Of a stretch of DNA of 64,000 bases, positions 1-64,000 are shown piece by piece. The stretch spans positions 150,866 to 214,865 of the forward strand of contig CACILT010000001.1 of the NCBI GenBank assembly GCA_902587565.1, read 5' to 3'. Numbering within the stretch: position 1 is the first letter of the stretch; each line of letters begins with the position of its first letter. The translations under genes and the position numbers were made by a program. The DNA comes from an uncultured Alphaproteobacteria bacterium (GTDB taxonomy: Bacteria > Pseudomonadota > Alphaproteobacteria > HIMB59 > GCA-002718135). Below the pieces are notes generated by a model. That model was not told the DNA's origin and did not search any database. It worked only from the letters and a program-made list of their open reading frames with translations.

Positions 1-1
1 T

Positions 2-364
2 CAGATTAGTATCTATAAAAATTAAACGTTTATTATCTATATCCTTAAAGTATTGAATAAATCCATTTGGATCGGTTTCAATATTAGGAAAGTTTATTTT
101 AAACTCATCTCTGTTATCATGATTACCTATAATTAGTTGAGGATTTAAATTCTTTGGCAGACCTGCTTCATCAATTATTTTTAAAAATAACTGATAAGAA
201 TCTTTATCACCTAAGTCTGTAATATCACCAGTGATGGCAAATAAATCTGCATCACCATGATTATTTTTTATATGAGTTAATGCTTTTTTAAATTTACTGA
301 CAGGATCTATGCCATGAATCTTATCTATATAAATATGAGGGTCTGAAAGGTGAATAATTTTCAT
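2..364 (-). CDS. Calcineurin-like metallophosphoesterase (CpdA/GpdQ type), truncated by window start
   Basis: Reverse-strand translation from the ATG at 364..362: MKIIHLSDPHIYIDKIHGIDPVSKFKKALTHIKNNHGDADLFAITGDITDLGDKDSYQLF...LIIGNHDNRDEF. Contains DPH, GDITD and GNHD metallophosphoesterase motifs. Not in the ORF track because it runs off the window. Confidence 0.85.
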   Translation of the reverse strand, partial: MKIIHLSDPHIYIDKIHGIDPVSKFKKALTHIKNNHGDADLFAITGDITDLGDKDSYQLFLKIIDEAGLPKNLNPQLIIGNHDNRDEFKINFPNIETDPNGFIQYFKDIDNKRLIFIDTNL

Positions 365-384
365 TATTAAATATAAATTTATAA

Positions 385-1017
385 TTAGATCGCAGTTTTA
401 AAATAAATATACTTATTAAATTCCTCTTTTAAGTCGATGCTAACTCTTGCATGTACTTTACCTTGTTTTCCTTGAAACGATTGTTTTTCTGTAACTGGAA
501 ACACCCCTTCATGCCAAATATTTGGATGAATATACAAACCTTTTGATCCGTCACAATAAAATGCTTTAAAATGTTCTGGTTCAATGTCGTCTGTAGGTAA
601 GGCTAAAGGACAAATAAATGGTTTATTTTCTTCAGGAAAGAAAAGCTGACCTCCATCAGGATGATAATTTGCATGCCATAAAAAAATTTTTGTTGGATCT
701 GAATATTTATCTTTTTGTAATTCTTGATCAGGATTATTGGCATAACCCAGTATATATTTTCCATCTACTTCATAATCGCTCTTATGTTGAACAGCATTAT
801 TTTGCCCATAAAGCACGTCACCTTGCCACCAGGTATCAAAAGAACCTTCGGTAGTTCCACCTTCATTACCAGTTCCCTCTTCTATGTCACGCCATCCTTG
901 TTTTGGCCAAGTAACAATTTCAATATCACTATTTTCAAAACTATCGATTAAATACCCATATCCTTTAAGATTTTCATTTGTTGCTTTAACTAAAGGTATT
1001 TCAATTTCTTTTGTCAT
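385..1017 (-). CDS. Ureidoglycolate lyase (AllA)-like cupin protein
   Basis: Resembles the AllA-type cupin family (IEIVTWPKQGWRDIEEGTGNEGGTTEG...WWQGDVLYGQNNAV). Sits directly downstream of phnW on the same strand. Confidence 0.6.
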   Translation of the reverse strand: MTKEIEIPLVKATNENLKGYGYLIDSFENSDIEIVTWPKQGWRDIEEGTGNEGGTTEGSFDTWWQGDVLYGQNNAVQHKSDYEVDGKYILGYANNPDQELQKDKYSDPTKIFLWHANYHPDGGQLFFPEENKPFICPLALPTDDIEPEHFKAFYCDGSKGLYIHPNIWHEGVFPVTEKQSFQGKQGKVHARVSIDLKEEFNKYIYFKTAI

Positions 1018-1024
1018 TGTTTTG

Positions 1025-2122
1025 TTAGTTTAATGTTAGTCCCAACTCAGTAACAACTTCTTTTACAGCTTTTATTGTATCCATCATGTCTTGTTCATTT
1101 AAATTACCAATACACCCAATTCTAAAAGTTTCTGCCACTGTTAGTTTTCCTGGATAAATTAAAAAATCTTTTTCACTAAGAGCATTATAAAATTGCTCAA
1201 AGTTAAATTTAGGATCATTAGGTTGTTTAAAAGTAATAATAATTGGTGCTTGTAAATTATCAGGAAGTAGTTGCTCAAATCCCAACTCTTTCATTCCATT
1301 ACAAATAATTTCACAATTTTTTTTATATCTTTTACCTCTTCCTTCTACACCGCCTTGTTCTTTATGTTCTTCAATAGCTTGGTTGAATGCAGCTAATACG
1401 TGTGTTGGAGGTGTAAATCGCCATTGTTTATTTTTTTCCATTGCTTGCCATTGATCATATAAGTCTAGACTTAGTGAGTGACTATTGCCTTTTGCATTTT
1501 GAATAACTTCATTTTTAACAAGAATGAAACCAACACCTGGCACACCTTCTAAGCATTTGTTTGATGAAGCGGCTACAGCATCAAAAGTAATTATTTTAGA
1601 ACTTAAGGGTAATGCACCAAAGGCACTCATTGCATCGATGAATAACGATAAATTTTTCCCTTCAACCAATTTTGCAATGTCTTCAATAGGATTTAAAATA
1701 CCCGATGTTGTTTCACAATATACGGCAAAGACGTGTGTTAAGCTGTTGCTATCAATTAACTCTTCAATTTTATTGATGTCATGAACTTCATGTTCAGCAA
1801 CTTCATATTCAATAAAATCTCTCCCTAAATATGTGCACATTTTTTTCATTCTTTGTCCGTAAGCACCATTGATCAGAATCAGAATTTTAGAATCTTTTTG
1901 AGTAAGAGAGCTCACCATCGACTCTACAGCAAAAGTTCCACTTCCCTGCATTGGAACACATTGATATTTATCTTCACCATCTATTAATTTAACAAGGGAA
2001 TCTCTAATTGATGCATTGAGATCAATAAATTTTGTATCTCTCGAACCCCAATCATGAAGCATAGCCTCTTTTGTTGACATCGATGTCGTGAGAGGTCCAG
2101 GGGTTAATAATTTTTTATCCAT
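1025..2122 (-). CDS. phnW: 2-aminoethylphosphonate--pyruvate transaminase
   Basis: LLTPGPLTTSMSTKEAMLHDWGSRD, QGSGTFAVES, ETTSGILNP, DAMSAFGALPL, ASSNKCLEGVPGVGF: characteristic PhnW motifs. Confidence 0.88.
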   Translation of the reverse strand: MDKKLLTPGPLTTSMSTKEAMLHDWGSRDTKFIDLNASIRDSLVKLIDGEDKYQCVPMQGSGTFAVESMVSSLTQKDSKILILINGAYGQRMKKMCTYLGRDFIEYEVAEHEVHDINKIEELIDSNSLTHVFAVYCETTSGILNPIEDIAKLVEGKNLSLFIDAMSAFGALPLSSKIITFDAVAASSNKCLEGVPGVGFILVKNEVIQNAKGNSHSLSLDLYDQWQAMEKNKQWRFTPPTHVLAAFNQAIEEHKEQGGVEGRGKRYKKNCEIICNGMKELGFEQLLPDNLQAPIIITFKQPNDPKFNFEQFYNALSEKDFLIYPGKLTVAETFRIGCIGNLNEQDMMDTIKAVKEVVTELGLTLN

Positions 2123-2210
2123 TAAATATTTACTTAATAAATATTATTATAAATTTGATCAATCTTATTAAAGTTGGAATTGAATTTATTTTCTAATAAG
2201 TTAATTATAA

Positions 2211-2786
2211 ATGAGAATGGAAGAAAATATTGTAGATTATCTCTTAGATCTTTTGAAAACAAAAGGTGCTGATATTCAATATGGTAATGAGGATGTGACT
2301 CAGCTTGAGCACGCACTCCAATGTGCTGAACTTGCTGAAAAACATAAATTACCAGGACCAACAATTGCTGCAGCATTACTGCATGATGTTGGCCACCTTA
2401 TTTATGAGGACGGCGATCCCATTCATGAAGGGAAAGATGGTCATCATGAAAACTTAGGTGCTGATTTTTTAAAAAAATATTTTGGTGAAGATGTTATTTT
2501 ACCAATAAGAGCACATGTTGATTCAAAAAGATATTTATCAAGTGTTGAAGAGGGTTATTATGATAGCCTATCAGAAGCATCGAAACTTTCGTTAAAAGTT
2601 CAAGGCGGTCCTTTCACAAAAGAAGAAGCAGATGCGTTTATAAGCAAACCTTTTATGGATGAGGCAGTAGAGCTTAGAAGATTTGATGATCTAGCAAAAA
2701 TTCTAGATAAAAAAACTCCCGATGTTGAACATTTTCGCCCCTATTTAGAAGAAGCAAGACAGTCTTTTTTAGCTAAACAAGCGTAA
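2211..2786 (+). CDS. phnZ: PhnZ-like HD-domain (mixed-valent diiron) oxygenase, phosphonate-operon-associated HDIG family
   Basis: YGNEDVTQLEHALQCAELAEKHKL...AALLHDVGHL...HHENLGADFLKKYF; HD motif plus the Y-x-x-E element of PhnZ-type oxygenases. Divergent from phnW. Start could also be 2217. Confidence 0.75.
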   Translation: MRMEENIVDYLLDLLKTKGADIQYGNEDVTQLEHALQCAELAEKHKLPGPTIAAALLHDVGHLIYEDGDPIHEGKDGHHENLGADFLKKYFGEDVILPIRAHVDSKRYLSSVEEGYYDSLSEASKLSLKVQGGPFTKEEADAFISKPFMDEAVELRRFDDLAKILDKKTPDVEHFRPYLEEARQSFLAKQA

Positions 2787-3311
2787 ATGCAATTTAGCAA
2801 TTATGATTTTATTGACTCTAAGTCATTTGCAGGAAAAATTATATTAACTTCTTTTCCAGGTCTTAACTCTAATGGTTTATTTGAAGAAACAATTTTAGCA
2901 AACGAATTAGAAATATTTAAAAATAATAATTGTAGTTCTATTACTTCTTTTGTTGAAGATAGCGAATTTGAAAAATTGTGTGATAAAACTTTGTTTGTCA
3001 AAAATATTTATGAACATAAATTACATTGGTACCATTTACCCATTTATGACATGGGAGCACCAGATAAAGATTTTAAATATAAATGGGAAACAACAAAAGT
3101 TTTATTAAAGAACGAATTGATAGATGGTAAAAACATAGTTTTACATTGCCGTGGAGGAAAAGGAAGAGCTGGCACTATAGCTGCTATTTTACTTGTTGAA
3201 TTTAATTATGAAAAACAAGAAGCTATTGATCTAGTACGATCAAGAAGAAAAGGAGCTATTGAGTCAAAAATCCAAGAAGATTTTATTTTTTCTTATCGAG
3301 CAGTTAATTAA
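2787..3311 (+). CDS. Dual-specificity/tyrosine protein phosphatase-like protein (CDKN3-like)
   Basis: Cx5R signature HCRGGKGRAGT; upstream YHLPIYDMGAPD general-acid loop. ATG immediately follows the phnZ stop. Confidence 0.75.
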   Translation: MQFSNYDFIDSKSFAGKIILTSFPGLNSNGLFEETILANELEIFKNNNCSSITSFVEDSEFEKLCDKTLFVKNIYEHKLHWYHLPIYDMGAPDKDFKYKWETTKVLLKNELIDGKNIVLHCRGGKGRAGTIAAILLVEFNYEKQEAIDLVRSRRKGAIESKIQEDFIFSYRAVN

Positions 3312-4360
3312 AAAGAGACCGTTAAATTAAAAATATTTTCTAGAATAAATAAAACAATTAAAGAAATTAAAGCTGCAATTATAGGTAGCGTCATCCAACC
3401 CAAAGAAATTCTACCTGCAATTGACCATTGAACCTCTTTTCCTCCTTTTAAAAGACCAATTCCAATTACGCCGCCGACAACAGCTTGGGAACTTGATACT
3501 GGTACCAAAGGTATAGAGGGAAGATTTATAGATTGTAAAAAAGCACTTATACCCTGGGATGCAAATAAAAATAAAACAATAGAATGCGATATAACAACAA
3601 TAAATGCTGCCACTGGTGTCATTTTTAAGAGATCATTACCCACGGTAAACATAACTCTTTTCGAGTAAGTAAAAACACCAACAGCTATTGCTAAACCACC
3701 CAGCAGAAATAATTGTTCTTTTGAGGAAAAGACAAATAAATTTCCAATAGTAACATCAGTAAACGGTGATATAGGTACGAAGACACCCATTACATTGGCA
3801 ATATTGTTTGCACCTAAACTATAAGCACCAAAAGCACCCGCTAAAAGTAAAGCTGTTCTTGTATAGGCATCAAGTCTGAGAATATGTAACTTTCTATTGA
3901 GTATAACTCTTTTTGTAAAAGTAAATAAACCCATTGCAATAACTCCTGCAATGATAGGACAGAGTATCCATGTTCCTAAAATAGTAATTAAAACTTGAAG
4001 ATTAGTTGAAGATCCCGTGTATAAATTCCAACCAACAATTGCTCCAACGATCGCTTGCGTTGTAGAAACAGGCAAGCCAACTTTGGTCATTAAATAAACG
4101 GATATGCCTGCAGCCACACATGCTGCAAAGGCACCAGGTAATGCATTAATAGCACCTAACTTACCTAAAGTTTCTGTTGTTCCTGCTCCACTAATAATTG
4201 CACCTAGAATAACAAAGACACTACAAATAATTGCTGCACTTGTGAAACTAACCATTCGTGTTCCAACAGCAGTTCCAAAAACATTTGCTGCATCATTGGC
4301 GCCAAGTGACCAACCTAAAAAAAGACCACCAAATAAAAAAATTAGAATTGTAATTTCCAT
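3308..4360 (-). CDS. pit: PiT family low-affinity inorganic phosphate transporter
   Basis: Duplicated GANDAANVFGT / GANNIANVMGV motifs and many hydrophobic segments. Confidence 0.9.
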   Translation of the reverse strand: MEITILIFLFGGLFLGWSLGANDAANVFGTAVGTRMVSFTSAAIICSVFVILGAIISGAGTTETLGKLGAINALPGAFAACVAAGISVYLMTKVGLPVSTTQAIVGAIVGWNLYTGSSTNLQVLITILGTWILCPIIAGVIAMGLFTFTKRVILNRKLHILRLDAYTRTALLLAGAFGAYSLGANNIANVMGVFVPISPFTDVTIGNLFVFSSKEQLFLLGGLAIAVGVFTYSKRVMFTVGNDLLKMTPVAAFIVVISHSIVLFLFASQGISAFLQSINLPSIPLVPVSSSQAVVGGVIGIGLLKGGKEVQWSIAGRISLGWMTLPIIAALISLIVLFILENIFNLTVSF

Positions 4361-4366
4361 TGAAAA

Positions 4367-5029
4367 TTAAACGGAGCGTTTAATAGCGTAAATTTGAACC
4401 TCGTCAGCTATGTCTTCTGCTTGATCACAAATACGATCAATCTTTTCTACAAAATATCGAAGATGCATTTTTTGATCTAGAGGTAATTCAGAATCAAAAA
4501 TTCTTCTTGCAAGTGAACTAAATTTTATATCAGATTCTTTTTCATAAAAAGTTACTTTATGAGCATTATCTCTAACAGATTTAATATCTCTAAAAAATGA
4601 TCGGACAGTCAAACAAAGTGACTCAACACAATTTACAACAGTCTCTGTTAACTCAATAAGATCTTCATGAAATTCTTTTGGAAAATTAGGTTTTTGAATA
4701 GAGAAGTGATAGCAATTTCCTTGGTACATTCCAATTAATTCGTCGATGTGTTCTAGAAGTCGTAACACATCACTTCTTGCATCTGGGATTAGTGTTTCTT
4801 CATAAAGAGTATGCTCAACATCTTTTGTAATTTTGTCGGCCTTACTTTCCATTTCTTTAACTTTTTCAACCATTTCCTCAAATTTACCATTGGCGGAATG
4901 ATTGAGATAAGTTGGAACTATCGATTTAAATACTAAGCCCACTTCAGAGACAATATCAACAAACTCATCAATTTCTCTTTCAAGCTTTTTGGTATCACCA
5001 AATAATGATGCACTTTTTAATCCAAACAT
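4367..5029 (-). CDS. DUF47/PhoU-like Pit accessory protein
   Basis: PhoU-like helical repeat sequence (FGLKSASLFGDTKKLEREIDEFVDIVSE...); directly upstream of pit in the same operon. Confidence 0.85.
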   Translation of the reverse strand: MFGLKSASLFGDTKKLEREIDEFVDIVSEVGLVFKSIVPTYLNHSANGKFEEMVEKVKEMESKADKITKDVEHTLYEETLIPDARSDVLRLLEHIDELIGMYQGNCYHFSIQKPNFPKEFHEDLIELTETVVNCVESLCLTVRSFFRDIKSVRDNAHKVTFYEKESDIKFSSLARRIFDSELPLDQKMHLRYFVEKIDRICDQAEDIADEVQIYAIKRSV

Positions 5030-5069
5030 GGCGTGCTTATAGAACTTTTCAAAAAAAAAGAAAGAAATG

Positions 5070-5088
5070 TTAAATTTTTGTTACAATT
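5070..5088 (-). promoter_or_regulatory. Candidate Pho box upstream of the DUF47-pit operon
   Basis: Reverse complement AATTGTAACAAAAATTTAA, identical to the phoB-upstream element; 41 nt upstream of the DUF47 start at 5029. Confidence 0.6.
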
Positions 5089-5152
5089 TGATTAATATCT
5101 TTATCTTTAAGTAAAGTGTAATATTCGCAATATATAGAATTTAGGAGAAGAT

Positions 5153-5380
5153 ATGACAGATTTATCAATTAATAGAATTAAGTGGTTTAGCACCGCGTTA
5201 ATTTTATCAGGAATATTATTAACCAATTTAAATGCGTATCCAATTAACATAATTATTCACGGTACAGGTGCTGTTGGTTGGTCAATTGTTGGTTATATGA
5301 CAAAAGATAGAGCTCTGCTCACAAACTTTGGTTTACAACTCCCACTATTTATTTTTGGATATATTTATTTGCTGACATGA
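5153..5380 (+). CDS. Small two/three-TM membrane protein (DUF6552-like)
   Basis: 75 aa hydrophobic ORF after the AGGAGAAG ribosome-binding site at about 5142. Stop overlaps the next gene's ATG. Confidence 0.6.
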   Translation: MTDLSINRIKWFSTALILSGILLTNLNAYPINIIIHGTGAVGWSIVGYMTKDRALLTNFGLQLPLFIFGYIYLLT

Positions 5381-5796
5381 AAAATAAAAATATTCTTTTT
5401 ATGTGTGTTGCTAATTCAGCAAGAAGTCAAATGGCTGAAGGAATTGCAAAAAAATTATATCCTAATTGTATTATTCAAAGTGCAGGATCAGTGCCCAAAG
5501 AAGTTAATCCCAATGCTATCGAGGTTATGGGTGAAATCGATATTGATATATCAAAACATTATTCAAAAGATTTTGAAAGTTTAGACAAAAAATTTAGAGA
5601 TGAATTAAATACCGTTTTTACGCTTTGTAAAGAAGAGGTATGTCCAGTTTTAAATTCCAAAGCTCAGATATTTTCAATACCATTTGATGATCCAGCATCA
5701 GATCATTTTAGTTCAAACCAATTAGATAAATTTAGAGAAGTAAGAGACTCAATTTTTATTAAATTGAAAGAACTAAAAAATTTATTTGAAAACTAA
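5377..5796 (+). CDS. arsC: Arsenate reductase, LMW-PTP/thioredoxin type
   Basis: ILFMCVANSARSQMAEGIAKKLYP P-loop (CxxNSxRSQMAEG) and FTLCKEEVCP with the resolving cysteines. Confidence 0.85.
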   Translation: MKNKNILFMCVANSARSQMAEGIAKKLYPNCIIQSAGSVPKEVNPNAIEVMGEIDIDISKHYSKDFESLDKKFRDELNTVFTLCKEEVCPVLNSKAQIFSIPFDDPASDHFSSNQLDKFREVRDSIFIKLKELKNLFEN

Positions 5797-5936
5797 TAAA
5801 TTTAAATATTAGTTTAATTTATAAAAATTTAATATTCTATTAATACGTCTGTAAAAAATAAAATTTAAATACTTTTTACCACTCACAGTATTATTTCTTC
5901 CTGCTTATGTCCAATTATTGTGAGTGGGATTAAATT

Positions 5937-8042
5937 CTATTTTCCAATTTTTAAATTAGACTTAGCTCTAGATTTAAGTTTTGCTGAACCCCTCCCAGAC
6001 AAGCTTGGATTTTTGATAAAAAAATTGTGAGAGGAAAATTTTTTCTCTTTGCTTGATATTTCTTTTTTCTGATAATTGCCATTACTTAACATTTGCCAAG
6101 AATTTGTATTATCTGTCATACTGGCAATTAAGATCTGATTTAATATTTGTTCATGTACAGTTTCATTTTCAATAGGAATAAATGTTTCAACCCGCCTATC
6201 TAGATTTCTTTGCATTAAATCGGCAGAAGAAATAAACAAGATATTTTTTCTATGAGGGAATTTATGACCGTTATAAAAACAATATATTCTCGTATGTTCT
6301 AAAAAACGACCAATTATACTTTTAACAACTATATTTTCCGATAGATTTTCTTTACCAGGTATTAGAGAGCAAATTCCTCTTATTAACAATTCAATTTTTA
6401 CATTTTTTTGAGATGCTTTATAAAATTCATCAATAATTTGTTTATCAACAAGAGAATTACACTTACAAACTATTCCAGATGGTTTATTTTTTCCAGCATT
6501 TGTAATTTCATTTCTAATTAGTTCATTTAATTTGTTTCTTGCAGTTATTGGAGAATATACTATTTTTTTTATTGTGGTTGGTTCTGAATAACTAGTTAAA
6601 TAATTAAACATTTTTGCAGCATCATTTGTTAATGTTTTGTCACAGGTGAAGTAAGATAAATCCATATAAACTCTTGCATTTCTCGGGTGATAATTACCTG
6701 TTCCATAATGTGCGTAATTTACAACAGAATTCATTTGCTTCCTTGTTACAAGTGTAATTTTTGCATGAGTTTTCATATCAATATTGCCAAAAACAACTTG
6801 CGCTCCAGCTAATTCTAATTCTTTTGCCCATTTTAAGTTACGCTCTTCATCAAAACGTGCTTGCAACTCTATAATGACAGTTACTAATTTTCCTTTTTGT
6901 GCTGCTCTAACTAAACTTGCTTCTATTGGTGAGTCATCAGTAGTTCGATATAAAGTATGTTTTATTGATAAGACTTTTGGATCATCTGCAGCTTGATCAA
7001 TAAACTGAGTCACTACTTCAAAAGATTCAAAAGGGTGATGAATAACAATATCTTTATTTGCTATAGCTTTAAAATAATCATTTTTAAAATCTTTAATTCT
7101 TTCAGGAAACCGTACCTTAAATTTTGGAAAAAATAATTTTTTAAAATCTTTCAAGAAAATTGACTCTATACTCGAAAGATTAACGGGTATTGGCAGTTTA
7201 TATGTATTTACATCCTTATAGTTAAGTTTTTTATTTATGAATTTAATTAAGTGACTAGATATACTTTCATCAAAATCAATTCTTATTACCTCTTGTCTTC
7301 TTCTCTCAAAAATAGCTTTTTGAAATACTAAAAATAAATCTTCTCCTTCACCTCCTAATTCTAATTCACTATTCCTAATTGGTCTAAAAACACCTTTATC
7401 CAAAACCCTATCACACTGGAAAATTTCTTTTAAAGAAATAAGTAGGGCTGTCTCCATAGATACAAAACGTGTTTTTTTACCAGGTAATTTAATAAATTTT
7501 TCTAATCCCTCTGGCACTCTCAGTATTCCATAAAAAGTTTTTTTATTATTTATTAAACGACATACTAAGGTTGTTTCTTTATTTGGTATAAAAGGAAATG
7601 GGTGAGATGGATCAATAATAATTGGCGTTAAAACCCCCCAATTATTTTCTTCTAAATAATTTTTAATAAATGTTTTATCTTTTGTTTTCAGTGTTTTTTC
7701 TACATCTATATGGATTTTGTTTTCTGAAAGCTCTCTTAGTAAATCTATCCATATTGATTTTATATTTGAAATCATCTTCGATGTTTCTTTATCTATCAGC
7801 TTGAGTTGTTGTTGTGGTGTTAATCCATCAAAACTTTTATTTCGTGAAAATTTTTGAACATTCAATCCTGCTACTCTAACCATAAAAAATTCATCTAAAT
7901 TAGAGAATGCTATTGATAAAAATCTAACCCTTTCTAAAAGTGGAATTTTACTATCAGATGTCTGACTTAAGACTCTTTCATTGAATTTTAGCCAAGACAA
8001 TTCCCTGTTTGCATAGTTATAAGCAGTATTTTTTTTTAACAT
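5937..8042 (-). CDS. ppk: Polyphosphate kinase 1
   Basis: YANRELSWLKFNERVL..., NLDEFFMVRVAGL, HHPFESFEVVTQFIDQAADDPKVLSIKHTLYRT, IPIENETVHEQIL. Confidence 0.95.
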   Translation of the reverse strand: MLKKNTAYNYANRELSWLKFNERVLSQTSDSKIPLLERVRFLSIAFSNLDEFFMVRVAGLNVQKFSRNKSFDGLTPQQQLKLIDKETSKMISNIKSIWIDLLRELSENKIHIDVEKTLKTKDKTFIKNYLEENNWGVLTPIIIDPSHPFPFIPNKETTLVCRLINNKKTFYGILRVPEGLEKFIKLPGKKTRFVSMETALLISLKEIFQCDRVLDKGVFRPIRNSELELGGEGEDLFLVFQKAIFERRRQEVIRIDFDESISSHLIKFINKKLNYKDVNTYKLPIPVNLSSIESIFLKDFKKLFFPKFKVRFPERIKDFKNDYFKAIANKDIVIHHPFESFEVVTQFIDQAADDPKVLSIKHTLYRTTDDSPIEASLVRAAQKGKLVTVIIELQARFDEERNLKWAKELELAGAQVVFGNIDMKTHAKITLVTRKQMNSVVNYAHYGTGNYHPRNARVYMDLSYFTCDKTLTNDAAKMFNYLTSYSEPTTIKKIVYSPITARNKLNELIRNEITNAGKNKPSGIVCKCNSLVDKQIIDEFYKASQKNVKIELLIRGICSLIPGKENLSENIVVKSIIGRFLEHTRIYCFYNGHKFPHRKNILFISSADLMQRNLDRRVETFIPIENETVHEQILNQILIASMTDNTNSWQMLSNGNYQKKEISSKEKKFSSHNFFIKNPSLSGRGSAKLKSRAKSNLKIGK

Positions 8043-8102
8043 AATTTTTTTTTATATTTTTTAGGTATAAAAAAAACATGTTCATAAAAAATTCATATTT
8101 CT

Positions 8103-8561
8103 TTAATAATTTTTATTTTTTGGTTTTAAAATTTTATCAATAATCCAGTTTTTTTTAAAGGATATTATAGCAAAAGCACAGGTTGGAAAATGTTCAATAT
8201 TTGAATTACATAAAATATTAATTGAATCTATCAAACTAGGGTTGTGTCCAATGATAAGAGTATTTTTTTTTAATTTTTTAATTTTGCTTACAAGTATATT
8301 TGGTGGGCATTCATAAATATCGTTATCAATTGTAAATTTTACTGAGCGATCAAATGAATTAGAAATTATATCATATGTGCTAGTTGTTCTTTTAGAAGGA
8401 GAACATATTATCTGACCAATTTGAAATTTTCTTTTATCTAATATTTTAGAAAATTGTTTTGCGTTTCTCACACCTCTTTTATTCAGTGGCCTATCAATGT
8501 CATCAAGTTCTAAATTATCCCAACTAGATTTGGCGTGACGTAATAAATAGACTTGTAGCAT
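8103..8561 (-). CDS. sixA: SixA-type histidine phosphatase
   Basis: LLRHAKSSWDN (RHA/RHG phosphatase motif), IIGHNPSL. Confidence 0.85.
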   Translation of the reverse strand: MLQVYLLRHAKSSWDNLELDDIDRPLNKRGVRNAKQFSKILDKRKFQIGQIICSPSKRTTSTYDIISNSFDRSVKFTIDNDIYECPPNILVSKIKKLKKNTLIIGHNPSLIDSINILCNSNIEHFPTCAFAIISFKKNWIIDKILKPKNKNY

Positions 8562-8593
8562 TCGAGTTTAATACTTTAGATGTATACATTTCC

Positions 8594-9499
8594 ATGGCTA
8601 AAAAGAAAAATAAAAATCCCATAACAGTGATTGATCTAGGCTCTAACACATTTAGACTAGTTATATATGCGCAAGCTATTCATCCTTTTCCAATACTTTA
8701 TCAAAAAAGAGAATTCTTAAAATTAGGTGAAAGTATTAAAATAGGTAAACTCCCATCGATAAAAATAAAAGAAGCTATAAAATGCTTAGAAGAATATATT
8801 AAGATTGCAAAAGATTATGAGTCCTTAGATATTCATATAATTGCAACGGCCGCAATTCGTGAAACAATAAATGGAAAAGAAATTATTGAACCTTTCAAGA
8901 AAAAAAAGTCAGTTAGAGTAGAAGTGCTCTCACCAAAAAATGAAGCTAAATGCGGATCTCTAGGTGTAATTAGTTCAATAAAAAATCCAATCGGTTTAGT
9001 TGCTGACTTGGGAGGTGGAAGTTTAGAACTTAGTACTATAAAAAATGAAAACATACTTGAAACTAAAAGTTTAAAAATTGGCATCTTAAGAAGTGAATCT
9101 GAGATGTACAAAACTACTAAAATTAAATTTGGTAATTTTTTATTTTCTAAATTTAAAAACCAATCTCTTAAATTTTCTAAAAACGTAGGAAATATTTATG
9201 TTATTGGAGGCATGTGGCGCAACCTTGCAAAACTTCATTTGCACCTAAATGGAATCAAGAAAAATAAATTACATGGGTACATGATACCATTTTCAGAGTT
9301 AGAAATATTTTATCACAAATTATACTCTATGGAAAAAAAACAAATTCAAAAATTGAATGTTGTCCAACCCAATCGATTAGATAAATTAAAATTATCTACA
9401 TATATTTTATTTAGCCTTGCTTCATTTTATAACATTAAAAATATTATTTTTGTAAGATATGGAATCCGTGAAGGCTACTTGTACGATATGTTGAACTAA
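8594..9499 (+). CDS. ppx: Exopolyphosphatase/GppA family
   Basis: VIDLGSNTFRLVIY, ATAAIRE, DLGGGSLEL. Short form (301 aa) without the C-terminal HD region. Confidence 0.88.
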   Translation: MAKKKNKNPITVIDLGSNTFRLVIYAQAIHPFPILYQKREFLKLGESIKIGKLPSIKIKEAIKCLEEYIKIAKDYESLDIHIIATAAIRETINGKEIIEPFKKKKSVRVEVLSPKNEAKCGSLGVISSIKNPIGLVADLGGGSLELSTIKNENILETKSLKIGILRSESEMYKTTKIKFGNFLFSKFKNQSLKFSKNVGNIYVIGGMWRNLAKLHLHLNGIKKNKLHGYMIPFSELEIFYHKLYSMEKKQIQKLNVVQPNRLDKLKLSTYILFSLASFYNIKNIIFVRYGIREGYLYDMLN

Positions 9500-10152
9500 T
9501 TTTTAAAAAACAATCTAACAATAAATGTAGCAATAAGAGCACCAATAATCTGAGCTAAAATAAAACCTAGAACACTTGATGGACTTATTCCACTAAAACT
9601 ATCTGTAAACATTCTTCCTATGGTTACTGCTGGATTTGCAAAACTTGTTGATGAAGTAAACCAATATCCTGCGGTAATAAATAGAGCTACACCAATAGCA
9701 ATTCTTTCCTTGTTTACCTCTTTTAATATAAAAATAGTTAATAATAATCCAACAGTTGCAATTATTTCTGAAAAGAATTTAAATACACCAACTCTTTCAT
9801 TGAGTGACCATTCAATTATAGGATATTCAAAATACCAATTTGCAGTTAAACAACCAAATATACCAGCAATAATCTGAGTAAAAATAAAAATTATTCCGTA
9901 ATTAATAGGAATATTTTTTTGGATAATATCACTTAATACAACAGCAGGATTAAAGTACGCTCCTGAGATATTAATAAACATAGAAATAATTACATATAAA
10001 ATGGCACCTGTTGCGATAGTGTTTCCTAGTAATATTATACCAAGGTCATTTGACATTAACTCTCCCATAATTCCACTACCTACAACTGTTAGTACAAGAA
10101 AATATGTCCCAATAAATTCTGCTAGTATTTTTTGTCTTAAAGAAAATGTCAC
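9496..10152 (-). CDS. MIP/aquaporin family channel, AqpS-like (arsenic-associated subgroup)
   Basis: SGAYFNPAV and SFANPAVTIGRMFTDSFSGISPSSVLGFILAQIIGA: two NPA motifs. Confidence 0.8.
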   Translation of the reverse strand: MTFSLRQKILAEFIGTYFLVLTVVGSGIMGELMSNDLGIILLGNTIATGAILYVIISMFINISGAYFNPAVVLSDIIQKNIPINYGIIFIFTQIIAGIFGCLTANWYFEYPIIEWSLNERVGVFKFFSEIIATVGLLLTIFILKEVNKERIAIGVALFITAGYWFTSSTSFANPAVTIGRMFTDSFSGISPSSVLGFILAQIIGALIATFIVRLFFKN

Positions 10153-10172
10153 TATAAAATTACCTTAAATAA

Positions 10173-11174
10173 CTAAACTTTTACCATGAATTCTAAAAAT
10201 TCATTCACACATTTGTCCCAAGTTAATTTAAGAGTAAAATTTCTACAATCAACTCTTTTTACTTTAAGTGCCTTCTTAACTGATTGTAACAAGTCATTAT
10301 CTAAAGTGTTAATCTTTTCATCTGTTAATACATCTATGGGCCCGGTTACTGGATATGCAGCAATTGGTGTTCCACTAGCCAATGCTTCAAGTATTACATT
10401 TCCTAAAGTGTCTGTTTTAGAAGGAAAGACAAATACATCTGCGTTTGCATAATATTTCGCTAGTTCATCTCCAGTTTTTACACCGACAAAATTTATTTCA
10501 GGATATTTATTAATATATTTTTGTAATTCGGGACCATCACCCACAACAGTTTTATTATAATTTCCTTTAAGTTTTAAAAATTCTTCAATATTTTTTTCAA
10601 TTGCTACTCTACCAACATAAGTCAGTTGTCTATCTTTACTGTTTGTGTCTCTTTTATTTGGATTAAATAATTCTGTATCAACACCTCTATTCCAAACTAC
10701 TAAATTTTTAAAATTATATTTTTTTAACTCATTTAGCATTGAAACTGATGGAACAAGAACTCTTTCTGAATCACTATGTAGTCTTCTTAATATGGAGTAT
10801 GTAAATCTCTTTGGGATAAAAGCTCTTTGCTTAATGTAGTCAGGAAAACGGGTGTGAAAGGAAGAAGTGTATTGTAGTTTATTTTTAAGACAGTACTTAC
10901 GACCAGCAAAACCTACCGGACCTTCAGTCATTATATGAACAATATCTGGATTAAATTCTTTAAAAAATTTTTCAGTAATTTTTTTAGTATTGTAAGAAAT
11001 TTTTATTTCTTTGTACCAAGGATAACTAAAATTATTAAACATCTCAGGATGTAATATTTTAATTTCAAAACCTTTTTTTTCTAGAATAGGTATAACGCTT
11101 TGAAATGTCGTAACTACGCCATTTACCTGAGGAACCCACGCATCACTAATTAACGCGATTTTTTTAGGCTGCAT
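10173..11174 (-). CDS. GT4 glycosyltransferase, glycolipid-forming Agt-like
   Basis: SDAWVPQVNGVVTTFQS, SSFHTRFPDY, VWNRGVDTELFNP, YVGRVAIEKN, VFPSKTDTLGNVILEALASGTPIAAY: GT4 fold motifs. Overlaps the PlcP-like gene. Confidence 0.85.
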   Translation of the reverse strand: MQPKKIALISDAWVPQVNGVVTTFQSVIPILEKKGFEIKILHPEMFNNFSYPWYKEIKISYNTKKITEKFFKEFNPDIVHIMTEGPVGFAGRKYCLKNKLQYTSSFHTRFPDYIKQRAFIPKRFTYSILRRLHSDSERVLVPSVSMLNELKKYNFKNLVVWNRGVDTELFNPNKRDTNSKDRQLTYVGRVAIEKNIEEFLKLKGNYNKTVVGDGPELQKYINKYPEINFVGVKTGDELAKYYANADVFVFPSKTDTLGNVILEALASGTPIAAYPVTGPIDVLTDEKINTLDNDLLQSVKKALKVKRVDCRNFTLKLTWDKCVNEFLEFMVKV

Positions 11175-11976
11175 CCTCTTTTATTTTTCGTCTTTCTTCA
11201 AAAGAAATTAATTTTAATTTTTCTCTTTCTTCGGGCCAATTAAGAATAGATAAATTTCCAATTTCATCTTCAACGAGTGCTGTGCAACTTTCAATCCAGT
11301 CACCATCATTACAATAGAGAACACCATTTAATTCTTTTATTTCAGGTCTATGTATATGCCCGCATACAACAACATCGGCTTTTTCTCTTCTTGCCCTATC
11401 AGATACAGCAAACTCAAAATTACTAATAAAGTTCGTTGCATGCTTTGTTTTCTTTTTTAAATATTGAGACAGTGACCAGTAAGATAAGCCCATCTTTCTT
11501 CGAATAAAATTAAATACATTATTTAACTTTAGTAAATATTCATAAAGTGCTGATCCCACTTTGGCTAACCATCTTGCATTAATGATCACAGCATCAAACT
11601 CATCTCCGTGTGTAATCAGTACTTTCCTTCCATCAGCTAATTGATGCGTATCTTCATTTTTGATTGAAATTTCTCCAAAGGAAAAATTTGTAAAATCTTT
11701 TAATACTTCATCATGATTTCCTGGGATAAGCACTACCTTAGTTCCATTTTTCGCTTTTTTTAAAACTTTTTGAACTACGTCGTTATGTTCTTGAGGCCAA
11801 TACATTTTCTTACGCATGCGCCATCCATCAACAATGTCGCCTACTAAAAATAAATATTCTGAATCTGTTTCTTCTAAGAATTCTAAAAGCATTTTGCTTT
11901 TACAACCACTGGTTCCTAGATGGGTATCCGAAATCCAAATTGTGCGGTAAAATTTTTTATTACTTTCAAATTTCAT
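11164..11976 (-). CDS. plcP: PlcP-like metallophosphoesterase (UDP-2,3-diacylglucosamine hydrolase-like)
   Basis: WISDTHLGTSGCKSKMLLEFL, GDIVDGWRM, PGNHDE, HGDEFD, CGHIHRPEI. Paired with an Agt-like glycosyltransferase. Confidence 0.8.
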   Translation of the reverse strand: MKFESNKKFYRTIWISDTHLGTSGCKSKMLLEFLEETDSEYLFLVGDIVDGWRMRKKMYWPQEHNDVVQKVLKKAKNGTKVVLIPGNHDEVLKDFTNFSFGEISIKNEDTHQLADGRKVLITHGDEFDAVIINARWLAKVGSALYEYLLKLNNVFNFIRRKMGLSYWSLSQYLKKKTKHATNFISNFEFAVSDRARREKADVVVCGHIHRPEIKELNGVLYCNDGDWIESCTALVEDEIGNLSILNWPEEREKLKLISFEERRKIKEDAA

Positions 11977-12062
11977 TAATTAAAGATTTGTTCTTATACA
12001 TAAAAGTATCATTTTATAATACAATTTATTATTATATGTGTGTATTGTATAAAAATAACAGT

Positions 12063-12563
12063 ATGACGCAGAAAATTTGGTTTAAAAAAAAATCACCCCT
12101 TCACGGTTCTGGATTATTTGCAAAAACTAATATTAAAAAAGGCCAGAAAGTAATCCAATATATTGGTGATAAAGTTACTAAAAGAGAGGGTGACAAAAGA
12201 GCAGATAAACAAATCCGTAAAGCAAAAAAAGATAAAAATAATGGCATGGTCTATGTTTTTGAACTAAACAAGCGATACGACATTGACGGTGATGTTGATT
12301 ATAATTTTGCAAAATTTATTAATCACTCATGTAATCCTAATTGTGAAGTAGACATCATAGATAATGAAATTTGGATTTCTTCCATTAAACGAATAAAAAA
12401 AGGTGCCGAACTTTTTTATAACTATGGTTATCCTTTTGATACAGATTTTATGGATCACATTTGTAAGTGTGGTTCTAGAAATTGTGTTGGTTATATTTTA
12501 AGTGATAATGATTGGCCTAAACTAAAAAAATATGAAAAAAAAACTAAGACTAAGTCTAAGTAA
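12063..12563 (+). CDS. SET-domain protein methyltransferase with post-SET cysteine cluster
   Basis: SPLHGSGLFAKTNIKKGQKVIQYIG, FINHSCNPNCEV, ELFYNYGYPF, CKCGSRNCVGYIL. ORF track begins at 11940; the SET homology supports the internal ATG at 12063 (MTQKIWFKKK). Confidence 0.85.
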   Translation: MTQKIWFKKKSPLHGSGLFAKTNIKKGQKVIQYIGDKVTKREGDKRADKQIRKAKKDKNNGMVYVFELNKRYDIDGDVDYNFAKFINHSCNPNCEVDIIDNEIWISSIKRIKKGAELFYNYGYPFDTDFMDHICKCGSRNCVGYILSDNDWPKLKKYEKKTKTKSK

Positions 12564-13584
12564 GATACCTTCGATTATTATTGCAATTGATACAAATAAG
12601 GAAATAATTTTTTACAATAATGCAGCTAAACAAAAATTTTTATTTATCGATGAAGGAAGAGATCTCAATAATATTATTAGATCAACAGAGTTAAATACTT
12701 TTATTGATAAAGCCTTTAGGGAGAAAGAAGATTTTAAGTTTGAATTCACCCCATCTAATTTTAGTGATATGTATTTTATTGCTGACTTAATATTTGTTGA
12801 AAAAGATTATGAAGAATTATTAATATCACTAAATGATCAAAGTCTTCTTAAAAACTACGAACAAATGCGAACAGATTTTGTGGCTAATGTAAGCCATGAA
12901 TTGAGAACTCCTCTTTCCTCAATTCTAGGCTATGTTGAAACAATTAAAAATTCACTCAATGAAGATAAGACCAATGACAAAACGGTTGGTAAATTTTTAG
13001 ACACAATGGAAGATCAGGCTTGGCGTATGACTAGACTAGTCGAAGATTTATTATTACTAAGTAAATATGAGACTGAAGATAAACCTATAGAATTTCAAGA
13101 AGCGAATATAAGGCAATTAATTGAAGGCGTAGTAGATAATTTACAAAACAAGTTAATGGCCAAAAAAATTGAAGTTCAAATCAAGGATGATTTTGATAAG
13201 TCTACAATATCAGCAAACAAAGATGCTTTGATCCAAGTTTTTTTAAATCTAACTGATAATGCAATTAAATATAGCAGAGAAAATTCTACTATTGAAATTG
13301 AGCTTGAGAGTGTAATTGATGACAATACCACCTTTTGCCAAATAAGTTTTATAGATAAGGGAGAAGGCATATCGAAAGAGCATTTAACTAGACTTACTGA
13401 AAGATTTTATAGAGTAGATAAAAATAGATCTCGAAATCAAGGTGGTACGGGTTTGGGTTTATCTATTGTTAAACATATAACTAATAGGCATAATGGTAAA
13501 TTATCGATAAAAAGCAAGGTAGATAAGGGTTCAACATTTACTATTTCTTTACCAGTATTTCAGCAAACTGTAATAAATACTTAA
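12532..13584 (+). CDS. phoR: Phosphate regulon sensor histidine kinase PhoR (no TM segment)
   Basis: N-terminal PAS-like region, VANVSHELRTPLSSILGYVETI H-box, GTGLGLSIVKHI. Next to pstS. Confidence 0.88.
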   Translation: MKKKLRLSLSKIPSIIIAIDTNKEIIFYNNAAKQKFLFIDEGRDLNNIIRSTELNTFIDKAFREKEDFKFEFTPSNFSDMYFIADLIFVEKDYEELLISLNDQSLLKNYEQMRTDFVANVSHELRTPLSSILGYVETIKNSLNEDKTNDKTVGKFLDTMEDQAWRMTRLVEDLLLLSKYETEDKPIEFQEANIRQLIEGVVDNLQNKLMAKKIEVQIKDDFDKSTISANKDALIQVFLNLTDNAIKYSRENSTIEIELESVIDDNTTFCQISFIDKGEGISKEHLTRLTERFYRVDKNRSRNQGGTGLGLSIVKHITNRHNGKLSIKSKVDKGSTFTISLPVFQQTVINT

Positions 13585-13588
13585 TATA
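13567..13588 (+). promoter_or_regulatory. Possible Pho box upstream of pstS
   Basis: ACTGTAATAAA | TACTTAATATA, two 11-bp units resembling the phoB element; overlaps the 3' end of phoR. Weaker than the other two. Confidence 0.35.
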
Positions 13589-13627
13589 TATTCTGTAAGG
13601 ACAACCTTATTTTAAATGAGGCTTAAT

Positions 13628-14623
13628 ATGAAAAATGTAATCAAATTAATTGCTGTCCTTGCTTTATTTGGAACTACTTCAGTTTCAGCAAGAGACTATA
13701 TTTCAATTGTAGGATCTTCTACAGTTTATCCTTTCGCTACTTTAGTTGCTGAAAAAATGGCATCAGAAGGAATGAAAGCACCCGTAATTGAATCAACTGG
13801 TTCTGGTGGAGGACACAAATTATTTTGTGCAGGTGTTGGAGTTGAACATCCAGATATCACTAACTCTTCAAGAGCACAAAAAGATAAAGAATTCAAACTT
13901 TGCCAAGATGGCGGTGTAACTGATATCATCGAAGTTAGAGTTGGTAATGATGGTATAGCTTTTGCATACGCTGCAGATTATGAATGGAAATATACTAACG
14001 GTGCTACAATGAAAGGTGGCATTGATTTAACTAAAGAAGAAATCTGGCAGGCAATGGCTAGAGATAATGCAAATGCTCCAACAACTTGGTATGAAATAGA
14101 TAAAAGATTACCAAAAGTTGAAATTTCTATCATGGCACCTCCTCCAACTTCTGGAACAAGAGATGCATTTGACTCACTTGTAATGAAAAAGGGTTGTGTT
14201 AAAGATATGTTAGTTGCTGACGGTGATTGTCAAGCGTATCGTGAAGATGGCTATGTTATTGAAGGTGGTGAAAATGATGAACTGTATGTTGAGCATATAA
14301 CTAAAGAACAAGGTGCATTCGGTATCTTTGGTTATAGTTTTGTATCTAATAATTCTGATAAAGTTAAAGCGTCAATGATTAACGGTGTTGAAATCTCTAT
14401 GGAAGGTATCCAAGATTATTCATATCCAATAGCAAGACCTTTATTCTTCTACATTAAAAAAGCACACATTGGTGTTATTCCTGGTTTAATGGATTATGTT
14501 AATGAGTTTGTAAGTGAAGAAGCAACAGAAGGTTACTTACTAGATGCTGGACTTGTTCAACTAAGTCCTGAGGATAGAGCAACTGTTCTTGATGCTATTT
14601 CTAATCAAACAAATTATAAATAA
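13628..14623 (+). CDS. pstS: Phosphate ABC transporter substrate-binding protein
   Basis: Signal peptide MKNVIKLIAVLALFGTTSVSA, then ISIVGSSTVYPF, ESTGSGGGHKLFC. The track start (13616) adds MRLN; 13628 fits the signal peptide better. Confidence 0.93.
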   Translation: MKNVIKLIAVLALFGTTSVSARDYISIVGSSTVYPFATLVAEKMASEGMKAPVIESTGSGGGHKLFCAGVGVEHPDITNSSRAQKDKEFKLCQDGGVTDIIEVRVGNDGIAFAYAADYEWKYTNGATMKGGIDLTKEEIWQAMARDNANAPTTWYEIDKRLPKVEISIMAPPPTSGTRDAFDSLVMKKGCVKDMLVADGDCQAYREDGYVIEGGENDELYVEHITKEQGAFGIFGYSFVSNNSDKVKASMINGVEISMEGIQDYSYPIARPLFFYIKKAHIGVIPGLMDYVNEFVSEEATEGYLLDAGLVQLSPEDRATVLDAISNQTNYK

Positions 14624-14645
14624 AAATCTTAAATTTTTATAAAAT

Positions 14646-14671
14646 GGGGGCATACAAGCCCCCTTTTTTTT
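14646..14671 (+). terminator. Intrinsic terminator between pstS and pstC
   Basis: GGGGGC-ATACAA-GCCCCC followed by T8. Confidence 0.88.
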
Positions 14672-14686
14672 AATACTAAGTTATAA

Positions 14687-16060
14687 ATGTTTTTTTGGTC
14701 TTTAGTTTTAATTGCAGTCGGAATTTTCTCATCCTTTATATACGGAAGATCAAGAATTAAATTAAATTCTAAAAAACAAGGCACGAAAAGCAAATCTCTT
14801 CCCAATTATTACGCACAATACGTTTTAATGTGGTGTTTGTTTCCTGCACTAATTGTTTATTTTTCATGGGCTATTTTTCAAGAACAGATTATTCAAAACA
14901 TAGTTATTAGTAACTTTGAATTTATTGAGGGCGCAGTTTACAACGAAGGATTATTGTTAGCAGAGATTAGAAATGTTTCTAATAACCCTTCTTTTGCTGA
15001 TGGTAAATCTATAGAAATAATTAATGCTGCATCTCATTATTCTTCCTTAAGACAAATAAGTCAAATATCTTTTTATACCTCAATAATCATTATAATGTTA
15101 CTTGGAGCCTTATACGCTTCACAAAAATTAAAACCAGAATTTCATGCTCAACATACAATTGAAAAATATATTCAATATATACTTATATTTTGTTCATCTG
15201 TTGCTATTTTCACTACAATAGGAATAGTTTTTTCACTAATATTTGAAAGCCTTCGCTTTTTTGCAGAAGTATCAATATTTGAATTTTTATTTAGTACTGA
15301 GTGGTATCCTTTTATTCCAATTAGAGAAGGTCAAACAGCTGCAGAGGGATCCTTTGGTGCAGTACCAATATTTGCTGGAACATTTTTAGTAATGGTAGTA
15401 GCCATGTGTGTTGCGGTACCTCTTGGATTATTAACAGCAATTTATTTAGCAGAATACGCAAGTCAAAGAGTTAGAAAAATAGTTAAACCTCTTCTCGAAA
15501 TTTTGGCAGGAATACCAACAATAGTCTACGGTTTCTTTGCTTTTGTTAGTGTTGCACCTTTCGTTAAAGCATTTGGACAATCAATTGGAATTGATGCTTC
15601 ACCAACAAGCGCCCTTGCAGCCGGCATGGTAATGGGGGTTATGATTATTCCTTTTATTTCTTCTTTATCTGATGATGTAATAAACTCTGTCCCACAAAGT
15701 CTAAGGGAAGCATCTCTTGGTATTGGCGCTAATAAAGCAGAAACTATTAAAAAAGTAATTTTACCAGCAGCTTTACCTGGAATTGTTGGAGCATTTTTAT
15801 TAGCAATATCCAGAGCGATAGGGGAGACTATGATTGTTGTAGTTGCAGCAGGCACAGCCCCCAATCTTACGGGCAATCCTTTTGAAAATGTAACAACAGT
15901 TACAGTTCAAATTGTTGTGGCCTTAATAGGTGATCAAGAATTTGATAACCCAAGAACATTATCAGCATTTGCTTTAGGATTAGTTTTATTTGTTATTACA
16001 TTATTTCTTAACATTATAGCTCTACAAATAGTAAAGAGATACAGGGAGCGTTATGAATAA
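14687..16060 (+). CDS. pstC: Phosphate ABC transporter permease PstC (long N-terminal form)
   Basis: ABC permease EAA loop (REASLGIGANKAETIKKVILPAALPGIVGAFLLAISRAIGETM); pst gene order. Confidence 0.93.
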   Translation: MFFWSLVLIAVGIFSSFIYGRSRIKLNSKKQGTKSKSLPNYYAQYVLMWCLFPALIVYFSWAIFQEQIIQNIVISNFEFIEGAVYNEGLLLAEIRNVSNNPSFADGKSIEIINAASHYSSLRQISQISFYTSIIIIMLLGALYASQKLKPEFHAQHTIEKYIQYILIFCSSVAIFTTIGIVFSLIFESLRFFAEVSIFEFLFSTEWYPFIPIREGQTAAEGSFGAVPIFAGTFLVMVVAMCVAVPLGLLTAIYLAEYASQRVRKIVKPLLEILAGIPTIVYGFFAFVSVAPFVKAFGQSIGIDASPTSALAAGMVMGVMIIPFISSLSDDVINSVPQSLREASLGIGANKAETIKKVILPAALPGIVGAFLLAISRAIGETMIVVVAAGTAPNLTGNPFENVTTVTVQIVVALIGDQEFDNPRTLSAFALGLVLFVITLFLNIIALQIVKRYRERYE

Positions 16061-17333
16061 CTCTATTGCTAAAGAAAAAATTATTTCTTTGAGAAAAAAG
16101 AGAAGTTTAGAAGATATGCGATTTAAGTATTACGGCTTCACAGCTATGTGTTTATCTTTAGCAGTTTTAGTTTTTCTTTTGTATACAATATTTTCTAAAG
16201 GATACACTGCTTTTCAAAAAACAATTGTTCTCCTAGAAGTTGATTATAATCAAGAGGTTTTAAAACTAACACCTGACTCTTCAGATGAAGATATGGAAAA
16301 AGGAAAATTTTTTAGAGTTAAAAAACAGGCTATTGAAAATTTTTTCCCTGATCTCTCAAAATCAGATATTAAATTAGTAAAAAAATTATTTTCTATAAAT
16401 GTAGATAAGGAAATTAAAGACTACTTCTTAGATAATCCTGAAGTTATTAATACTAAGCAACAAATTTGGGTAACTGCCCATAGTGATGTGGATCAACTAT
16501 TAAAAGGTAATTCAAGAAGGGATGTGCCAGAAGATAGAAGAAAATTAAATGATATTCAATTAAGTTATGTTGATCAATTAGTTGAAGAAAATAGAGTTAA
16601 ACAAGTTTTTAATAATTTCTTTTTTACTAAAGCAGATTCAAGACATCCTGAAATTGCTGGTGTAGCTGGTTCATTTATGGGATCATTATTTACTCTTTTT
16701 ACTGTTTTTATTTTATCTTTTCCAATTGCTATAGGAGCGTCTGTTTATCTTGAGGAATTTGCTCCAAAAAATAGAATAACTGAATTAATAGAAGTAAATA
16801 TTTCAAATCTAGCAGCAGTCCCATCAATAGTTTTTGGACTACTTGGGTTGGGGGTATTGCTTAATGTTTTTGGTCTTCCAAGGAGTACACCGTTAGTTGG
16901 AGGGTCCGTATTAGCCTTAATGACGTTACCAACCATTATCATTGCCTGCCGAGCTTCATTGAAAGCTGTTCCTCCTTCAATTAAAGAAGGAGCACTTGCA
17001 GTTGGAGCAACAAAAACACAAGCGGTATTTCATCATGTCGTACCCCTTGCACTACCAGGGACTTTAACAGGGACTATTATTGGATTAGCACAAGCATTAG
17101 GAGAAACAGCACCACTAATAATGATTGGCATGATTGCATTTATTCCTAATATTCCAACTGGTTTAACAGAACCTTCAGCAGCACTACCTGTTCAAATATA
17201 TCTTTGGGTGGAAAGTGCAGAAAGAGGTTTTCAAGAAAAATCAGCTGCAGCCATAATGGTAATTTTAATATTTTTGTTTATGATGAATGCCATTGCAGTG
17301 TTCTTAAGAAATAGATTTGAAAGGAAGTGGTAA
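16053..17333 (+). CDS. pstA: Phosphate ABC transporter permease PstA
   Basis: KEGALAVGATKTQAVFHHVVPLALPGTLTGTIIGLAQALGETAPL; N-terminal DUF3333-like extension; overlaps pstC. Confidence 0.93.
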   Translation: MNNSIAKEKIISLRKKRSLEDMRFKYYGFTAMCLSLAVLVFLLYTIFSKGYTAFQKTIVLLEVDYNQEVLKLTPDSSDEDMEKGKFFRVKKQAIENFFPDLSKSDIKLVKKLFSINVDKEIKDYFLDNPEVINTKQQIWVTAHSDVDQLLKGNSRRDVPEDRRKLNDIQLSYVDQLVEENRVKQVFNNFFFTKADSRHPEIAGVAGSFMGSLFTLFTVFILSFPIAIGASVYLEEFAPKNRITELIEVNISNLAAVPSIVFGLLGLGVLLNVFGLPRSTPLVGGSVLALMTLPTIIIACRASLKAVPPSIKEGALAVGATKTQAVFHHVVPLALPGTLTGTIIGLAQALGETAPLIMIGMIAFIPNIPTGLTEPSAALPVQIYLWVESAERGFQEKSAAAIMVILIFLFMMNAIAVFLRNRFERKW

Positions 17334-17336
17334 AAC

Positions 17337-18098
17337 ATGAGTAACTCTAAAATATTGGCAAATGGTGTAGATGTATATTATGGATCCAAACAAGCCCTTT
17401 TTGGAATCTCAATGGATATCAAGGAGAAAGAAGTTACGGCATTAATCGGTCCTTCAGGATGTGGTAAATCAACTTTCTTAAGATGTATAAACAGAATGAA
17501 TGATTTAATTGAAATATGTAAAGTATCGGGATCAATAAAAGTAGATAACGAAGAAATTATTAGTGAAAAAACCGATGTTGTAAGTCTAAGATCTAAAATT
17601 GGAATGGTATTTCAAAAACCAAATCCTTTTCCTAAATCTATTTTTGATAATGTTGCTTATGGCCCAACTATACATGGTTTAGTTGACTCAAAAAATGAAT
17701 TAGAAGAAATTGTACATTCATCATTAAAAAAGGCAGGTCTATTTGATGAAGTAAAAGATCGATTAAATGAACCTGGAACAAGTTTATCAGGCGGTCAACA
17801 ACAACGATTATGTATTGCAAGAGCAATTGCTGTTAATCCTGAAATAATCCTAATGGATGAACCTTGCTCTGCTTTAGATCCAATAGCAACTGCTATTATA
17901 GAAGAATTAATTGATGAGTTAAGACTAAACTATACAATTATTATAGTAACTCATTCTATGCAACAGGCAGCCAGGGTTTCGCAGAAAACATGTTTCTTCC
18001 ATTTAGGAGAATTAATAGAAACGGGTGAGACAAACAAAATTTTTACAAATCCTGATAATACAAAAACACAGGATTACATTACAGGGAGATTTGGATAA
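17337..18098 (+). CDS. pstB: Phosphate ABC transporter ATP-binding protein
   Basis: [58 protein letters not shown]. Confidence 0.96.
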
Positions 18099-18808
18099 TG
18101 AAACAAGAAGGACACATTGTAAAATCATATGATGAAGAAATTAGAGACATTAAAAATAATATTGTTGATATGGGCAGTTTAGTTGAAAATCAACTAAAAG
18201 ACTCACTTCAATGTTTAAAGGATAAAGATACAGAATTTGCCGAAAAAATTATAGAAAACGATAATGTAATTGATAAAGCATATAATACTCTTGATCAAAG
18301 CTTAGTTGAAATACTTGGCAAAAGACAACCGATGGCTGCAGACTTACGAACAATTTTTTCAGCAATTAAAATCAATAAAGATCTAGAAAGAATAGGAGAT
18401 CATGCAACAAATATTGCCAAAAGAGTAGCAGTAGCAGAAATAGTTTTGCCAGAAAAACCTTCGAGAGATATTATTAATATGGGTGCACAAGTAAATATAA
18501 TGATTAGTGAAGTAATAAAAGCTTTTTTAGAATTTTCAGATCAAGCCGCAAAAAAAGTTTGGTTAATGGATAGACAAATTGATGAAGAATATCTTGGAAT
18601 ATTAAGACAACTATTAACCTACATGATGGAAGAACCAAAAAGAATCACAGCATGTACAAGTCTTTTATATATGGTTAAAGACCTAGAGCGAATTGGTGAT
18701 TATGTACAAAATATAGCTGAAGATATTTATTATGCAGTTTCTGGTGAGCCCCTATTTGATGGTAATCCAGACCCAACCTGGGAAGCAATTCTTCCAAAGA
18801 AAAAATAA
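18098..18808 (+). CDS. phoU: Phosphate transport regulator PhoU
   Basis: Two PhoU domains (IKINKDLERIGDHATNIAKR; MVKDLERIGDYVQNIAEDI). Confidence 0.95.
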   Translation: MKQEGHIVKSYDEEIRDIKNNIVDMGSLVENQLKDSLQCLKDKDTEFAEKIIENDNVIDKAYNTLDQSLVEILGKRQPMAADLRTIFSAIKINKDLERIGDHATNIAKRVAVAEIVLPEKPSRDIINMGAQVNIMISEVIKAFLEFSDQAAKKVWLMDRQIDEEYLGILRQLLTYMMEEPKRITACTSLLYMVKDLERIGDYVQNIAEDIYYAVSGEPLFDGNPDPTWEAILPKKK

Positions 18809-18841
18809 ATTGTAATAGAATTGTAACAAAAATTTAATAGT
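18809..18841 (+). promoter_or_regulatory. Candidate PhoB operator (Pho box): three 11-bp direct repeats upstream of phoB
   Basis: ATTGTAATAGA | ATTGTAACAAA | AATTTAATAGT. The 19-mer AATTGTAACAAAAATTTAA (18819-18837) recurs exactly, in reverse orientation, upstream of the pit operon. Confidence 0.6.
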
Positions 18842-18849
18842 AGAGATCC

Positions 18850-19533
18850 ATGAAACTAAAAATGCTTATCGTCGAAGATGAAGAAGCATTACTAGATCTT
18901 CTTAAATTTAATTTTAATAAAGAAGGATATAAAATAGATACTGCAACGGACGGTGAAACTGCTTTAGAAAAAATATTATATAAACCACCTGACATAATTA
19001 TTCTTGATTGGATGTTACCTAAACTATCAGGAATTGAACTTTGTAGAAGAATTAGAAAAAATAAAGAACATAAGAATATTCCTATCATAATGTTAACAGC
19101 AAAAGGTGAAGAAGAAGATAAACTTCGCGGCTTAGAAACTGGAGCAGATGATTACATAACAAAACCTTTTTCGGTTAACGAATTAGTGGCAAGAGTAAAA
19201 GCTGTTCTTCGACGAATTAGACCAATGTTTGTAGATGAAGTTTTAACTTACAAAGGAATAGTAATTGACCTTGTATCTCACTCAGCATCACGAGATGGAG
19301 AAACTCTTCATCTTGGTCCAACAGAATTTAATTTATTAGCTTTCTTTATGGAAAATATTGGTCGTGTCTTTAGCCGTGAACAATTACTAAATCATGTTTG
19401 GAAAAATGATGCCTATGTAGAACCTCGAACAGTTGATGTTCATATAAGAAGACTGCGAAAGGCCATTAATAATGACGTAAAAGAAGATTTTATAAGAACC
19501 GTGAGATCAGCAGGATATTGTTTTGGCTCGTAA
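18850..19533 (+). CDS. phoB: Phosphate regulon response regulator PhoB
   Basis: Receiver domain (IIILDWMLPKLSGIELC, AKGEEEDKLRGLETGADDYITKPFS) and OmpR-type winged helix (PRTVDVHIRRLRKAI); follows phoU. Confidence 0.93.
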   Translation: MKLKMLIVEDEEALLDLLKFNFNKEGYKIDTATDGETALEKILYKPPDIIILDWMLPKLSGIELCRRIRKNKEHKNIPIIMLTAKGEEEDKLRGLETGADDYITKPFSVNELVARVKAVLRRIRPMFVDEVLTYKGIVIDLVSHSASRDGETLHLGPTEFNLLAFFMENIGRVFSREQLLNHVWKNDAYVEPRTVDVHIRRLRKAINNDVKEDFIRTVRSAGYCFGS

Positions 19534-19587
19534 TTAAGCCATAAATTTCACTTATACAAATCACTTACCAAACTATAAAACCACCAT

Positions 19588-21135
19588 ATGAAGAGTCTTT
19601 TTAGATCATTCTTTACTGTCAGCTTCTATACATTTTTAAGTCGAGTATTAGGTTTTATTCGTGACATATTAATAGCAAGATACCTTGGATCGACAGTCAT
19701 TGCTGACGCATTCTTCGTAGCATTTCGTATTCCTAATTTCTTTCGCCGTGTCCTCGCAGAAGGAGCATACAGTGCTGCATTAATCCCTGTTTTCTCTGGT
19801 GTTGTTCTCAATCCAAAAGATGAACGCGAGGCTTCTGATTTTGTTGAAAACACGACCTCAATGTTACTATTTGCTACGGTAATTTTAACGATCATTTTCT
19901 TCTTTGGAATGCCTTATATCATTCAAGTTTTAGCACCAGGTTTTACTGATAATAAAGAAGCCTATGAACTTGCTGTACATTTTGGAAAAATAATTTTCCC
20001 CTATATTATTTTTATATCCTTAGCTGCTCACTTTGCTTCAATTAATAATGTTCATGAACGTTTCGCTGCTGGTGCATTTGCTCCTGCGATTTTGAATATA
20101 AGTTTTATTCTATCATTATTCTTTTTAACACCTTTTGTAACTACTGCAGGTCACGCATTATCGTATGGTGTATTAATAGGAGGAGTTTTACAATTTTTAT
20201 ATTTATACAGAGCAGTTTTAAACTTTTATCGACCACGTATTATCCTTCCAGTTTTAAACGAAAAGTTAAAAAAGTTTTTCAAATTATTTTTACCAGGCGT
20301 TGTTGGTTCAGGTGTTATTCAATTAAATATTGTCATTGGAACTATCATTGCTTCTTTTTTACCGATTGGTGCTATTAGTCATATTTATTATGCGGATCGT
20401 CTTAACCAATTGCCACTTGCCATCTTTGGAATAGCACTTGGTATTGTTCTTTTACCAAGTTTATCAAAAGCAATTAAACAATCTGATCAAGAAACAACAA
20501 ATAATATTCAAAATAGATCTATTGAATTTTCATTGTTAATTTCTTTACCATCAGCAATTGGATTATTTATTTTAGCGGAACCTATTATCCATATTTTATT
20601 TGAACGAGGTGCTTTTGTAGAAGATGATACTTTTTATACTGCTAAAGTATTAAGTTACTTTGCTTTAGGTTTACCTGCATACATTATAATTAAAGTTTTA
20701 GTTTCCTGTTTCTTTGCAAGAGAAGATACTAAAACACCACTATACATATCTATTGTCAGTGTGATCACTAATGTTGTGTTATCGCTACTTTTAATTGGAT
20801 CAATGAGAGAAATGGGCATTGCTGTTGCAACAGCAATTAGTGCATGGGTAAATGCATTATTATTGTACCTCTTTTTAGCTATTAGGAATCATATGAAATT
20901 TGATGATTTATTAGTAAGGAATTCCATTAAAATTTTACTAAGTTCATCCCTATTATTTGTAGGAATATACGTATTAAATGGACTATTCTTTATAAATATT
21001 AGTGGTAATTCAGTGTTATTAAATTCAACACTTTTACTTCTCATGATCTTTTTAGCTATAATTATTTATTTTGGATTAGTAATTATGTTAAAAGTCCTAT
21101 CGGTAAATCAATTAAGAGAATATTTAAAAAAATAA
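19588..21135 (+). CDS. murJ: Lipid II flippase MurJ (MviN)
   Basis: [50 protein letters not shown]. Confidence 0.95.
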
Positions 21136-21136
21136 T

Positions 21137-22144
21137 ATGGAAAAACCAACAAAAAGAATACTGTCCGGTGTCCAACCATCTGGTGATTTGCATTTAGGAA
21201 ATTATCTTGGTGCTATAAAAAATTTTGTTAGTCTTCAAAAAGAATACGAATGCTTTTTTTGTGTTGTTGATTTGCATGCCATTACTGTTTGGCAAGATCC
21301 AAAAGTGTTAGCAAATAAAACAAGAGAAGTAACAGCTGCCTTTATTGCTTCTGGGATTGATCCAAATCAAAATAATATTTTTGTTCAATCACAAGTTCCT
21401 CAACATGCACAGCTTGGATGGTTGTTCAATTGTGTTGCGAGGATGGGATGGTTAAACCGTATGACGCAATTTAAAGATAAAGCTGGAAAGAATAGTGAAA
21501 ATGTTTCTGTTGGTTTATTTTCTTATCCAACTTTAATGGCGGCAGATATATTAATCTATTTAGCAACGCACGTTCCTGTAGGTGATGATCAAAAACAACA
21601 TTTGGAGCTCACTAGAGATATAGCCCAAAAATTTAATAACGATTTTAAGACAGATTTTTTTCCTATTCCTGAACCATTAATTTTAGGAGAGGCGACAAGA
21701 GTAATGAGTCTACGTGATGGGTCAAAAAAAATGAGTAAATCAGATCCATCTGATTATTCGAGAATAATGTTAACTGATACTGCAGAGAATATTACACAAA
21801 AAATTAAAAAAGCAAAAACAGACCCTGAACCATTACCACAAGATAAAACTGGTTTAGAAAAAAGACCAGAAGCAGAAAACCTAATCTCGATATTCGCTTC
21901 TTTACAAGACACATCTATTGAGAATGTTATTAAAGATTATGCAGGGAAAGAATTCTCTACCTTTAAAAAAGATTTGGCAGATTTATCTGTATCTAAATTA
22001 GAGCCAATTACGAGTGAAATGAATAAACTTATGAATGATGTTTCTTACATCGATTCTATTTTAAAACAGGGTCAAGATAATGCTATTGCAGTAGCAGAAC
22101 CAGTTTTACAGAAAACAAAAGAAATTATTGGTTTTTTAACATAA
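21137..22144 (+). CDS. trpS: Tryptophanyl-tRNA synthetase
   Basis: [25 protein letters not shown] loop. Confidence 0.97.
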
Positions 22145-22170
22145 AAATTCCCCAAAATTTTTATTTTTTT
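22143..22170 (+). terminator. Weak AT-only hairpin with T-run after trpS
   Basis: AAAAATT-CCCCAA-AATTTTT-ATTTTTTT; no GC pairs in the stem. Confidence 0.35.
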
Positions 22171-22217
22171 ACAGAAAATTCATACTAAAGACATATTAAT
22201 AACTATATATAAACTTT

Positions 22218-22781
22218 ATGTTTATACAAACAGAACAAACGCCTAATCCTCAAACTTTAAAGTTTTTACCGGGCAAAGTTGTGATGGATAATGGGACAGC
22301 TTTCTTTCAAAATATTGGGGAGGCAGCTAACTCACCATTTGCAAAACGATTATTTGACGTAGAAGGAGTAGAAGGAGTTTTTTTTGGCAGTGATTTTATT
22401 ACTATAACAAAAGGACAATCTCTAGATTGGCAAGTTATGAAGCCATTAATATTAGGCTCAATTATGGATCATTATAACTCAGGTGAAGAAACAATTACGG
22501 TTACAAAGAAAAGTGATGACTCTTTAAAGGTTGATGAAGAAAATGATACCGATATTGTAAAACAAATCAAAGAGTTGCTTGATACAAGAGTAAGACCCGC
22601 AGTAGCGATGGATGGCGGAGATATTATATATGACAGTTTTAAAGACGGTGTCGTCTACCTTCATATGCAAGGCGCATGTTCAGGATGCCCTAGTTCGACA
22701 GCAACACTTAAAATGGGAATAGAAAATATGCTTAAGCATTATGTTCCTGAGGTACAAGAAGTTAGACCTATTGATGCATAA
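22218..22781 (+). CDS. NifU-like Fe-S scaffold (Nfu)
   Basis: Nfu_N (FIQTEQTPNPQTLKFLPG) and NifU C-terminal CSGCPSS motif. Confidence 0.93.
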   Translation: MFIQTEQTPNPQTLKFLPGKVVMDNGTAFFQNIGEAANSPFAKRLFDVEGVEGVFFGSDFITITKGQSLDWQVMKPLILGSIMDHYNSGEETITVTKKSDDSLKVDEENDTDIVKQIKELLDTRVRPAVAMDGGDIIYDSFKDGVVYLHMQGACSGCPSSTATLKMGIENMLKHYVPEVQEVRPIDA

Positions 22782-23763
22782 GATTTTTTTATATCCTTTG
22801 GTGGTTATTGGTTTAGCAATTACAATTCCAACTATTGCTTTTGAAGAAAAACCTTCAACATTGGATGTTAAATATAAATTAAATGCAGAATTAGATGAAC
22901 TTGTTTTAAGTTACTGTAAGACTTATGACTCATATACAATCAACAAACTTTATTCAGAAAAAGATATCTTAAAAAATGATATTCTAAATAAACTAAAGAA
23001 AAAAAAATTTTTAGTTAATATTAAAACTAAACCTTTAAACCCAAAGTCATATTCTGGTATTGAAAATAATGTGCGAGTTGATTCAGTTACAAATTTATCT
23101 GAAAAAGACTTTTTGCATTTAAATCAACAAAAACAACAGTTTGTTAAAACAGTTCTACCTTTAATAATAAATGAAAATCAAAAAATCTTATCAAACAGAA
23201 ATGATCTAATTATTTTACGTTCTAAGCTTTCGGAAAATAATTCACTAAATAATTATGAACTAAATAAATTAAGAAAAATTTCTAAAAAATATAAAATAGA
23301 ATTTGATAATGAGCATAAAATGGCAATTATTGATAAACTTCTTTTAAGAGTTGAAATAATCCCAAATTCTATTGTTTTAGCTCAAGCTGCAATTGAAAGT
23401 GGTTGGGGATCATCAAGATTTGCGAAGGAATATAATGCATTATTTGGTGAATACACATATGATAATTCCAAAGGAGTTGTCCCACTGGAAAGAGAAAATG
23501 GTGATACGCATTTAATCAAAGCATTTAATTCTTATAATAATAGTGTTACCTCGTACTTTAATAATATTAATTCTCATTACGCATATGAAGATTTTCGTGA
23601 AATTCGAAATATAATGAGAGAAAGAAATAATTTCTCAAATGTTAATTTACTTGTTGAAAGATTAAGTACTTACGCAGAAGATGAAAATTATATTAGAACT
23701 ATTAAGCAAGTAATTAAAACTAATAACTTCAGTATTTTTGATCAAAAAATTATTACCTATTAA
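22774..23763 (+). CDS. Bax-like glucosaminidase domain protein
   Basis: LAQAAIESGWGSSRFAKEYNALFGEY. Internal ATG at 22774 gives a signal peptide (MHKIFLYPLVVIGLAITIPTIAF) and overlaps the nfu stop. Confidence 0.85.
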   Translation: MHKIFLYPLVVIGLAITIPTIAFEEKPSTLDVKYKLNAELDELVLSYCKTYDSYTINKLYSEKDILKNDILNKLKKKKFLVNIKTKPLNPKSYSGIENNVRVDSVTNLSEKDFLHLNQQKQQFVKTVLPLIINENQKILSNRNDLIILRSKLSENNSLNNYELNKLRKISKKYKIEFDNEHKMAIIDKLLLRVEIIPNSIVLAQAAIESGWGSSRFAKEYNALFGEYTYDNSKGVVPLERENGDTHLIKAFNSYNNSVTSYFNNINSHYAYEDFREIRNIMRERNNFSNVNLLVERLSTYAEDENYIRTIKQVIKTNNFSIFDQKIITY

Positions 23764-24792
23764 TTATAAATAGAATTGGTGCCCAAACCATCTCCAATTT
23801 CCATCACTATCTTTAACAGTACAATTCATTCTTGATCTTCCAGGAGATAATTTTCTCGCAAGTCTTATCTCAATCCTTTCATTAAATTTATATACTTCCT
23901 TATCAACTTGACCTTTACTATCAAATACAAAACAATCTAGAGATTGAGCCTTCTTTTCATCAAGAAGAGAAAAACCTATGAATGGAGGGTTTTGATTAAT
24001 TGTTGGATTTTGAGGTATAAAGTCATAAACTCCTAAACCCTTGGATGATGCAGCAAACTTAACTCTATCTATTTCTCCATATCTTTCATTTAAGGAGAAC
24101 CTCGGCAGGTAATACATATTTGAAGTTTCATTAATTATTCCAGAATGCTGACCAAATGCAACTTTAAATTTATATTCTTTTACTAATTCAATAATTTCAT
24201 CTGTTGTTTCTCCATAAGGAAATGCAAATAAAGTTGGTATTTCTCCAAGTTCCTTTAAAAAAATTTTATTAGATGTTTCTAATTCATTTCTTATTTCTTC
24301 AATACTAATATCTGGCATATGAGCATGAGTATGTGAGTGTGCTCCAATTATCACACCTTCTTCTTTAAGTTTTCTTATTTGATCCCAGTTAATATATTTT
24401 TGATTATTTGAAATTGTTCCTGTTGTTACAAATAAGGTTACGGGAATATTATTTTTTTTAAATAGAGGCCAACCAACTTCTAGAAAAGATTTATCAGCAT
24501 CATCCACACTTATACCAATAGTATTTTCTGGAAGATCTCCATCATTGAGAATTGTATCAATGATAAAATCTAATGATTTAATAGTATATTTTTCTTTAGT
24601 TAGTTCTTCAATGTGACTGTTAAGTTGATCGATAGTAACACTTGTTGAGGGATATTTTGAAACTCCAAATTTATGATACATAAATACAGTAGCTGAATTT
24701 TTTACCTCATTTGCAAAAGTTCCACTTACTAATAAAAAAGTTAAAGAAATACTTTTTAAAAACAGCAATAAAATGTAGTTATGTAATTTCAT
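23764..24792 (-). CDS. Polysaccharide deacetylase family protein with signal peptide
   Basis: ATVFMYHKFG, ISVDDADKSFLEVGWPLFKKNNIPVTLFVTT, IGAHSHTHAHM, FAFPYGE. Confidence 0.88.
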   Translation of the reverse strand: MKLHNYILLLFLKSISLTFLLVSGTFANEVKNSATVFMYHKFGVSKYPSTSVTIDQLNSHIEELTKEKYTIKSLDFIIDTILNDGDLPENTIGISVDDADKSFLEVGWPLFKKNNIPVTLFVTTGTISNNQKYINWDQIRKLKEEGVIIGAHSHTHAHMPDISIEEIRNELETSNKIFLKELGEIPTLFAFPYGETTDEIIELVKEYKFKVAFGQHSGIINETSNMYYLPRFSLNERYGEIDRVKFAASSKGLGVYDFIPQNPTINQNPPFIGFSLLDEKKAQSLDCFVFDSKGQVDKEVYKFNERIEIRLARKLSPGRSRMNCTVKDSDGNWRWFGHQFYL

Positions 24793-25404
24793 ATGATATT
24801 ATTTCTAGATGTTATATCATCAATACCAGAGTTTTGTGTAATTGATGACAACAAAGTAATACTACAGGAGAAAATTATTAAAAACGAAACAGATAGGTTG
24901 AGTGATAATATAATACAATCTTATATAGCAATAGATAAACGTTTAAATTTAACACAAAATCTTAAAAAAATTTCCACAACAATCGGTCCTGGGTCTTATA
25001 CAAGTTTAAGAGTCGGTTCAGCATTTGTGTCTGGCCTCATGATATCACGTAAAATCCCTTATTATCCATTATCTATAGATGACATTTTAAACTTTATTTC
25101 AAAAAAATATTACAAAAAAAATCTTGGAGTTTTTATAACATCATCTAATAATCAGCAATTTATATGTTATAAAAATAACAATAACGTAATGGAATACAAT
25201 AAAATTGAAAATAATAAATACTCAATTCCAAAACATATTGAGCTAATTCTTTTTAATAAGACTGAAATTACTGAAAATAATCAATTAGAACAGATTAAGT
25301 TTTCTTTTTTTGAAGAATTTTACAAAAATTATAATAATTTAAACTTTAAAAAAAATATTATCATTAAACCAATTTATATATCAAATAATCAATTGTTAAA
25401 TTGA
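24793..25404 (+). CDS. tsaB: tRNA threonylcarbamoyladenosine biosynthesis protein TsaB
   Basis: Short divergent homologue; TIGPGSYTSLRVGSAFVSGLMISRKIPYYPLS; located before rimI. Confidence 0.8.
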   Translation: MILFLDVISSIPEFCVIDDNKVILQEKIIKNETDRLSDNIIQSYIAIDKRLNLTQNLKKISTTIGPGSYTSLRVGSAFVSGLMISRKIPYYPLSIDDILNFISKKYYKKNLGVFITSSNNQQFICYKNNNNVMEYNKIENNKYSIPKHIELILFNKTEITENNQLEQIKFSFFEEFYKNYNNLNFKKNIIIKPIYISNNQLLN

Positions 25405-25880
25405 ACAGTATTAGCCTAATAAATAAAGAGAAGCTATCTTCAATCATTAAGTTTATGGATGATAACAGTAATGAATTTAATTATTTTAAAAAGATAGGAT
25501 GGAATTTAAAAAATATTGAAAGCCAATTTAACAAAGTTAATAATTACTCTCTTGGATATTTTAAAGCTAATAACCTTGTAGGACTTCTAATTGGTGATGC
25601 AATTAAAAATGATAAAGATTATAAATTAGAGTTACATATTTTATTTATATCAAAAGATCAAAGAAGAAAACAAATTGCGACAAAATTATTAAATTATGTT
25701 GAGGCAAATAAAATTAAATTTTCACAGATTTTCATTGAAGTTGCTGAAGATAATTTAGATGCAATAAGTTTTTACAAAAAAAACAACTTTGTTTTTTTAA
25801 ATTTTAGACATAATTATTATAAATATAATAATAGAAATGTTCATGCTAAATGCTTTATAAAAAAAATTAATCATGAGTGA
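25401..25880 (+). CDS. rimI: GNAT N-acetyltransferase, RimI-like (TTG start)
   Basis: LHILFISKDQRRKQIATKLLNYVEA...IEVAEDNLDAISFYKKNNF. Confidence 0.8.
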   Translation: MNSISLINKEKLSSIIKFMDDNSNEFNYFKKIGWNLKNIESQFNKVNNYSLGYFKANNLVGLLIGDAIKNDKDYKLELHILFISKDQRRKQIATKLLNYVEANKIKFSQIFIEVAEDNLDAISFYKKNNFVFLNFRHNYYKYNNRNVHAKCFIKKINHE

Positions 25881-27174
25881 TAAGTATATTTATATAAAAT
25901 CATACGGCTGTCAGATGAATGTATACGATAGTAACCGTATTAAAGATTTATTTTCAAATAAGGGATATAAAGTAACTGACGATATTTCAAAGGCAGATTT
26001 AACTGTTTTGAATACTTGTCACATTAGAGAAAAGGCAGTTGAGAAAGTTTATTCTGATATTGGCAGGGTTAAAAAAATTAAAGATAAAAAACAGAACATG
26101 AAATTAGTGGTTGCTGGTTGTGTAGCTCAAGCAGAGGGTCTTGAGATAAAAAAAAGATCACCATCAGTTGATTATGTTGTAGGTCCACAATCTTATCACA
26201 AACTTCCTGACATGATCGATAGAGTAGACGAAGTAGAAAATAGTGAATTTTTACAAAATGAAAAATTTAAAAACTTAATTTTTAAATCTTCAAATTTATC
26301 ATCTGAATTTTTATCTATTCAAGAAGGATGTGACAAATTCTGTTCTTTCTGCGTAGTGCCATATACCAGAGGGCCAGAATTTTCTAGACCAGTTAATAAT
26401 ATTGTAGAGGAGACAAAGAAATATGTTGCAAACGGGATTAAAGAAATAATTTTATTAGGTCAAAATGTTAATGCTTATCACGGAATAGGTAATGATGGGA
26501 AATCAAAAGATCTAGCTTATTTGATAAATAAAATTGGTGAAATCGAAGAAATTAAGAGGATTAGATATATGACATCTCATCCTATTGATATGAAAGATAC
26601 TCTAATCAATGCTCATGCCAATAATTCAAAACTAATGCCATTCCTTCATTTACCTATTCAATCTGGCTCCGATAAAATTTTAAAAAAAATGAACAGAAAA
26701 CATACAGTTGACGATTATTTAAAAATTGTAGAAAAAATAAGAAATGTCCGTCCAGATATTGCTCTTTCATCAGATTTTATTGTCGGTTTTCCAGAAGAAA
26801 CAGATAAAGATTTTGAGGATACAATGAAATTTATTGAAAAAGTTAATTTTGTTATTGCTTACTCATTTATTTATAGTCCGAGACCAGGAACACCTGCTCA
26901 AAATAAAGATAATATTAGTATATTAGATAAAAAAGCACGCTTAAGTGCATTGCAATCTTTACTTACACAACAACAAATAAATTTCAATAAGTCATTCGTT
27001 AATAAAAGTATGGAAATATTATTTGAAAAAATTGGAAGACATAAAGATCAATTTATAGGCCGTACAATTTATAATCAAAGTACATTTATTAATTCCAAAA
27101 AAGATTTACTTAATCAAATTATGAATGTTAAAATTATAAACTCAACTAATTTTGCTCTTGAATGTCAGATATAG
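25873..27174 (+). CDS. miaB: tRNA-2-methylthio-N6-dimethylallyladenosine synthase
   Basis: KSYGCQMNVYDS, QEGCDKFCSFCVVPYTRGPE radical-SAM CxxxCxxC. Confidence 0.96.
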   Translation: MSDKYIYIKSYGCQMNVYDSNRIKDLFSNKGYKVTDDISKADLTVLNTCHIREKAVEKVYSDIGRVKKIKDKKQNMKLVVAGCVAQAEGLEIKKRSPSVDYVVGPQSYHKLPDMIDRVDEVENSEFLQNEKFKNLIFKSSNLSSEFLSIQEGCDKFCSFCVVPYTRGPEFSRPVNNIVEETKKYVANGIKEIILLGQNVNAYHGIGNDGKSKDLAYLINKIGEIEEIKRIRYMTSHPIDMKDTLINAHANNSKLMPFLHLPIQSGSDKILKKMNRKHTVDDYLKIVEKIRNVRPDIALSSDFIVGFPEETDKDFEDTMKFIEKVNFVIAYSFIYSPRPGTPAQNKDNISILDKKARLSALQSLLTQQQINFNKSFVNKSMEILFEKIGRHKDQFIGRTIYNQSTFINSKKDLLNQIMNVKIINSTNFALECQI

Positions 27175-28121
27175 TAAATAAGAAAGAAAATCTGGAATTA
27201 GAATTAGATGATAATACAATTTTAAGTAATTTATTTGGAATTAATGATAGAAATTTATCTCTTATAGAACAGATTAATCAAGTTAAAATTCAATATCGTG
27301 GAAATAAAATTAAAATCTCAGGTAATAAAAAATCAATTTTTGAAACTAAGAAAACTATTCTTAATTTATTTAAAGAAGCACAAAATGGTGCTGAGATAGA
27401 TGAGGATAGAATAAGAGATAATAAAAGCTTAATATCTATGAATATAAAAACAGACAAACAGATGGATCTATTTATTCAAACTAAAAAAAGAAAAATTATA
27501 CCAAGAACTGAAATACAAAACAAATATCTACAATTACTAAATACTAAAAACATTACATTTGCTATTGGTCCAGCTGGAACTGGAAAAACTTATTTGGCTG
27601 TCGCGAAAGCCGTTTCAGCTCTCCAAGATGGAAAAGTAAATAAAATTATTTTATCCAGGCCAGCTGTTGAAGCTGGTGAAAAATTAGGTTTTCTTCCAGG
27701 GGATTTAAAAGAAAAAGTAGATCCATTTTTAAGACCTATTTATGATGCTTTATATTCAATGCTTCCCTATGAACAAGTGGAAAAAAAATTACTTAATAAT
27801 ACAATTGAAATAGCACCTATCGCATTTATGAGAGGAAGAACTCTTGAAGATTGTTTTATAATTTTAGATGAAGCTCAAAATACAACAAAAACACAAATGA
27901 AAATGTTTTTAACAAGATTAGGTAAAAATAGTCAAATGGTAGTTGTGGGTGATATTACGCAGATCGATCTTGTAAGTGAAAAAGATTCAGGGCTTAAGGA
28001 TGCATTAAAAAAATTAAATAAAGTAAGTGATATAGGTTTTATTGAATTATCAGAAAAGGATGTTATTCGACATGATTTAGTAAAAAAAATTATTAATGCA
28101 TATGAAAAATATAAAAGTTGA
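27162..28121 (+). CDS. PhoH-like ATPase (YbeZ)
   Basis: AIGPAGTGKTYLAVAKAV, RPAVEAGEKLGFLPGDLKEKVDPFLRPIYDAL, ILDEAQN. Confidence 0.95.
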   Translation: MSDIVNKKENLELELDDNTILSNLFGINDRNLSLIEQINQVKIQYRGNKIKISGNKKSIFETKKTILNLFKEAQNGAEIDEDRIRDNKSLISMNIKTDKQMDLFIQTKKRKIIPRTEIQNKYLQLLNTKNITFAIGPAGTGKTYLAVAKAVSALQDGKVNKIILSRPAVEAGEKLGFLPGDLKEKVDPFLRPIYDALYSMLPYEQVEKKLLNNTIEIAPIAFMRGRTLEDCFIILDEAQNTTKTQMKMFLTRLGKNSQMVVVGDITQIDLVSEKDSGLKDALKKLNKVSDIGFIELSEKDVIRHDLVKKIINAYEKYKS

Positions 28122-28575
28122 TTTTTTTTCTGAATCAAAAAAATGGCCAAGGCGAATGCCCAAAATTAAAATTATTACAAAAAAAACTATAAATAAGATG
28201 CTATCTTATTTTAAAAAAGATCATAAATTCGAATTAAATATAATCTTAACTGATAAATCAAAAATGATAAGACTTAATAAAACCTATAAAAATACACAAT
28301 CAGACACAGATGTTCTTACTTTTATATCAAAGAATTCAAATAAAAATGTTGGCAAAATTTTATATTGTGATATTTTTTTCTCTATACATACTATTGAAAA
28401 ATTTACACGTAGGAATAATGTTAGCATATATGATCATTTTAACCATTTACTAATCCATAGTTTATTACATGTTAACGGATACGATCACAAAAAAAATTTA
28501 GATTTTAAGAAAATGAAAAAAGAGGAGATAAAAATTTTAGGATCATTTGGAATTAATGATCCTTACACAATTTAA
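28102..28575 (+). CDS. ybeY: Endoribonuclease YbeY
   Basis: LTDKSKMIRLNKTYKNTQSDTDVLTF; HSLLHVNGYDH metal-binding motif. Confidence 0.92.
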   Translation: MKNIKVDFFSESKKWPRRMPKIKIITKKTINKMLSYFKKDHKFELNIILTDKSKMIRLNKTYKNTQSDTDVLTFISKNSNKNVGKILYCDIFFSIHTIEKFTRRNNVSIYDHFNHLLIHSLLHVNGYDHKKNLDFKKMKKEEIKILGSFGINDPYTI

Positions 28576-29423
28576 TGAATACAAATAACTCTGATAAAAC
28601 ATCAAGCTGGAAAAATTGGATAATTAAAAAATTACTATCTAATGATTCAACAAAAGAAGATATCTTAAATTTTATCGCAAATGATAAAGATGATAAAGAG
28701 CTTGAAGATCTTAATGACAATAATGAAAAAAATCTAATTAAGAATATTGTAAATCTGAATGAAAAAAGCGTAGAAGATTTGATGATACCAAGAAGTGAAA
28801 TAATTGCTCTAGATCATGATAAATCTTATAATGAAATTTTAGAAGTCATTAAAGAAGAAGGACATTCTAGATTTCCAGTATACAAAAAAAATATTGATAA
28901 TGTAATTGGTTTCTTTCACATAAAAGATTTTATTAAATCTTCACAAGGCTCATTTCAAATGAATGAAATTATAAGAGATGTTTTATATGTTGCACCAAAA
29001 TCACCGATTTTAGATTTGCTCAAAACAATGAGATCTTCAAGGATTCATATAGGACTTGTCGTAGATGGAGTTGGAGGTGTAGATGGATTGGTTACAATAG
29101 AAGATTTAGTTGAAGAAATTGTTGGCGAGATAGAAGATGAACATGATGCTGAAGATGAGGAAGAATTAGTTTATAAAAAAACAGATAATTCCATAACTGT
29201 AGATGCTAGTTACAGAGTAGAAGATTTAGAGGAATTTTTTTCTATTAATATTCCTAGAAATGCAGATGATGAATCTTATTCTGTAGGTGGTCTAGTATAT
29301 GAGAAAATAAACAGGATACCAAAAAATAATGAAATTATAGATTTTAATGATGAGCTTAGAATCAAAATTGTTAAATCAAACAATAGAAAAATTGAAATAG
29401 TTGAAGTAAATAAAAATAATTGA
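28575..29423 (+). CDS. corC: CorC/HlyC-type CBS-domain transporter-associated protein
   Basis: DLMIPRSEIIALDHDKSYNEIL, CBS repeats, C-terminal transporter-associated domain. Confidence 0.92.
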   Translation: MNTNNSDKTSSWKNWIIKKLLSNDSTKEDILNFIANDKDDKELEDLNDNNEKNLIKNIVNLNEKSVEDLMIPRSEIIALDHDKSYNEILEVIKEEGHSRFPVYKKNIDNVIGFFHIKDFIKSSQGSFQMNEIIRDVLYVAPKSPILDLLKTMRSSRIHIGLVVDGVGGVDGLVTIEDLVEEIVGEIEDEHDAEDEEELVYKKTDNSITVDASYRVEDLEEFFSINIPRNADDESYSVGGLVYEKINRIPKNNEIIDFNDELRIKIVKSNNRKIEIVEVNKNN

Positions 29424-30868
29424 GCATTTTAATTTATTTAATTTTAGGACTTCTAACATCGCTTTTATTTCCTCCATATTTTTTCTTACCATTAGGATTT
29501 ATAATTTTCCCTTTTCTTTGTTTTCTCTTAGATTTAAATAGAAAAAATAATAGTGATTTAAATATTTTTAAAAATTTTTCTTTTTTTGGCTTTGGGTTTT
29601 TTATAAGTTATTTATTTTGGGTTCAAAATCCCTTTTTTGTTTTTGAAGAAACAAAAAATTTTTTCCTAATTTTTTTATTATTAATAATTTTATTATCTTT
29701 AATTTTAAGTTTAGTTTTTACATTAATTTTAATGATAGGAAAAAATATTCCAATAATACTTTTAATTCCATTTATGTTTACTATTAGTGAATATATAATT
29801 TCAATAATTTTTTATGGATTTCCTTGGTTTACATTTTCCTTGGTTGCTTCTAGTAATGAATATCTACTTGTTTTTTTAAAGTTTTTCGGAACGTTAATCT
29901 CTAGTTATTTGATAATCCAGATATTTTGTATACCTTTCATTTTTTTTACTAAAGTAAACCTTAAAGGAATAAGAAATTTATCAATTATTATTATTTTACC
30001 AATATTTTTTTTAATGATATCTAATGTTTACTTTAAAAACAATAATTTTAAAACTAACACAATAGATTTAGAAGTTTTCCAATTAAATTTTAAAAATAAT
30101 GATCAATCTTTAACACCAGAAAAAAAACTAAATATAATAATTAATAATATTAAAAAAAGTACTGCAGATTTATTAATATTTGGTGAAAATAATTTCCCCT
30201 ATCTTTTAGATGATCTTGATTTAAAAATATTAAAAGACTTTTTAAAAGAACATCAAGTATTGATTATAGGTGCTACAAGATTTGAAACAAATAAATATTA
30301 CAATAGTTTAATCTATATCACTAAATCAAAGGTATCTTACTTTGACAAAAAAATACTTGTTCCTTTTGGAGAATTCTTACCACTTAGAGAGTCACTAACT
30401 TTTTTAGAAAGTATCGCTGGCTTAGACGATTATTCAAAAGGTAAGCAAGAAAGAATAATTAATTTACCAAATAATATAAGTTTTATTCCTGTAATTTGTT
30501 ATGAAATAGTTTTTTATTGGAAGTTATTGAATAAATCAAATTACAAAAGTAATTTTATTATAAATATAACTAATGATTTTTGGTTTGGTAAATATATAGG
30601 ACCATATCAGCATTTCTATTTAACTAGAATCAGAGCTGCAGAGTTTAACAAACCAATAATACGTGTATCTAATAATGGAATATCTGCTGTGATAGATAAT
30701 AATGGTACTATAATAAAAAAAACTAAACTAAATAATACTGAAAAGTTACAACATAAATTATTTTTTCAAGAAAATATTAATTTTGTTAATCAGCATTTAA
30801 TATTAAAGATTTATTTTTTTATTATATTTATTTTGATTTCTTTCTATTATTTAAGAAAAAATGTTTAG
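29420..30868 (+). CDS. lnt: Apolipoprotein N-acyltransferase (TTG start)
   Basis: Hydrophobic N-terminus plus nitrilase domain (FGENNFPY; VPFGEFLPLRESL; PVICYEIVF). Confidence 0.9.
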   Translation: MSILIYLILGLLTSLLFPPYFFLPLGFIIFPFLCFLLDLNRKNNSDLNIFKNFSFFGFGFFISYLFWVQNPFFVFEETKNFFLIFLLLIILLSLILSLVFTLILMIGKNIPIILLIPFMFTISEYIISIIFYGFPWFTFSLVASSNEYLLVFLKFFGTLISSYLIIQIFCIPFIFFTKVNLKGIRNLSIIIILPIFFLMISNVYFKNNNFKTNTIDLEVFQLNFKNNDQSLTPEKKLNIIINNIKKSTADLLIFGENNFPYLLDDLDLKILKDFLKEHQVLIIGATRFETNKYYNSLIYITKSKVSYFDKKILVPFGEFLPLRESLTFLESIAGLDDYSKGKQERIINLPNNISFIPVICYEIVFYWKLLNKSNYKSNFIINITNDFWFGKYIGPYQHFYLTRIRAAEFNKPIIRVSNNGISAVIDNNGTIIKKTKLNNTEKLQHKLFFQENINFVNQHLILKIYFFIIFILISFYYLRKNV

Positions 30869-31517
30869 TAGCAAATACACAAATCGATTATTTGGAAGGA
30901 CAAGAGGAAGAAGTAAGAAAAAAATTAATTTAAAAAATTATTATGAAAAAGTTAATAAATATAAGTTTCAAAATTTTAATGAAAGATCAGAATACATTTT
31001 AGATGTAGGCACAGGTTATGGTGAAACCAGTATATTTCTTGCAAAGCAGTTTCCAGATAAAACTGTTATTTCTTGTGAAAAATATATTGATGGAAATATA
31101 CTCTTAATTAAAAAAATCGAAAACAATATAATAAACAATATTCAGTTACATGTTGGAAATGTCTATGACGTTTTAGAAATTACAAATAAAAGATATTTTA
31201 GACTTGTATGGATATTTTTCCCTGATCCATGGCCAAAAAATAGGCACGCTAAAAGAAGATTAATAACTAGTGATTTTTTAATTAAACTTCATGAAATTTT
31301 AAAAGAAAATAGTGAGATATATATAGCTACGGACTCAACAGTTTATATAAGATTTATTTTAAATTCTATTTACAATTGCAAGAACTATTTTCTCTGGGTG
31401 AACCATTCTGAAATGAATTTAGACATAAAAGATTATTTCAATATTGAGACGAAATATTATAAAAAAGCAATTAATTCTTATAGAAAACCATCTTTATTCA
31501 TTTTAAGAAAATTATAA
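30861..31517 (+). CDS. trmB: tRNA (guanine-N7-)-methyltransferase
   Basis: LDVGTGYGETSIFLAKQFP, FFPDPWPKNRHAKRRL. Confidence 0.95.
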   Translation: MFSSKYTNRLFGRTRGRSKKKINLKNYYEKVNKYKFQNFNERSEYILDVGTGYGETSIFLAKQFPDKTVISCEKYIDGNILLIKKIENNIINNIQLHVGNVYDVLEITNKRYFRLVWIFFPDPWPKNRHAKRRLITSDFLIKLHEILKENSEIYIATDSTVYIRFILNSIYNCKNYFLWVNHSEMNLDIKDYFNIETKYYKKAINSYRKPSLFILRKL

Positions 31518-31557
31518 GCTTGAAATTTCCCAAAATATTAATATACGCAATATTAAT

Positions 31558-31583
31558 AAGGTGGGTTATCCCACCTTTTTTTT
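31558..31583 (+). terminator. Intrinsic terminator between trmB and nusA
   Basis: AAGGTGGG-TTAT-CCCACC followed by T8; ends 6 nt before the nusA ATG. Confidence 0.88.
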
Positions 31584-31589
31584 ATAATT

Positions 31590-33122
31590 ATGGCAAAAAA
31601 AAAATATAATGTAATTAGAGAGGAAATGCTCCAAGTTGCATCTAATGTAGCGCAAGAAAAAAATATAGATCAAGATGCAGTCTTTTCTGCAATGGAACAA
31701 GCTTTGGAAAAATCTGCAAGGGTTAAATATGGTCAAGAGATTGATATTAGAATATCAATAAATAGAGAATCAGGCGATATAAAGCTAAATTCGTATCTTG
31801 AAGTAGTTGATCATATTAGTGAGGAAATGCAATCTAGACAAATATTATTAGAGGATGCAAAAAAAATTGACTCAAACATTAGCTTAGGGGAATTTATTAT
31901 AAAAGAACTACCACCAATAGAATTAGGAAGAGTAGCGGCTCAAAATGCAAAAGGTGTTATTATCCAAAAAGTTAGAGAGGCAGATAAAACAAATCAATAT
32001 GAAGAATATAAAGATAAGATTGGTGAGGTAGCTGTTGGAATTGTAAAAAGAATTGAATTTGGAAATCTCATTATTGATTTAGGCAAAAGCGAAGCAATTA
32101 TTAAAAGAGAAGAATTAATACCAAGAGAAACTTTTAAAAATGGTGACAGAATTAGGGCCTACATTTATGAAGTAAAAAATGATGTTAAAGGTTATCAAGT
32201 TTTTTTATCAAGAACACATCCGCAATTCTTAGCAAAACTTTTCTTCCAAGAAGTTCCTGAAATTTATGAAGGTGTAATTACTGTAAAAAGTGTGGCTAGG
32301 GATCCAGGATCTAGAGCAAAAATAAGTGTTTATACAGAAGATTCAACAATAGATCCTGTCGGAGCCTGTGTTGGTATGAGAGGGTCAAGAGTACAGGCTG
32401 TTGTAAACGAACTACAAGGTGAAAAAATAGATATTGTTACATGGTCCGATAATCAAGCAACCTTTTTAGCTAATGCGCTTGCTCCTGCTGAAGTAAGTAA
32501 AATTTTTTTATATGAAGAAAAGAATAAAGTTGAGGTTGTTATTCCTGATGATCAACTTAGCTTAGCAATAGGAAGAAAAGGTCAAAATGTAAAACTAGCT
32601 TCAAATCTTACAGCATTAGAAATAGATATACTAACTGAAGATGAAGAGTCTGAAAGAAGGCAACAGGAATTTAAAGAAAAAAGCTTGCTTTTATCTGAAT
32701 TACTAGATGTTGAAGATGTTATAGCTCAATTACTCGTAACAGATGGTTACACAACAATTGACTCCATAGCTACAGAAACTTTAGAAAATATTGAAAGAAT
32801 TGAAGGATTTGATTCGAATTTAGCGAAAGAGATAATAGAAAGATCAAAGTCATACATAAAAGAAAAAGAAGAAGAAAATCTTAAGCTTATTAATGAAAAT
32901 ATAAGTGATGAAAAACTGAAGAGCCTAAAAGGTATGAGCAATGATATATTAGCTGAGTTAGTCAAAGCTAAAATATACGATGTAAATGCCTTTGCGGATT
33001 TAGCAACATTTGAATTAATTGATAAAGAAGAGGGTATTTTAAAAAATTTAGAATTAGATGAAGAAGTTGCAAATAATATGATTATGGAAGCTAGAAGCTT
33101 TTGGTCAGATAATGAAGATTAA
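31590..33122 (+). CDS. nusA: Transcription termination/antitermination factor NusA
   Basis: S1 and KH domains (DPVGACVGMRGSRVQAVVNELQGEKIDIV; AIGRKGQNVKLAS). Confidence 0.96.
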   Translation: MAKKKYNVIREEMLQVASNVAQEKNIDQDAVFSAMEQALEKSARVKYGQEIDIRISINRESGDIKLNSYLEVVDHISEEMQSRQILLEDAKKIDSNISLGEFIIKELPPIELGRVAAQNAKGVIIQKVREADKTNQYEEYKDKIGEVAVGIVKRIEFGNLIIDLGKSEAIIKREELIPRETFKNGDRIRAYIYEVKNDVKGYQVFLSRTHPQFLAKLFFQEVPEIYEGVITVKSVARDPGSRAKISVYTEDSTIDPVGACVGMRGSRVQAVVNELQGEKIDIVTWSDNQATFLANALAPAEVSKIFLYEEKNKVEVVIPDDQLSLAIGRKGQNVKLASNLTALEIDILTEDEESERRQQEFKEKSLLLSELLDVEDVIAQLLVTDGYTTIDSIATETLENIERIEGFDSNLAKEIIERSKSYIKEKEEENLKLINENISDEKLKSLKGMSNDILAELVKAKIYDVNAFADLATFELIDKEEGILKNLELDEEVANNMIMEARSFWSDNED

Positions 33123-33131
33123 GGATAAAAA

Positions 33132-35372
33132 TTGGATAAAGATAAGGAAAATAAAAAGAGACCACTAAAACTATCTACGTCTGGTAGATTACAAATAAGA
33201 AAAAATCTTGGACCAACAGGCGACAAGCTAAGAAATTCTGGTAACAAAAAAACTATTCAAATAGTTTTTAAAAATAAAAATAATCAACAAAAAAGTTCGT
33301 CAACAACCCAATCAAATTTTAGAGGATCTTCAAGTTTGAGATCTCCAAGATTAGGGATTAGTACACCACCTGCTAATTTTACAACTCAAAACAAAAATAA
33401 AAACTTTGATAACAAAAATAAAAAAAATCAGGATTTAAAAAAATCTTTACCAAAAAAATCTACCTTAAGACCTATAGAGGATGATTTTAATAAATCTGAT
33501 GCTAAAAAAATTTTAGAGCTAGAAGAGCAGGAATTTGATAAATTTCCTAGCCTTGCAAAAATAAAAAGAGCTAGAGAAAAAGTTAAACAACAAAGTAGCG
33601 AGGATGGAGAAGAGAATAAAATTTCTAGAGAAATTTCAATTCCTGATTTTATCACAGTTCAGGATCTAGCAAATCGAATGGCAGAAAAAACCGCTGATGT
33701 TGTCAAAGCACTGATGAAACTTGGAGTGATGGCAAATGCCACTCAATCACTAGAAGCAGATACAGCTCAACTTGTTGCTGAAGAGTTAGGGCATAAAGTA
33801 ACTGTAGTTAAGGATGATGACGTTTTAAGTGAAATTGAAGATTTTAAAGACAATGAAGATCAGCTAGAAAGAAGACCTCCAGTTGTTACTATAATGGGTC
33901 ATGTAGACCATGGTAAAACAAGTCTCCTAGATGCATTTAGAAAGACAAATGTAGTTTCAGGTGAAGCAGGTGGTATCACTCAGCATATAGGAGCTTATCA
34001 AATTTTTAATAAAAATAAAAAAATTACATTTATTGATACACCGGGCCATGCAGCTTTTTCTAATATGAGAGCGAGAGGATCACAAACTACTGATATTATT
34101 GTTCTAGTAGTTGCTGCAGATGACGGTATTAAACCACAAACAGTTGAGTCAATTGCGCATGCAAAAGCAGCAAAAGTACCTTTAATTGTAGCTATTAACA
34201 AAATTGATCTTCCAAACTCTGATCCTGATAGAATTAGAAACGAATTACTTTCACATGAAGTGATAGTTGAAAAATTAAGCGGAGATGTTCTTGATGTTGA
34301 AGTGTCTGCAACAAAGTCTTTAAATTTAGATAAACTAGAAGATGCTATTCACTTACAATCAGATTTATTAGACTTAAAAGCCAATCCAAATAGAAAAGCA
34401 AGAGGTGTAATTATAGAATCAAAACTTGAAAAGGGAAGAGGATCTGTTGCTACTGTACTAGTTCAAAAAGGTATTTTAAAGGTTAGTGATATTTTTGTGT
34501 CAGGTTCTGAATGGGGCAAAGTTAAGGCTATTATAAACGATAAAGGTACAAATTTAGATACAGCTGCCCCTTCGTTGCCTGTAGAAGTGCTTGGGTTTGA
34601 TGCCAATCCTCTAGCAGGAGATGATTTCATAGTTGTAGATAATGAATCAACAGCTAGAAAAATAGCTGAATATAGATCTAGTAAAGCGCAAATACAAAAA
34701 AATACTGTAGCTAAATCAAATGTTGAGGAAATGTTTGCTCAAATTAATAAAGGTGAAGTAACTAACTTACCTGTTGTAATTAAAACTGATGTCCAAGGTT
34801 CTGCTGAAGCTATAGAGAATTCTATTACTAAATTATCTACAGATGAAGTTAAAGTTAATGTTATTTATAAAGGGGTTGGTGCAATTACTGAAAGTGATGT
34901 AACACTTGCTGGATCAAGTAAAGGTTTTATAATTGGTTTTAATGTCAGAGCTTTGCCACATGCACGAGATATTGCTAAGAGAGATGGAGTAGACATAAAA
35001 TATTATTCAATAATTTATGAATTAATCGATGAGGTTAAGAGTTTATTATCTGGCTTATTATCCCCTGACATATCCGAAAAGGTTACCGGTAATGTTGAAA
35101 TTAGAGAAGTTTTCAACATTTCTAAAGTAGGCAACATAGCTGGGTGTATGGTTAAAGATGGTTACATATCTAGAAAGTCTCAAATTAGGATATTAAGAGA
35201 CAACATAGTTATACATAAAGGTAAAATAAATAGCCTTAAGCGGTTTAAGGATGAAGTTTCAGAAGTTAAAACAGGTTTTGAATGTGGGGTTATGATAGAA
35301 AATTATAACGATATAAAAGTTGGAGATTTTATTGAAACTTTTGAAGAGATATCTACTAATAGAAAATTGTAA
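33132..35372 (+). CDS. infB: Translation initiation factor IF-2 (TTG start)
   Basis: PPVVTIMGHVDHGKTSLLDAFRKTNV, DTPGHAAFSNMRARG, NKIDLP. Confidence 0.97.
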   Translation: MDKDKENKKRPLKLSTSGRLQIRKNLGPTGDKLRNSGNKKTIQIVFKNKNNQQKSSSTTQSNFRGSSSLRSPRLGISTPPANFTTQNKNKNFDNKNKKNQDLKKSLPKKSTLRPIEDDFNKSDAKKILELEEQEFDKFPSLAKIKRAREKVKQQSSEDGEENKISREISIPDFITVQDLANRMAEKTADVVKALMKLGVMANATQSLEADTAQLVAEELGHKVTVVKDDDVLSEIEDFKDNEDQLERRPPVVTIMGHVDHGKTSLLDAFRKTNVVSGEAGGITQHIGAYQIFNKNKKITFIDTPGHAAFSNMRARGSQTTDIIVLVVAADDGIKPQTVESIAHAKAAKVPLIVAINKIDLPNSDPDRIRNELLSHEVIVEKLSGDVLDVEVSATKSLNLDKLEDAIHLQSDLLDLKANPNRKARGVIIESKLEKGRGSVATVLVQKGILKVSDIFVSGSEWGKVKAIINDKGTNLDTAAPSLPVEVLGFDANPLAGDDFIVVDNESTARKIAEYRSSKAQIQKNTVAKSNVEEMFAQINKGEVTNLPVVIKTDVQGSAEAIENSITKLSTDEVKVNVIYKGVGAITESDVTLAGSSKGFIIGFNVRALPHARDIAKRDGVDIKYYSIIYELIDEVKSLLSGLLSPDISEKVTGNVEIREVFNISKVGNIAGCMVKDGYISRKSQIRILRDNIVIHKGKINSLKRFKDEVSEVKTGFECGVMIENYNDIKVGDFIETFEEISTNRKL

Positions 35373-35387
35373 TGCTCATAAAGAGAA

Positions 35388-35756
35388 ATGGAAAGTCAGA
35401 GACAAATTAGATTTGGAGAATTAATCAGATCATTAATTAGTGACTGTTTACTTAAAGAAGAATTTTTTGATACAAGTATAACTGCCACTTCAATCACCGT
35501 TTCATTTGTAAAAATGTCAAAAGATTTAAAAATAGCTAATATTTATTTTATGCCTTTAGGAGGCATAAACAAACTTGAAACTTTAAAAAATTTAAATGAA
35601 AAAAAATATATTTTTCAAAAATTTTTATCTAAAGCCAAAATTAATTCAAAATTTACTCCAAAATTATCCTTTTTTCTAGATGATACATTTGATGAAGCTA
35701 CAAAAATAGAAAAACTTTTACAGAATAAAAAAGTATTGAAAGACATTAAGGAATGA
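35388..35756 (+). CDS. rbfA: Ribosome-binding factor A
   Basis: RQIRFGELIRSLISDCL; RbfA size and position between infB and truB. Confidence 0.88.
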   Translation: MESQRQIRFGELIRSLISDCLLKEEFFDTSITATSITVSFVKMSKDLKIANIYFMPLGGINKLETLKNLNEKKYIFQKFLSKAKINSKFTPKLSFFLDDTFDEATKIEKLLQNKKVLKDIKE

Positions 35757-36658
35757 ATGTGATTCAAGGCTGGATTAACTTATACAAACCAACAAAAATT
35801 TCATCTTTTCAGGCAATAAATAAGATAAAAAAAAAATTTATGATTAAAAAAATTGGACATGCAGGCACACTAGACCCATTAGCAGAGGGAATTTTACCTA
35901 TAGCTTTAGGTAAGGCCACAAAACTTATTCCCTATGTTAATATTAGATTAAAAACATATATCTTTACAATTTCATGGGGATCTCAAACTTCGACAGATGA
36001 TAGTGAAGGTGAGATAATATTCCAATCTCACATAATTCCAAATTTTCATGAAATTAAAAATAGTATTAAGTACTTCATAGGAAATATTAAACAAGTGCCA
36101 CCCAAATATTCTGCTGTAAAAATAAATGGACATCGAGCTTATGCATTAAAAAGGAAAGAAAAAGATTTTGAAATTCTCCCTAAAATAGTTTTTTTGAATA
36201 ATTTAAAAATAATTAAACATGAAAAATCAAAAACAACATTTATTGCTGAGTGTGGAAAAGGTTTTTATATAAGAAGCTTAGCTAGAGATTTGGCAATACA
36301 TCTTAATACATACGGTCATATATCTTCACTTGAGAGAATAAAAGTAGGTCATTTTGATAAGAAATTTTCGATTTTACTGGACGATCTATTAAAAATAGGA
36401 CAAAGGCAAATGGAAATTAATTGCGTTAAGTCAACAATATCTATGCTGGACGACATCTTGGCTTATGAAATTGTTGAGCAAAATGATATAAAAAATTTAT
36501 CATTTGGCAGGTCAATTAAAATCAATGAGAATTTATTAAAAAATTCTCATTCTAGAAATACAGATAAAAATACAATTTTTTTATCACACAACGGAAACGT
36601 TATTTCTATTGGCAAATTAGTTGGTAATTTGTTCAAACCAAATAAAATTTTAATCTAG
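35753..36658 (+). CDS. truB: tRNA pseudouridine(55) synthase
   Basis: GWINLYKPTKISSFQAINKIKK, GHAGTLDPLAEGILPIALGKATKL. Confidence 0.95.
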   Translation: MNVIQGWINLYKPTKISSFQAINKIKKKFMIKKIGHAGTLDPLAEGILPIALGKATKLIPYVNIRLKTYIFTISWGSQTSTDDSEGEIIFQSHIIPNFHEIKNSIKYFIGNIKQVPPKYSAVKINGHRAYALKRKEKDFEILPKIVFLNNLKIIKHEKSKTTFIAECGKGFYIRSLARDLAIHLNTYGHISSLERIKVGHFDKKFSILLDDLLKIGQRQMEINCVKSTISMLDDILAYEIVEQNDIKNLSFGRSIKINENLLKNSHSRNTDKNTIFLSHNGNVISIGKLVGNLFKPNKILI

Positions 36659-36666
36659 GAGTTACG

Positions 36667-36936
36667 ATGTCGATAAATAAAGATAGTAAAAAAAATCTCA
36701 TTGATCAATTCTCAAAAAATGAAAAAGATACGGGATCAACTAGCATCCAAATTGCGGTTATAAGTGAAAGAATAAAAAACTTAACTGAGCATTTTAAAAC
36801 TCACAAAAAAGATAATCATTCTAAAAGAGGTTTGGTAGCACTTGTAAATAAGAGAAAAAAATTACTTAGTTACTTATCAAAGAAAAATAATTCTGAATAT
36901 CTAGAATTAATAAAAAAACTAAATATAAGAGGTTAA
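36667..36936 (+). CDS. rpsO: 30S ribosomal protein S15
   Basis: DTGSTSIQIAVISERIKNLTEHFKTHKKDNHSKRGLVALVNKRKKLLSYL. Confidence 0.97.
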   Translation: MSINKDSKKNLIDQFSKNEKDTGSTSIQIAVISERIKNLTEHFKTHKKDNHSKRGLVALVNKRKKLLSYLSKKNNSEYLELIKKLNIRG

Positions 36937-36957
36937 CAAAGAGGATATAAATAAAAT

Positions 36958-39051
36958 ATGTTTGATATTAAAAATATAGAAATTGAATGGGCAGGAAGAA
37001 AACTAAAATTAGAAACAGGAAAAATAGCAAGACAAGCTGACTCAACAGTTATTGCTACTTATGGTGGAACAACAGTTATGTGTAATGTAGTTGCTGCAAA
37101 AGAAGCAAATCCAGATATGGATTTTTTTCCTTTAACAGTAAATTATCAAGAAAAATACTATTCAGTAGGAAAAATACCTGGCGGTTTTTTTAAAAGAGAG
37201 GCTAGACCAACTGAAAAAGAAACATTAGTTTCTCGATTAATTGATAGACCAGTTAGACCTTTATTTCATAAAGATTTTAAAAATGAAACTCAAGTTACTT
37301 GTACAGTATTATCACATGATCAAGAAAATGACTCAGATGTTGTAGCAATGGTAGCTGCAAGTGCTGCATTAACTTTATCAGGTTTACCATTTTTAGGCCC
37401 ACTTGGAGCAATTAAGATCGGTTTAATAGACGGTGATTTTGTTGTTAATCCAAGTAAGAATCAATTATCAAACTCTAAATTAGAACTGGTATTGGCAGGA
37501 ACTAAAGAAGGAGTATTAATGATCGAGTCTGAAGCTCATGAGCTCTCAGAAAAACAAATGCTAGATGCAGTAGTTCTTGGCCAAGAAAATTATAAAACGG
37601 TGATAGAAGCAATAATCTCTTTAGCTAAAAAAGCTGCAAAAGAACCTTGGGAAATTAAAGAAAAAGATGAAGAAATTAAAAGTCTACCATCTAAGATCAA
37701 CTCAGACCATGGTAAAGATTTTATAGATGCATACAAAATAACTGAAAAACAAAAAAGATCAGAAAAATTATCTTCATTAAGAAACGAAATTTCTGAAAAA
37801 TTTGCAAGCGAAACACTCTCACCAGTATTAATTTTAGATGCAATAAAAAATGTAGAAAAAGATATAGTTAGGGGAGAATTAATCAATACTGGTAATAGAA
37901 TTGATGGAAGAGACACAAAAACAGTTCGACCAATTGTATGTGAAACTGGAGTTTTAGAAAGAACTCATGGTTCTGCATTATTTACAAGAGGAGAAACACA
38001 AGCTCTTGTAGTTTCAACATTAGGAACTGGGCAAGACGAACAAAGAATAGATGCTATTGATGGTGAATATACAGAGAATTTTATGTTGCATTACAATTTT
38101 CCACCTTACTCAGTTGGAGAAGTAGGAAGAGTTGGTTCTACTAGTAGAAGAGAAATTGGACATGGAAAACTAGCCTGGAGAGCTATTCATCCAATGTTAC
38201 CTTCTAAAGAAAAATTTCCTTACACCTTCAGAGTTGTATCAGAAATTACAGAATCTAATGGCTCAAGCTCTATGGCCACCGTTTGTGGCACATCAATGTC
38301 TTTAATGGATGCAGGAGTACCTCTAGAAAGACCAGTAGCAGGTATTGCGATGGGTTTAATTAAAGAGAATGATAAATATGTCATATTGTCAGATATTTTA
38401 GGTGACGAAGATCATCTTGGTGATATGGATTTTAAAGTTGCTGGTACTTCTGAAGGAATTACTTCATTACAAATGGATATCAAAATAACTAGTATAACAG
38501 CTGAAATTATGGAAGAAGCATTAGCTCAAGCTAAGGATGGAAGATTCCATATACTTGGTGAAATGGCTAAAGCAATTGATAAACCTAACAAATCAATCTC
38601 CCAATACGCACCAACAATAACTAATCTTCAAATAAACAAAGATAAAATTAGAGAAGTTATCGGTAAAGGAGGAGCAGTTATTAGAGAAATATCTGAAACT
38701 ACTGGAGCTAAAATTGAAATTAATGACGAAGGTTTAGTGAGCGTTGCAGCTGTTGATCAAAAATCTGGAAATGATGCATTAGAATGGATCAAGGGTATAG
38801 TCGAAGAACCAGAGATTGGGAAAATTTATGATGGTAAAGTTATAAAGATAATGGACTTCGGTGCGTTTGTTAATTTCATGGGATCTACAGATGGACTAGT
38901 TCATATAAGTCAATTAAAAAATGAAAGAGTAGAGAAAGTTGAAGATGTTATTAGTGAAGGAGATATAGTTAAAGTAAAAGTACTAGATATCGATTCAAGA
39001 GGCAAAATTAAACTTTCTATGAAAGCAGTTGAAGCAGAAGAAAGCGCTTAA
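36958..39051 (+). CDS. pnp: Polyribonucleotide nucleotidyltransferase
   Basis: [43 protein letters not shown] domain, S1 domain. Confidence 0.97.
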
Positions 39052-39784
39052 ATTACCTAAATTAATTGGGCACAGAGGAGTAAAAGATCTGTGTCCAGAA
39101 AACACTTTAGAATCAATTGCTCGTGCATTCGAGATAGGCTTAAATTTTGTAGAGATAGATGTTAAGATCTCTAAAGACAGAGTTCCAATTTTATTACATG
39201 ATGACACACTTGATAGAACTACTAATGGAAGTGGACTTGCAATTGATTATGATTATGAGAACATAAAAAAATTTGATGCGGGAAAATTTTTTTATAAAAA
39301 AAATACAAATATTTTTGTTCCAAAATTACAAGATATTTTAAGCTTGTGTGCTAATATTAATGGTAATTTAAATATAGAATTGAAACCAAATAAAAATTTT
39401 GAAAAAGAAAATACTTATCAAATTTATAAACTTACAAAAAATATTAATCAAATAGATATTTTTTTCTCGTCATTTGATATAATTTCTGTTCTAGAAATTT
39501 CAAAACTTTACCCTCAATCTGTACGTAGTTTCTTGTTAGATGATTTTAGAGAACATAATATTGATGATTTAATTAGCATATCAAATAATCATGATTTAAA
39601 AATTTGCGGATTAAATATAGAACTTGTTACAGCTGATATTATAAAAAAAATTAAAAAATCTAATATTTCAATTACTGTTTATTCAGATAAAAATATAAAT
39701 TTATCAAGCGCTAATGATATTTTCTCTTTAGGTGTAGATAGTATTTTTGTTGATAATCCTCTGGATTTATTAGGAAAACTTTAG
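39029..39784 (+). CDS. Glycerophosphodiester phosphodiesterase
   Basis: [55 protein letters not shown]; start overlaps the pnp 3' end by 23 nt. Confidence 0.92.
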
Positions 39785-40554
39785 GACTTATTGGGCATTC
39801 CTATAATATTGTAACCACAGTCAACATAATGTACTTCACCTGTAACTGCAGAAGATAAATCACTAACAAAGTATAAGGCAGATTTACCAATTTCATCTAA
39901 TTGCGCATTTCGTTTCAATGCTGCATTTTGTTCTGTAAATTTGAATACTTCCCTTGCATTATTTATTGCTGCACCAGCAATTGTTCTCATAGGTCCTGCT
40001 GAGATTGCATTAACACGAATATTTTTTGTGCCTAAATCCACACTCAAGTATTTTACACTTGTTTCTAAAGCGGCTTTTGCAATTCCCATTAAATTGTAAT
40101 TTGGTATTACTTTATTTGACCCGTAAAAGGTAAGGGTTAGAATACTTCCTCCATCATTCATTATAGGTTCAAAATTTCTTGCAAGACTAGTTAAAGAAAA
40201 ACATGATATTTCTAAACAATTAATAAAATTATCCTTCGTAGTATCAACATATCTACCATTTAACTCTGACTTATCTGCAAATGCAACAGCATGAATTATA
40301 AAATCAATTGTGCCCCATTCTTTTTTTATAATTTCTACAGATTTGTTTATTGAGTCATCATTATTAAAATCACATTCTATTAATATTTTTGAATTAATTT
40401 CTTCCGAAAGTGGTTTCACCCTCTTCAATAATATTTCATTTTGGTAACCAATTGCTATTTCAGCACTATTTTCAGCTAGTTGTTTTGCTATTCCCCATGC
40501 AATTGAATGATTATTTGCAATTCCAAATACTAAACCTTTTTTATTTCTAAGCAT
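39781..40554 (-). CDS. fabI: Enoyl-[acyl-carrier-protein] reductase (NADH)
   Basis: [35 protein letters not shown]. Confidence 0.95.
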
Positions 40555-41764
40555 GATATTTTGAAAATACTAATGTTGCATTTGTACCACCAAAACCAAA
40601 ACTATTCGACATAACATGCTCAATTTCAACATCATTTTCTGTTTTTAAAAGAATATTACAATCCTTGGCACTATCATCAAGTTTATCAATATTAGCAGAA
40701 CCACTAATAAAATTATTTTTCATCATTAATAAACTATAAATTGCTTCATGCACACCAGTTGCTCCTAAAGAATGACCAGTCAAAGATTTTGTTGAGCTCA
40801 TTTTAGGAATATTTGAGCCAAAAACATTTTTGATTGCTTCTAATTCTTTTACGTCTCCTATTGGAGTGCTTGTTCCATGTGTATTTATATAATTAATTTT
40901 TCCATCAATATTTTTTAATGCTTGCTTCATGCATCTTTCTGCTCCTTCTCCAGAAGGCTGTACCATATCGTATCCATCTGAGGTTGCTCCATATCCTGTT
41001 ATTTCACCATATATTTTAGCACCTCTTGCTTTTGCATGCTCTAATTCTTCAAGTACTAAAGTTCCACCCCCACCAGCAATTACAAATCCATCTCTATCTG
41101 CATCATATGCTCTTGATGATTTGTTTGGAGTAGAATTATATTTTGATGACAAAGCACCCATTGCATCAAATAAAATTGATAAAGTCCAATGAAGTTCTTC
41201 TCCTCCTCCAGCAAAAACAATATTTTGTTTTCCCATTTGAATTAGTTCGTATGCATTACCAATACAATGAGAACTTGTAGAACATGCTGAAGTAATTGAA
41301 TAGTTAACTCCTTTAATTTTAAAAGGAGTAGCAAGAGTTGCAGAATTTGTACTAGACATTGCTCTTGGTACCATAAATGGTCCAATTTTTTTTGAACCCG
41401 AACTCTTTCCAATTTCAGAAGACTTAAATAAATTTTGTGTAGATGGACCCCCTGAACCAACAATTATACCAGTCATTTCATTTGAAATATCACTACCTTC
41501 AAGCCCAGAGTCATCTATAGCATCTTTCATTGCAATATAGTTGTACGCTGCTCCATCACCCATAAACCTTAGTAATCTTCTATCAATTTCGTTACTAATA
41601 TCTATATTTGGTTTACCGTGCACAAGACTTCTAAAAGAAAACTCCTCATACTCTTCAGCACTCGTTATTCCAGATTTCAAATTTTTAAGACTGTCTATAA
41701 CATCCGATTGATTATTACCAATACATGATACTATACCTAAACCTGTTACTACTACTCTATTCAT
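40547..41764 (-). CDS. fabB: 3-oxoacyl-ACP synthase I
   Basis: [28 protein letters not shown] active-site Cys, [24 protein letters not shown]. Confidence 0.95.
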
Positions 41765-41767
41765 TAC

Positions 41768-42274
41768 TTATTTCTCAGGTGAAAATAAACCGACTTTCAT
41801 ATCTTTAGCTTCATAAATTGTTTCACCGTCGGCTTTCAAAACGCCGTCTCCAACTCCTAAAATTAATTTTCTTAGTATAAGTCTTTTAAGAGATATATGG
41901 TAGGTTACTTTTTTGACTTTTTGTAGTACCTGACCGGTAAACTTAACTTCACCCACTCCTAAAGCTCTACCTTTTCCTGGTTGGCCAAGCCATCCTAAAT
42001 AAAAACCAAGTAATTGCCACATAGCATCCAAACCTAAACAACCTGGCATTACCGGATCATCTTTAAAATGACATTCAAAAAACCATAAGTCTTCTTTTAT
42101 ATCTAATTCTGCAATAACCTCACCTTTAGAAAATTCTCCACCAGTCTCATTTATTGAAGTAATTCTATCAAACATTAACATAGGAGGCATTGGAAGTTGA
42201 GCATTCCCTTTTCCAAAAAGAACACCTTTTGCACAATCAATTAACTGATTGTAGGTAAATGAATTTTGTTTCAT
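41768..42274 (-). CDS. fabA: 3-hydroxydecanoyl-ACP dehydratase/isomerase
   Basis: [43 protein letters not shown]. Confidence 0.95.
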
Positions 42275-42313
42275 AATTTTAATTAAACTTTTTTTATGTA
42301 TTTATCCATTATC

Positions 42314-43066
42314 TTAAACTGATTTTAAATAACAATCATGTTTACTTTTAATAACAATATTATCAATGCTTAATTTTTTTCCATCAGAGATTGTCATTAT
42401 ATTAGTTTCATCCTTTAAATTTAAATAATAATTAATTATTTTTTGAGCAGCAATTAAACCGGCTAATCCTGCAGAAATACCAGAAATACCTACTACACTA
42501 CACCTGGGAAGATCAACATCATCTTTGTTAGGAAATATACAATTTAAACATATGTGATTATTTTTGTTTGAATTATTGAAAAGAATTATTTGTAAATCGT
42601 GTCTCAATGCAGAGGAATATAAAAAATTGATTGAGTTTTTAAGACAATATTCATTTAATAATTTAGAACTTAACCAATCGTCAGTTGCATCAACAATTAT
42701 AGAACATTCTTTTAAAGAATTTAAATTTAAAGAATTAATATTTTTATCAATAGTATTAATTTTACATTCAGTATTGATTAATTTTAATTTATATTTTGCT
42801 ACATCAACCTTTTTTTTTCCAATATCATTTAAATTAAACAAAATTTGTCTGTTAAGATTACTTTTTTCAACAGTGTCTCCATCTACTATTAACAATTCTT
42901 TAATTCCAGAGTTTACTAAATATTGACTTAAAGGACATCCTATACCTCCCATACCCACAATACCAATTTTTATGTTAGATAATTTTTTTAAATTTTCTTC
43001 AGAAAATTCATTTAAAATAAATAACCTACTAAAAATTTTATATTCTTCCTCAGAGTAATTATTCAT
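42314..43066 (-). CDS. ThiF/MoeB/HesA family adenylyltransferase
   Basis: VGMGGIGCPLSQYLVNSGIKELLIVDGDTVEKSNLNRQILF; CLNC zinc cysteines. Confidence 0.9.
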   Translation of the reverse strand: MNNYSEEEYKIFSRLFILNEFSEENLKKLSNIKIGIVGMGGIGCPLSQYLVNSGIKELLIVDGDTVEKSNLNRQILFNLNDIGKKKVDVAKYKLKLINTECKINTIDKNINSLNLNSLKECSIIVDATDDWLSSKLLNEYCLKNSINFLYSSALRHDLQIILFNNSNKNNHICLNCIFPNKDDVDLPRCSVVGISGISAGLAGLIAAQKIINYYLNLKDETNIMTISDGKKLSIDNIVIKSKHDCYLKSV

Positions 43067-43070
43067 AACT

Positions 43071-44240
43071 CTATATAGTATTATAAATTTGTTTTATTAT
43101 TTGCTTTGCACAATTTACCTTTGTCATTTTCTTAAATTTTTTTATCTTGTTTTTTGTAATAATCGATATTCGATTATAGTCTGATCCAAAAACTTTATTC
43201 CTACTATCAATTTTATTGTAAACAATCATATCACATTTTTTGTCTACTAATTTTTTTTTGGCATTATTAATGCCCCCTGTTTCAGCTGCAAAACCTACTA
43301 AAAATTTAGGCCTTTGAGTTTTACTCTTTCCAATTTTTTCTAAAATATCAATATTCTTATAAAGACTGATACTTATTTTTTTATTTTTTTTAATCTTAGA
43401 TTTACTGATATTTTTATTTTTATAATCAGATACTGCAGCTGTAAAAATCCCTATATCAATTTTTGAAATTTTTCTAATTTTCTGATACATTTCATTTGCT
43501 GACTTTATTTGAATAAATTTCAAATTTGGTGGAGGGTCTAAATTTGTTGGTCCAGATATCAAGGTTACTTTTGCTCCAAATAAAACAAGTTGCGAAGCAA
43601 TTTCATATCCTTGTTTTCCAGAAGATTGATTTGAAATAAACCTAACTGGATCAATCATTTCAATTGTAGGTCCTGCAGTTACTAGACATTTTTTATCTTT
43701 TAATAAATTGATATTTTCTAATCTGCTTAAAATTCTATTTACTATATTTTTTGTGTTATCAATTCTGCCTAGACCAAATTCTCCACATTTTAGATTTCCA
43801 ACTTTTGGGCCAATAAATTCATGACCACTATCTTTTAATAATCTCACATTTTTTTGATTAATTTTATTATGCCACATAAAGCTATTCATTGCAGGAACAA
43901 ATAAAATCTTTTTATTTGAAGCAAGTAATGTATTAGAAGCTAAATTATCTCCATATCCATTAGTAAACTTTGCAATAGAATTGGCTGTAGCTGGGCACAC
44001 AACTATTATATCATTATCTCTTGATAAATTAATATGAAGCATCTTATTTTTTTTCTCATTTTCATCAGTAAATATTCTTTCTTTAAGTAATTTTTTTATA
44101 TCTGATATTTTTACATATTTTTTTGCTTCTTTAGTTAGAATGCAGCTAATTTTTACTTCATTATTATTGAGCAAAGTAATAATTTCTTTACATCTAGATG
44201 CAGCAATAGAGCCAGTTATAATTAACAAAATTTTATTCAT
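43071..44240 (-). CDS. coaBC: Phosphopantothenoylcysteine decarboxylase/synthase
   Basis: ITGSIAASRCKEII, VPAMNSFMW, VTAGPTIEMIDPVRFISNQSSGKQGYEIA. Confidence 0.94.
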   Translation of the reverse strand: MNKILLIITGSIAASRCKEIITLLNNNEVKISCILTKEAKKYVKISDIKKLLKERIFTDENEKKNKMLHINLSRDNDIIVVCPATANSIAKFTNGYGDNLASNTLLASNKKILFVPAMNSFMWHNKINQKNVRLLKDSGHEFIGPKVGNLKCGEFGLGRIDNTKNIVNRILSRLENINLLKDKKCLVTAGPTIEMIDPVRFISNQSSGKQGYEIASQLVLFGAKVTLISGPTNLDPPPNLKFIQIKSANEMYQKIRKISKIDIGIFTAAVSDYKNKNISKSKIKKNKKISISLYKNIDILEKIGKSKTQRPKFLVGFAAETGGINNAKKKLVDKKCDMIVYNKIDSRNKVFGSDYNRISIITKNKIKKFKKMTKVNCAKQIIKQIYNTI

Positions 44241-44971
44241 TTCAGTTTATAACCAGTATGTATTGCTACAATTCCGTTAAATAGGTTAATAGTCTCAACC
44301 TTAGTAAATCCGCAATCACGAAGATTTTTGCTAAGCTCTTCTTGTGATGGAAATAAATCAATACTTTCACTCAAATAGTTATAAGCATTCTTATCTTTAG
44401 CAACTATTTCTCCTAACAGAGGTATAATCTTTGATTTGTAAATTTTATATGAACTTGATATCACAGATGATTTAGGTGTACTAAATTCTAAGCAACAATA
44501 TTTACCACCGGGTTTAAGAACTCTGTAAGCCTCTTTTATAGATATTAAATAATCCGTCACATTTCTTAAACAGAAAGAAATAGTATATTTATCAAAAAAA
44601 TTATTTTCAAAATTTAATTTTTCAGCATTACCAATAAAATATTTTATATTTTTTTCTTTTTTTAATCTTTTTCTTCCTTCTAATAACATTTCTTCATTTA
44701 GATCTAAAAGATAAAGACTGGTTGGTAAATTCTCTTTTAAAATTTCGCTGGCAATATCACCAGAACCAGAACCAACATCTAAGATAATTTCATTTTCTTT
44801 TAGATCCACAGTCTCTACAAATCTTTTTTTCCATAATCGATGCATACCTAAACTCATTAAATCATTCATTATATCGTAGCTTGGAGCTACGCTAGAAAAT
44901 ACATCCTGAACAAGTTTAGTCTTTTGTTTTGAATTTACTTTTGTATAACCAAAATTATAATTTTTTTTCAT
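44237..44971 (-). CDS. ubiE: Ubiquinone/menaquinone biosynthesis methyltransferase UbiE
   Basis: VQDVFSSVAPSYDIMNDLMSLGMHRLWK. Internal ATG at 44971 (MKKNYNFGYTKV) preferred over the 45001 track start, which would overlap mutM. Confidence 0.93.
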   Translation of the reverse strand: MKKNYNFGYTKVNSKQKTKLVQDVFSSVAPSYDIMNDLMSLGMHRLWKKRFVETVDLKENEIILDVGSGSGDIASEILKENLPTSLYLLDLNEEMLLEGRKRLKKEKNIKYFIGNAEKLNFENNFFDKYTISFCLRNVTDYLISIKEAYRVLKPGGKYCCLEFSTPKSSVISSSYKIYKSKIIPLLGEIVAKDKNAYNYLSESIDLFPSQEELSKNLRDCGFTKVETINLFNGIVAIHTGYKLK

Positions 44972-44972
44972 T

Positions 44973-45791
44973 ATGCCAGAATTACCTGAAGTTGAAACCA
45001 CTGTTAAAGGACTTAGTGTAATATTGAATCAAAAAATATATAATGTCAAAATTCATACATCCAAACTGCGTTTTAAAATTCCTAATAATATAATTAATAT
45101 ACTACGTAACTCCAAGATAGCCAACTTAAGACGCATAGCAAAGTACATTATCATAGATTTAGATATAAATTATTCTTTAGTAATACATTTAGGAATGTCA
45201 GGAAGATTAAAAACTGTCTCATCGAACTACAAAAGAATAAAACATGATCATTTTATTCTATACTTTTTCAATAAAAAGAAACTTATTTATAATGATCCAA
45301 GGAAATTTGGATTTATAGACATAGTAAAGACCAAAGATTTACAAAAACAAAAGTATATTATGGGTTTAGGTATTGATGCGTTGAGTCCAAATCTTACAGC
45401 AGAAATGATATTTAATAAAATTTCAAAATCTGAAGTACCAATAAAGCAGATTTTGCTTAATCAGAAATTAATTGCTGGCATTGGTAATATTTATGCATCT
45501 GAAATACTATTTGATGCTAAAATCTCACCCCTAATATTGGGTAAGAAATTAGAAATTAGTCGCATTATGAAACTAATTAAATCCACAAGAAAAATTTTAA
45601 AGAAAGCAATACAATTTGGAGGTTCGAGTATACGAGATTATAGATCTACTGATGGCACTTTAGGGAATTTTCAATCTAATTTTAAAGTATATAATAAAGA
45701 AGGAAAAAAAATTGGCAATGACAGGGTTAAAAAGATTGTTCAATATGGTAGATCTACGTTTTATTGCCCAAAACTTCAAAATAATAATTAA
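44973..45791 (+). CDS. mutM: Formamidopyrimidine-DNA glycosylase
   Basis: MPELPEVETTVKGL; LIAGIGNIYASEILF. C-terminus ends YGRSTFYCPKLQNNN. Confidence 0.93.
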   Translation: MPELPEVETTVKGLSVILNQKIYNVKIHTSKLRFKIPNNIINILRNSKIANLRRIAKYIIIDLDINYSLVIHLGMSGRLKTVSSNYKRIKHDHFILYFFNKKKLIYNDPRKFGFIDIVKTKDLQKQKYIMGLGIDALSPNLTAEMIFNKISKSEVPIKQILLNQKLIAGIGNIYASEILFDAKISPLILGKKLEISRIMKLIKSTRKILKKAIQFGGSSIRDYRSTDGTLGNFQSNFKVYNKEGKKIGNDRVKKIVQYGRSTFYCPKLQNNN

Positions 45792-45843
45792 TCCAATAAT
45801 AAATATTAATTGACTTAATTTATTTTGAATTTATAGCACTCAT

Positions 45844-46104
45844 ATGGCTAACCATGTTTCTGCAAAAAAAAGATCAAGACAGAACAAAACTAGAAATACT
45901 GTTAATTCTCAATACTTAACTAAGTTTAGAAACGCTCTAAATAAATTTAATTCTTCTCTAGATACAAAAAATGAGGAAGAAATCCAAAAATCCTTTAGCA
46001 ATGTCAACTCAATAATGGCCAAAGCATCAAAAAAAGGGATTTTTAAAAAAGAATACATATCCAGAAAGTTATCCTCTTTATCAAAACAAATTTCAAAAAA
46101 ATAA
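45844..46104 (+). CDS. rpsT: 30S ribosomal protein S20
   Basis: MANHVSAKKRSRQNKTRNTVN; S20 size. Confidence 0.93.
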   Translation: MANHVSAKKRSRQNKTRNTVNSQYLTKFRNALNKFNSSLDTKNEEEIQKSFSNVNSIMAKASKKGIFKKEYISRKLSSLSKQISKK

Positions 46105-46183
46105 TTTATTTTTAAATTTTTTCACTTTTCTTCTTGCTAAAAATACTTAAAGGGTGTTCATTAAGTAATTAATTTGGTGATTT

Positions 46184-46218
46184 TAATTTTACGACTTTTG
46201 ATTTTTTTCGTAAAATTA
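46184..46218. repeat. 10-bp inverted repeat upstream of dnaA
   Basis: TAATTTTACG (46184-46193), 15-nt spacer, CGTAAAATTA (46209-46218); 32 nt before the dnaA ATG. Confidence 0.75.
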
Positions 46219-46249
46219 CATATTTAAAAAATCGTTTTGTTGGGGGAAA

Positions 46250-47644
46250 ATGGACAATACATCTACTACGTTTGAAGAAAGTAAATGGTTGTCTTTTAAA
46301 AAAAATCTAAAAAAAAATGTTGGTGATTCAGCTTTTAATAATTGGCTGAAACATCTAAATTATGTTTCACTTGAGGGAACAACAATTACTTTCTCCGTCC
46401 CTACAAAATTTTTACGTGATTGGATCGTTAACAATTACTCTGATAAGATAAAGAGTGAAGCTAAGAACCAAGCTGAAAAAGTAGATACAATTAAATTTGT
46501 TGTAAAACCAACAGGAGGAAGAATTGTACCCGGTACTACAAGAACACTAAAAAGTACTGATAATCATTGGAAATCTTCTATGGATTTAAGATCAAATCAA
46601 TCTTCAACATATCCTAACGAATTTGGAGCTCCACTTGATCCTCGTTTTACATTTGATAATTTTGTTGTTGGAAAGCCAAATGAGCTAGCATTTGCAGCTT
46701 CACAAAGAGTTTCTGAGTCAGAAAAAATCACTTTCAATCCACTGTTCTTGTGTGGTGGAGTGGGGTTAGGAAAAACACATCTAATGCACGCAATTGGCTG
46801 GAAAATAAAAGAGCGACAACCAGATAGAAAAGTAATCTATCTTTCTGCAGAAAAATTTATGTATCAATTTGTTAGAGCTTTACGATACAAAGATACTTCA
46901 GCTTTTAAGGAACAGTTCAGATCTATAGATGTGTTAATGATTGACGATGTTCAATTCATAAGTGGAAAAGATAATACACAAGAAGAATTTTTTCATACCT
47001 TCAATGCTTTAATTGAGCAAAATAAACAAATTGTAATTTCAGCTGATAAAACCCCAACAGATTTAGATGGTGTTCAGGAAAGATTAAAATCAAGACTTGG
47101 GTGTGGCCTAGTTGCAGATATTCATCCAACTACGTATGAATTGAGATTAGGTATATTAATTGAAAAAGCTCACAAAAGAGGTGTAGAAATACCTCCAAAA
47201 GTTTTAGAATTTCTTTCACATAGAATAATTTCTAATGTGAGAGAAATGGAAGGTGCTTTAAATAGATTAGTTGCACATGCTACATTAGTAGGTACTCCGA
47301 TATCTGTTGAAACTGCTCAATTAGTACTTCAAGATTTACTTAAGTCATCAAATAAAAAAATAACTATAGAAGAAATTCAAAAGAAGGTAGCTGAGCATTT
47401 TAATATTAGGATTACAGATATGCATTCACCCAGAAGATCTCGTTCTGTTGCTAGACCAAGACAAATTGCAATGTATTTAGCAAAATCTATAACATCAAGA
47501 TCTCTTCCTGAAATCGGTCGGAAATTTGGCGGCAGAGACCATACTACTGTAATGCATGCAGTAAAAAAAATTGAGGAATTGAAGTTATCTGATTTAAATT
47601 TTAATGAAGATTTAGAATTGTTAAAAAGACTTATAGATTCTTAA
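46250..47644 (+). CDS. dnaA: Chromosomal replication initiator DnaA
   Basis: NPLFLCGGVGLGKTHLMHAIGW, DVLMIDDVQFI, GRDHTTVMHAVKKIE. Confidence 0.98.
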   Translation: MDNTSTTFEESKWLSFKKNLKKNVGDSAFNNWLKHLNYVSLEGTTITFSVPTKFLRDWIVNNYSDKIKSEAKNQAEKVDTIKFVVKPTGGRIVPGTTRTLKSTDNHWKSSMDLRSNQSSTYPNEFGAPLDPRFTFDNFVVGKPNELAFAASQRVSESEKITFNPLFLCGGVGLGKTHLMHAIGWKIKERQPDRKVIYLSAEKFMYQFVRALRYKDTSAFKEQFRSIDVLMIDDVQFISGKDNTQEEFFHTFNALIEQNKQIVISADKTPTDLDGVQERLKSRLGCGLVADIHPTTYELRLGILIEKAHKRGVEIPPKVLEFLSHRIISNVREMEGALNRLVAHATLVGTPISVETAQLVLQDLLKSSNKKITIEEIQKKVAEHFNIRITDMHSPRRSRSVARPRQIAMYLAKSITSRSLPEIGRKFGGRDHTTVMHAVKKIEELKLSDLNFNEDLELLKRLIDS

Positions 47645-47668
47645 AACTATTTAACATATATTTGGTCA

Positions 47669-48784
47669 ATGAAATTTCAAATTCATCGCTCAAAATTTTT
47701 TAAAAGTTTATCCCATATTCAGGGTGTAGTTGATAAAAAAAATTCGCTTCCTATTTTATCCAATATTTTAATTGAAGCAGAGTCCAATAGATTATGCTTA
47801 TCCTCTACTGATATGGATATTTCTATTATTGAAGAAATGGATTGTAATATTCTTGAAGATGGATCCACAACTATAAATTCTCAAATTTTATACGATATTG
47901 TTAGAAAACTTGATGAAAATAGTGAAATTGAAGTAATATCCAATAATGGGAAACTGCTTACATTAAGAGCTAGTGGATCAAGATTTTCACTTGCATGTTT
48001 ACCAAAAGAAGATTTTCCCATAATTGAGAGAGAAAATTCTGGTATATCTGTTAAAATTAATTCTCAAATATTTCTTAAATTAATTAATAAGACTAAGTTT
48101 GCAATTTCAAATGAAGAAACACGATATTTTTTAAATGGATTATATTTTAGTATAAACAAAGATAAAGAAAAAAATATATTAACAATAGTAGGTACAGATG
48201 GGCACAGATTAGCAAAATTTAGTCACGAATTAAATCAAAATGTAGATGAGTTTTCTGGTGTTATTATTCCAAAAAAAACTATTTATGAATTATCAAAACT
48301 TTTATCTGAATTAGATGTAGATATAGAAATAGTTATTAGTCCAAACAAAATTATTTTCTATATTGATAATATCATATTACTTTCTAAACTTATAGACGGT
48401 AGTTTTCCTGATTACAAAAGGGTTATTCCAACTGATAATCAAAATATTATTAAAATAAATAGAGAAAACTTGTTAGCTGCAGTCGATAGAGTAAGCACTA
48501 TTGCTAACGAAAAATCTCCAGTTATCAAATTCAATTTTCTGAAAAATATGCTTAATTTGAATACTATTAATAATGAGAGTAGTACAGCTACTGAGGATCT
48601 AAAGCTAGATTATGATGGTGAAGTTATAGAGATTGGTTTTAATTCAAAATATATTATGGACATAGTTAATAATTTAGAAGATGAAAATATTTCTATGTAC
48701 TTAAAAGATAATATTTCACCAATAATTGCACAAGAAAATTCTAATTCAGATCTTGTTTATGTCCTAATGCCAATGAGAGTATAG
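47669..48784 (+). CDS. dnaN: DNA polymerase III beta clamp
   Basis: Position and LPILSNILIEAE, GTDGHRLA, VLMPMRV C-terminus. Confidence 0.96.
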   Translation: MKFQIHRSKFFKSLSHIQGVVDKKNSLPILSNILIEAESNRLCLSSTDMDISIIEEMDCNILEDGSTTINSQILYDIVRKLDENSEIEVISNNGKLLTLRASGSRFSLACLPKEDFPIIERENSGISVKINSQIFLKLINKTKFAISNEETRYFLNGLYFSINKDKEKNILTIVGTDGHRLAKFSHELNQNVDEFSGVIIPKKTIYELSKLLSELDVDIEIVISPNKIIFYIDNIILLSKLIDGSFPDYKRVIPTDNQNIIKINRENLLAAVDRVSTIANEKSPVIKFNFLKNMLNLNTINNESSTATEDLKLDYDGEVIEIGFNSKYIMDIVNNLEDENISMYLKDNISPIIAQENSNSDLVYVLMPMRV

Positions 48785-48787
48785 AAT

Positions 48788-52329
<3,542 letters not shown>

Positions 52330-52335
52330 TTTTTA

Positions 52336-53565
52336 ATGAATACAATTTTACTTGGTAACTTAATAAAGATTAGATGGATTGCAATTTTTGGTCAGGTCTT
52401 AGCAATATTTTTTGTTTCATTTGTAATAAAAATTCAAATTCCATTTTTCGAAACTTTATCAATAATTTTATTGTCAGTTGCAGTTAATTTTTATTCTTAT
52501 TATGAAGAAAGAAAAAATAAAAGTAATAGTAATACAAAAGCTTTCTCGTATTTATTATTTGATACATTACAATTAGGTTTTTTACTTTTTCTCACTGGTG
52601 GAATAATTAATCCATTTTCAATTTTAATTTTAGCACCAGTGATTACCTCAGCTTCCTATTTACCAGCACTAATGACAGTTATACTGTCAACAATATCAAT
52701 TTTTATTATAATATTATTAAATTTCTATTTTGTCCCACTTGATTTGGGCCCAAGATTTTTCTTACCAGAGATATATAGTTTTGGATTAATTTCAGCATTA
52801 ATTATTACAGTAATTTTCATAGCTATCTATGCTTATTTATTTGCAAGTTCCTCAAGGCAAATATCAAACGCATTATCAATTTCTAAACTCCAAATTTTAA
52901 ACCAAAAAAAAATGACCGAGGTAGGTTCTCTCAGTGCTGCGGCAGCTCATGAATTAGGAACTCCGCTAAATACAATCTTTTTAATTTTAAACGATTTACT
53001 AAAGGAAAAAAAATTAATTGAAGATAAAAATATTGCTAAAGATATTATACTTTTAAAATCACAAGCAGATAGATGTAAAGAAATATTACAAAGATTTTCT
53101 AAAAACCCTTTAAAATTGAAAGATAAATTTTTAGAAAAAGTTAAAATTTCTGATTTAATTAAAATAAACTTTGATAAATTTAACAAAAATAAAGAATTAA
53201 TATTAGAAATAAGTCCATCAAATTCTGAACCTGAAATAATTTATAAAGATGAAATACTGTATGCTTTAGGAAACATTATCCAAAATGCAATATTTTATTC
53301 AGTAAGTAAAATAAAAGTTAAATTGTATTATCAAAAATCAGTTGTTAATATTACAATTTCTGATGATGGTAATGGATTTTCTAAAGATATAATTGATAAA
53401 TTAGGCGAACCATATGTTTCAAAAAATAAACAGGGAATGGGACTTGGCATATTTATTGCAAAAAACTTGATTGAAAATATGGGCGGCAATATTGTTTATT
53501 ATAACTCTAAAGAAAATAATGCTATTGTTGAAATTACTTTTGATAACTCTATCTTAAATATATGA
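52336..53565 (+). CDS. regB: Redox sensor histidine kinase RegB/PrrB
   Basis: N-terminal TM domain, LSAAAAHELGTPLNTIFLI H-box, GMGLGIFIAKNLIE; paired with regA. Confidence 0.88.
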   Translation: MNTILLGNLIKIRWIAIFGQVLAIFFVSFVIKIQIPFFETLSIILLSVAVNFYSYYEERKNKSNSNTKAFSYLLFDTLQLGFLLFLTGGIINPFSILILAPVITSASYLPALMTVILSTISIFIIILLNFYFVPLDLGPRFFLPEIYSFGLISALIITVIFIAIYAYLFASSSRQISNALSISKLQILNQKKMTEVGSLSAAAAHELGTPLNTIFLILNDLLKEKKLIEDKNIAKDIILLKSQADRCKEILQRFSKNPLKLKDKFLEKVKISDLIKINFDKFNKNKELILEISPSNSEPEIIYKDEILYALGNIIQNAIFYSVSKIKVKLYYQKSVVNITISDDGNGFSKDIIDKLGEPYVSKNKQGMGLGIFIAKNLIENMGGNIVYYNSKENNAIVEITFDNSILNI

Positions 53566-54089
53566 ATATGAAATTATTAATTGTAGATGATGATCTGCCA
53601 TTTAGAGAAAGATTAACTAGATCTATGGAAAAAAAGGGATTTGAAGTTACTTCCTCCCCTGGTTTTAAAGATTCATTAACCAAAGTCAATCAGAGCAACT
53701 TTGATTATGCAGTGGTTGATATGAGATTGGAAGATGGATCTGGATTAGAATTAGTAAAAGAATTACAAAAAATAAGTCCAAAAACCAAATCTTTACTTTT
53801 AACGGGTTATGGCAATATTGCTACTGCCGTGGCTGCAATTAAATCTGGAGCTATAGATTACTTACCAAAGCCAGCTGAAATTGATCAGATCTATGATGCC
53901 TTAACTAATTCAAAAGAAGTTCTTCCACCACCACCCGAGAATCCAATGACTGCTGATAGAATTAGATGGGAACATATACAACGAGTGTTCATACAATGTA
54001 ACAGAAATGTTTCTGAAACTGCAAGAAGATTAAGAATGCACAGACGTACTCTACAGAGAATATTAAATAAACATGCTCCAAGAGAATAA
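53562..54089 (+). CDS. regA: Response regulator RegA/PrrA (ActR)
   Basis: MKLLIVDDDLPFRERLTRSMEKKGFEV, RNVSETARRLRMHRRTLQRILNKHAPRE Fis-type HTH. Confidence 0.93.
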   Translation: MNMKLLIVDDDLPFRERLTRSMEKKGFEVTSSPGFKDSLTKVNQSNFDYAVVDMRLEDGSGLELVKELQKISPKTKSLLLTGYGNIATAVAAIKSGAIDYLPKPAEIDQIYDALTNSKEVLPPPPENPMTADRIRWEHIQRVFIQCNRNVSETARRLRMHRRTLQRILNKHAPRE

Positions 54090-54110
54090 ATAATTAACTT
54101 TTTTTATATT

Positions 54111-55037
54111 CTATTTATTTTTAGTTACCTTAATAAATACATCTTCTAAATCTCCTTCTGATGTATTTATCTCTTTAAAATCCATTTTATTTTTATTCAA
54201 TATATCAATAATTTTTTTTATGTTTGTTTTATTTTTGTCATACCTTAGTTTCAAGATATTATTAGTAAGAATGGGTTTAAACTCATTTAACTGATTAGGA
54301 ACAAGTGGTTTTTTATCAAAAACAAATGAAACTGTTTTGGTAGATATAATACTTAGTAATTCATTCTTGGATCCCTCAATAATTATTTTACCATGATTTA
54401 TAATTGTAATATTATCACAAAGATTTTCTGCTTCTTCTAGATAATGTGTAGTTAAACACACAGTCTTTCCTTTTTTACTTATTTTTTTTATATAATCCCA
54501 AACTGATGTTCTAATGTCAATGTCTACACCAGCAGTAGGTTCATCCAAGATGATAATTTCTGGATTATGTACTAGAGCCTTTCCTATTAATAATCTTCTC
54601 CTCATACCTCCTGACAAGGTTCTAGCATACGCATTTCTTTGATCTGTTAATTTTAGATTTTCTAAAATTTCCTCAGTTATTCTTTTCCTTTTTGGTACAC
54701 CATATAAACCTGCTTGTAGTTCTAATAACTCTGCAGGAGAAAAAAAGGGGTCTATATTAAGTTCTTGGGGAACTATACCAATTTTAAATTTACTTAGTTT
54801 AGTATTTTTGTCTATATCAATACCACAAATACTGACGTTACCTGAATTTTTTTTAACTAAGCCTCCAAGCACATTAATAAATGTTGATTTTCCAGCACCA
54901 TTTGGACCCAATAAACCGTGAATTGTTCCTCTTTTGATAGAAATACTAAAATCTATCAAAGCTTTAACTTCCTGATTTTTTTTTAAGAAAGTTTTATTTA
55001 CATTTTTAGCTTCTATTGAATATTTATAATCTGACAT
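54111..55037 (-). CDS. ABC transporter ATP-binding protein (ABC-2 export type)
   Basis: GLLGPNGAGKSTFINVLGGLVKK, LSGGMRRRLLIGKAL, IILDEPTAGVD. Confidence 0.9.
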   Translation of the reverse strand: MSDYKYSIEAKNVNKTFLKKNQEVKALIDFSISIKRGTIHGLLGPNGAGKSTFINVLGGLVKKNSGNVSICGIDIDKNTKLSKFKIGIVPQELNIDPFFSPAELLELQAGLYGVPKRKRITEEILENLKLTDQRNAYARTLSGGMRRRLLIGKALVHNPEIIILDEPTAGVDIDIRTSVWDYIKKISKKGKTVCLTTHYLEEAENLCDNITIINHGKIIIEGSKNELLSIISTKTVSFVFDKKPLVPNQLNEFKPILTNNILKLRYDKNKTNIKKIIDILNKNKMDFKEINTSEGDLEDVFIKVTKNK

Positions 55038-55068
55038 TTTATTAGAATCTTATATATTTAAATTTACA

Positions 55069-57810
55069 ATGAATAAAAAGAGTAGATTAATATTAGTAGA
55101 TGGTTCTGCCTATATATTTAGGGCTTATTATGGATTGCCACCTATGAATCGTGCAGATGGCACTCCAATCAACGCTGTTTTTGGTTTTACTAATATGCTT
55201 GTTAAACTGATAGAAGATTACAGCGATGATAAAATGATAGTTATTTTTGATGCAGCAAGGGAAAATTTTAGAAATCAAATCTATCCAGAATATAAAGCTA
55301 ATAGAGGAGAAGCACCTGATGATTTAATACCACAATTTCCTTTAATTAGAAAATGTGTAAAAAGTTTTAATATACCACAATTAGAAATAGAGGGATTTGA
55401 AGCTGATGATTTAATAGCTACTTACGTAAGCTTAGCAGAAAAAGATAAAATTGAAACCATCATAGTTTCTTCAGATAAAGATTTAATGCAGCTAGTTAGT
55501 AAAAATGTGACAATGCTTGATCCAATGAAAAATAAAAAAATTGAAATTAAAGATGTTGAAGAAAAATTTGGAGTACAACCAGATAAAGTTATTTTTATTC
55601 AAGCTTTAACAGGAGACAAAGTAGATAACATTCCAGGCGCACCAGGTATTGGCCCTAAAACAGCATCACAACTAATAAACGAATTTAATGATATTGATGG
55701 TTTAATGAAAAATCTAAGTAAAATTAAACAGGAAAAAAGGAGAAATATATTAACAGAAGCAGAAAATGATATTAGATTAAGTTTAGAACTTGTAACATTA
55801 AAAAATGATGTGCAAATACCTGACAGTATTAACAAAATAAAAACTTATAACGAATTAAAAAATGAAAATAATAATATTTTTGAATTCCTAAAAGAGCAAG
55901 GCTTTAGATCAACATCTGAAAGATTAAAATCCAATTCTTTTATATCTAGTGATAGTGATAACATTATTCAAAAAAAAGTAATACAACCAAAGTACCAATT
56001 AATTAATACAAAGAAAAATTTTGAAAAGGTTTTAAGTGAAATTGAAAAAAAAGGTATATGCGCTATTGATACTGAAACTGACTCACTCAATATAGAAAAA
56101 GCTAAATTAGTTGGTATATCAATTTGTTATAGTGAAAACATTTCATACTATATTCCTATAAACCATACTTCTTTAGATGGGTCAAAAAAAATTGATAATC
56201 AGTTAGAGGAAAATTATGTAATTAAACATATAAATAAAATTTGTAAAAATGAATCAATCTTAAAAATTGGTCAAAACATAAAATATGATATTAGAATTTT
56301 AAAAAAGTATGGAGTAACTTTCAATTCAATTGCAGACACAATGTTAATTTCCTACTCAATTGATAATGGGATTTATAAACACAATTTAGATGATCTTTCA
56401 TTTAATCATTTAAATTATACAACTATTAAATACAAGCAAGTTGTTGGTACAGGAAAAAACGAAATTACTTTTGATAAAGTAAGTATTGATAACGCAATTA
56501 ATTATGCTGCCGAAGATTCTCTATTAACATTCAGGCTTTTTCAAAATCTTTACCCTCGTTTAATAAATGAAAAAGCTAATTTTGTTTATCAAAATATTGA
56601 TTTACCTCTTGTAGAGGTATTATCTTCAATTGAAGCAAATGGTATTGAGGTAAATAAAAAGTTTCTAACAAGTCTAAGTAACGAATTTGAAAACGAAAGT
56701 AAAAAACTTGAAAAAAATATTTACAAACTTTCAAAAGAAGAGTTCAATATTGGTTCACCTAAACAATTAGGAGAGATATTATTTGTTAACCTCAAAATAC
56801 CTGGTGGTAAAAAAACAAAATCAGGCACATATTCTACTGATTCTTCAACTTTAAATAATTTAGCCTCAGATGGATTTCAAATTGCACAACTCGTTCTTGA
56901 TTGGAGGGAATTAACAAAACTTAAATCAACTTATACGGATGCATTATTCAGATTAACAGATGATAAAAGTAGAGTTCATACATCATTTGGTTTGGCTAAT
57001 ACTTTGACAGGTAGATTAAGCTCTACAGATCCAAATCTTCAGAACATACCAATTAGAACTGAAAATGGAAAGAAAATAAGAACAGCTTTTGTTAGTGGAA
57101 AAGGGAAAAAATTAGTCAGTTTTGATTACTCTCAAATAGAGCTTAGATTAGCTGCAGAAATTTCTAATGATAAAAATTTTATTAAAGCTTTTAAAAACAA
57201 TGAAGATATTCATGCATCAACTGCTAAGGAAATATTTAATTTAAATGATAGTCAAATAAATAATGATTATAGAAGAAAAGCAAAAGCAATTAATTTTGGT
57301 ATTCTATATGGAATTAGTCCATACGGTTTAGCTAAACAACTTAATATTTCCAATACAGAAGCAAAAGATTATATAAATGAGTATTTTATTAAATATCCAA
57401 AAATTAAAAAATATATGGACGATCAAATTGATTTTGCAAAAACAAATCAATACGTTGAAACAATTTTTAAAAGAAAAATTAATATTAAGGGAATTGCTGA
57501 TAAGAATTTTGCTGTTAGGGGTTTTGCTGAAAGACAAGCTATTAATGCTCCAATACAAGGCAGTGCAGCAGATATTATTAAATTAGCAATGATTGAAATT
57601 CATAATGAAATAAAAATTAAAAATATTGAGGCTGAAATGCTTTTACAAGTACATGATGAGTTAATTTTTGAAGTTGAAAGTAAAAAATATGACAATTTAG
57701 TAAGTAATGTAAAAACTATTATGGAGTCAGTACATTTAAAATATAAAGATTTTTCTGTTCCACTCACCGTTGATTTTGGTGTTGGTGATCATTGGGGAGA
57801 GGCACATTAG
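55069..57810 (+). CDS. polA: DNA polymerase I
   Basis: 5' nuclease (LVDGSAYIFRAYYGLPP), 3'-5' exonuclease (AIDTETDSL) and polymerase (FDYSQIELRLAAEIS, QVHDELIFEV) domains. Confidence 0.96.
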   Translation: MNKKSRLILVDGSAYIFRAYYGLPPMNRADGTPINAVFGFTNMLVKLIEDYSDDKMIVIFDAARENFRNQIYPEYKANRGEAPDDLIPQFPLIRKCVKSFNIPQLEIEGFEADDLIATYVSLAEKDKIETIIVSSDKDLMQLVSKNVTMLDPMKNKKIEIKDVEEKFGVQPDKVIFIQALTGDKVDNIPGAPGIGPKTASQLINEFNDIDGLMKNLSKIKQEKRRNILTEAENDIRLSLELVTLKNDVQIPDSINKIKTYNELKNENNNIFEFLKEQGFRSTSERLKSNSFISSDSDNIIQKKVIQPKYQLINTKKNFEKVLSEIEKKGICAIDTETDSLNIEKAKLVGISICYSENISYYIPINHTSLDGSKKIDNQLEENYVIKHINKICKNESILKIGQNIKYDIRILKKYGVTFNSIADTMLISYSIDNGIYKHNLDDLSFNHLNYTTIKYKQVVGTGKNEITFDKVSIDNAINYAAEDSLLTFRLFQNLYPRLINEKANFVYQNIDLPLVEVLSSIEANGIEVNKKFLTSLSNEFENESKKLEKNIYKLSKEEFNIGSPKQLGEILFVNLKIPGGKKTKSGTYSTDSSTLNNLASDGFQIAQLVLDWRELTKLKSTYTDALFRLTDDKSRVHTSFGLANTLTGRLSSTDPNLQNIPIRTENGKKIRTAFVSGKGKKLVSFDYSQIELRLAAEISNDKNFIKAFKNNEDIHASTAKEIFNLNDSQINNDYRRKAKAINFGILYGISPYGLAKQLNISNTEAKDYINEYFIKYPKIKKYMDDQIDFAKTNQYVETIFKRKINIKGIADKNFAVRGFAERQAINAPIQGSAADIIKLAMIEIHNEIKIKNIEAEMLLQVHDELIFEVESKKYDNLVSNVKTIMESVHLKYKDFSVPLTVDFGVGDHWGEAH

Positions 57811-57820
57811 ACCATAGTTT

Positions 57821-57949
57821 ATGGTAATTAAAAAAAAAATTAAGAGGCGAAATCCCTATGCTCAAGATTTAAAACTGCCTAAGTACAAACAAAGAATTGT
57901 TAGAAGTAAAAAAGCTTACACAAGAAAAGGAAAAAAAAAGGTTATTTAG
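57821..57949 (+). CDS. Small basic 42-aa protein, ArfA-like
   Basis: Translated by eye: MVIKKKIKRRNPYAQDLKLPKYKQRIVRSKKAYTRKGKKKVI*. Starts 10 nt after the polA stop; the NPxA..L..P.Y.QR.V..KK.Y.RKGK pattern recalls ArfA-type short rescue proteins. Not in the ORF track because it is too short. Confidence 0.6.
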   Translation: MVIKKKIKRRNPYAQDLKLPKYKQRIVRSKKAYTRKGKKKVI

Positions 57950-58188
57950 AATTGTTCATCAAAGGTATTCATTTCAAACCATTTTTCAAGCTCGTGATAC
58001 CCTCCAATTTTTTCACCATTTAAAATTATTTGAGGAAAAGTTCTTGCGTTCGGAAACTTCTCGAAAAAATCTTCTCTCGTATAGTCTTTATCAAGCATAT
58101 AAATCTTTGGATTATATTTAGCTAAACGTAATTTAGCTCTATCACAGTAGCCACAGTTAGTTTTAGAATATATCTCTGCTTCCATCAA
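57946..58188 (-). CDS. grxC: Glutaredoxin 3
   Basis: EIYSKTNCGYCDRAKLRL (CGYC), TFPQIILNGEKIGGYHEL. Confidence 0.92.
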   Translation of the reverse strand: MMEAEIYSKTNCGYCDRAKLRLAKYNPKIYMLDKDYTREDFFEKFPNARTFPQIILNGEKIGGYHELEKWFEMNTFDEQF

Positions 58189-59174
58189 AATGCTTCATCA
58201 AAACTCAAGGCTCTATCTGTTGGTCTTTGATATTCAGATACTCTTTTTTCAAAAAAGTTTGTAACGTTTTGAACGTCTAAAGCTCTCATAAAATCAAAAG
58301 GATTCTCAGTATTAAATACTCTGTCAAATTCAAATAAATCTGCAATTCTATCAGCTACTGCTTCAATATACTGACACATTAAGTCTTGATTCATACCAAT
58401 TAAATCAACTGGTAAGGCATCTCTAACAAATTCTTTTTCAAACGCTACTGCTTCTCTAACAATTTCTTCAAATTGTGATTGAGGAACATCGGAAGGTATC
58501 AAAGATAAATCATTAATATCTGCATCAGTTAATGTTTTATTATTAAACTTGTCTCTCAAAGTTCTAAACATTAACGAGGAGAAGCTAAAATGCATTCCTT
58601 CATCTCTTGCAATCCAATCATTAGATAAAGCTAAACCAGGCAATAAACCTCTTTTTCTAAAATAATATATTGCACAGAAAGAGCCTGCAAAAAATAAACC
58701 CTCAACTAATCCAAATCCTATTAATCTAGTTAGAAGGTTTTGACTCCCATTAAGCCATTTTGATACCCATTGTGCTTTATGATTAATGCATGGCACATTT
58801 TGAATTGCATCAAAAAGCATATCTTTTTCTTTTGTGTCTTTCACATAAGCTTCTATTTGAAGACCGTACATTTCTGCATGAATTGATTCGTTCAACATTT
58901 GTATTGAAATAAAACATCTTGCTTCAGGTATTAGTATTTCTTTGTAGAATCTACTTGCTAAGTTTTCATTAATCATTGCTTCAGAGTTAGCAAAATAAGC
59001 AAGTACATGTTTTATAAAATGCTTTTCACCATCATTTAAAGTTTCGAGATCTCTTAAATCATCTTGTAATGATACTTCCTCTGTTGTCCAAAAGGCTTGA
59101 ATATGTTGTTTATATCTGTCCCAAATTTCTTGGTTTTTAATTGGAAAAATTGATTTAACGCCTTTTGATATCAT
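58185..59174 (-). CDS. nrdB: Ribonucleotide reductase small subunit
   Basis: FWTTEEVSLQDDL, LNESIHAEMYGLQIEAY, GFGLVEGLFFAGSFCAIYYFRKRGLLPGL, NPFDFMRALDVQNVTNFFEKRVSEYQ. Confidence 0.95.
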   Translation of the reverse strand: MISKGVKSIFPIKNQEIWDRYKQHIQAFWTTEEVSLQDDLRDLETLNDGEKHFIKHVLAYFANSEAMINENLASRFYKEILIPEARCFISIQMLNESIHAEMYGLQIEAYVKDTKEKDMLFDAIQNVPCINHKAQWVSKWLNGSQNLLTRLIGFGLVEGLFFAGSFCAIYYFRKRGLLPGLALSNDWIARDEGMHFSFSSLMFRTLRDKFNNKTLTDADINDLSLIPSDVPQSQFEEIVREAVAFEKEFVRDALPVDLIGMNQDLMCQYIEAVADRIADLFEFDRVFNTENPFDFMRALDVQNVTNFFEKRVSEYQRPTDRALSFDEAF

Positions 59175-59189
59175 TCTATTACTCTTTCT

Positions 59190-61943
59190 TTATGCACTGC
59201 AAGTTTCGCAATCTTCTGGTTCATTATTTTGTTTAATAGCAGTATTTATATAAGCATCTTTTGCTGCTTTTTCCGATGAAACTGTTACTTTTACAGCATC
59301 AACAGCTGACCTACTTCTTAGATAATACATTCCTGTTTTAAGACCTTTTTTCCAAGCATACATATGCATAGAATTAACCTTTCCAAATGTAGGTGTAGAA
59401 AGCCAAAGATTCATTGATTGGGTTTGATCAATAAATGGTGCCCTATCAGCAGACATATCTATTACAGTTTTTTGTGATACTTCCCAAACAGTTTTATAAA
59501 CCTCTTTTAGTTCACTTGGAATTTCATTAATGTTTTCAACCGATCCATTTTCTAATATTATTTTATCTCTCATATCTTTATTCCACAATCCTCTTTGAGA
59601 AAGCTCATTCACCAAATATCTATTTACTAGTAGGAACTCACCTGAGAGTGTTTGTCTTTTATATATATTGGAGGTTTGTATTTGGAATGTTTCAGTATTA
59701 CCTAATATAATACCCGTTGACGCAGTTGGCATACAAGCTGTGGTTAAAGAGTTTCTTACACCGTACTCTTTAATTTTAGTTCTTAGCGTATCCCAATCCC
59801 ACTTTGATGATGGATTAACGTCCCAAAGATCAAATTGAAACTTACCTTCCGAAATTGGTGAATCTTTAAATGTTTCATAAGCTCCTTTTTCTTTAGCTAA
59901 CTCACATGAAGCTTCTAAAGCACCAAAGTAAATTGTCTCAAAAATTAGTTTATTTATTTCTTTAGCCTGCTCTGATTCATAAGCTATTCCTAGCTTGAAG
60001 TAGACATCCGCAAGACCTTGTATTCCTAAGCCTATTGGTCTATGCTTATTGTTAGATCTTTCAGTTTTATCGGTTGGGTAAAAATTAATATCAATTACTT
60101 CATCTAAGTTTTTTGTAGCTAATTTTGCCGTCTCATAAAGAGCATCATAATCATATGTTAACTTTTTATCTGATTTTTTTACAAACTTTGGTAGAGCAAT
60201 AGATGCTAAATTACATACTGACGTTTCATTCTTATCTGAATATTCAACTATCTCTGCGCATAGGTTAGATGATTTAATGACACCAATGTTTTTTTGATTA
60301 GACTTATTATTGATAGAGTCTTTATAAAGCATATAGGGTTGTCCTGTTTCTATCTGTGCTTCTATAATTTTAGACATTAGATCTCTTGCTTTAATTTTTT
60401 CTAAATGCCTCATTTCGTTTTCATATTTAGTGTATAGTTTTTCAAACTCATCTCCATACACATCTGAAAGACCTGGGCATTCATGCTCACTCATAAGTGT
60501 CCACTCTTCATCGTTTTCTACTCTTTTCATGAATAAATCTGGTATCCATAAAGCGTAGAACAAATCTCTAGCTCTAAATTCTTCTGCACCTGTATTTTTC
60601 CTAAGTTCTAGAAACTTCTCAATGTCGGCGTGCCAAGGTTCTAAGTAAACCGCAAAAGAACCTTTTCTTTTACCTCCACCTTGATCAACTGATTTTGCAG
60701 TCTCGTTAAAAATTTTCAAAAATGGAATAAGACCATTAGATTTGCCATTTGTAGATTTTATTCTACTTCCACTACCTCTGATATTGTGAGCATGCATTCC
60801 AATACCTCCAGCTGTTTTAGATATTAGGGCACAATCTTTTATAGTATTAAAAATACCCTCTATGGAGTCATCCTCCATTCCTATTAAAAAGCACGATGAT
60901 AATTGCTGCATTTTTAATCCACTATTAAACAATGTTGGAGTAGCATGTGTATACATACCAGTTGATAAACTTTTATAAGTCTCTTTTATTTTATCTAAAT
61001 TAAATTCATTACCGGTAACTGTTAAAGTCACTCTCATCCAAAGGTCCTGAGGTCTTTCAATTGTTTTATTATCGAACTTTAATAAATATGCTCTTATTAA
61101 TGTTGTTAGGGCAAAATAATCAAAAGTATAATCTTTGTCATAGTCAATTACAGACTCTATTAAATCTGCGTTCTCCATCACCTTTTTATAATAATCTTCT
61201 CTTAACAATCCATCATCGTATAAATTTTTTGTTGCAATTATGAAACCCGGAGTTTCTTTATGTAGTGAGTTTACTTTTATTCTTGCTGCAAGATAAGAAT
61301 AATCAGGATGTTCAACTGTTAAAGCGGCAGCAGTTTCAGCAAGATAGGTATCAATTTCAACGGAACTAATGTCACTATATAAACCCGGAACAGCTTTTTG
61401 AACAACGACAATTGGGTCAATATTTAAACCTGTAGATAGAACAGAGACTCTATTGGTTATCTTATCCAGTGAAATTGGCTCTTTACTTCCATCTCTTTTA
61501 GTTACCATCATTGAAGAAGCCTTTTCTCCAACTTGTTCTTTTAGTTTTTTAGTGTGATATCTTGAAGCCGCTCTTTGTTCTCTATATAAAACATATGCTC
61601 TAGCGACTTTATGATGCTCATCCCTCATAAGAGCTAACTCCACTTGATCTTGAATATCCTCAATGTGAATCATGTCCCCATCTGCAATCCTTCTAGTTAG
61701 AGCTGAGACAACTTTATGTGTTAAAGCTTCAACAGTTTTATGAATTCCATCTTGTTGTTCTTTTTCCTTATTTTTATCATTTCTAATTTTTGTTTGTGCT
61801 AAGAATGCTTTTTTTATAGCATTTGAAATTTTATCTGATTTGAAAGGAGTAATAGCTCCATCACGACGCACAACACTTAATGTCAAAATATTTACACTTT
61901 TCTCTTCTGAGATTTTTGCTGATACCTGTAGATTGTCTGCCAT
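59190..61943 (-). CDS. nrdA: Ribonucleotide reductase large subunit, eukaryote-like class I, with tandem ATP-cones
   Basis: VVRRDGAITPFKSDKISNAIKKAF and MVTKRDGSKEPISLDKITNRVSVLSTGL (two cones); SSCFLIGMEDDSIEGIF; C-terminal CETC thiols. Confidence 0.95.
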   Translation of the reverse strand: MADNLQVSAKISEEKSVNILTLSVVRRDGAITPFKSDKISNAIKKAFLAQTKIRNDKNKEKEQQDGIHKTVEALTHKVVSALTRRIADGDMIHIEDIQDQVELALMRDEHHKVARAYVLYREQRAASRYHTKKLKEQVGEKASSMMVTKRDGSKEPISLDKITNRVSVLSTGLNIDPIVVVQKAVPGLYSDISSVEIDTYLAETAAALTVEHPDYSYLAARIKVNSLHKETPGFIIATKNLYDDGLLREDYYKKVMENADLIESVIDYDKDYTFDYFALTTLIRAYLLKFDNKTIERPQDLWMRVTLTVTGNEFNLDKIKETYKSLSTGMYTHATPTLFNSGLKMQQLSSCFLIGMEDDSIEGIFNTIKDCALISKTAGGIGMHAHNIRGSGSRIKSTNGKSNGLIPFLKIFNETAKSVDQGGGKRKGSFAVYLEPWHADIEKFLELRKNTGAEEFRARDLFYALWIPDLFMKRVENDEEWTLMSEHECPGLSDVYGDEFEKLYTKYENEMRHLEKIKARDLMSKIIEAQIETGQPYMLYKDSINNKSNQKNIGVIKSSNLCAEIVEYSDKNETSVCNLASIALPKFVKKSDKKLTYDYDALYETAKLATKNLDEVIDINFYPTDKTERSNNKHRPIGLGIQGLADVYFKLGIAYESEQAKEINKLIFETIYFGALEASCELAKEKGAYETFKDSPISEGKFQFDLWDVNPSSKWDWDTLRTKIKEYGVRNSLTTACMPTASTGIILGNTETFQIQTSNIYKRQTLSGEFLLVNRYLVNELSQRGLWNKDMRDKIILENGSVENINEIPSELKEVYKTVWEVSQKTVIDMSADRAPFIDQTQSMNLWLSTPTFGKVNSMHMYAWKKGLKTGMYYLRSRSAVDAVKVTVSSEKAAKDAYINTAIKQNNEPEDCETCSA

Positions 61944-61981
61944 TTATATTCTATCCATTTTTAAAAAATTATTGTCGAAAA

Positions 61982-61997
61982 ACACAATATGTAGTGC
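61982..61997 (-). promoter_or_regulatory. Candidate NrdR box upstream of nrdA
   Basis: ACACAATATGTAGTGC matches the NrdR box form acaCwAtATaTwGtgt at nearly every position; 38 nt upstream of the nrdA start. Confidence 0.65.
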
Positions 61998-62222
61998 CGC
62001 CGAAAAGGGACAATACAACATTTGCTCAATATCGCAATAAGAACAAAATAGGAACATAAATATTTTTTTTATCATGTCAATCCCTTACTTAATTTATATT
62101 TCTATGAGGCAAACAAGTTATTGAAATATTTACATTTACTTATCAACTTAAGTCACATTTTATTAACTGAGTCATTTTTTCTTTGAACTTAAATCTGCCA
62201 TAAATTATTAATAAAAAGCAGT

Positions 62223-62936
62223 ATGCCGAAGATAGCATTAGTAGACGACGAGCAGTCGATTCTTACATCAGTATCTCTTTCATTGCAAAGTGAAGGGTTT
62301 AAAGTAGATACGTTTCTTAACGGGGTTGAAGCCTTAGAGGCTCTTGAAAGCAAATCTTATGATTTAGGACTATTTGATATTAAGATGCCTAAGATGGATG
62401 GAAATGAACTTCTTTCAAAAGTACGTTCGAGCAAGATTGAAAATCTAAAAGATCTTCCGATTATCTTTTTAACGTCAAAAGATCACGAACAAGATGAGAT
62501 AATTGGATTAAGAATGGGAGCTTCAGATTATATAAAAAAACCTTTTTCACAAAAATTATTAAATGAGCGCATAAGAACAGTGCTAAGAATTCATAATAAT
62601 AGAAATGAAGAACAAAAGGATAATAATATTAAAAAACAAAATTTTAAAAAAGGTGATTTAATACTAGATGAAGATAAACAATTATGTTTTTGGAAAGGTA
62701 TAGAAATTGAACTTACGGTTGCAGAGTTTAATTTAATTAAATCACTAGCTCAGTATCCTGGAGTAGTAAAGGATAGAAATCAATTAATGGACGCTATGTA
62801 TGGTGATTCTATATACGTTGATGATAGGACTATTGATAGCCATATAAAGAGATTAAGAAAAAAATTCAGATCTTATGATAATTCTTTTGACCAAATAAGA
62901 ACAAGATATGGTTCTGGATATTCTTGGCGTGATTAA
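62223..62936 (+). CDS. chvI: Response regulator ChvI
   Basis: PKIALVDDEQSILTSVSLSLQSEGFKVDTFLNGVEAL; FLTSKDHEQDEIIGLRMGASDYIKKPFSQ; RTIDSHIKRLRKKFR. Confidence 0.88.
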   Translation: MPKIALVDDEQSILTSVSLSLQSEGFKVDTFLNGVEALEALESKSYDLGLFDIKMPKMDGNELLSKVRSSKIENLKDLPIIFLTSKDHEQDEIIGLRMGASDYIKKPFSQKLLNERIRTVLRIHNNRNEEQKDNNIKKQNFKKGDLILDEDKQLCFWKGIEIELTVAEFNLIKSLAQYPGVVKDRNQLMDAMYGDSIYVDDRTIDSHIKRLRKKFRSYDNSFDQIRTRYGSGYSWRD

Positions 62937-64000
62937 AAGATTATTTAGCTTATCAAGTTATAATTTAACATTTCAACTCATTATTCTTAACTTAATTATT
63001 GTATTTTTAGGTTTGGTATTTTTATCTTATTTCAATTTCAACTTAATTCAAAATAATAAATTCATAGATAATAGAGATCAATCAATAAGATTAAATTTAT
63101 CCAATATAACAAAATATTTAGAAAATACTTCAATATTAAGAGTCCCAATTTTTCAGTATGATTACCGTTGCAGATACCTTCAAGATATTGAAGCATACAA
63201 GGAAAGTTGTGAGTTGGCAGATAATATTAATCCTATCGAATTGTCAGAACCTGAGTTAGAAAAGTTTACAACTGAACAATTTATATTTCAAAACTTTGGT
63301 GATAAAGATTTTAACACTGTTATTTATAATGAAAATTGGATTAAAATTGCTGACTCAACAAATTTATATCTGAGCTCAGATGTAGAGGAGATAGATTTAT
63401 CAGAAACACTAGAAAATGTAATTGATTTCTCAAATTTTTTTGAGAAAATTTATATTAATAATTTTAATCATATTAATAATTACATTCTTAAAAATAAATT
63501 TACTAAAAATTTAGACAAAAATGTACACGAAATTATTTTGATTATTGACACAATTAAAGAAAAGCAGAAACTCGTTAAAACTTTCGAAGATGAAAATAAT
63601 GATATAACTAGAATTTTAACATCACCTATAATACAAGATAATAACGTCTATGGAGTTGTTCTAATAAAGTATAAATTATTATTAAATAATAATGAGCTAG
63701 CTAGACAATCTTTGAATTTCTTTAATTTTTTTCTTTTATTTGTTGTAGTTACAATTTTACTATCATTTATTTTTTTGAGAGGTCTGATAACACCACTAAG
63801 GCAACTAACTAAAATCACTGTTCTTGAGAGAGATAAAATGAATAAGAAAAAATTAATTTACCCTCTAAGATCTGATGAAATTGGTATTTTATCAAACCAA
63901 ATACAACTTATGTCAAATGAATTGAAATCACAAATCAATCAATTAGAAAAATTTAGCTCTGATGTTGCGCATGAACTAAAAAATCCACTTACTGCAATAA
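62929..64000 (+). CDS. chvG: Sensor histidine kinase ChvG, truncated by window end (GTG start)
   Basis: Read directly: VIKRLFSLSSYNLTFQLIILNLIIVFLGLVFLSYF...RSDEIGILSNQIQLMSNELKSQINQLEKFSSDVAHELKNPLTAI. Overlaps the chvI stop; not in the ORF track. Confidence 0.82.
   Translation, partial: MIKRLFSLSSYNLTFQLIILNLIIVFLGLVFLSYFNFNLIQNNKFIDNRDQSIRLNLSNITKYLENTSILRVPIFQYDYRCRYLQDIEAYKESCELADNINPIELSEPELEKFTTEQFIFQNFGDKDFNTVIYNENWIKIADSTNLYLSSDVEEIDLSETLENVIDFSNFFEKIYINNFNHINNYILKNKFTKNLDKNVHEIILIIDTIKEKQKLVKTFEDENNDITRILTSPIIQDNNVYGVVLIKYKLLLNNNELARQSLNFFNFFLLFVVVTILLSFIFLRGLITPLRQLTKITVLERDKMNKKKLIYPLRSDEIGILSNQIQLMSNELKSQINQLEKFSSDVAHELKNPLTAI

Follow-up and report, generated by a model that had tools for sequence, protein, structure and literature searches.

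Introduction

No natural phosphonate is more common than 2-aminoethylphosphonate (AEP), which serves as a source of phosphorus in the sea. In a small open-ocean alphaproteobacterium of the AEGEAN-169/HIMB59 type, we analysed a 64,000-nucleotide stretch of one contig (hereafter the window and contig C1). At the left edge of the window, a transaminase gene, phnW, and a gene for a PhnZ-type oxygenase diverge from each other, and a cupin gene follows phnW. Two questions arise from this locus: by which route is phosphate released from AEP, and what does the cupin contribute? The original prediction, made from the sequence of the window, held that the usual partner genes are absent from the visible locus, and suggested that they might lie just left of the window or that the cupin might perform a new step.

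An AEP island with a phnZ side branch

The features of the locus, with the evidence for each, are as follows.

2..364, minus strand: metallophosphoesterase (MPE), partial at the window edge (ORF, PF00149)
385..1017, minus strand: AllA-like cupin, 210 aa (ORF, PF04115 over part of the model)
1025..2122, minus strand: phnW, 2-aminoethylphosphonate--pyruvate transaminase (exceeds three equivalog cut-offs)
2123..2210, no strand: presumed promoter region, the 88 nt that separate the start of phnW from that of the divergent phnZ (coordinates)
2211..2786, plus strand: phnZ-type HD-domain phosphonate oxygenase (profile score, HD motifs)
2787..3311, plus strand: DSP-type (PTP-SAK) phosphatase, directly 3' of phnZ (ORF, family match, HCRGGKGR)
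C1:142972-144213, same contig, left of the window: phnA (TIGR02335, 465 bits above a cut-off of 408)
C1:144210-145652, same contig, left of the window: phnY (TIGR03250, 799 bits above a cut-off of 636)

Open reading frames and family matches agree on the five window genes and their places. The genes are tightly packed, with gaps of 7 nt between phnW and the cupin gene, 20 nt between the cupin and MPE genes, and 0 nt between phnZ and the phosphatase gene. Extension of the sequence leftward revealed phnA and phnY 5.2-7.9 kb from base 1, in an operon that points toward the phnW operon. The expectation of partners just left of the window was thus borne out, while the statement that no PhnA/PhnY aldehyde route is present was incorrect. 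A locus without a route for C-P cleavage can be ruled out because phnA and phnY are there.

The genes for PhnW (PRK13479, 510 bits against a cut-off of 296; TIGR03301, 463 against 361), PhnY and PhnA lie within about 10 kb, each above its NCBIfam equivalog cut-off. Judged from families of known reaction, PhnW would convert AEP to phosphonoacetaldehyde (PAA), PhnY would oxidise PAA to phosphonoacetate, and PhnA would split phosphonoacetate into acetate and phosphate. Profile searches of the host genome, which is 70% complete and bounds every absence call accordingly, returned no PhnX and no PbfA above cut-off and no named match to PhnY*, as had been predicted for the visible locus. None of the seven PhyH genes checked as PhnY* candidates in this genome matched a named phosphonate model. 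Neither phnX nor phnY*, whose adjacency had been named beforehand as evidence against the prediction, was found beside the locus.

The PhnZ-type oxygenase scores slightly below the TIGR03276 cut-off (201 against 214.6 bits) and below those of TmpB (157 against 300) and PhnZ1 (153 against 300). It keeps the HD di-iron ligand motifs seen in 4mlm and 6npa, and the Y..E..QLEH stretch of PhnZ, the QLEH part of which resembles 4mlm. By family, it is predicted to convert R-1-hydroxy-2-AEP to glycine and phosphate. The claim that no PhnY*/TmpA-type hydroxylase feeds this enzyme holds for the neighbourhood, as no dedicated hydroxylase gene is adjacent to phnZ. Elsewhere in the genome, a single unlinked TauD-family gene has TmpA as its top model (315 bits, below the cut-off of 400). 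R-1-hydroxy-2-AEP could come from uptake or from an unlinked hydroxylase, and use of the ready-made compound by PhnZ fits the literature (PMC8154272).

The genes thus make up a phnWYA island for AEP to which phnZ adds a side branch, an arrangement that has already been published. phnZ is found in 24 of 75 phnWAY clusters (PMC8154272 Table 1) and is frequently paired with phnA, and phpC occurs in some AEP operons (PMC9381506). As in those clusters, phnW, phnY, phnA, phnZ and a gene for a Phn Fe-alcohol dehydrogenase stand together. Unlike them, the island adds the phnW-coupled cupin, the DSP phosphatase (motif HCx5R), which most loci from the genus have 3' of phnZ, and three proteins that resemble, in turn, UgpB (a binding protein), core-MetE and a methyltransferase. 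It also adds the MPE, a class III phosphodiesterase whose full gene (C1:150441-151229, 262 aa) has a GpdQ-type phosphohydrolase and Rv0805 as its nearest PDB sequences. In the available portion of PMC11366302, the hydrolytic AEP pathway is reported for over 85% of members of the AEGEAN169 Ca. Indicimonas clade, a host type and pathway like those described here, and that portion mentions neither a cupin nor phnZ.

The cupin follows AEP genes across genomes

We recorded the presence and absence of the cupin in 386 alphaproteobacterial genomes. It occurs in 19 of the 35 genomes that have both phnW and phnZ-family genes, and becomes rare with phnW only (2/49; G308 and G366), with phnZ-family genes only (3/53) and with neither (1/249). 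With its own genus excluded, the Fisher p values are 1e-10 for phnW and 2e-11 for the phnZ family; at the level of families they are 7e-5, 2e-7 and, for both together, 2e-8, kinship being corrected to this level only and genome size left uncorrected. Genomes with true AllA only do not display the association (8/26 and 10/26). The cupin is tied to phnW and phnZ/tmpAB in 13 alphaproteobacterial families besides its own. PbfA, which is known to produce PAA from R-hydroxy-AEP, is present in 7 of the 24 genomes that carry the cupin and in 11 of the 56 phnW genomes that lack it, which weakens the idea of the cupin as a simple PbfA substitute.

Gene order points the same way. A contig scan covered the best 80 of 580 related loci, mostly from one genus and with the named distant relatives outside it. 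Of the 73 loci with enough flank, 72 have phnW immediately 5' of the cupin gene and in the same orientation. Within the genus it is phnW, not phnZ, to which the cupin is coupled, and the pair survives rearrangement, being followed by phnYA in locus L177 and by phnX in L174 and L178. Replacement of a PAA-processing step by the cupin can be ruled out, since it keeps phnW whichever of these comes next. In genome G149, the genes tmpA, tmpB and cupin stand in this order and overlap, and in several cupin genomes tmpA adjoins phnZ/tmpB.

The majority of the distant cupins have no phn gene next to them, and many are solitary. In several genomes they diverge from regulators that best match phn_lysR. 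One group adjoins choline-sulfatase, and the gammaproteobacterial loci L170 and L176 have the cupin without phnW nearby, the L176 copy being in a polyol locus. These neighbourhoods at first looked unrelated to phosphonates, and the link emerged only from the genome-wide presence/absence data.

Co-occurrence and adjacency, together with the phn_lysR-type regulators, strengthen one part of the proposal of a new step, namely that the cupin probably belongs to the AEP pathway. We consider it likely that these genes form the right-hand part of a full island for AEP catabolism, with the cupin as a phnW-coupled accessory enzyme of aminophosphonate breakdown.

What the cupin may do

The cupin passes the PF04115 gathering score (39.9 bits against a cut-off of 23) over only 64 of the 162 model positions, and its best fold match is AllA, which together place it in the ureidoglycolate lyase fold superfamily; the cupin epimerases RmlC and DdahB are among much weaker matches. 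It shares the cupin fold and the HPxGxQxF and WH motifs with ureidoglycolate lyase AllA (1xsq, 1yqc, 2bdr), from which it differs by an N-terminal part that is about 50 residues longer and contains a conserved WPxxGxR...TGxxGG loop. By analogy, we tentatively suggest an AllA-like C-N lyase whose substrate would be AEP in a hydroxylated or N-substituted form, with PAA and an amine as products. On this basis it might found an undescribed family of aminophosphonate-catabolism enzymes that in Pseudomonadota is linked to either phnW or tmpAB, amine-releasing and PAA-forming, a metal-poor counterpart of PbfA, though we regard this as rather unlikely.

Equally tentative is a general role, such as scavenging of reactive aldehyde adducts or a sugar/polyol reaction on a phosphonate-carrying ligand, with mere co-regulation with AEP catabolism. 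The solitary distant copies and those near choline-sulfatase or polyol genes agree with it, and AllA acts on a carbinolamine, so that an aldehyde-amine adduct of PAA is a conceivable substrate. The near absence of the cupin where phnW and phnZ-family genes are both missing speaks against such generality.

The lyase reading competes less closely with an isomerase or racemase that, as PbfF does, supplies the R-specific PhnZ/TmpB, for example from S- to R-1-hydroxy-2-AEP. The association peaks where phnW and a phnZ-family gene co-occur, and the G149 arrangement and the epimerase fold matches are consistent with this activity. We nevertheless find it improbable: G308 and G366 carry the cupin and phnW without a phnZ-family gene, the genus couples it to phnW, and its fold is far closer to AllA.

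A hydroxylase that replaces PhnY* and makes 1-hydroxy-2-AEP would account for a PhnZ without neighbouring PhnY*/TmpA, and some enzymes with a cupin fold, HEPD and HppE among them, do act on phosphonates. However, every one of the 22 aligned family sequences has N117-x-H119-x4-Q124 where the canonical HxHx4E metal triad belongs, and in sequence the 2-His-1-Glu site of Fe(II) phosphonate cupins (HEPD, HppE, MPnS type) is not found. An Fe(II) oxygenase role is therefore disfavoured; moreover, TmpA already supplies the hydroxylase in G149 and adjoins phnZ/tmpB elsewhere, making this reading very unlikely.

Although AllA is the top named family and fold, an ordinary ureidoglycolate lyase present here by chance is ruled out almost entirely by a score of 33 bits against the NCBIfam AllA equivalog cut-off of 230, by the 100/100 split, on a very long branch, of 26 cupins from 4 AllA sequences, and by a second, full-length AllA-like gene that the host carries elsewhere, next to those for allantoicase and OHCU decarboxylase. 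Grouping with true AllA near purine genes, which the original prediction had named as evidence against it, was thus not observed; the cupin forms its own clade in a phosphonate context.

Significance

The accessory enzymes PbfA, PbfB/C/D and PbfF are PLP, FAD and NAD enzymes (PMC8154272, PMC10590968, PMC12366243), papers in which the word "cupin" does not occur. Like the cupin gene, theirs are optional genes that recur in AEP clusters, and they funnel AEP relatives into the pathway; unlike the candidate here, none is a cupin. We found no description of the phnW-linked cupin in the papers examined, and the Pfam match would name it ureidoglycolate lyase, a misleading label. The gene set for phosphate release from AEP is already known in type, and the sole novelty of the island is the uncharacterised cupin, probably an undescribed helper enzyme. 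As the Pbf enzymes were all discovered through similar genome-context signals, the AllA-like cupin is a concrete candidate for the next AEP accessory enzyme.

Gene content of the phosphonate island

The five open reading frames at the left edge of the window lie where the original prediction placed them, and every family name is backed by family search. Gaps of 7 and 20 nt separate the minus-strand genes, the HD oxygenase and DSP phosphatase genes abut, and 88 nt divide the divergent units, so two small divergent operons are a fair reading of the coordinates. The features below are located on contig CACILT010000001.1 (C1), in the window (C1:150866-214865), or in L003, the DNA spanning the window's left edge (window position = L003 position minus 18866).

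Genes of the phosphonate island (window 2-3311 by ORF call and family search).
C1:142972-144213, plus strand, phnA (TIGR02335, 465 > 408 bits)
C1:144210-145652, plus strand, phnY (TIGR03250, 799 > 636 bits)
L003:13791-17328, plus strand, cassette 3' of phnY: UgpB-like binding protein, core-MetE-like protein, then phosphonate-type iron alcohol dehydrogenase (TIGR03405, 363 bits vs 424)
L003:17331-18437 (C1:149330-150436), plus strand, methyltransferase-like protein of 368 aa, no named family
Window 2-364 (whole gene L003:18442-19230), minus strand, metallophosphoesterase (MPE)
Window 385-1017, minus strand, AllA-like cupin
Window 1025-2122, minus strand, phnW
Window 2211-2786, plus strand, HD oxygenase (PhnZ-type)
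Window 2787-3311, plus strand, DSP phosphatase
Window 3308-10152, PiT transporter, DUF47 partner, LMW phosphatase/ArsC-like protein, polyphosphate kinase, SixA-like phosphatase, Ppx/GppA (exopolyphosphatase), aquaporin

The claim that PhnA and PhnY are missing was a window-edge effect, because both genes, scoring over their cut-offs, sit just left of base 1 in the same island. They open a plus-strand operon (phnA, phnY, UgpB-like, core-MetE-like, iron alcohol dehydrogenase, methyltransferase-like) that converges on the MPE-cupin-phnW operon, with ugpC-ugpA-ugpE-like ABC transporter genes divergent from phnA. One island thus holds a complete phnW-phnY-phnA route. The methyltransferase-like gene belongs to this operon almost throughout the genus, and the three-gene cassette between it and phnY is variably present. 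In most members of the genus the DSP phosphatase gene comes after phnZ.

The reported lack of PhnX and PbfA at the locus was borne out, with no match over cut-off for either in this 1.2-Mb, 70% complete genome. None of its seven PhyH genes matched the named phosphonate enzymes. One of two TauD-type genes matched TmpA best (315 bits vs a cut-off of 400) and is unlinked to the island, without phosphonate neighbours.

In profile search the HD oxygenase falls in the Phn-HD family, slightly below cut-off. It can be aligned throughout with the structures of PhnZ (4mlm) and TmpB (6npa), retains the HD ligands, and has the QLEH stretch of PhnZ where TmpB has MAEH. The phnWYA plus phnZ combination is already known, since such clusters have been published: phnZ homologues occur in 15/1,186 phnWX and 24/75 phnWAY clusters, never alongside pbfA, and were interpreted as serving disposal of R-hydroxy-AEP (AEP, 2-aminoethylphosphonate; PMC8154272); in a GORG-Tropics screen phnZ was often paired with phnA, and phpC lay within some AEP operons (PMC9381506); and more than 85% of Ca. 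Indicimonas, which is one of the two clades of AEGEAN169, are reported to have the hydrolytic pathway for AEP (PMC11366302). Judging by their names, related records (AG-series single-cell genomes, MarineAlpha5) appear to be of AEGEAN-169/HIMB59 type.

The cupin is distinct from AllA

Pfam and fold search (structure model pLDDT 82) both name AllA (ureidoglycolate lyase) for the 210-aa cupin. The cupin nevertheless falls outside the AllA clade: all 26 cupin family members separate from four AllA sequences on a very long branch with 100/100 support, and the cupin scores 33 bits against 230 for the AllA equivalog models. A different contig of the genome carries an AllA-like gene next to those for allantoicase and OHCU decarboxylase. 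It is also under the equivalog cut-offs (136 bits vs 230); PF04115 (125 bits) and these neighbours suggest that it is AllA. The cupin shares HPxGxQxF and WH motifs with AllA. Particular to the cupin is an extended N-terminal region in which WPxxGxR is invariant and a TGxxGG loop is conserved; this loop (residues 38-53) is disordered in the model and could be a substrate lid. Where a canonical cupin has its metal triad HxHx4E, this protein has N117-x-H119-x4-Q124, which makes an iron oxygenase improbable.

The word cupin is absent from three Pbf papers (PMC8154272, PMC10590968, PMC12366243), and the one paper in the searched collection that mentions both 'cupin' and '2-aminoethylphosphonate' deals with pirins; novelty is provisional, as subscription journals and supplements lay outside this search.

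The cupin is associated with phnW and PhnZ-family genes

The cupin occurs in most sampled same-genus relatives and was not found in the order's other sampled family. Among the best 80 of 580 loci, 73 named-record loci had enough upstream sequence; in 72 of these, close relatives representing few independent events, phnW lies immediately upstream on the same strand. Of the 73, 54 show PhnA and PhnY and 68 show PhnZ. The phnW-cupin pair survives rearrangement of the remaining genes. Locus L177 reads AEP permease (PhnU2)-FAD oxidase-kinase-phnW-cupin, then phnA-phnY, and L178 and L174, from bins whose organism labels look unreliable, read phnW-cupin-phnX. Since the pair is constant with either phnA-phnY or phnX following, the cupin's link is with phnW rather than with the route by which phosphonoacetaldehyde (PAA) is used. 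A PiT-DUF47 pair also adjoins phnX in L174. Two gammaproteobacterial loci (L170, L176) carry the cupin with phnW absent nearby.

Across a sample of 386 alphaproteobacterial genomes screened for the cupin, PhnW and the PhnZ family, 25 had strong cupin matches (2 of its own genus and 23 across 13 further families). The cupin was present in 19/35 genomes having both PhnW and PhnZ family, 2/49 with PhnW only, 3/53 with PhnZ family only and 1/249 with neither. With its own genus removed, Fisher tests gave p values of 1e-10 (PhnW) and 2e-11 (PhnZ family), and with each family counted once 7e-5, 2e-7 and, for both together, 2e-8; these values include no phylogenetic model or control for genome size, and large genomes hold more of everything. 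The association is not general to AllA-like genes, because genomes with true AllA only show 8/26 and 10/26. PhnX is rare among cupin genomes (2/24), and PbfA exceeds its cut-off in 7/24, so cupin and PbfA are not mutually exclusive.

In the distant cupin genomes, those phnW genes that were checked belong to phnW-phnA-phnY operons accompanied by a phn_lysR-like regulator. A TmpA-type hydroxylase gene usually precedes the phnZ-family gene (4/4 scanned copies over the TmpA cut-off), and in one such genome (G149, locus L076) tmpA, tmpB and the cupin gene overlap at their ends. In six distant loci (L077, L080, L082, L083, L084, L087) the cupin is divergent from a LysR gene; five of these LysR genes were scanned, and each had phn_lysR as its top match, at 259-269 bits where the cut-off is 341 (a comparator linked to phnWAY reached 329), the sixth, in L082, being assigned through similarity grouping only. 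A conserved gene adjoins the cupin in L082, L083 and L084 (three genomes, one family); the copy in L083 exceeds the cut-off of TIGR03417, at 627 bits, and so encodes choline-sulfatase. At L225, TmpA-like genes (58% and 35% identity to other TmpA copies) flank a phnZ-family gene on both sides.

Proposed role

Genes, order, co-occurrence and clade are established by computation. The cupin quite probably belongs to an aminophosphonate pathway. From family knowledge, PhnW would convert AEP to PAA, PhnY PAA to phosphonoacetate, PhnA phosphonoacetate to acetate and phosphate, and PhnZ R-hydroxy-AEP to glycine and phosphate. For the cupin's own step the leading suggestion, tentative and with a minor share of the probability, is a lyase: AllA-like acid-base chemistry might free the amine from hydroxylated or N-substituted AEP. 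PAA released by such a lyase would join the PhnW product, whichever enzyme comes next. The main rivals of this reading are a racemase that would supply PhnZ and a role that is general or one of adduct repair.

The closest PDB structures to the MPE are Rv0805 and 2zo9/2dxl/3d03, the latter entered as 'phosphohydrolase', which we take to be the glycerophosphodiesterase GpdQ. As this GpdQ/Rv0805-like MPE shares the island with a UgpB-like binding protein and a Ugp-like transporter, a reasonable guess is that the island serves uptake and cleavage of glycerol-AEP esters (phosphonolipid head groups); the right-hand PiT-DUF47, polyphosphate kinase and exopolyphosphatase genes are in keeping with handling of the released phosphate.
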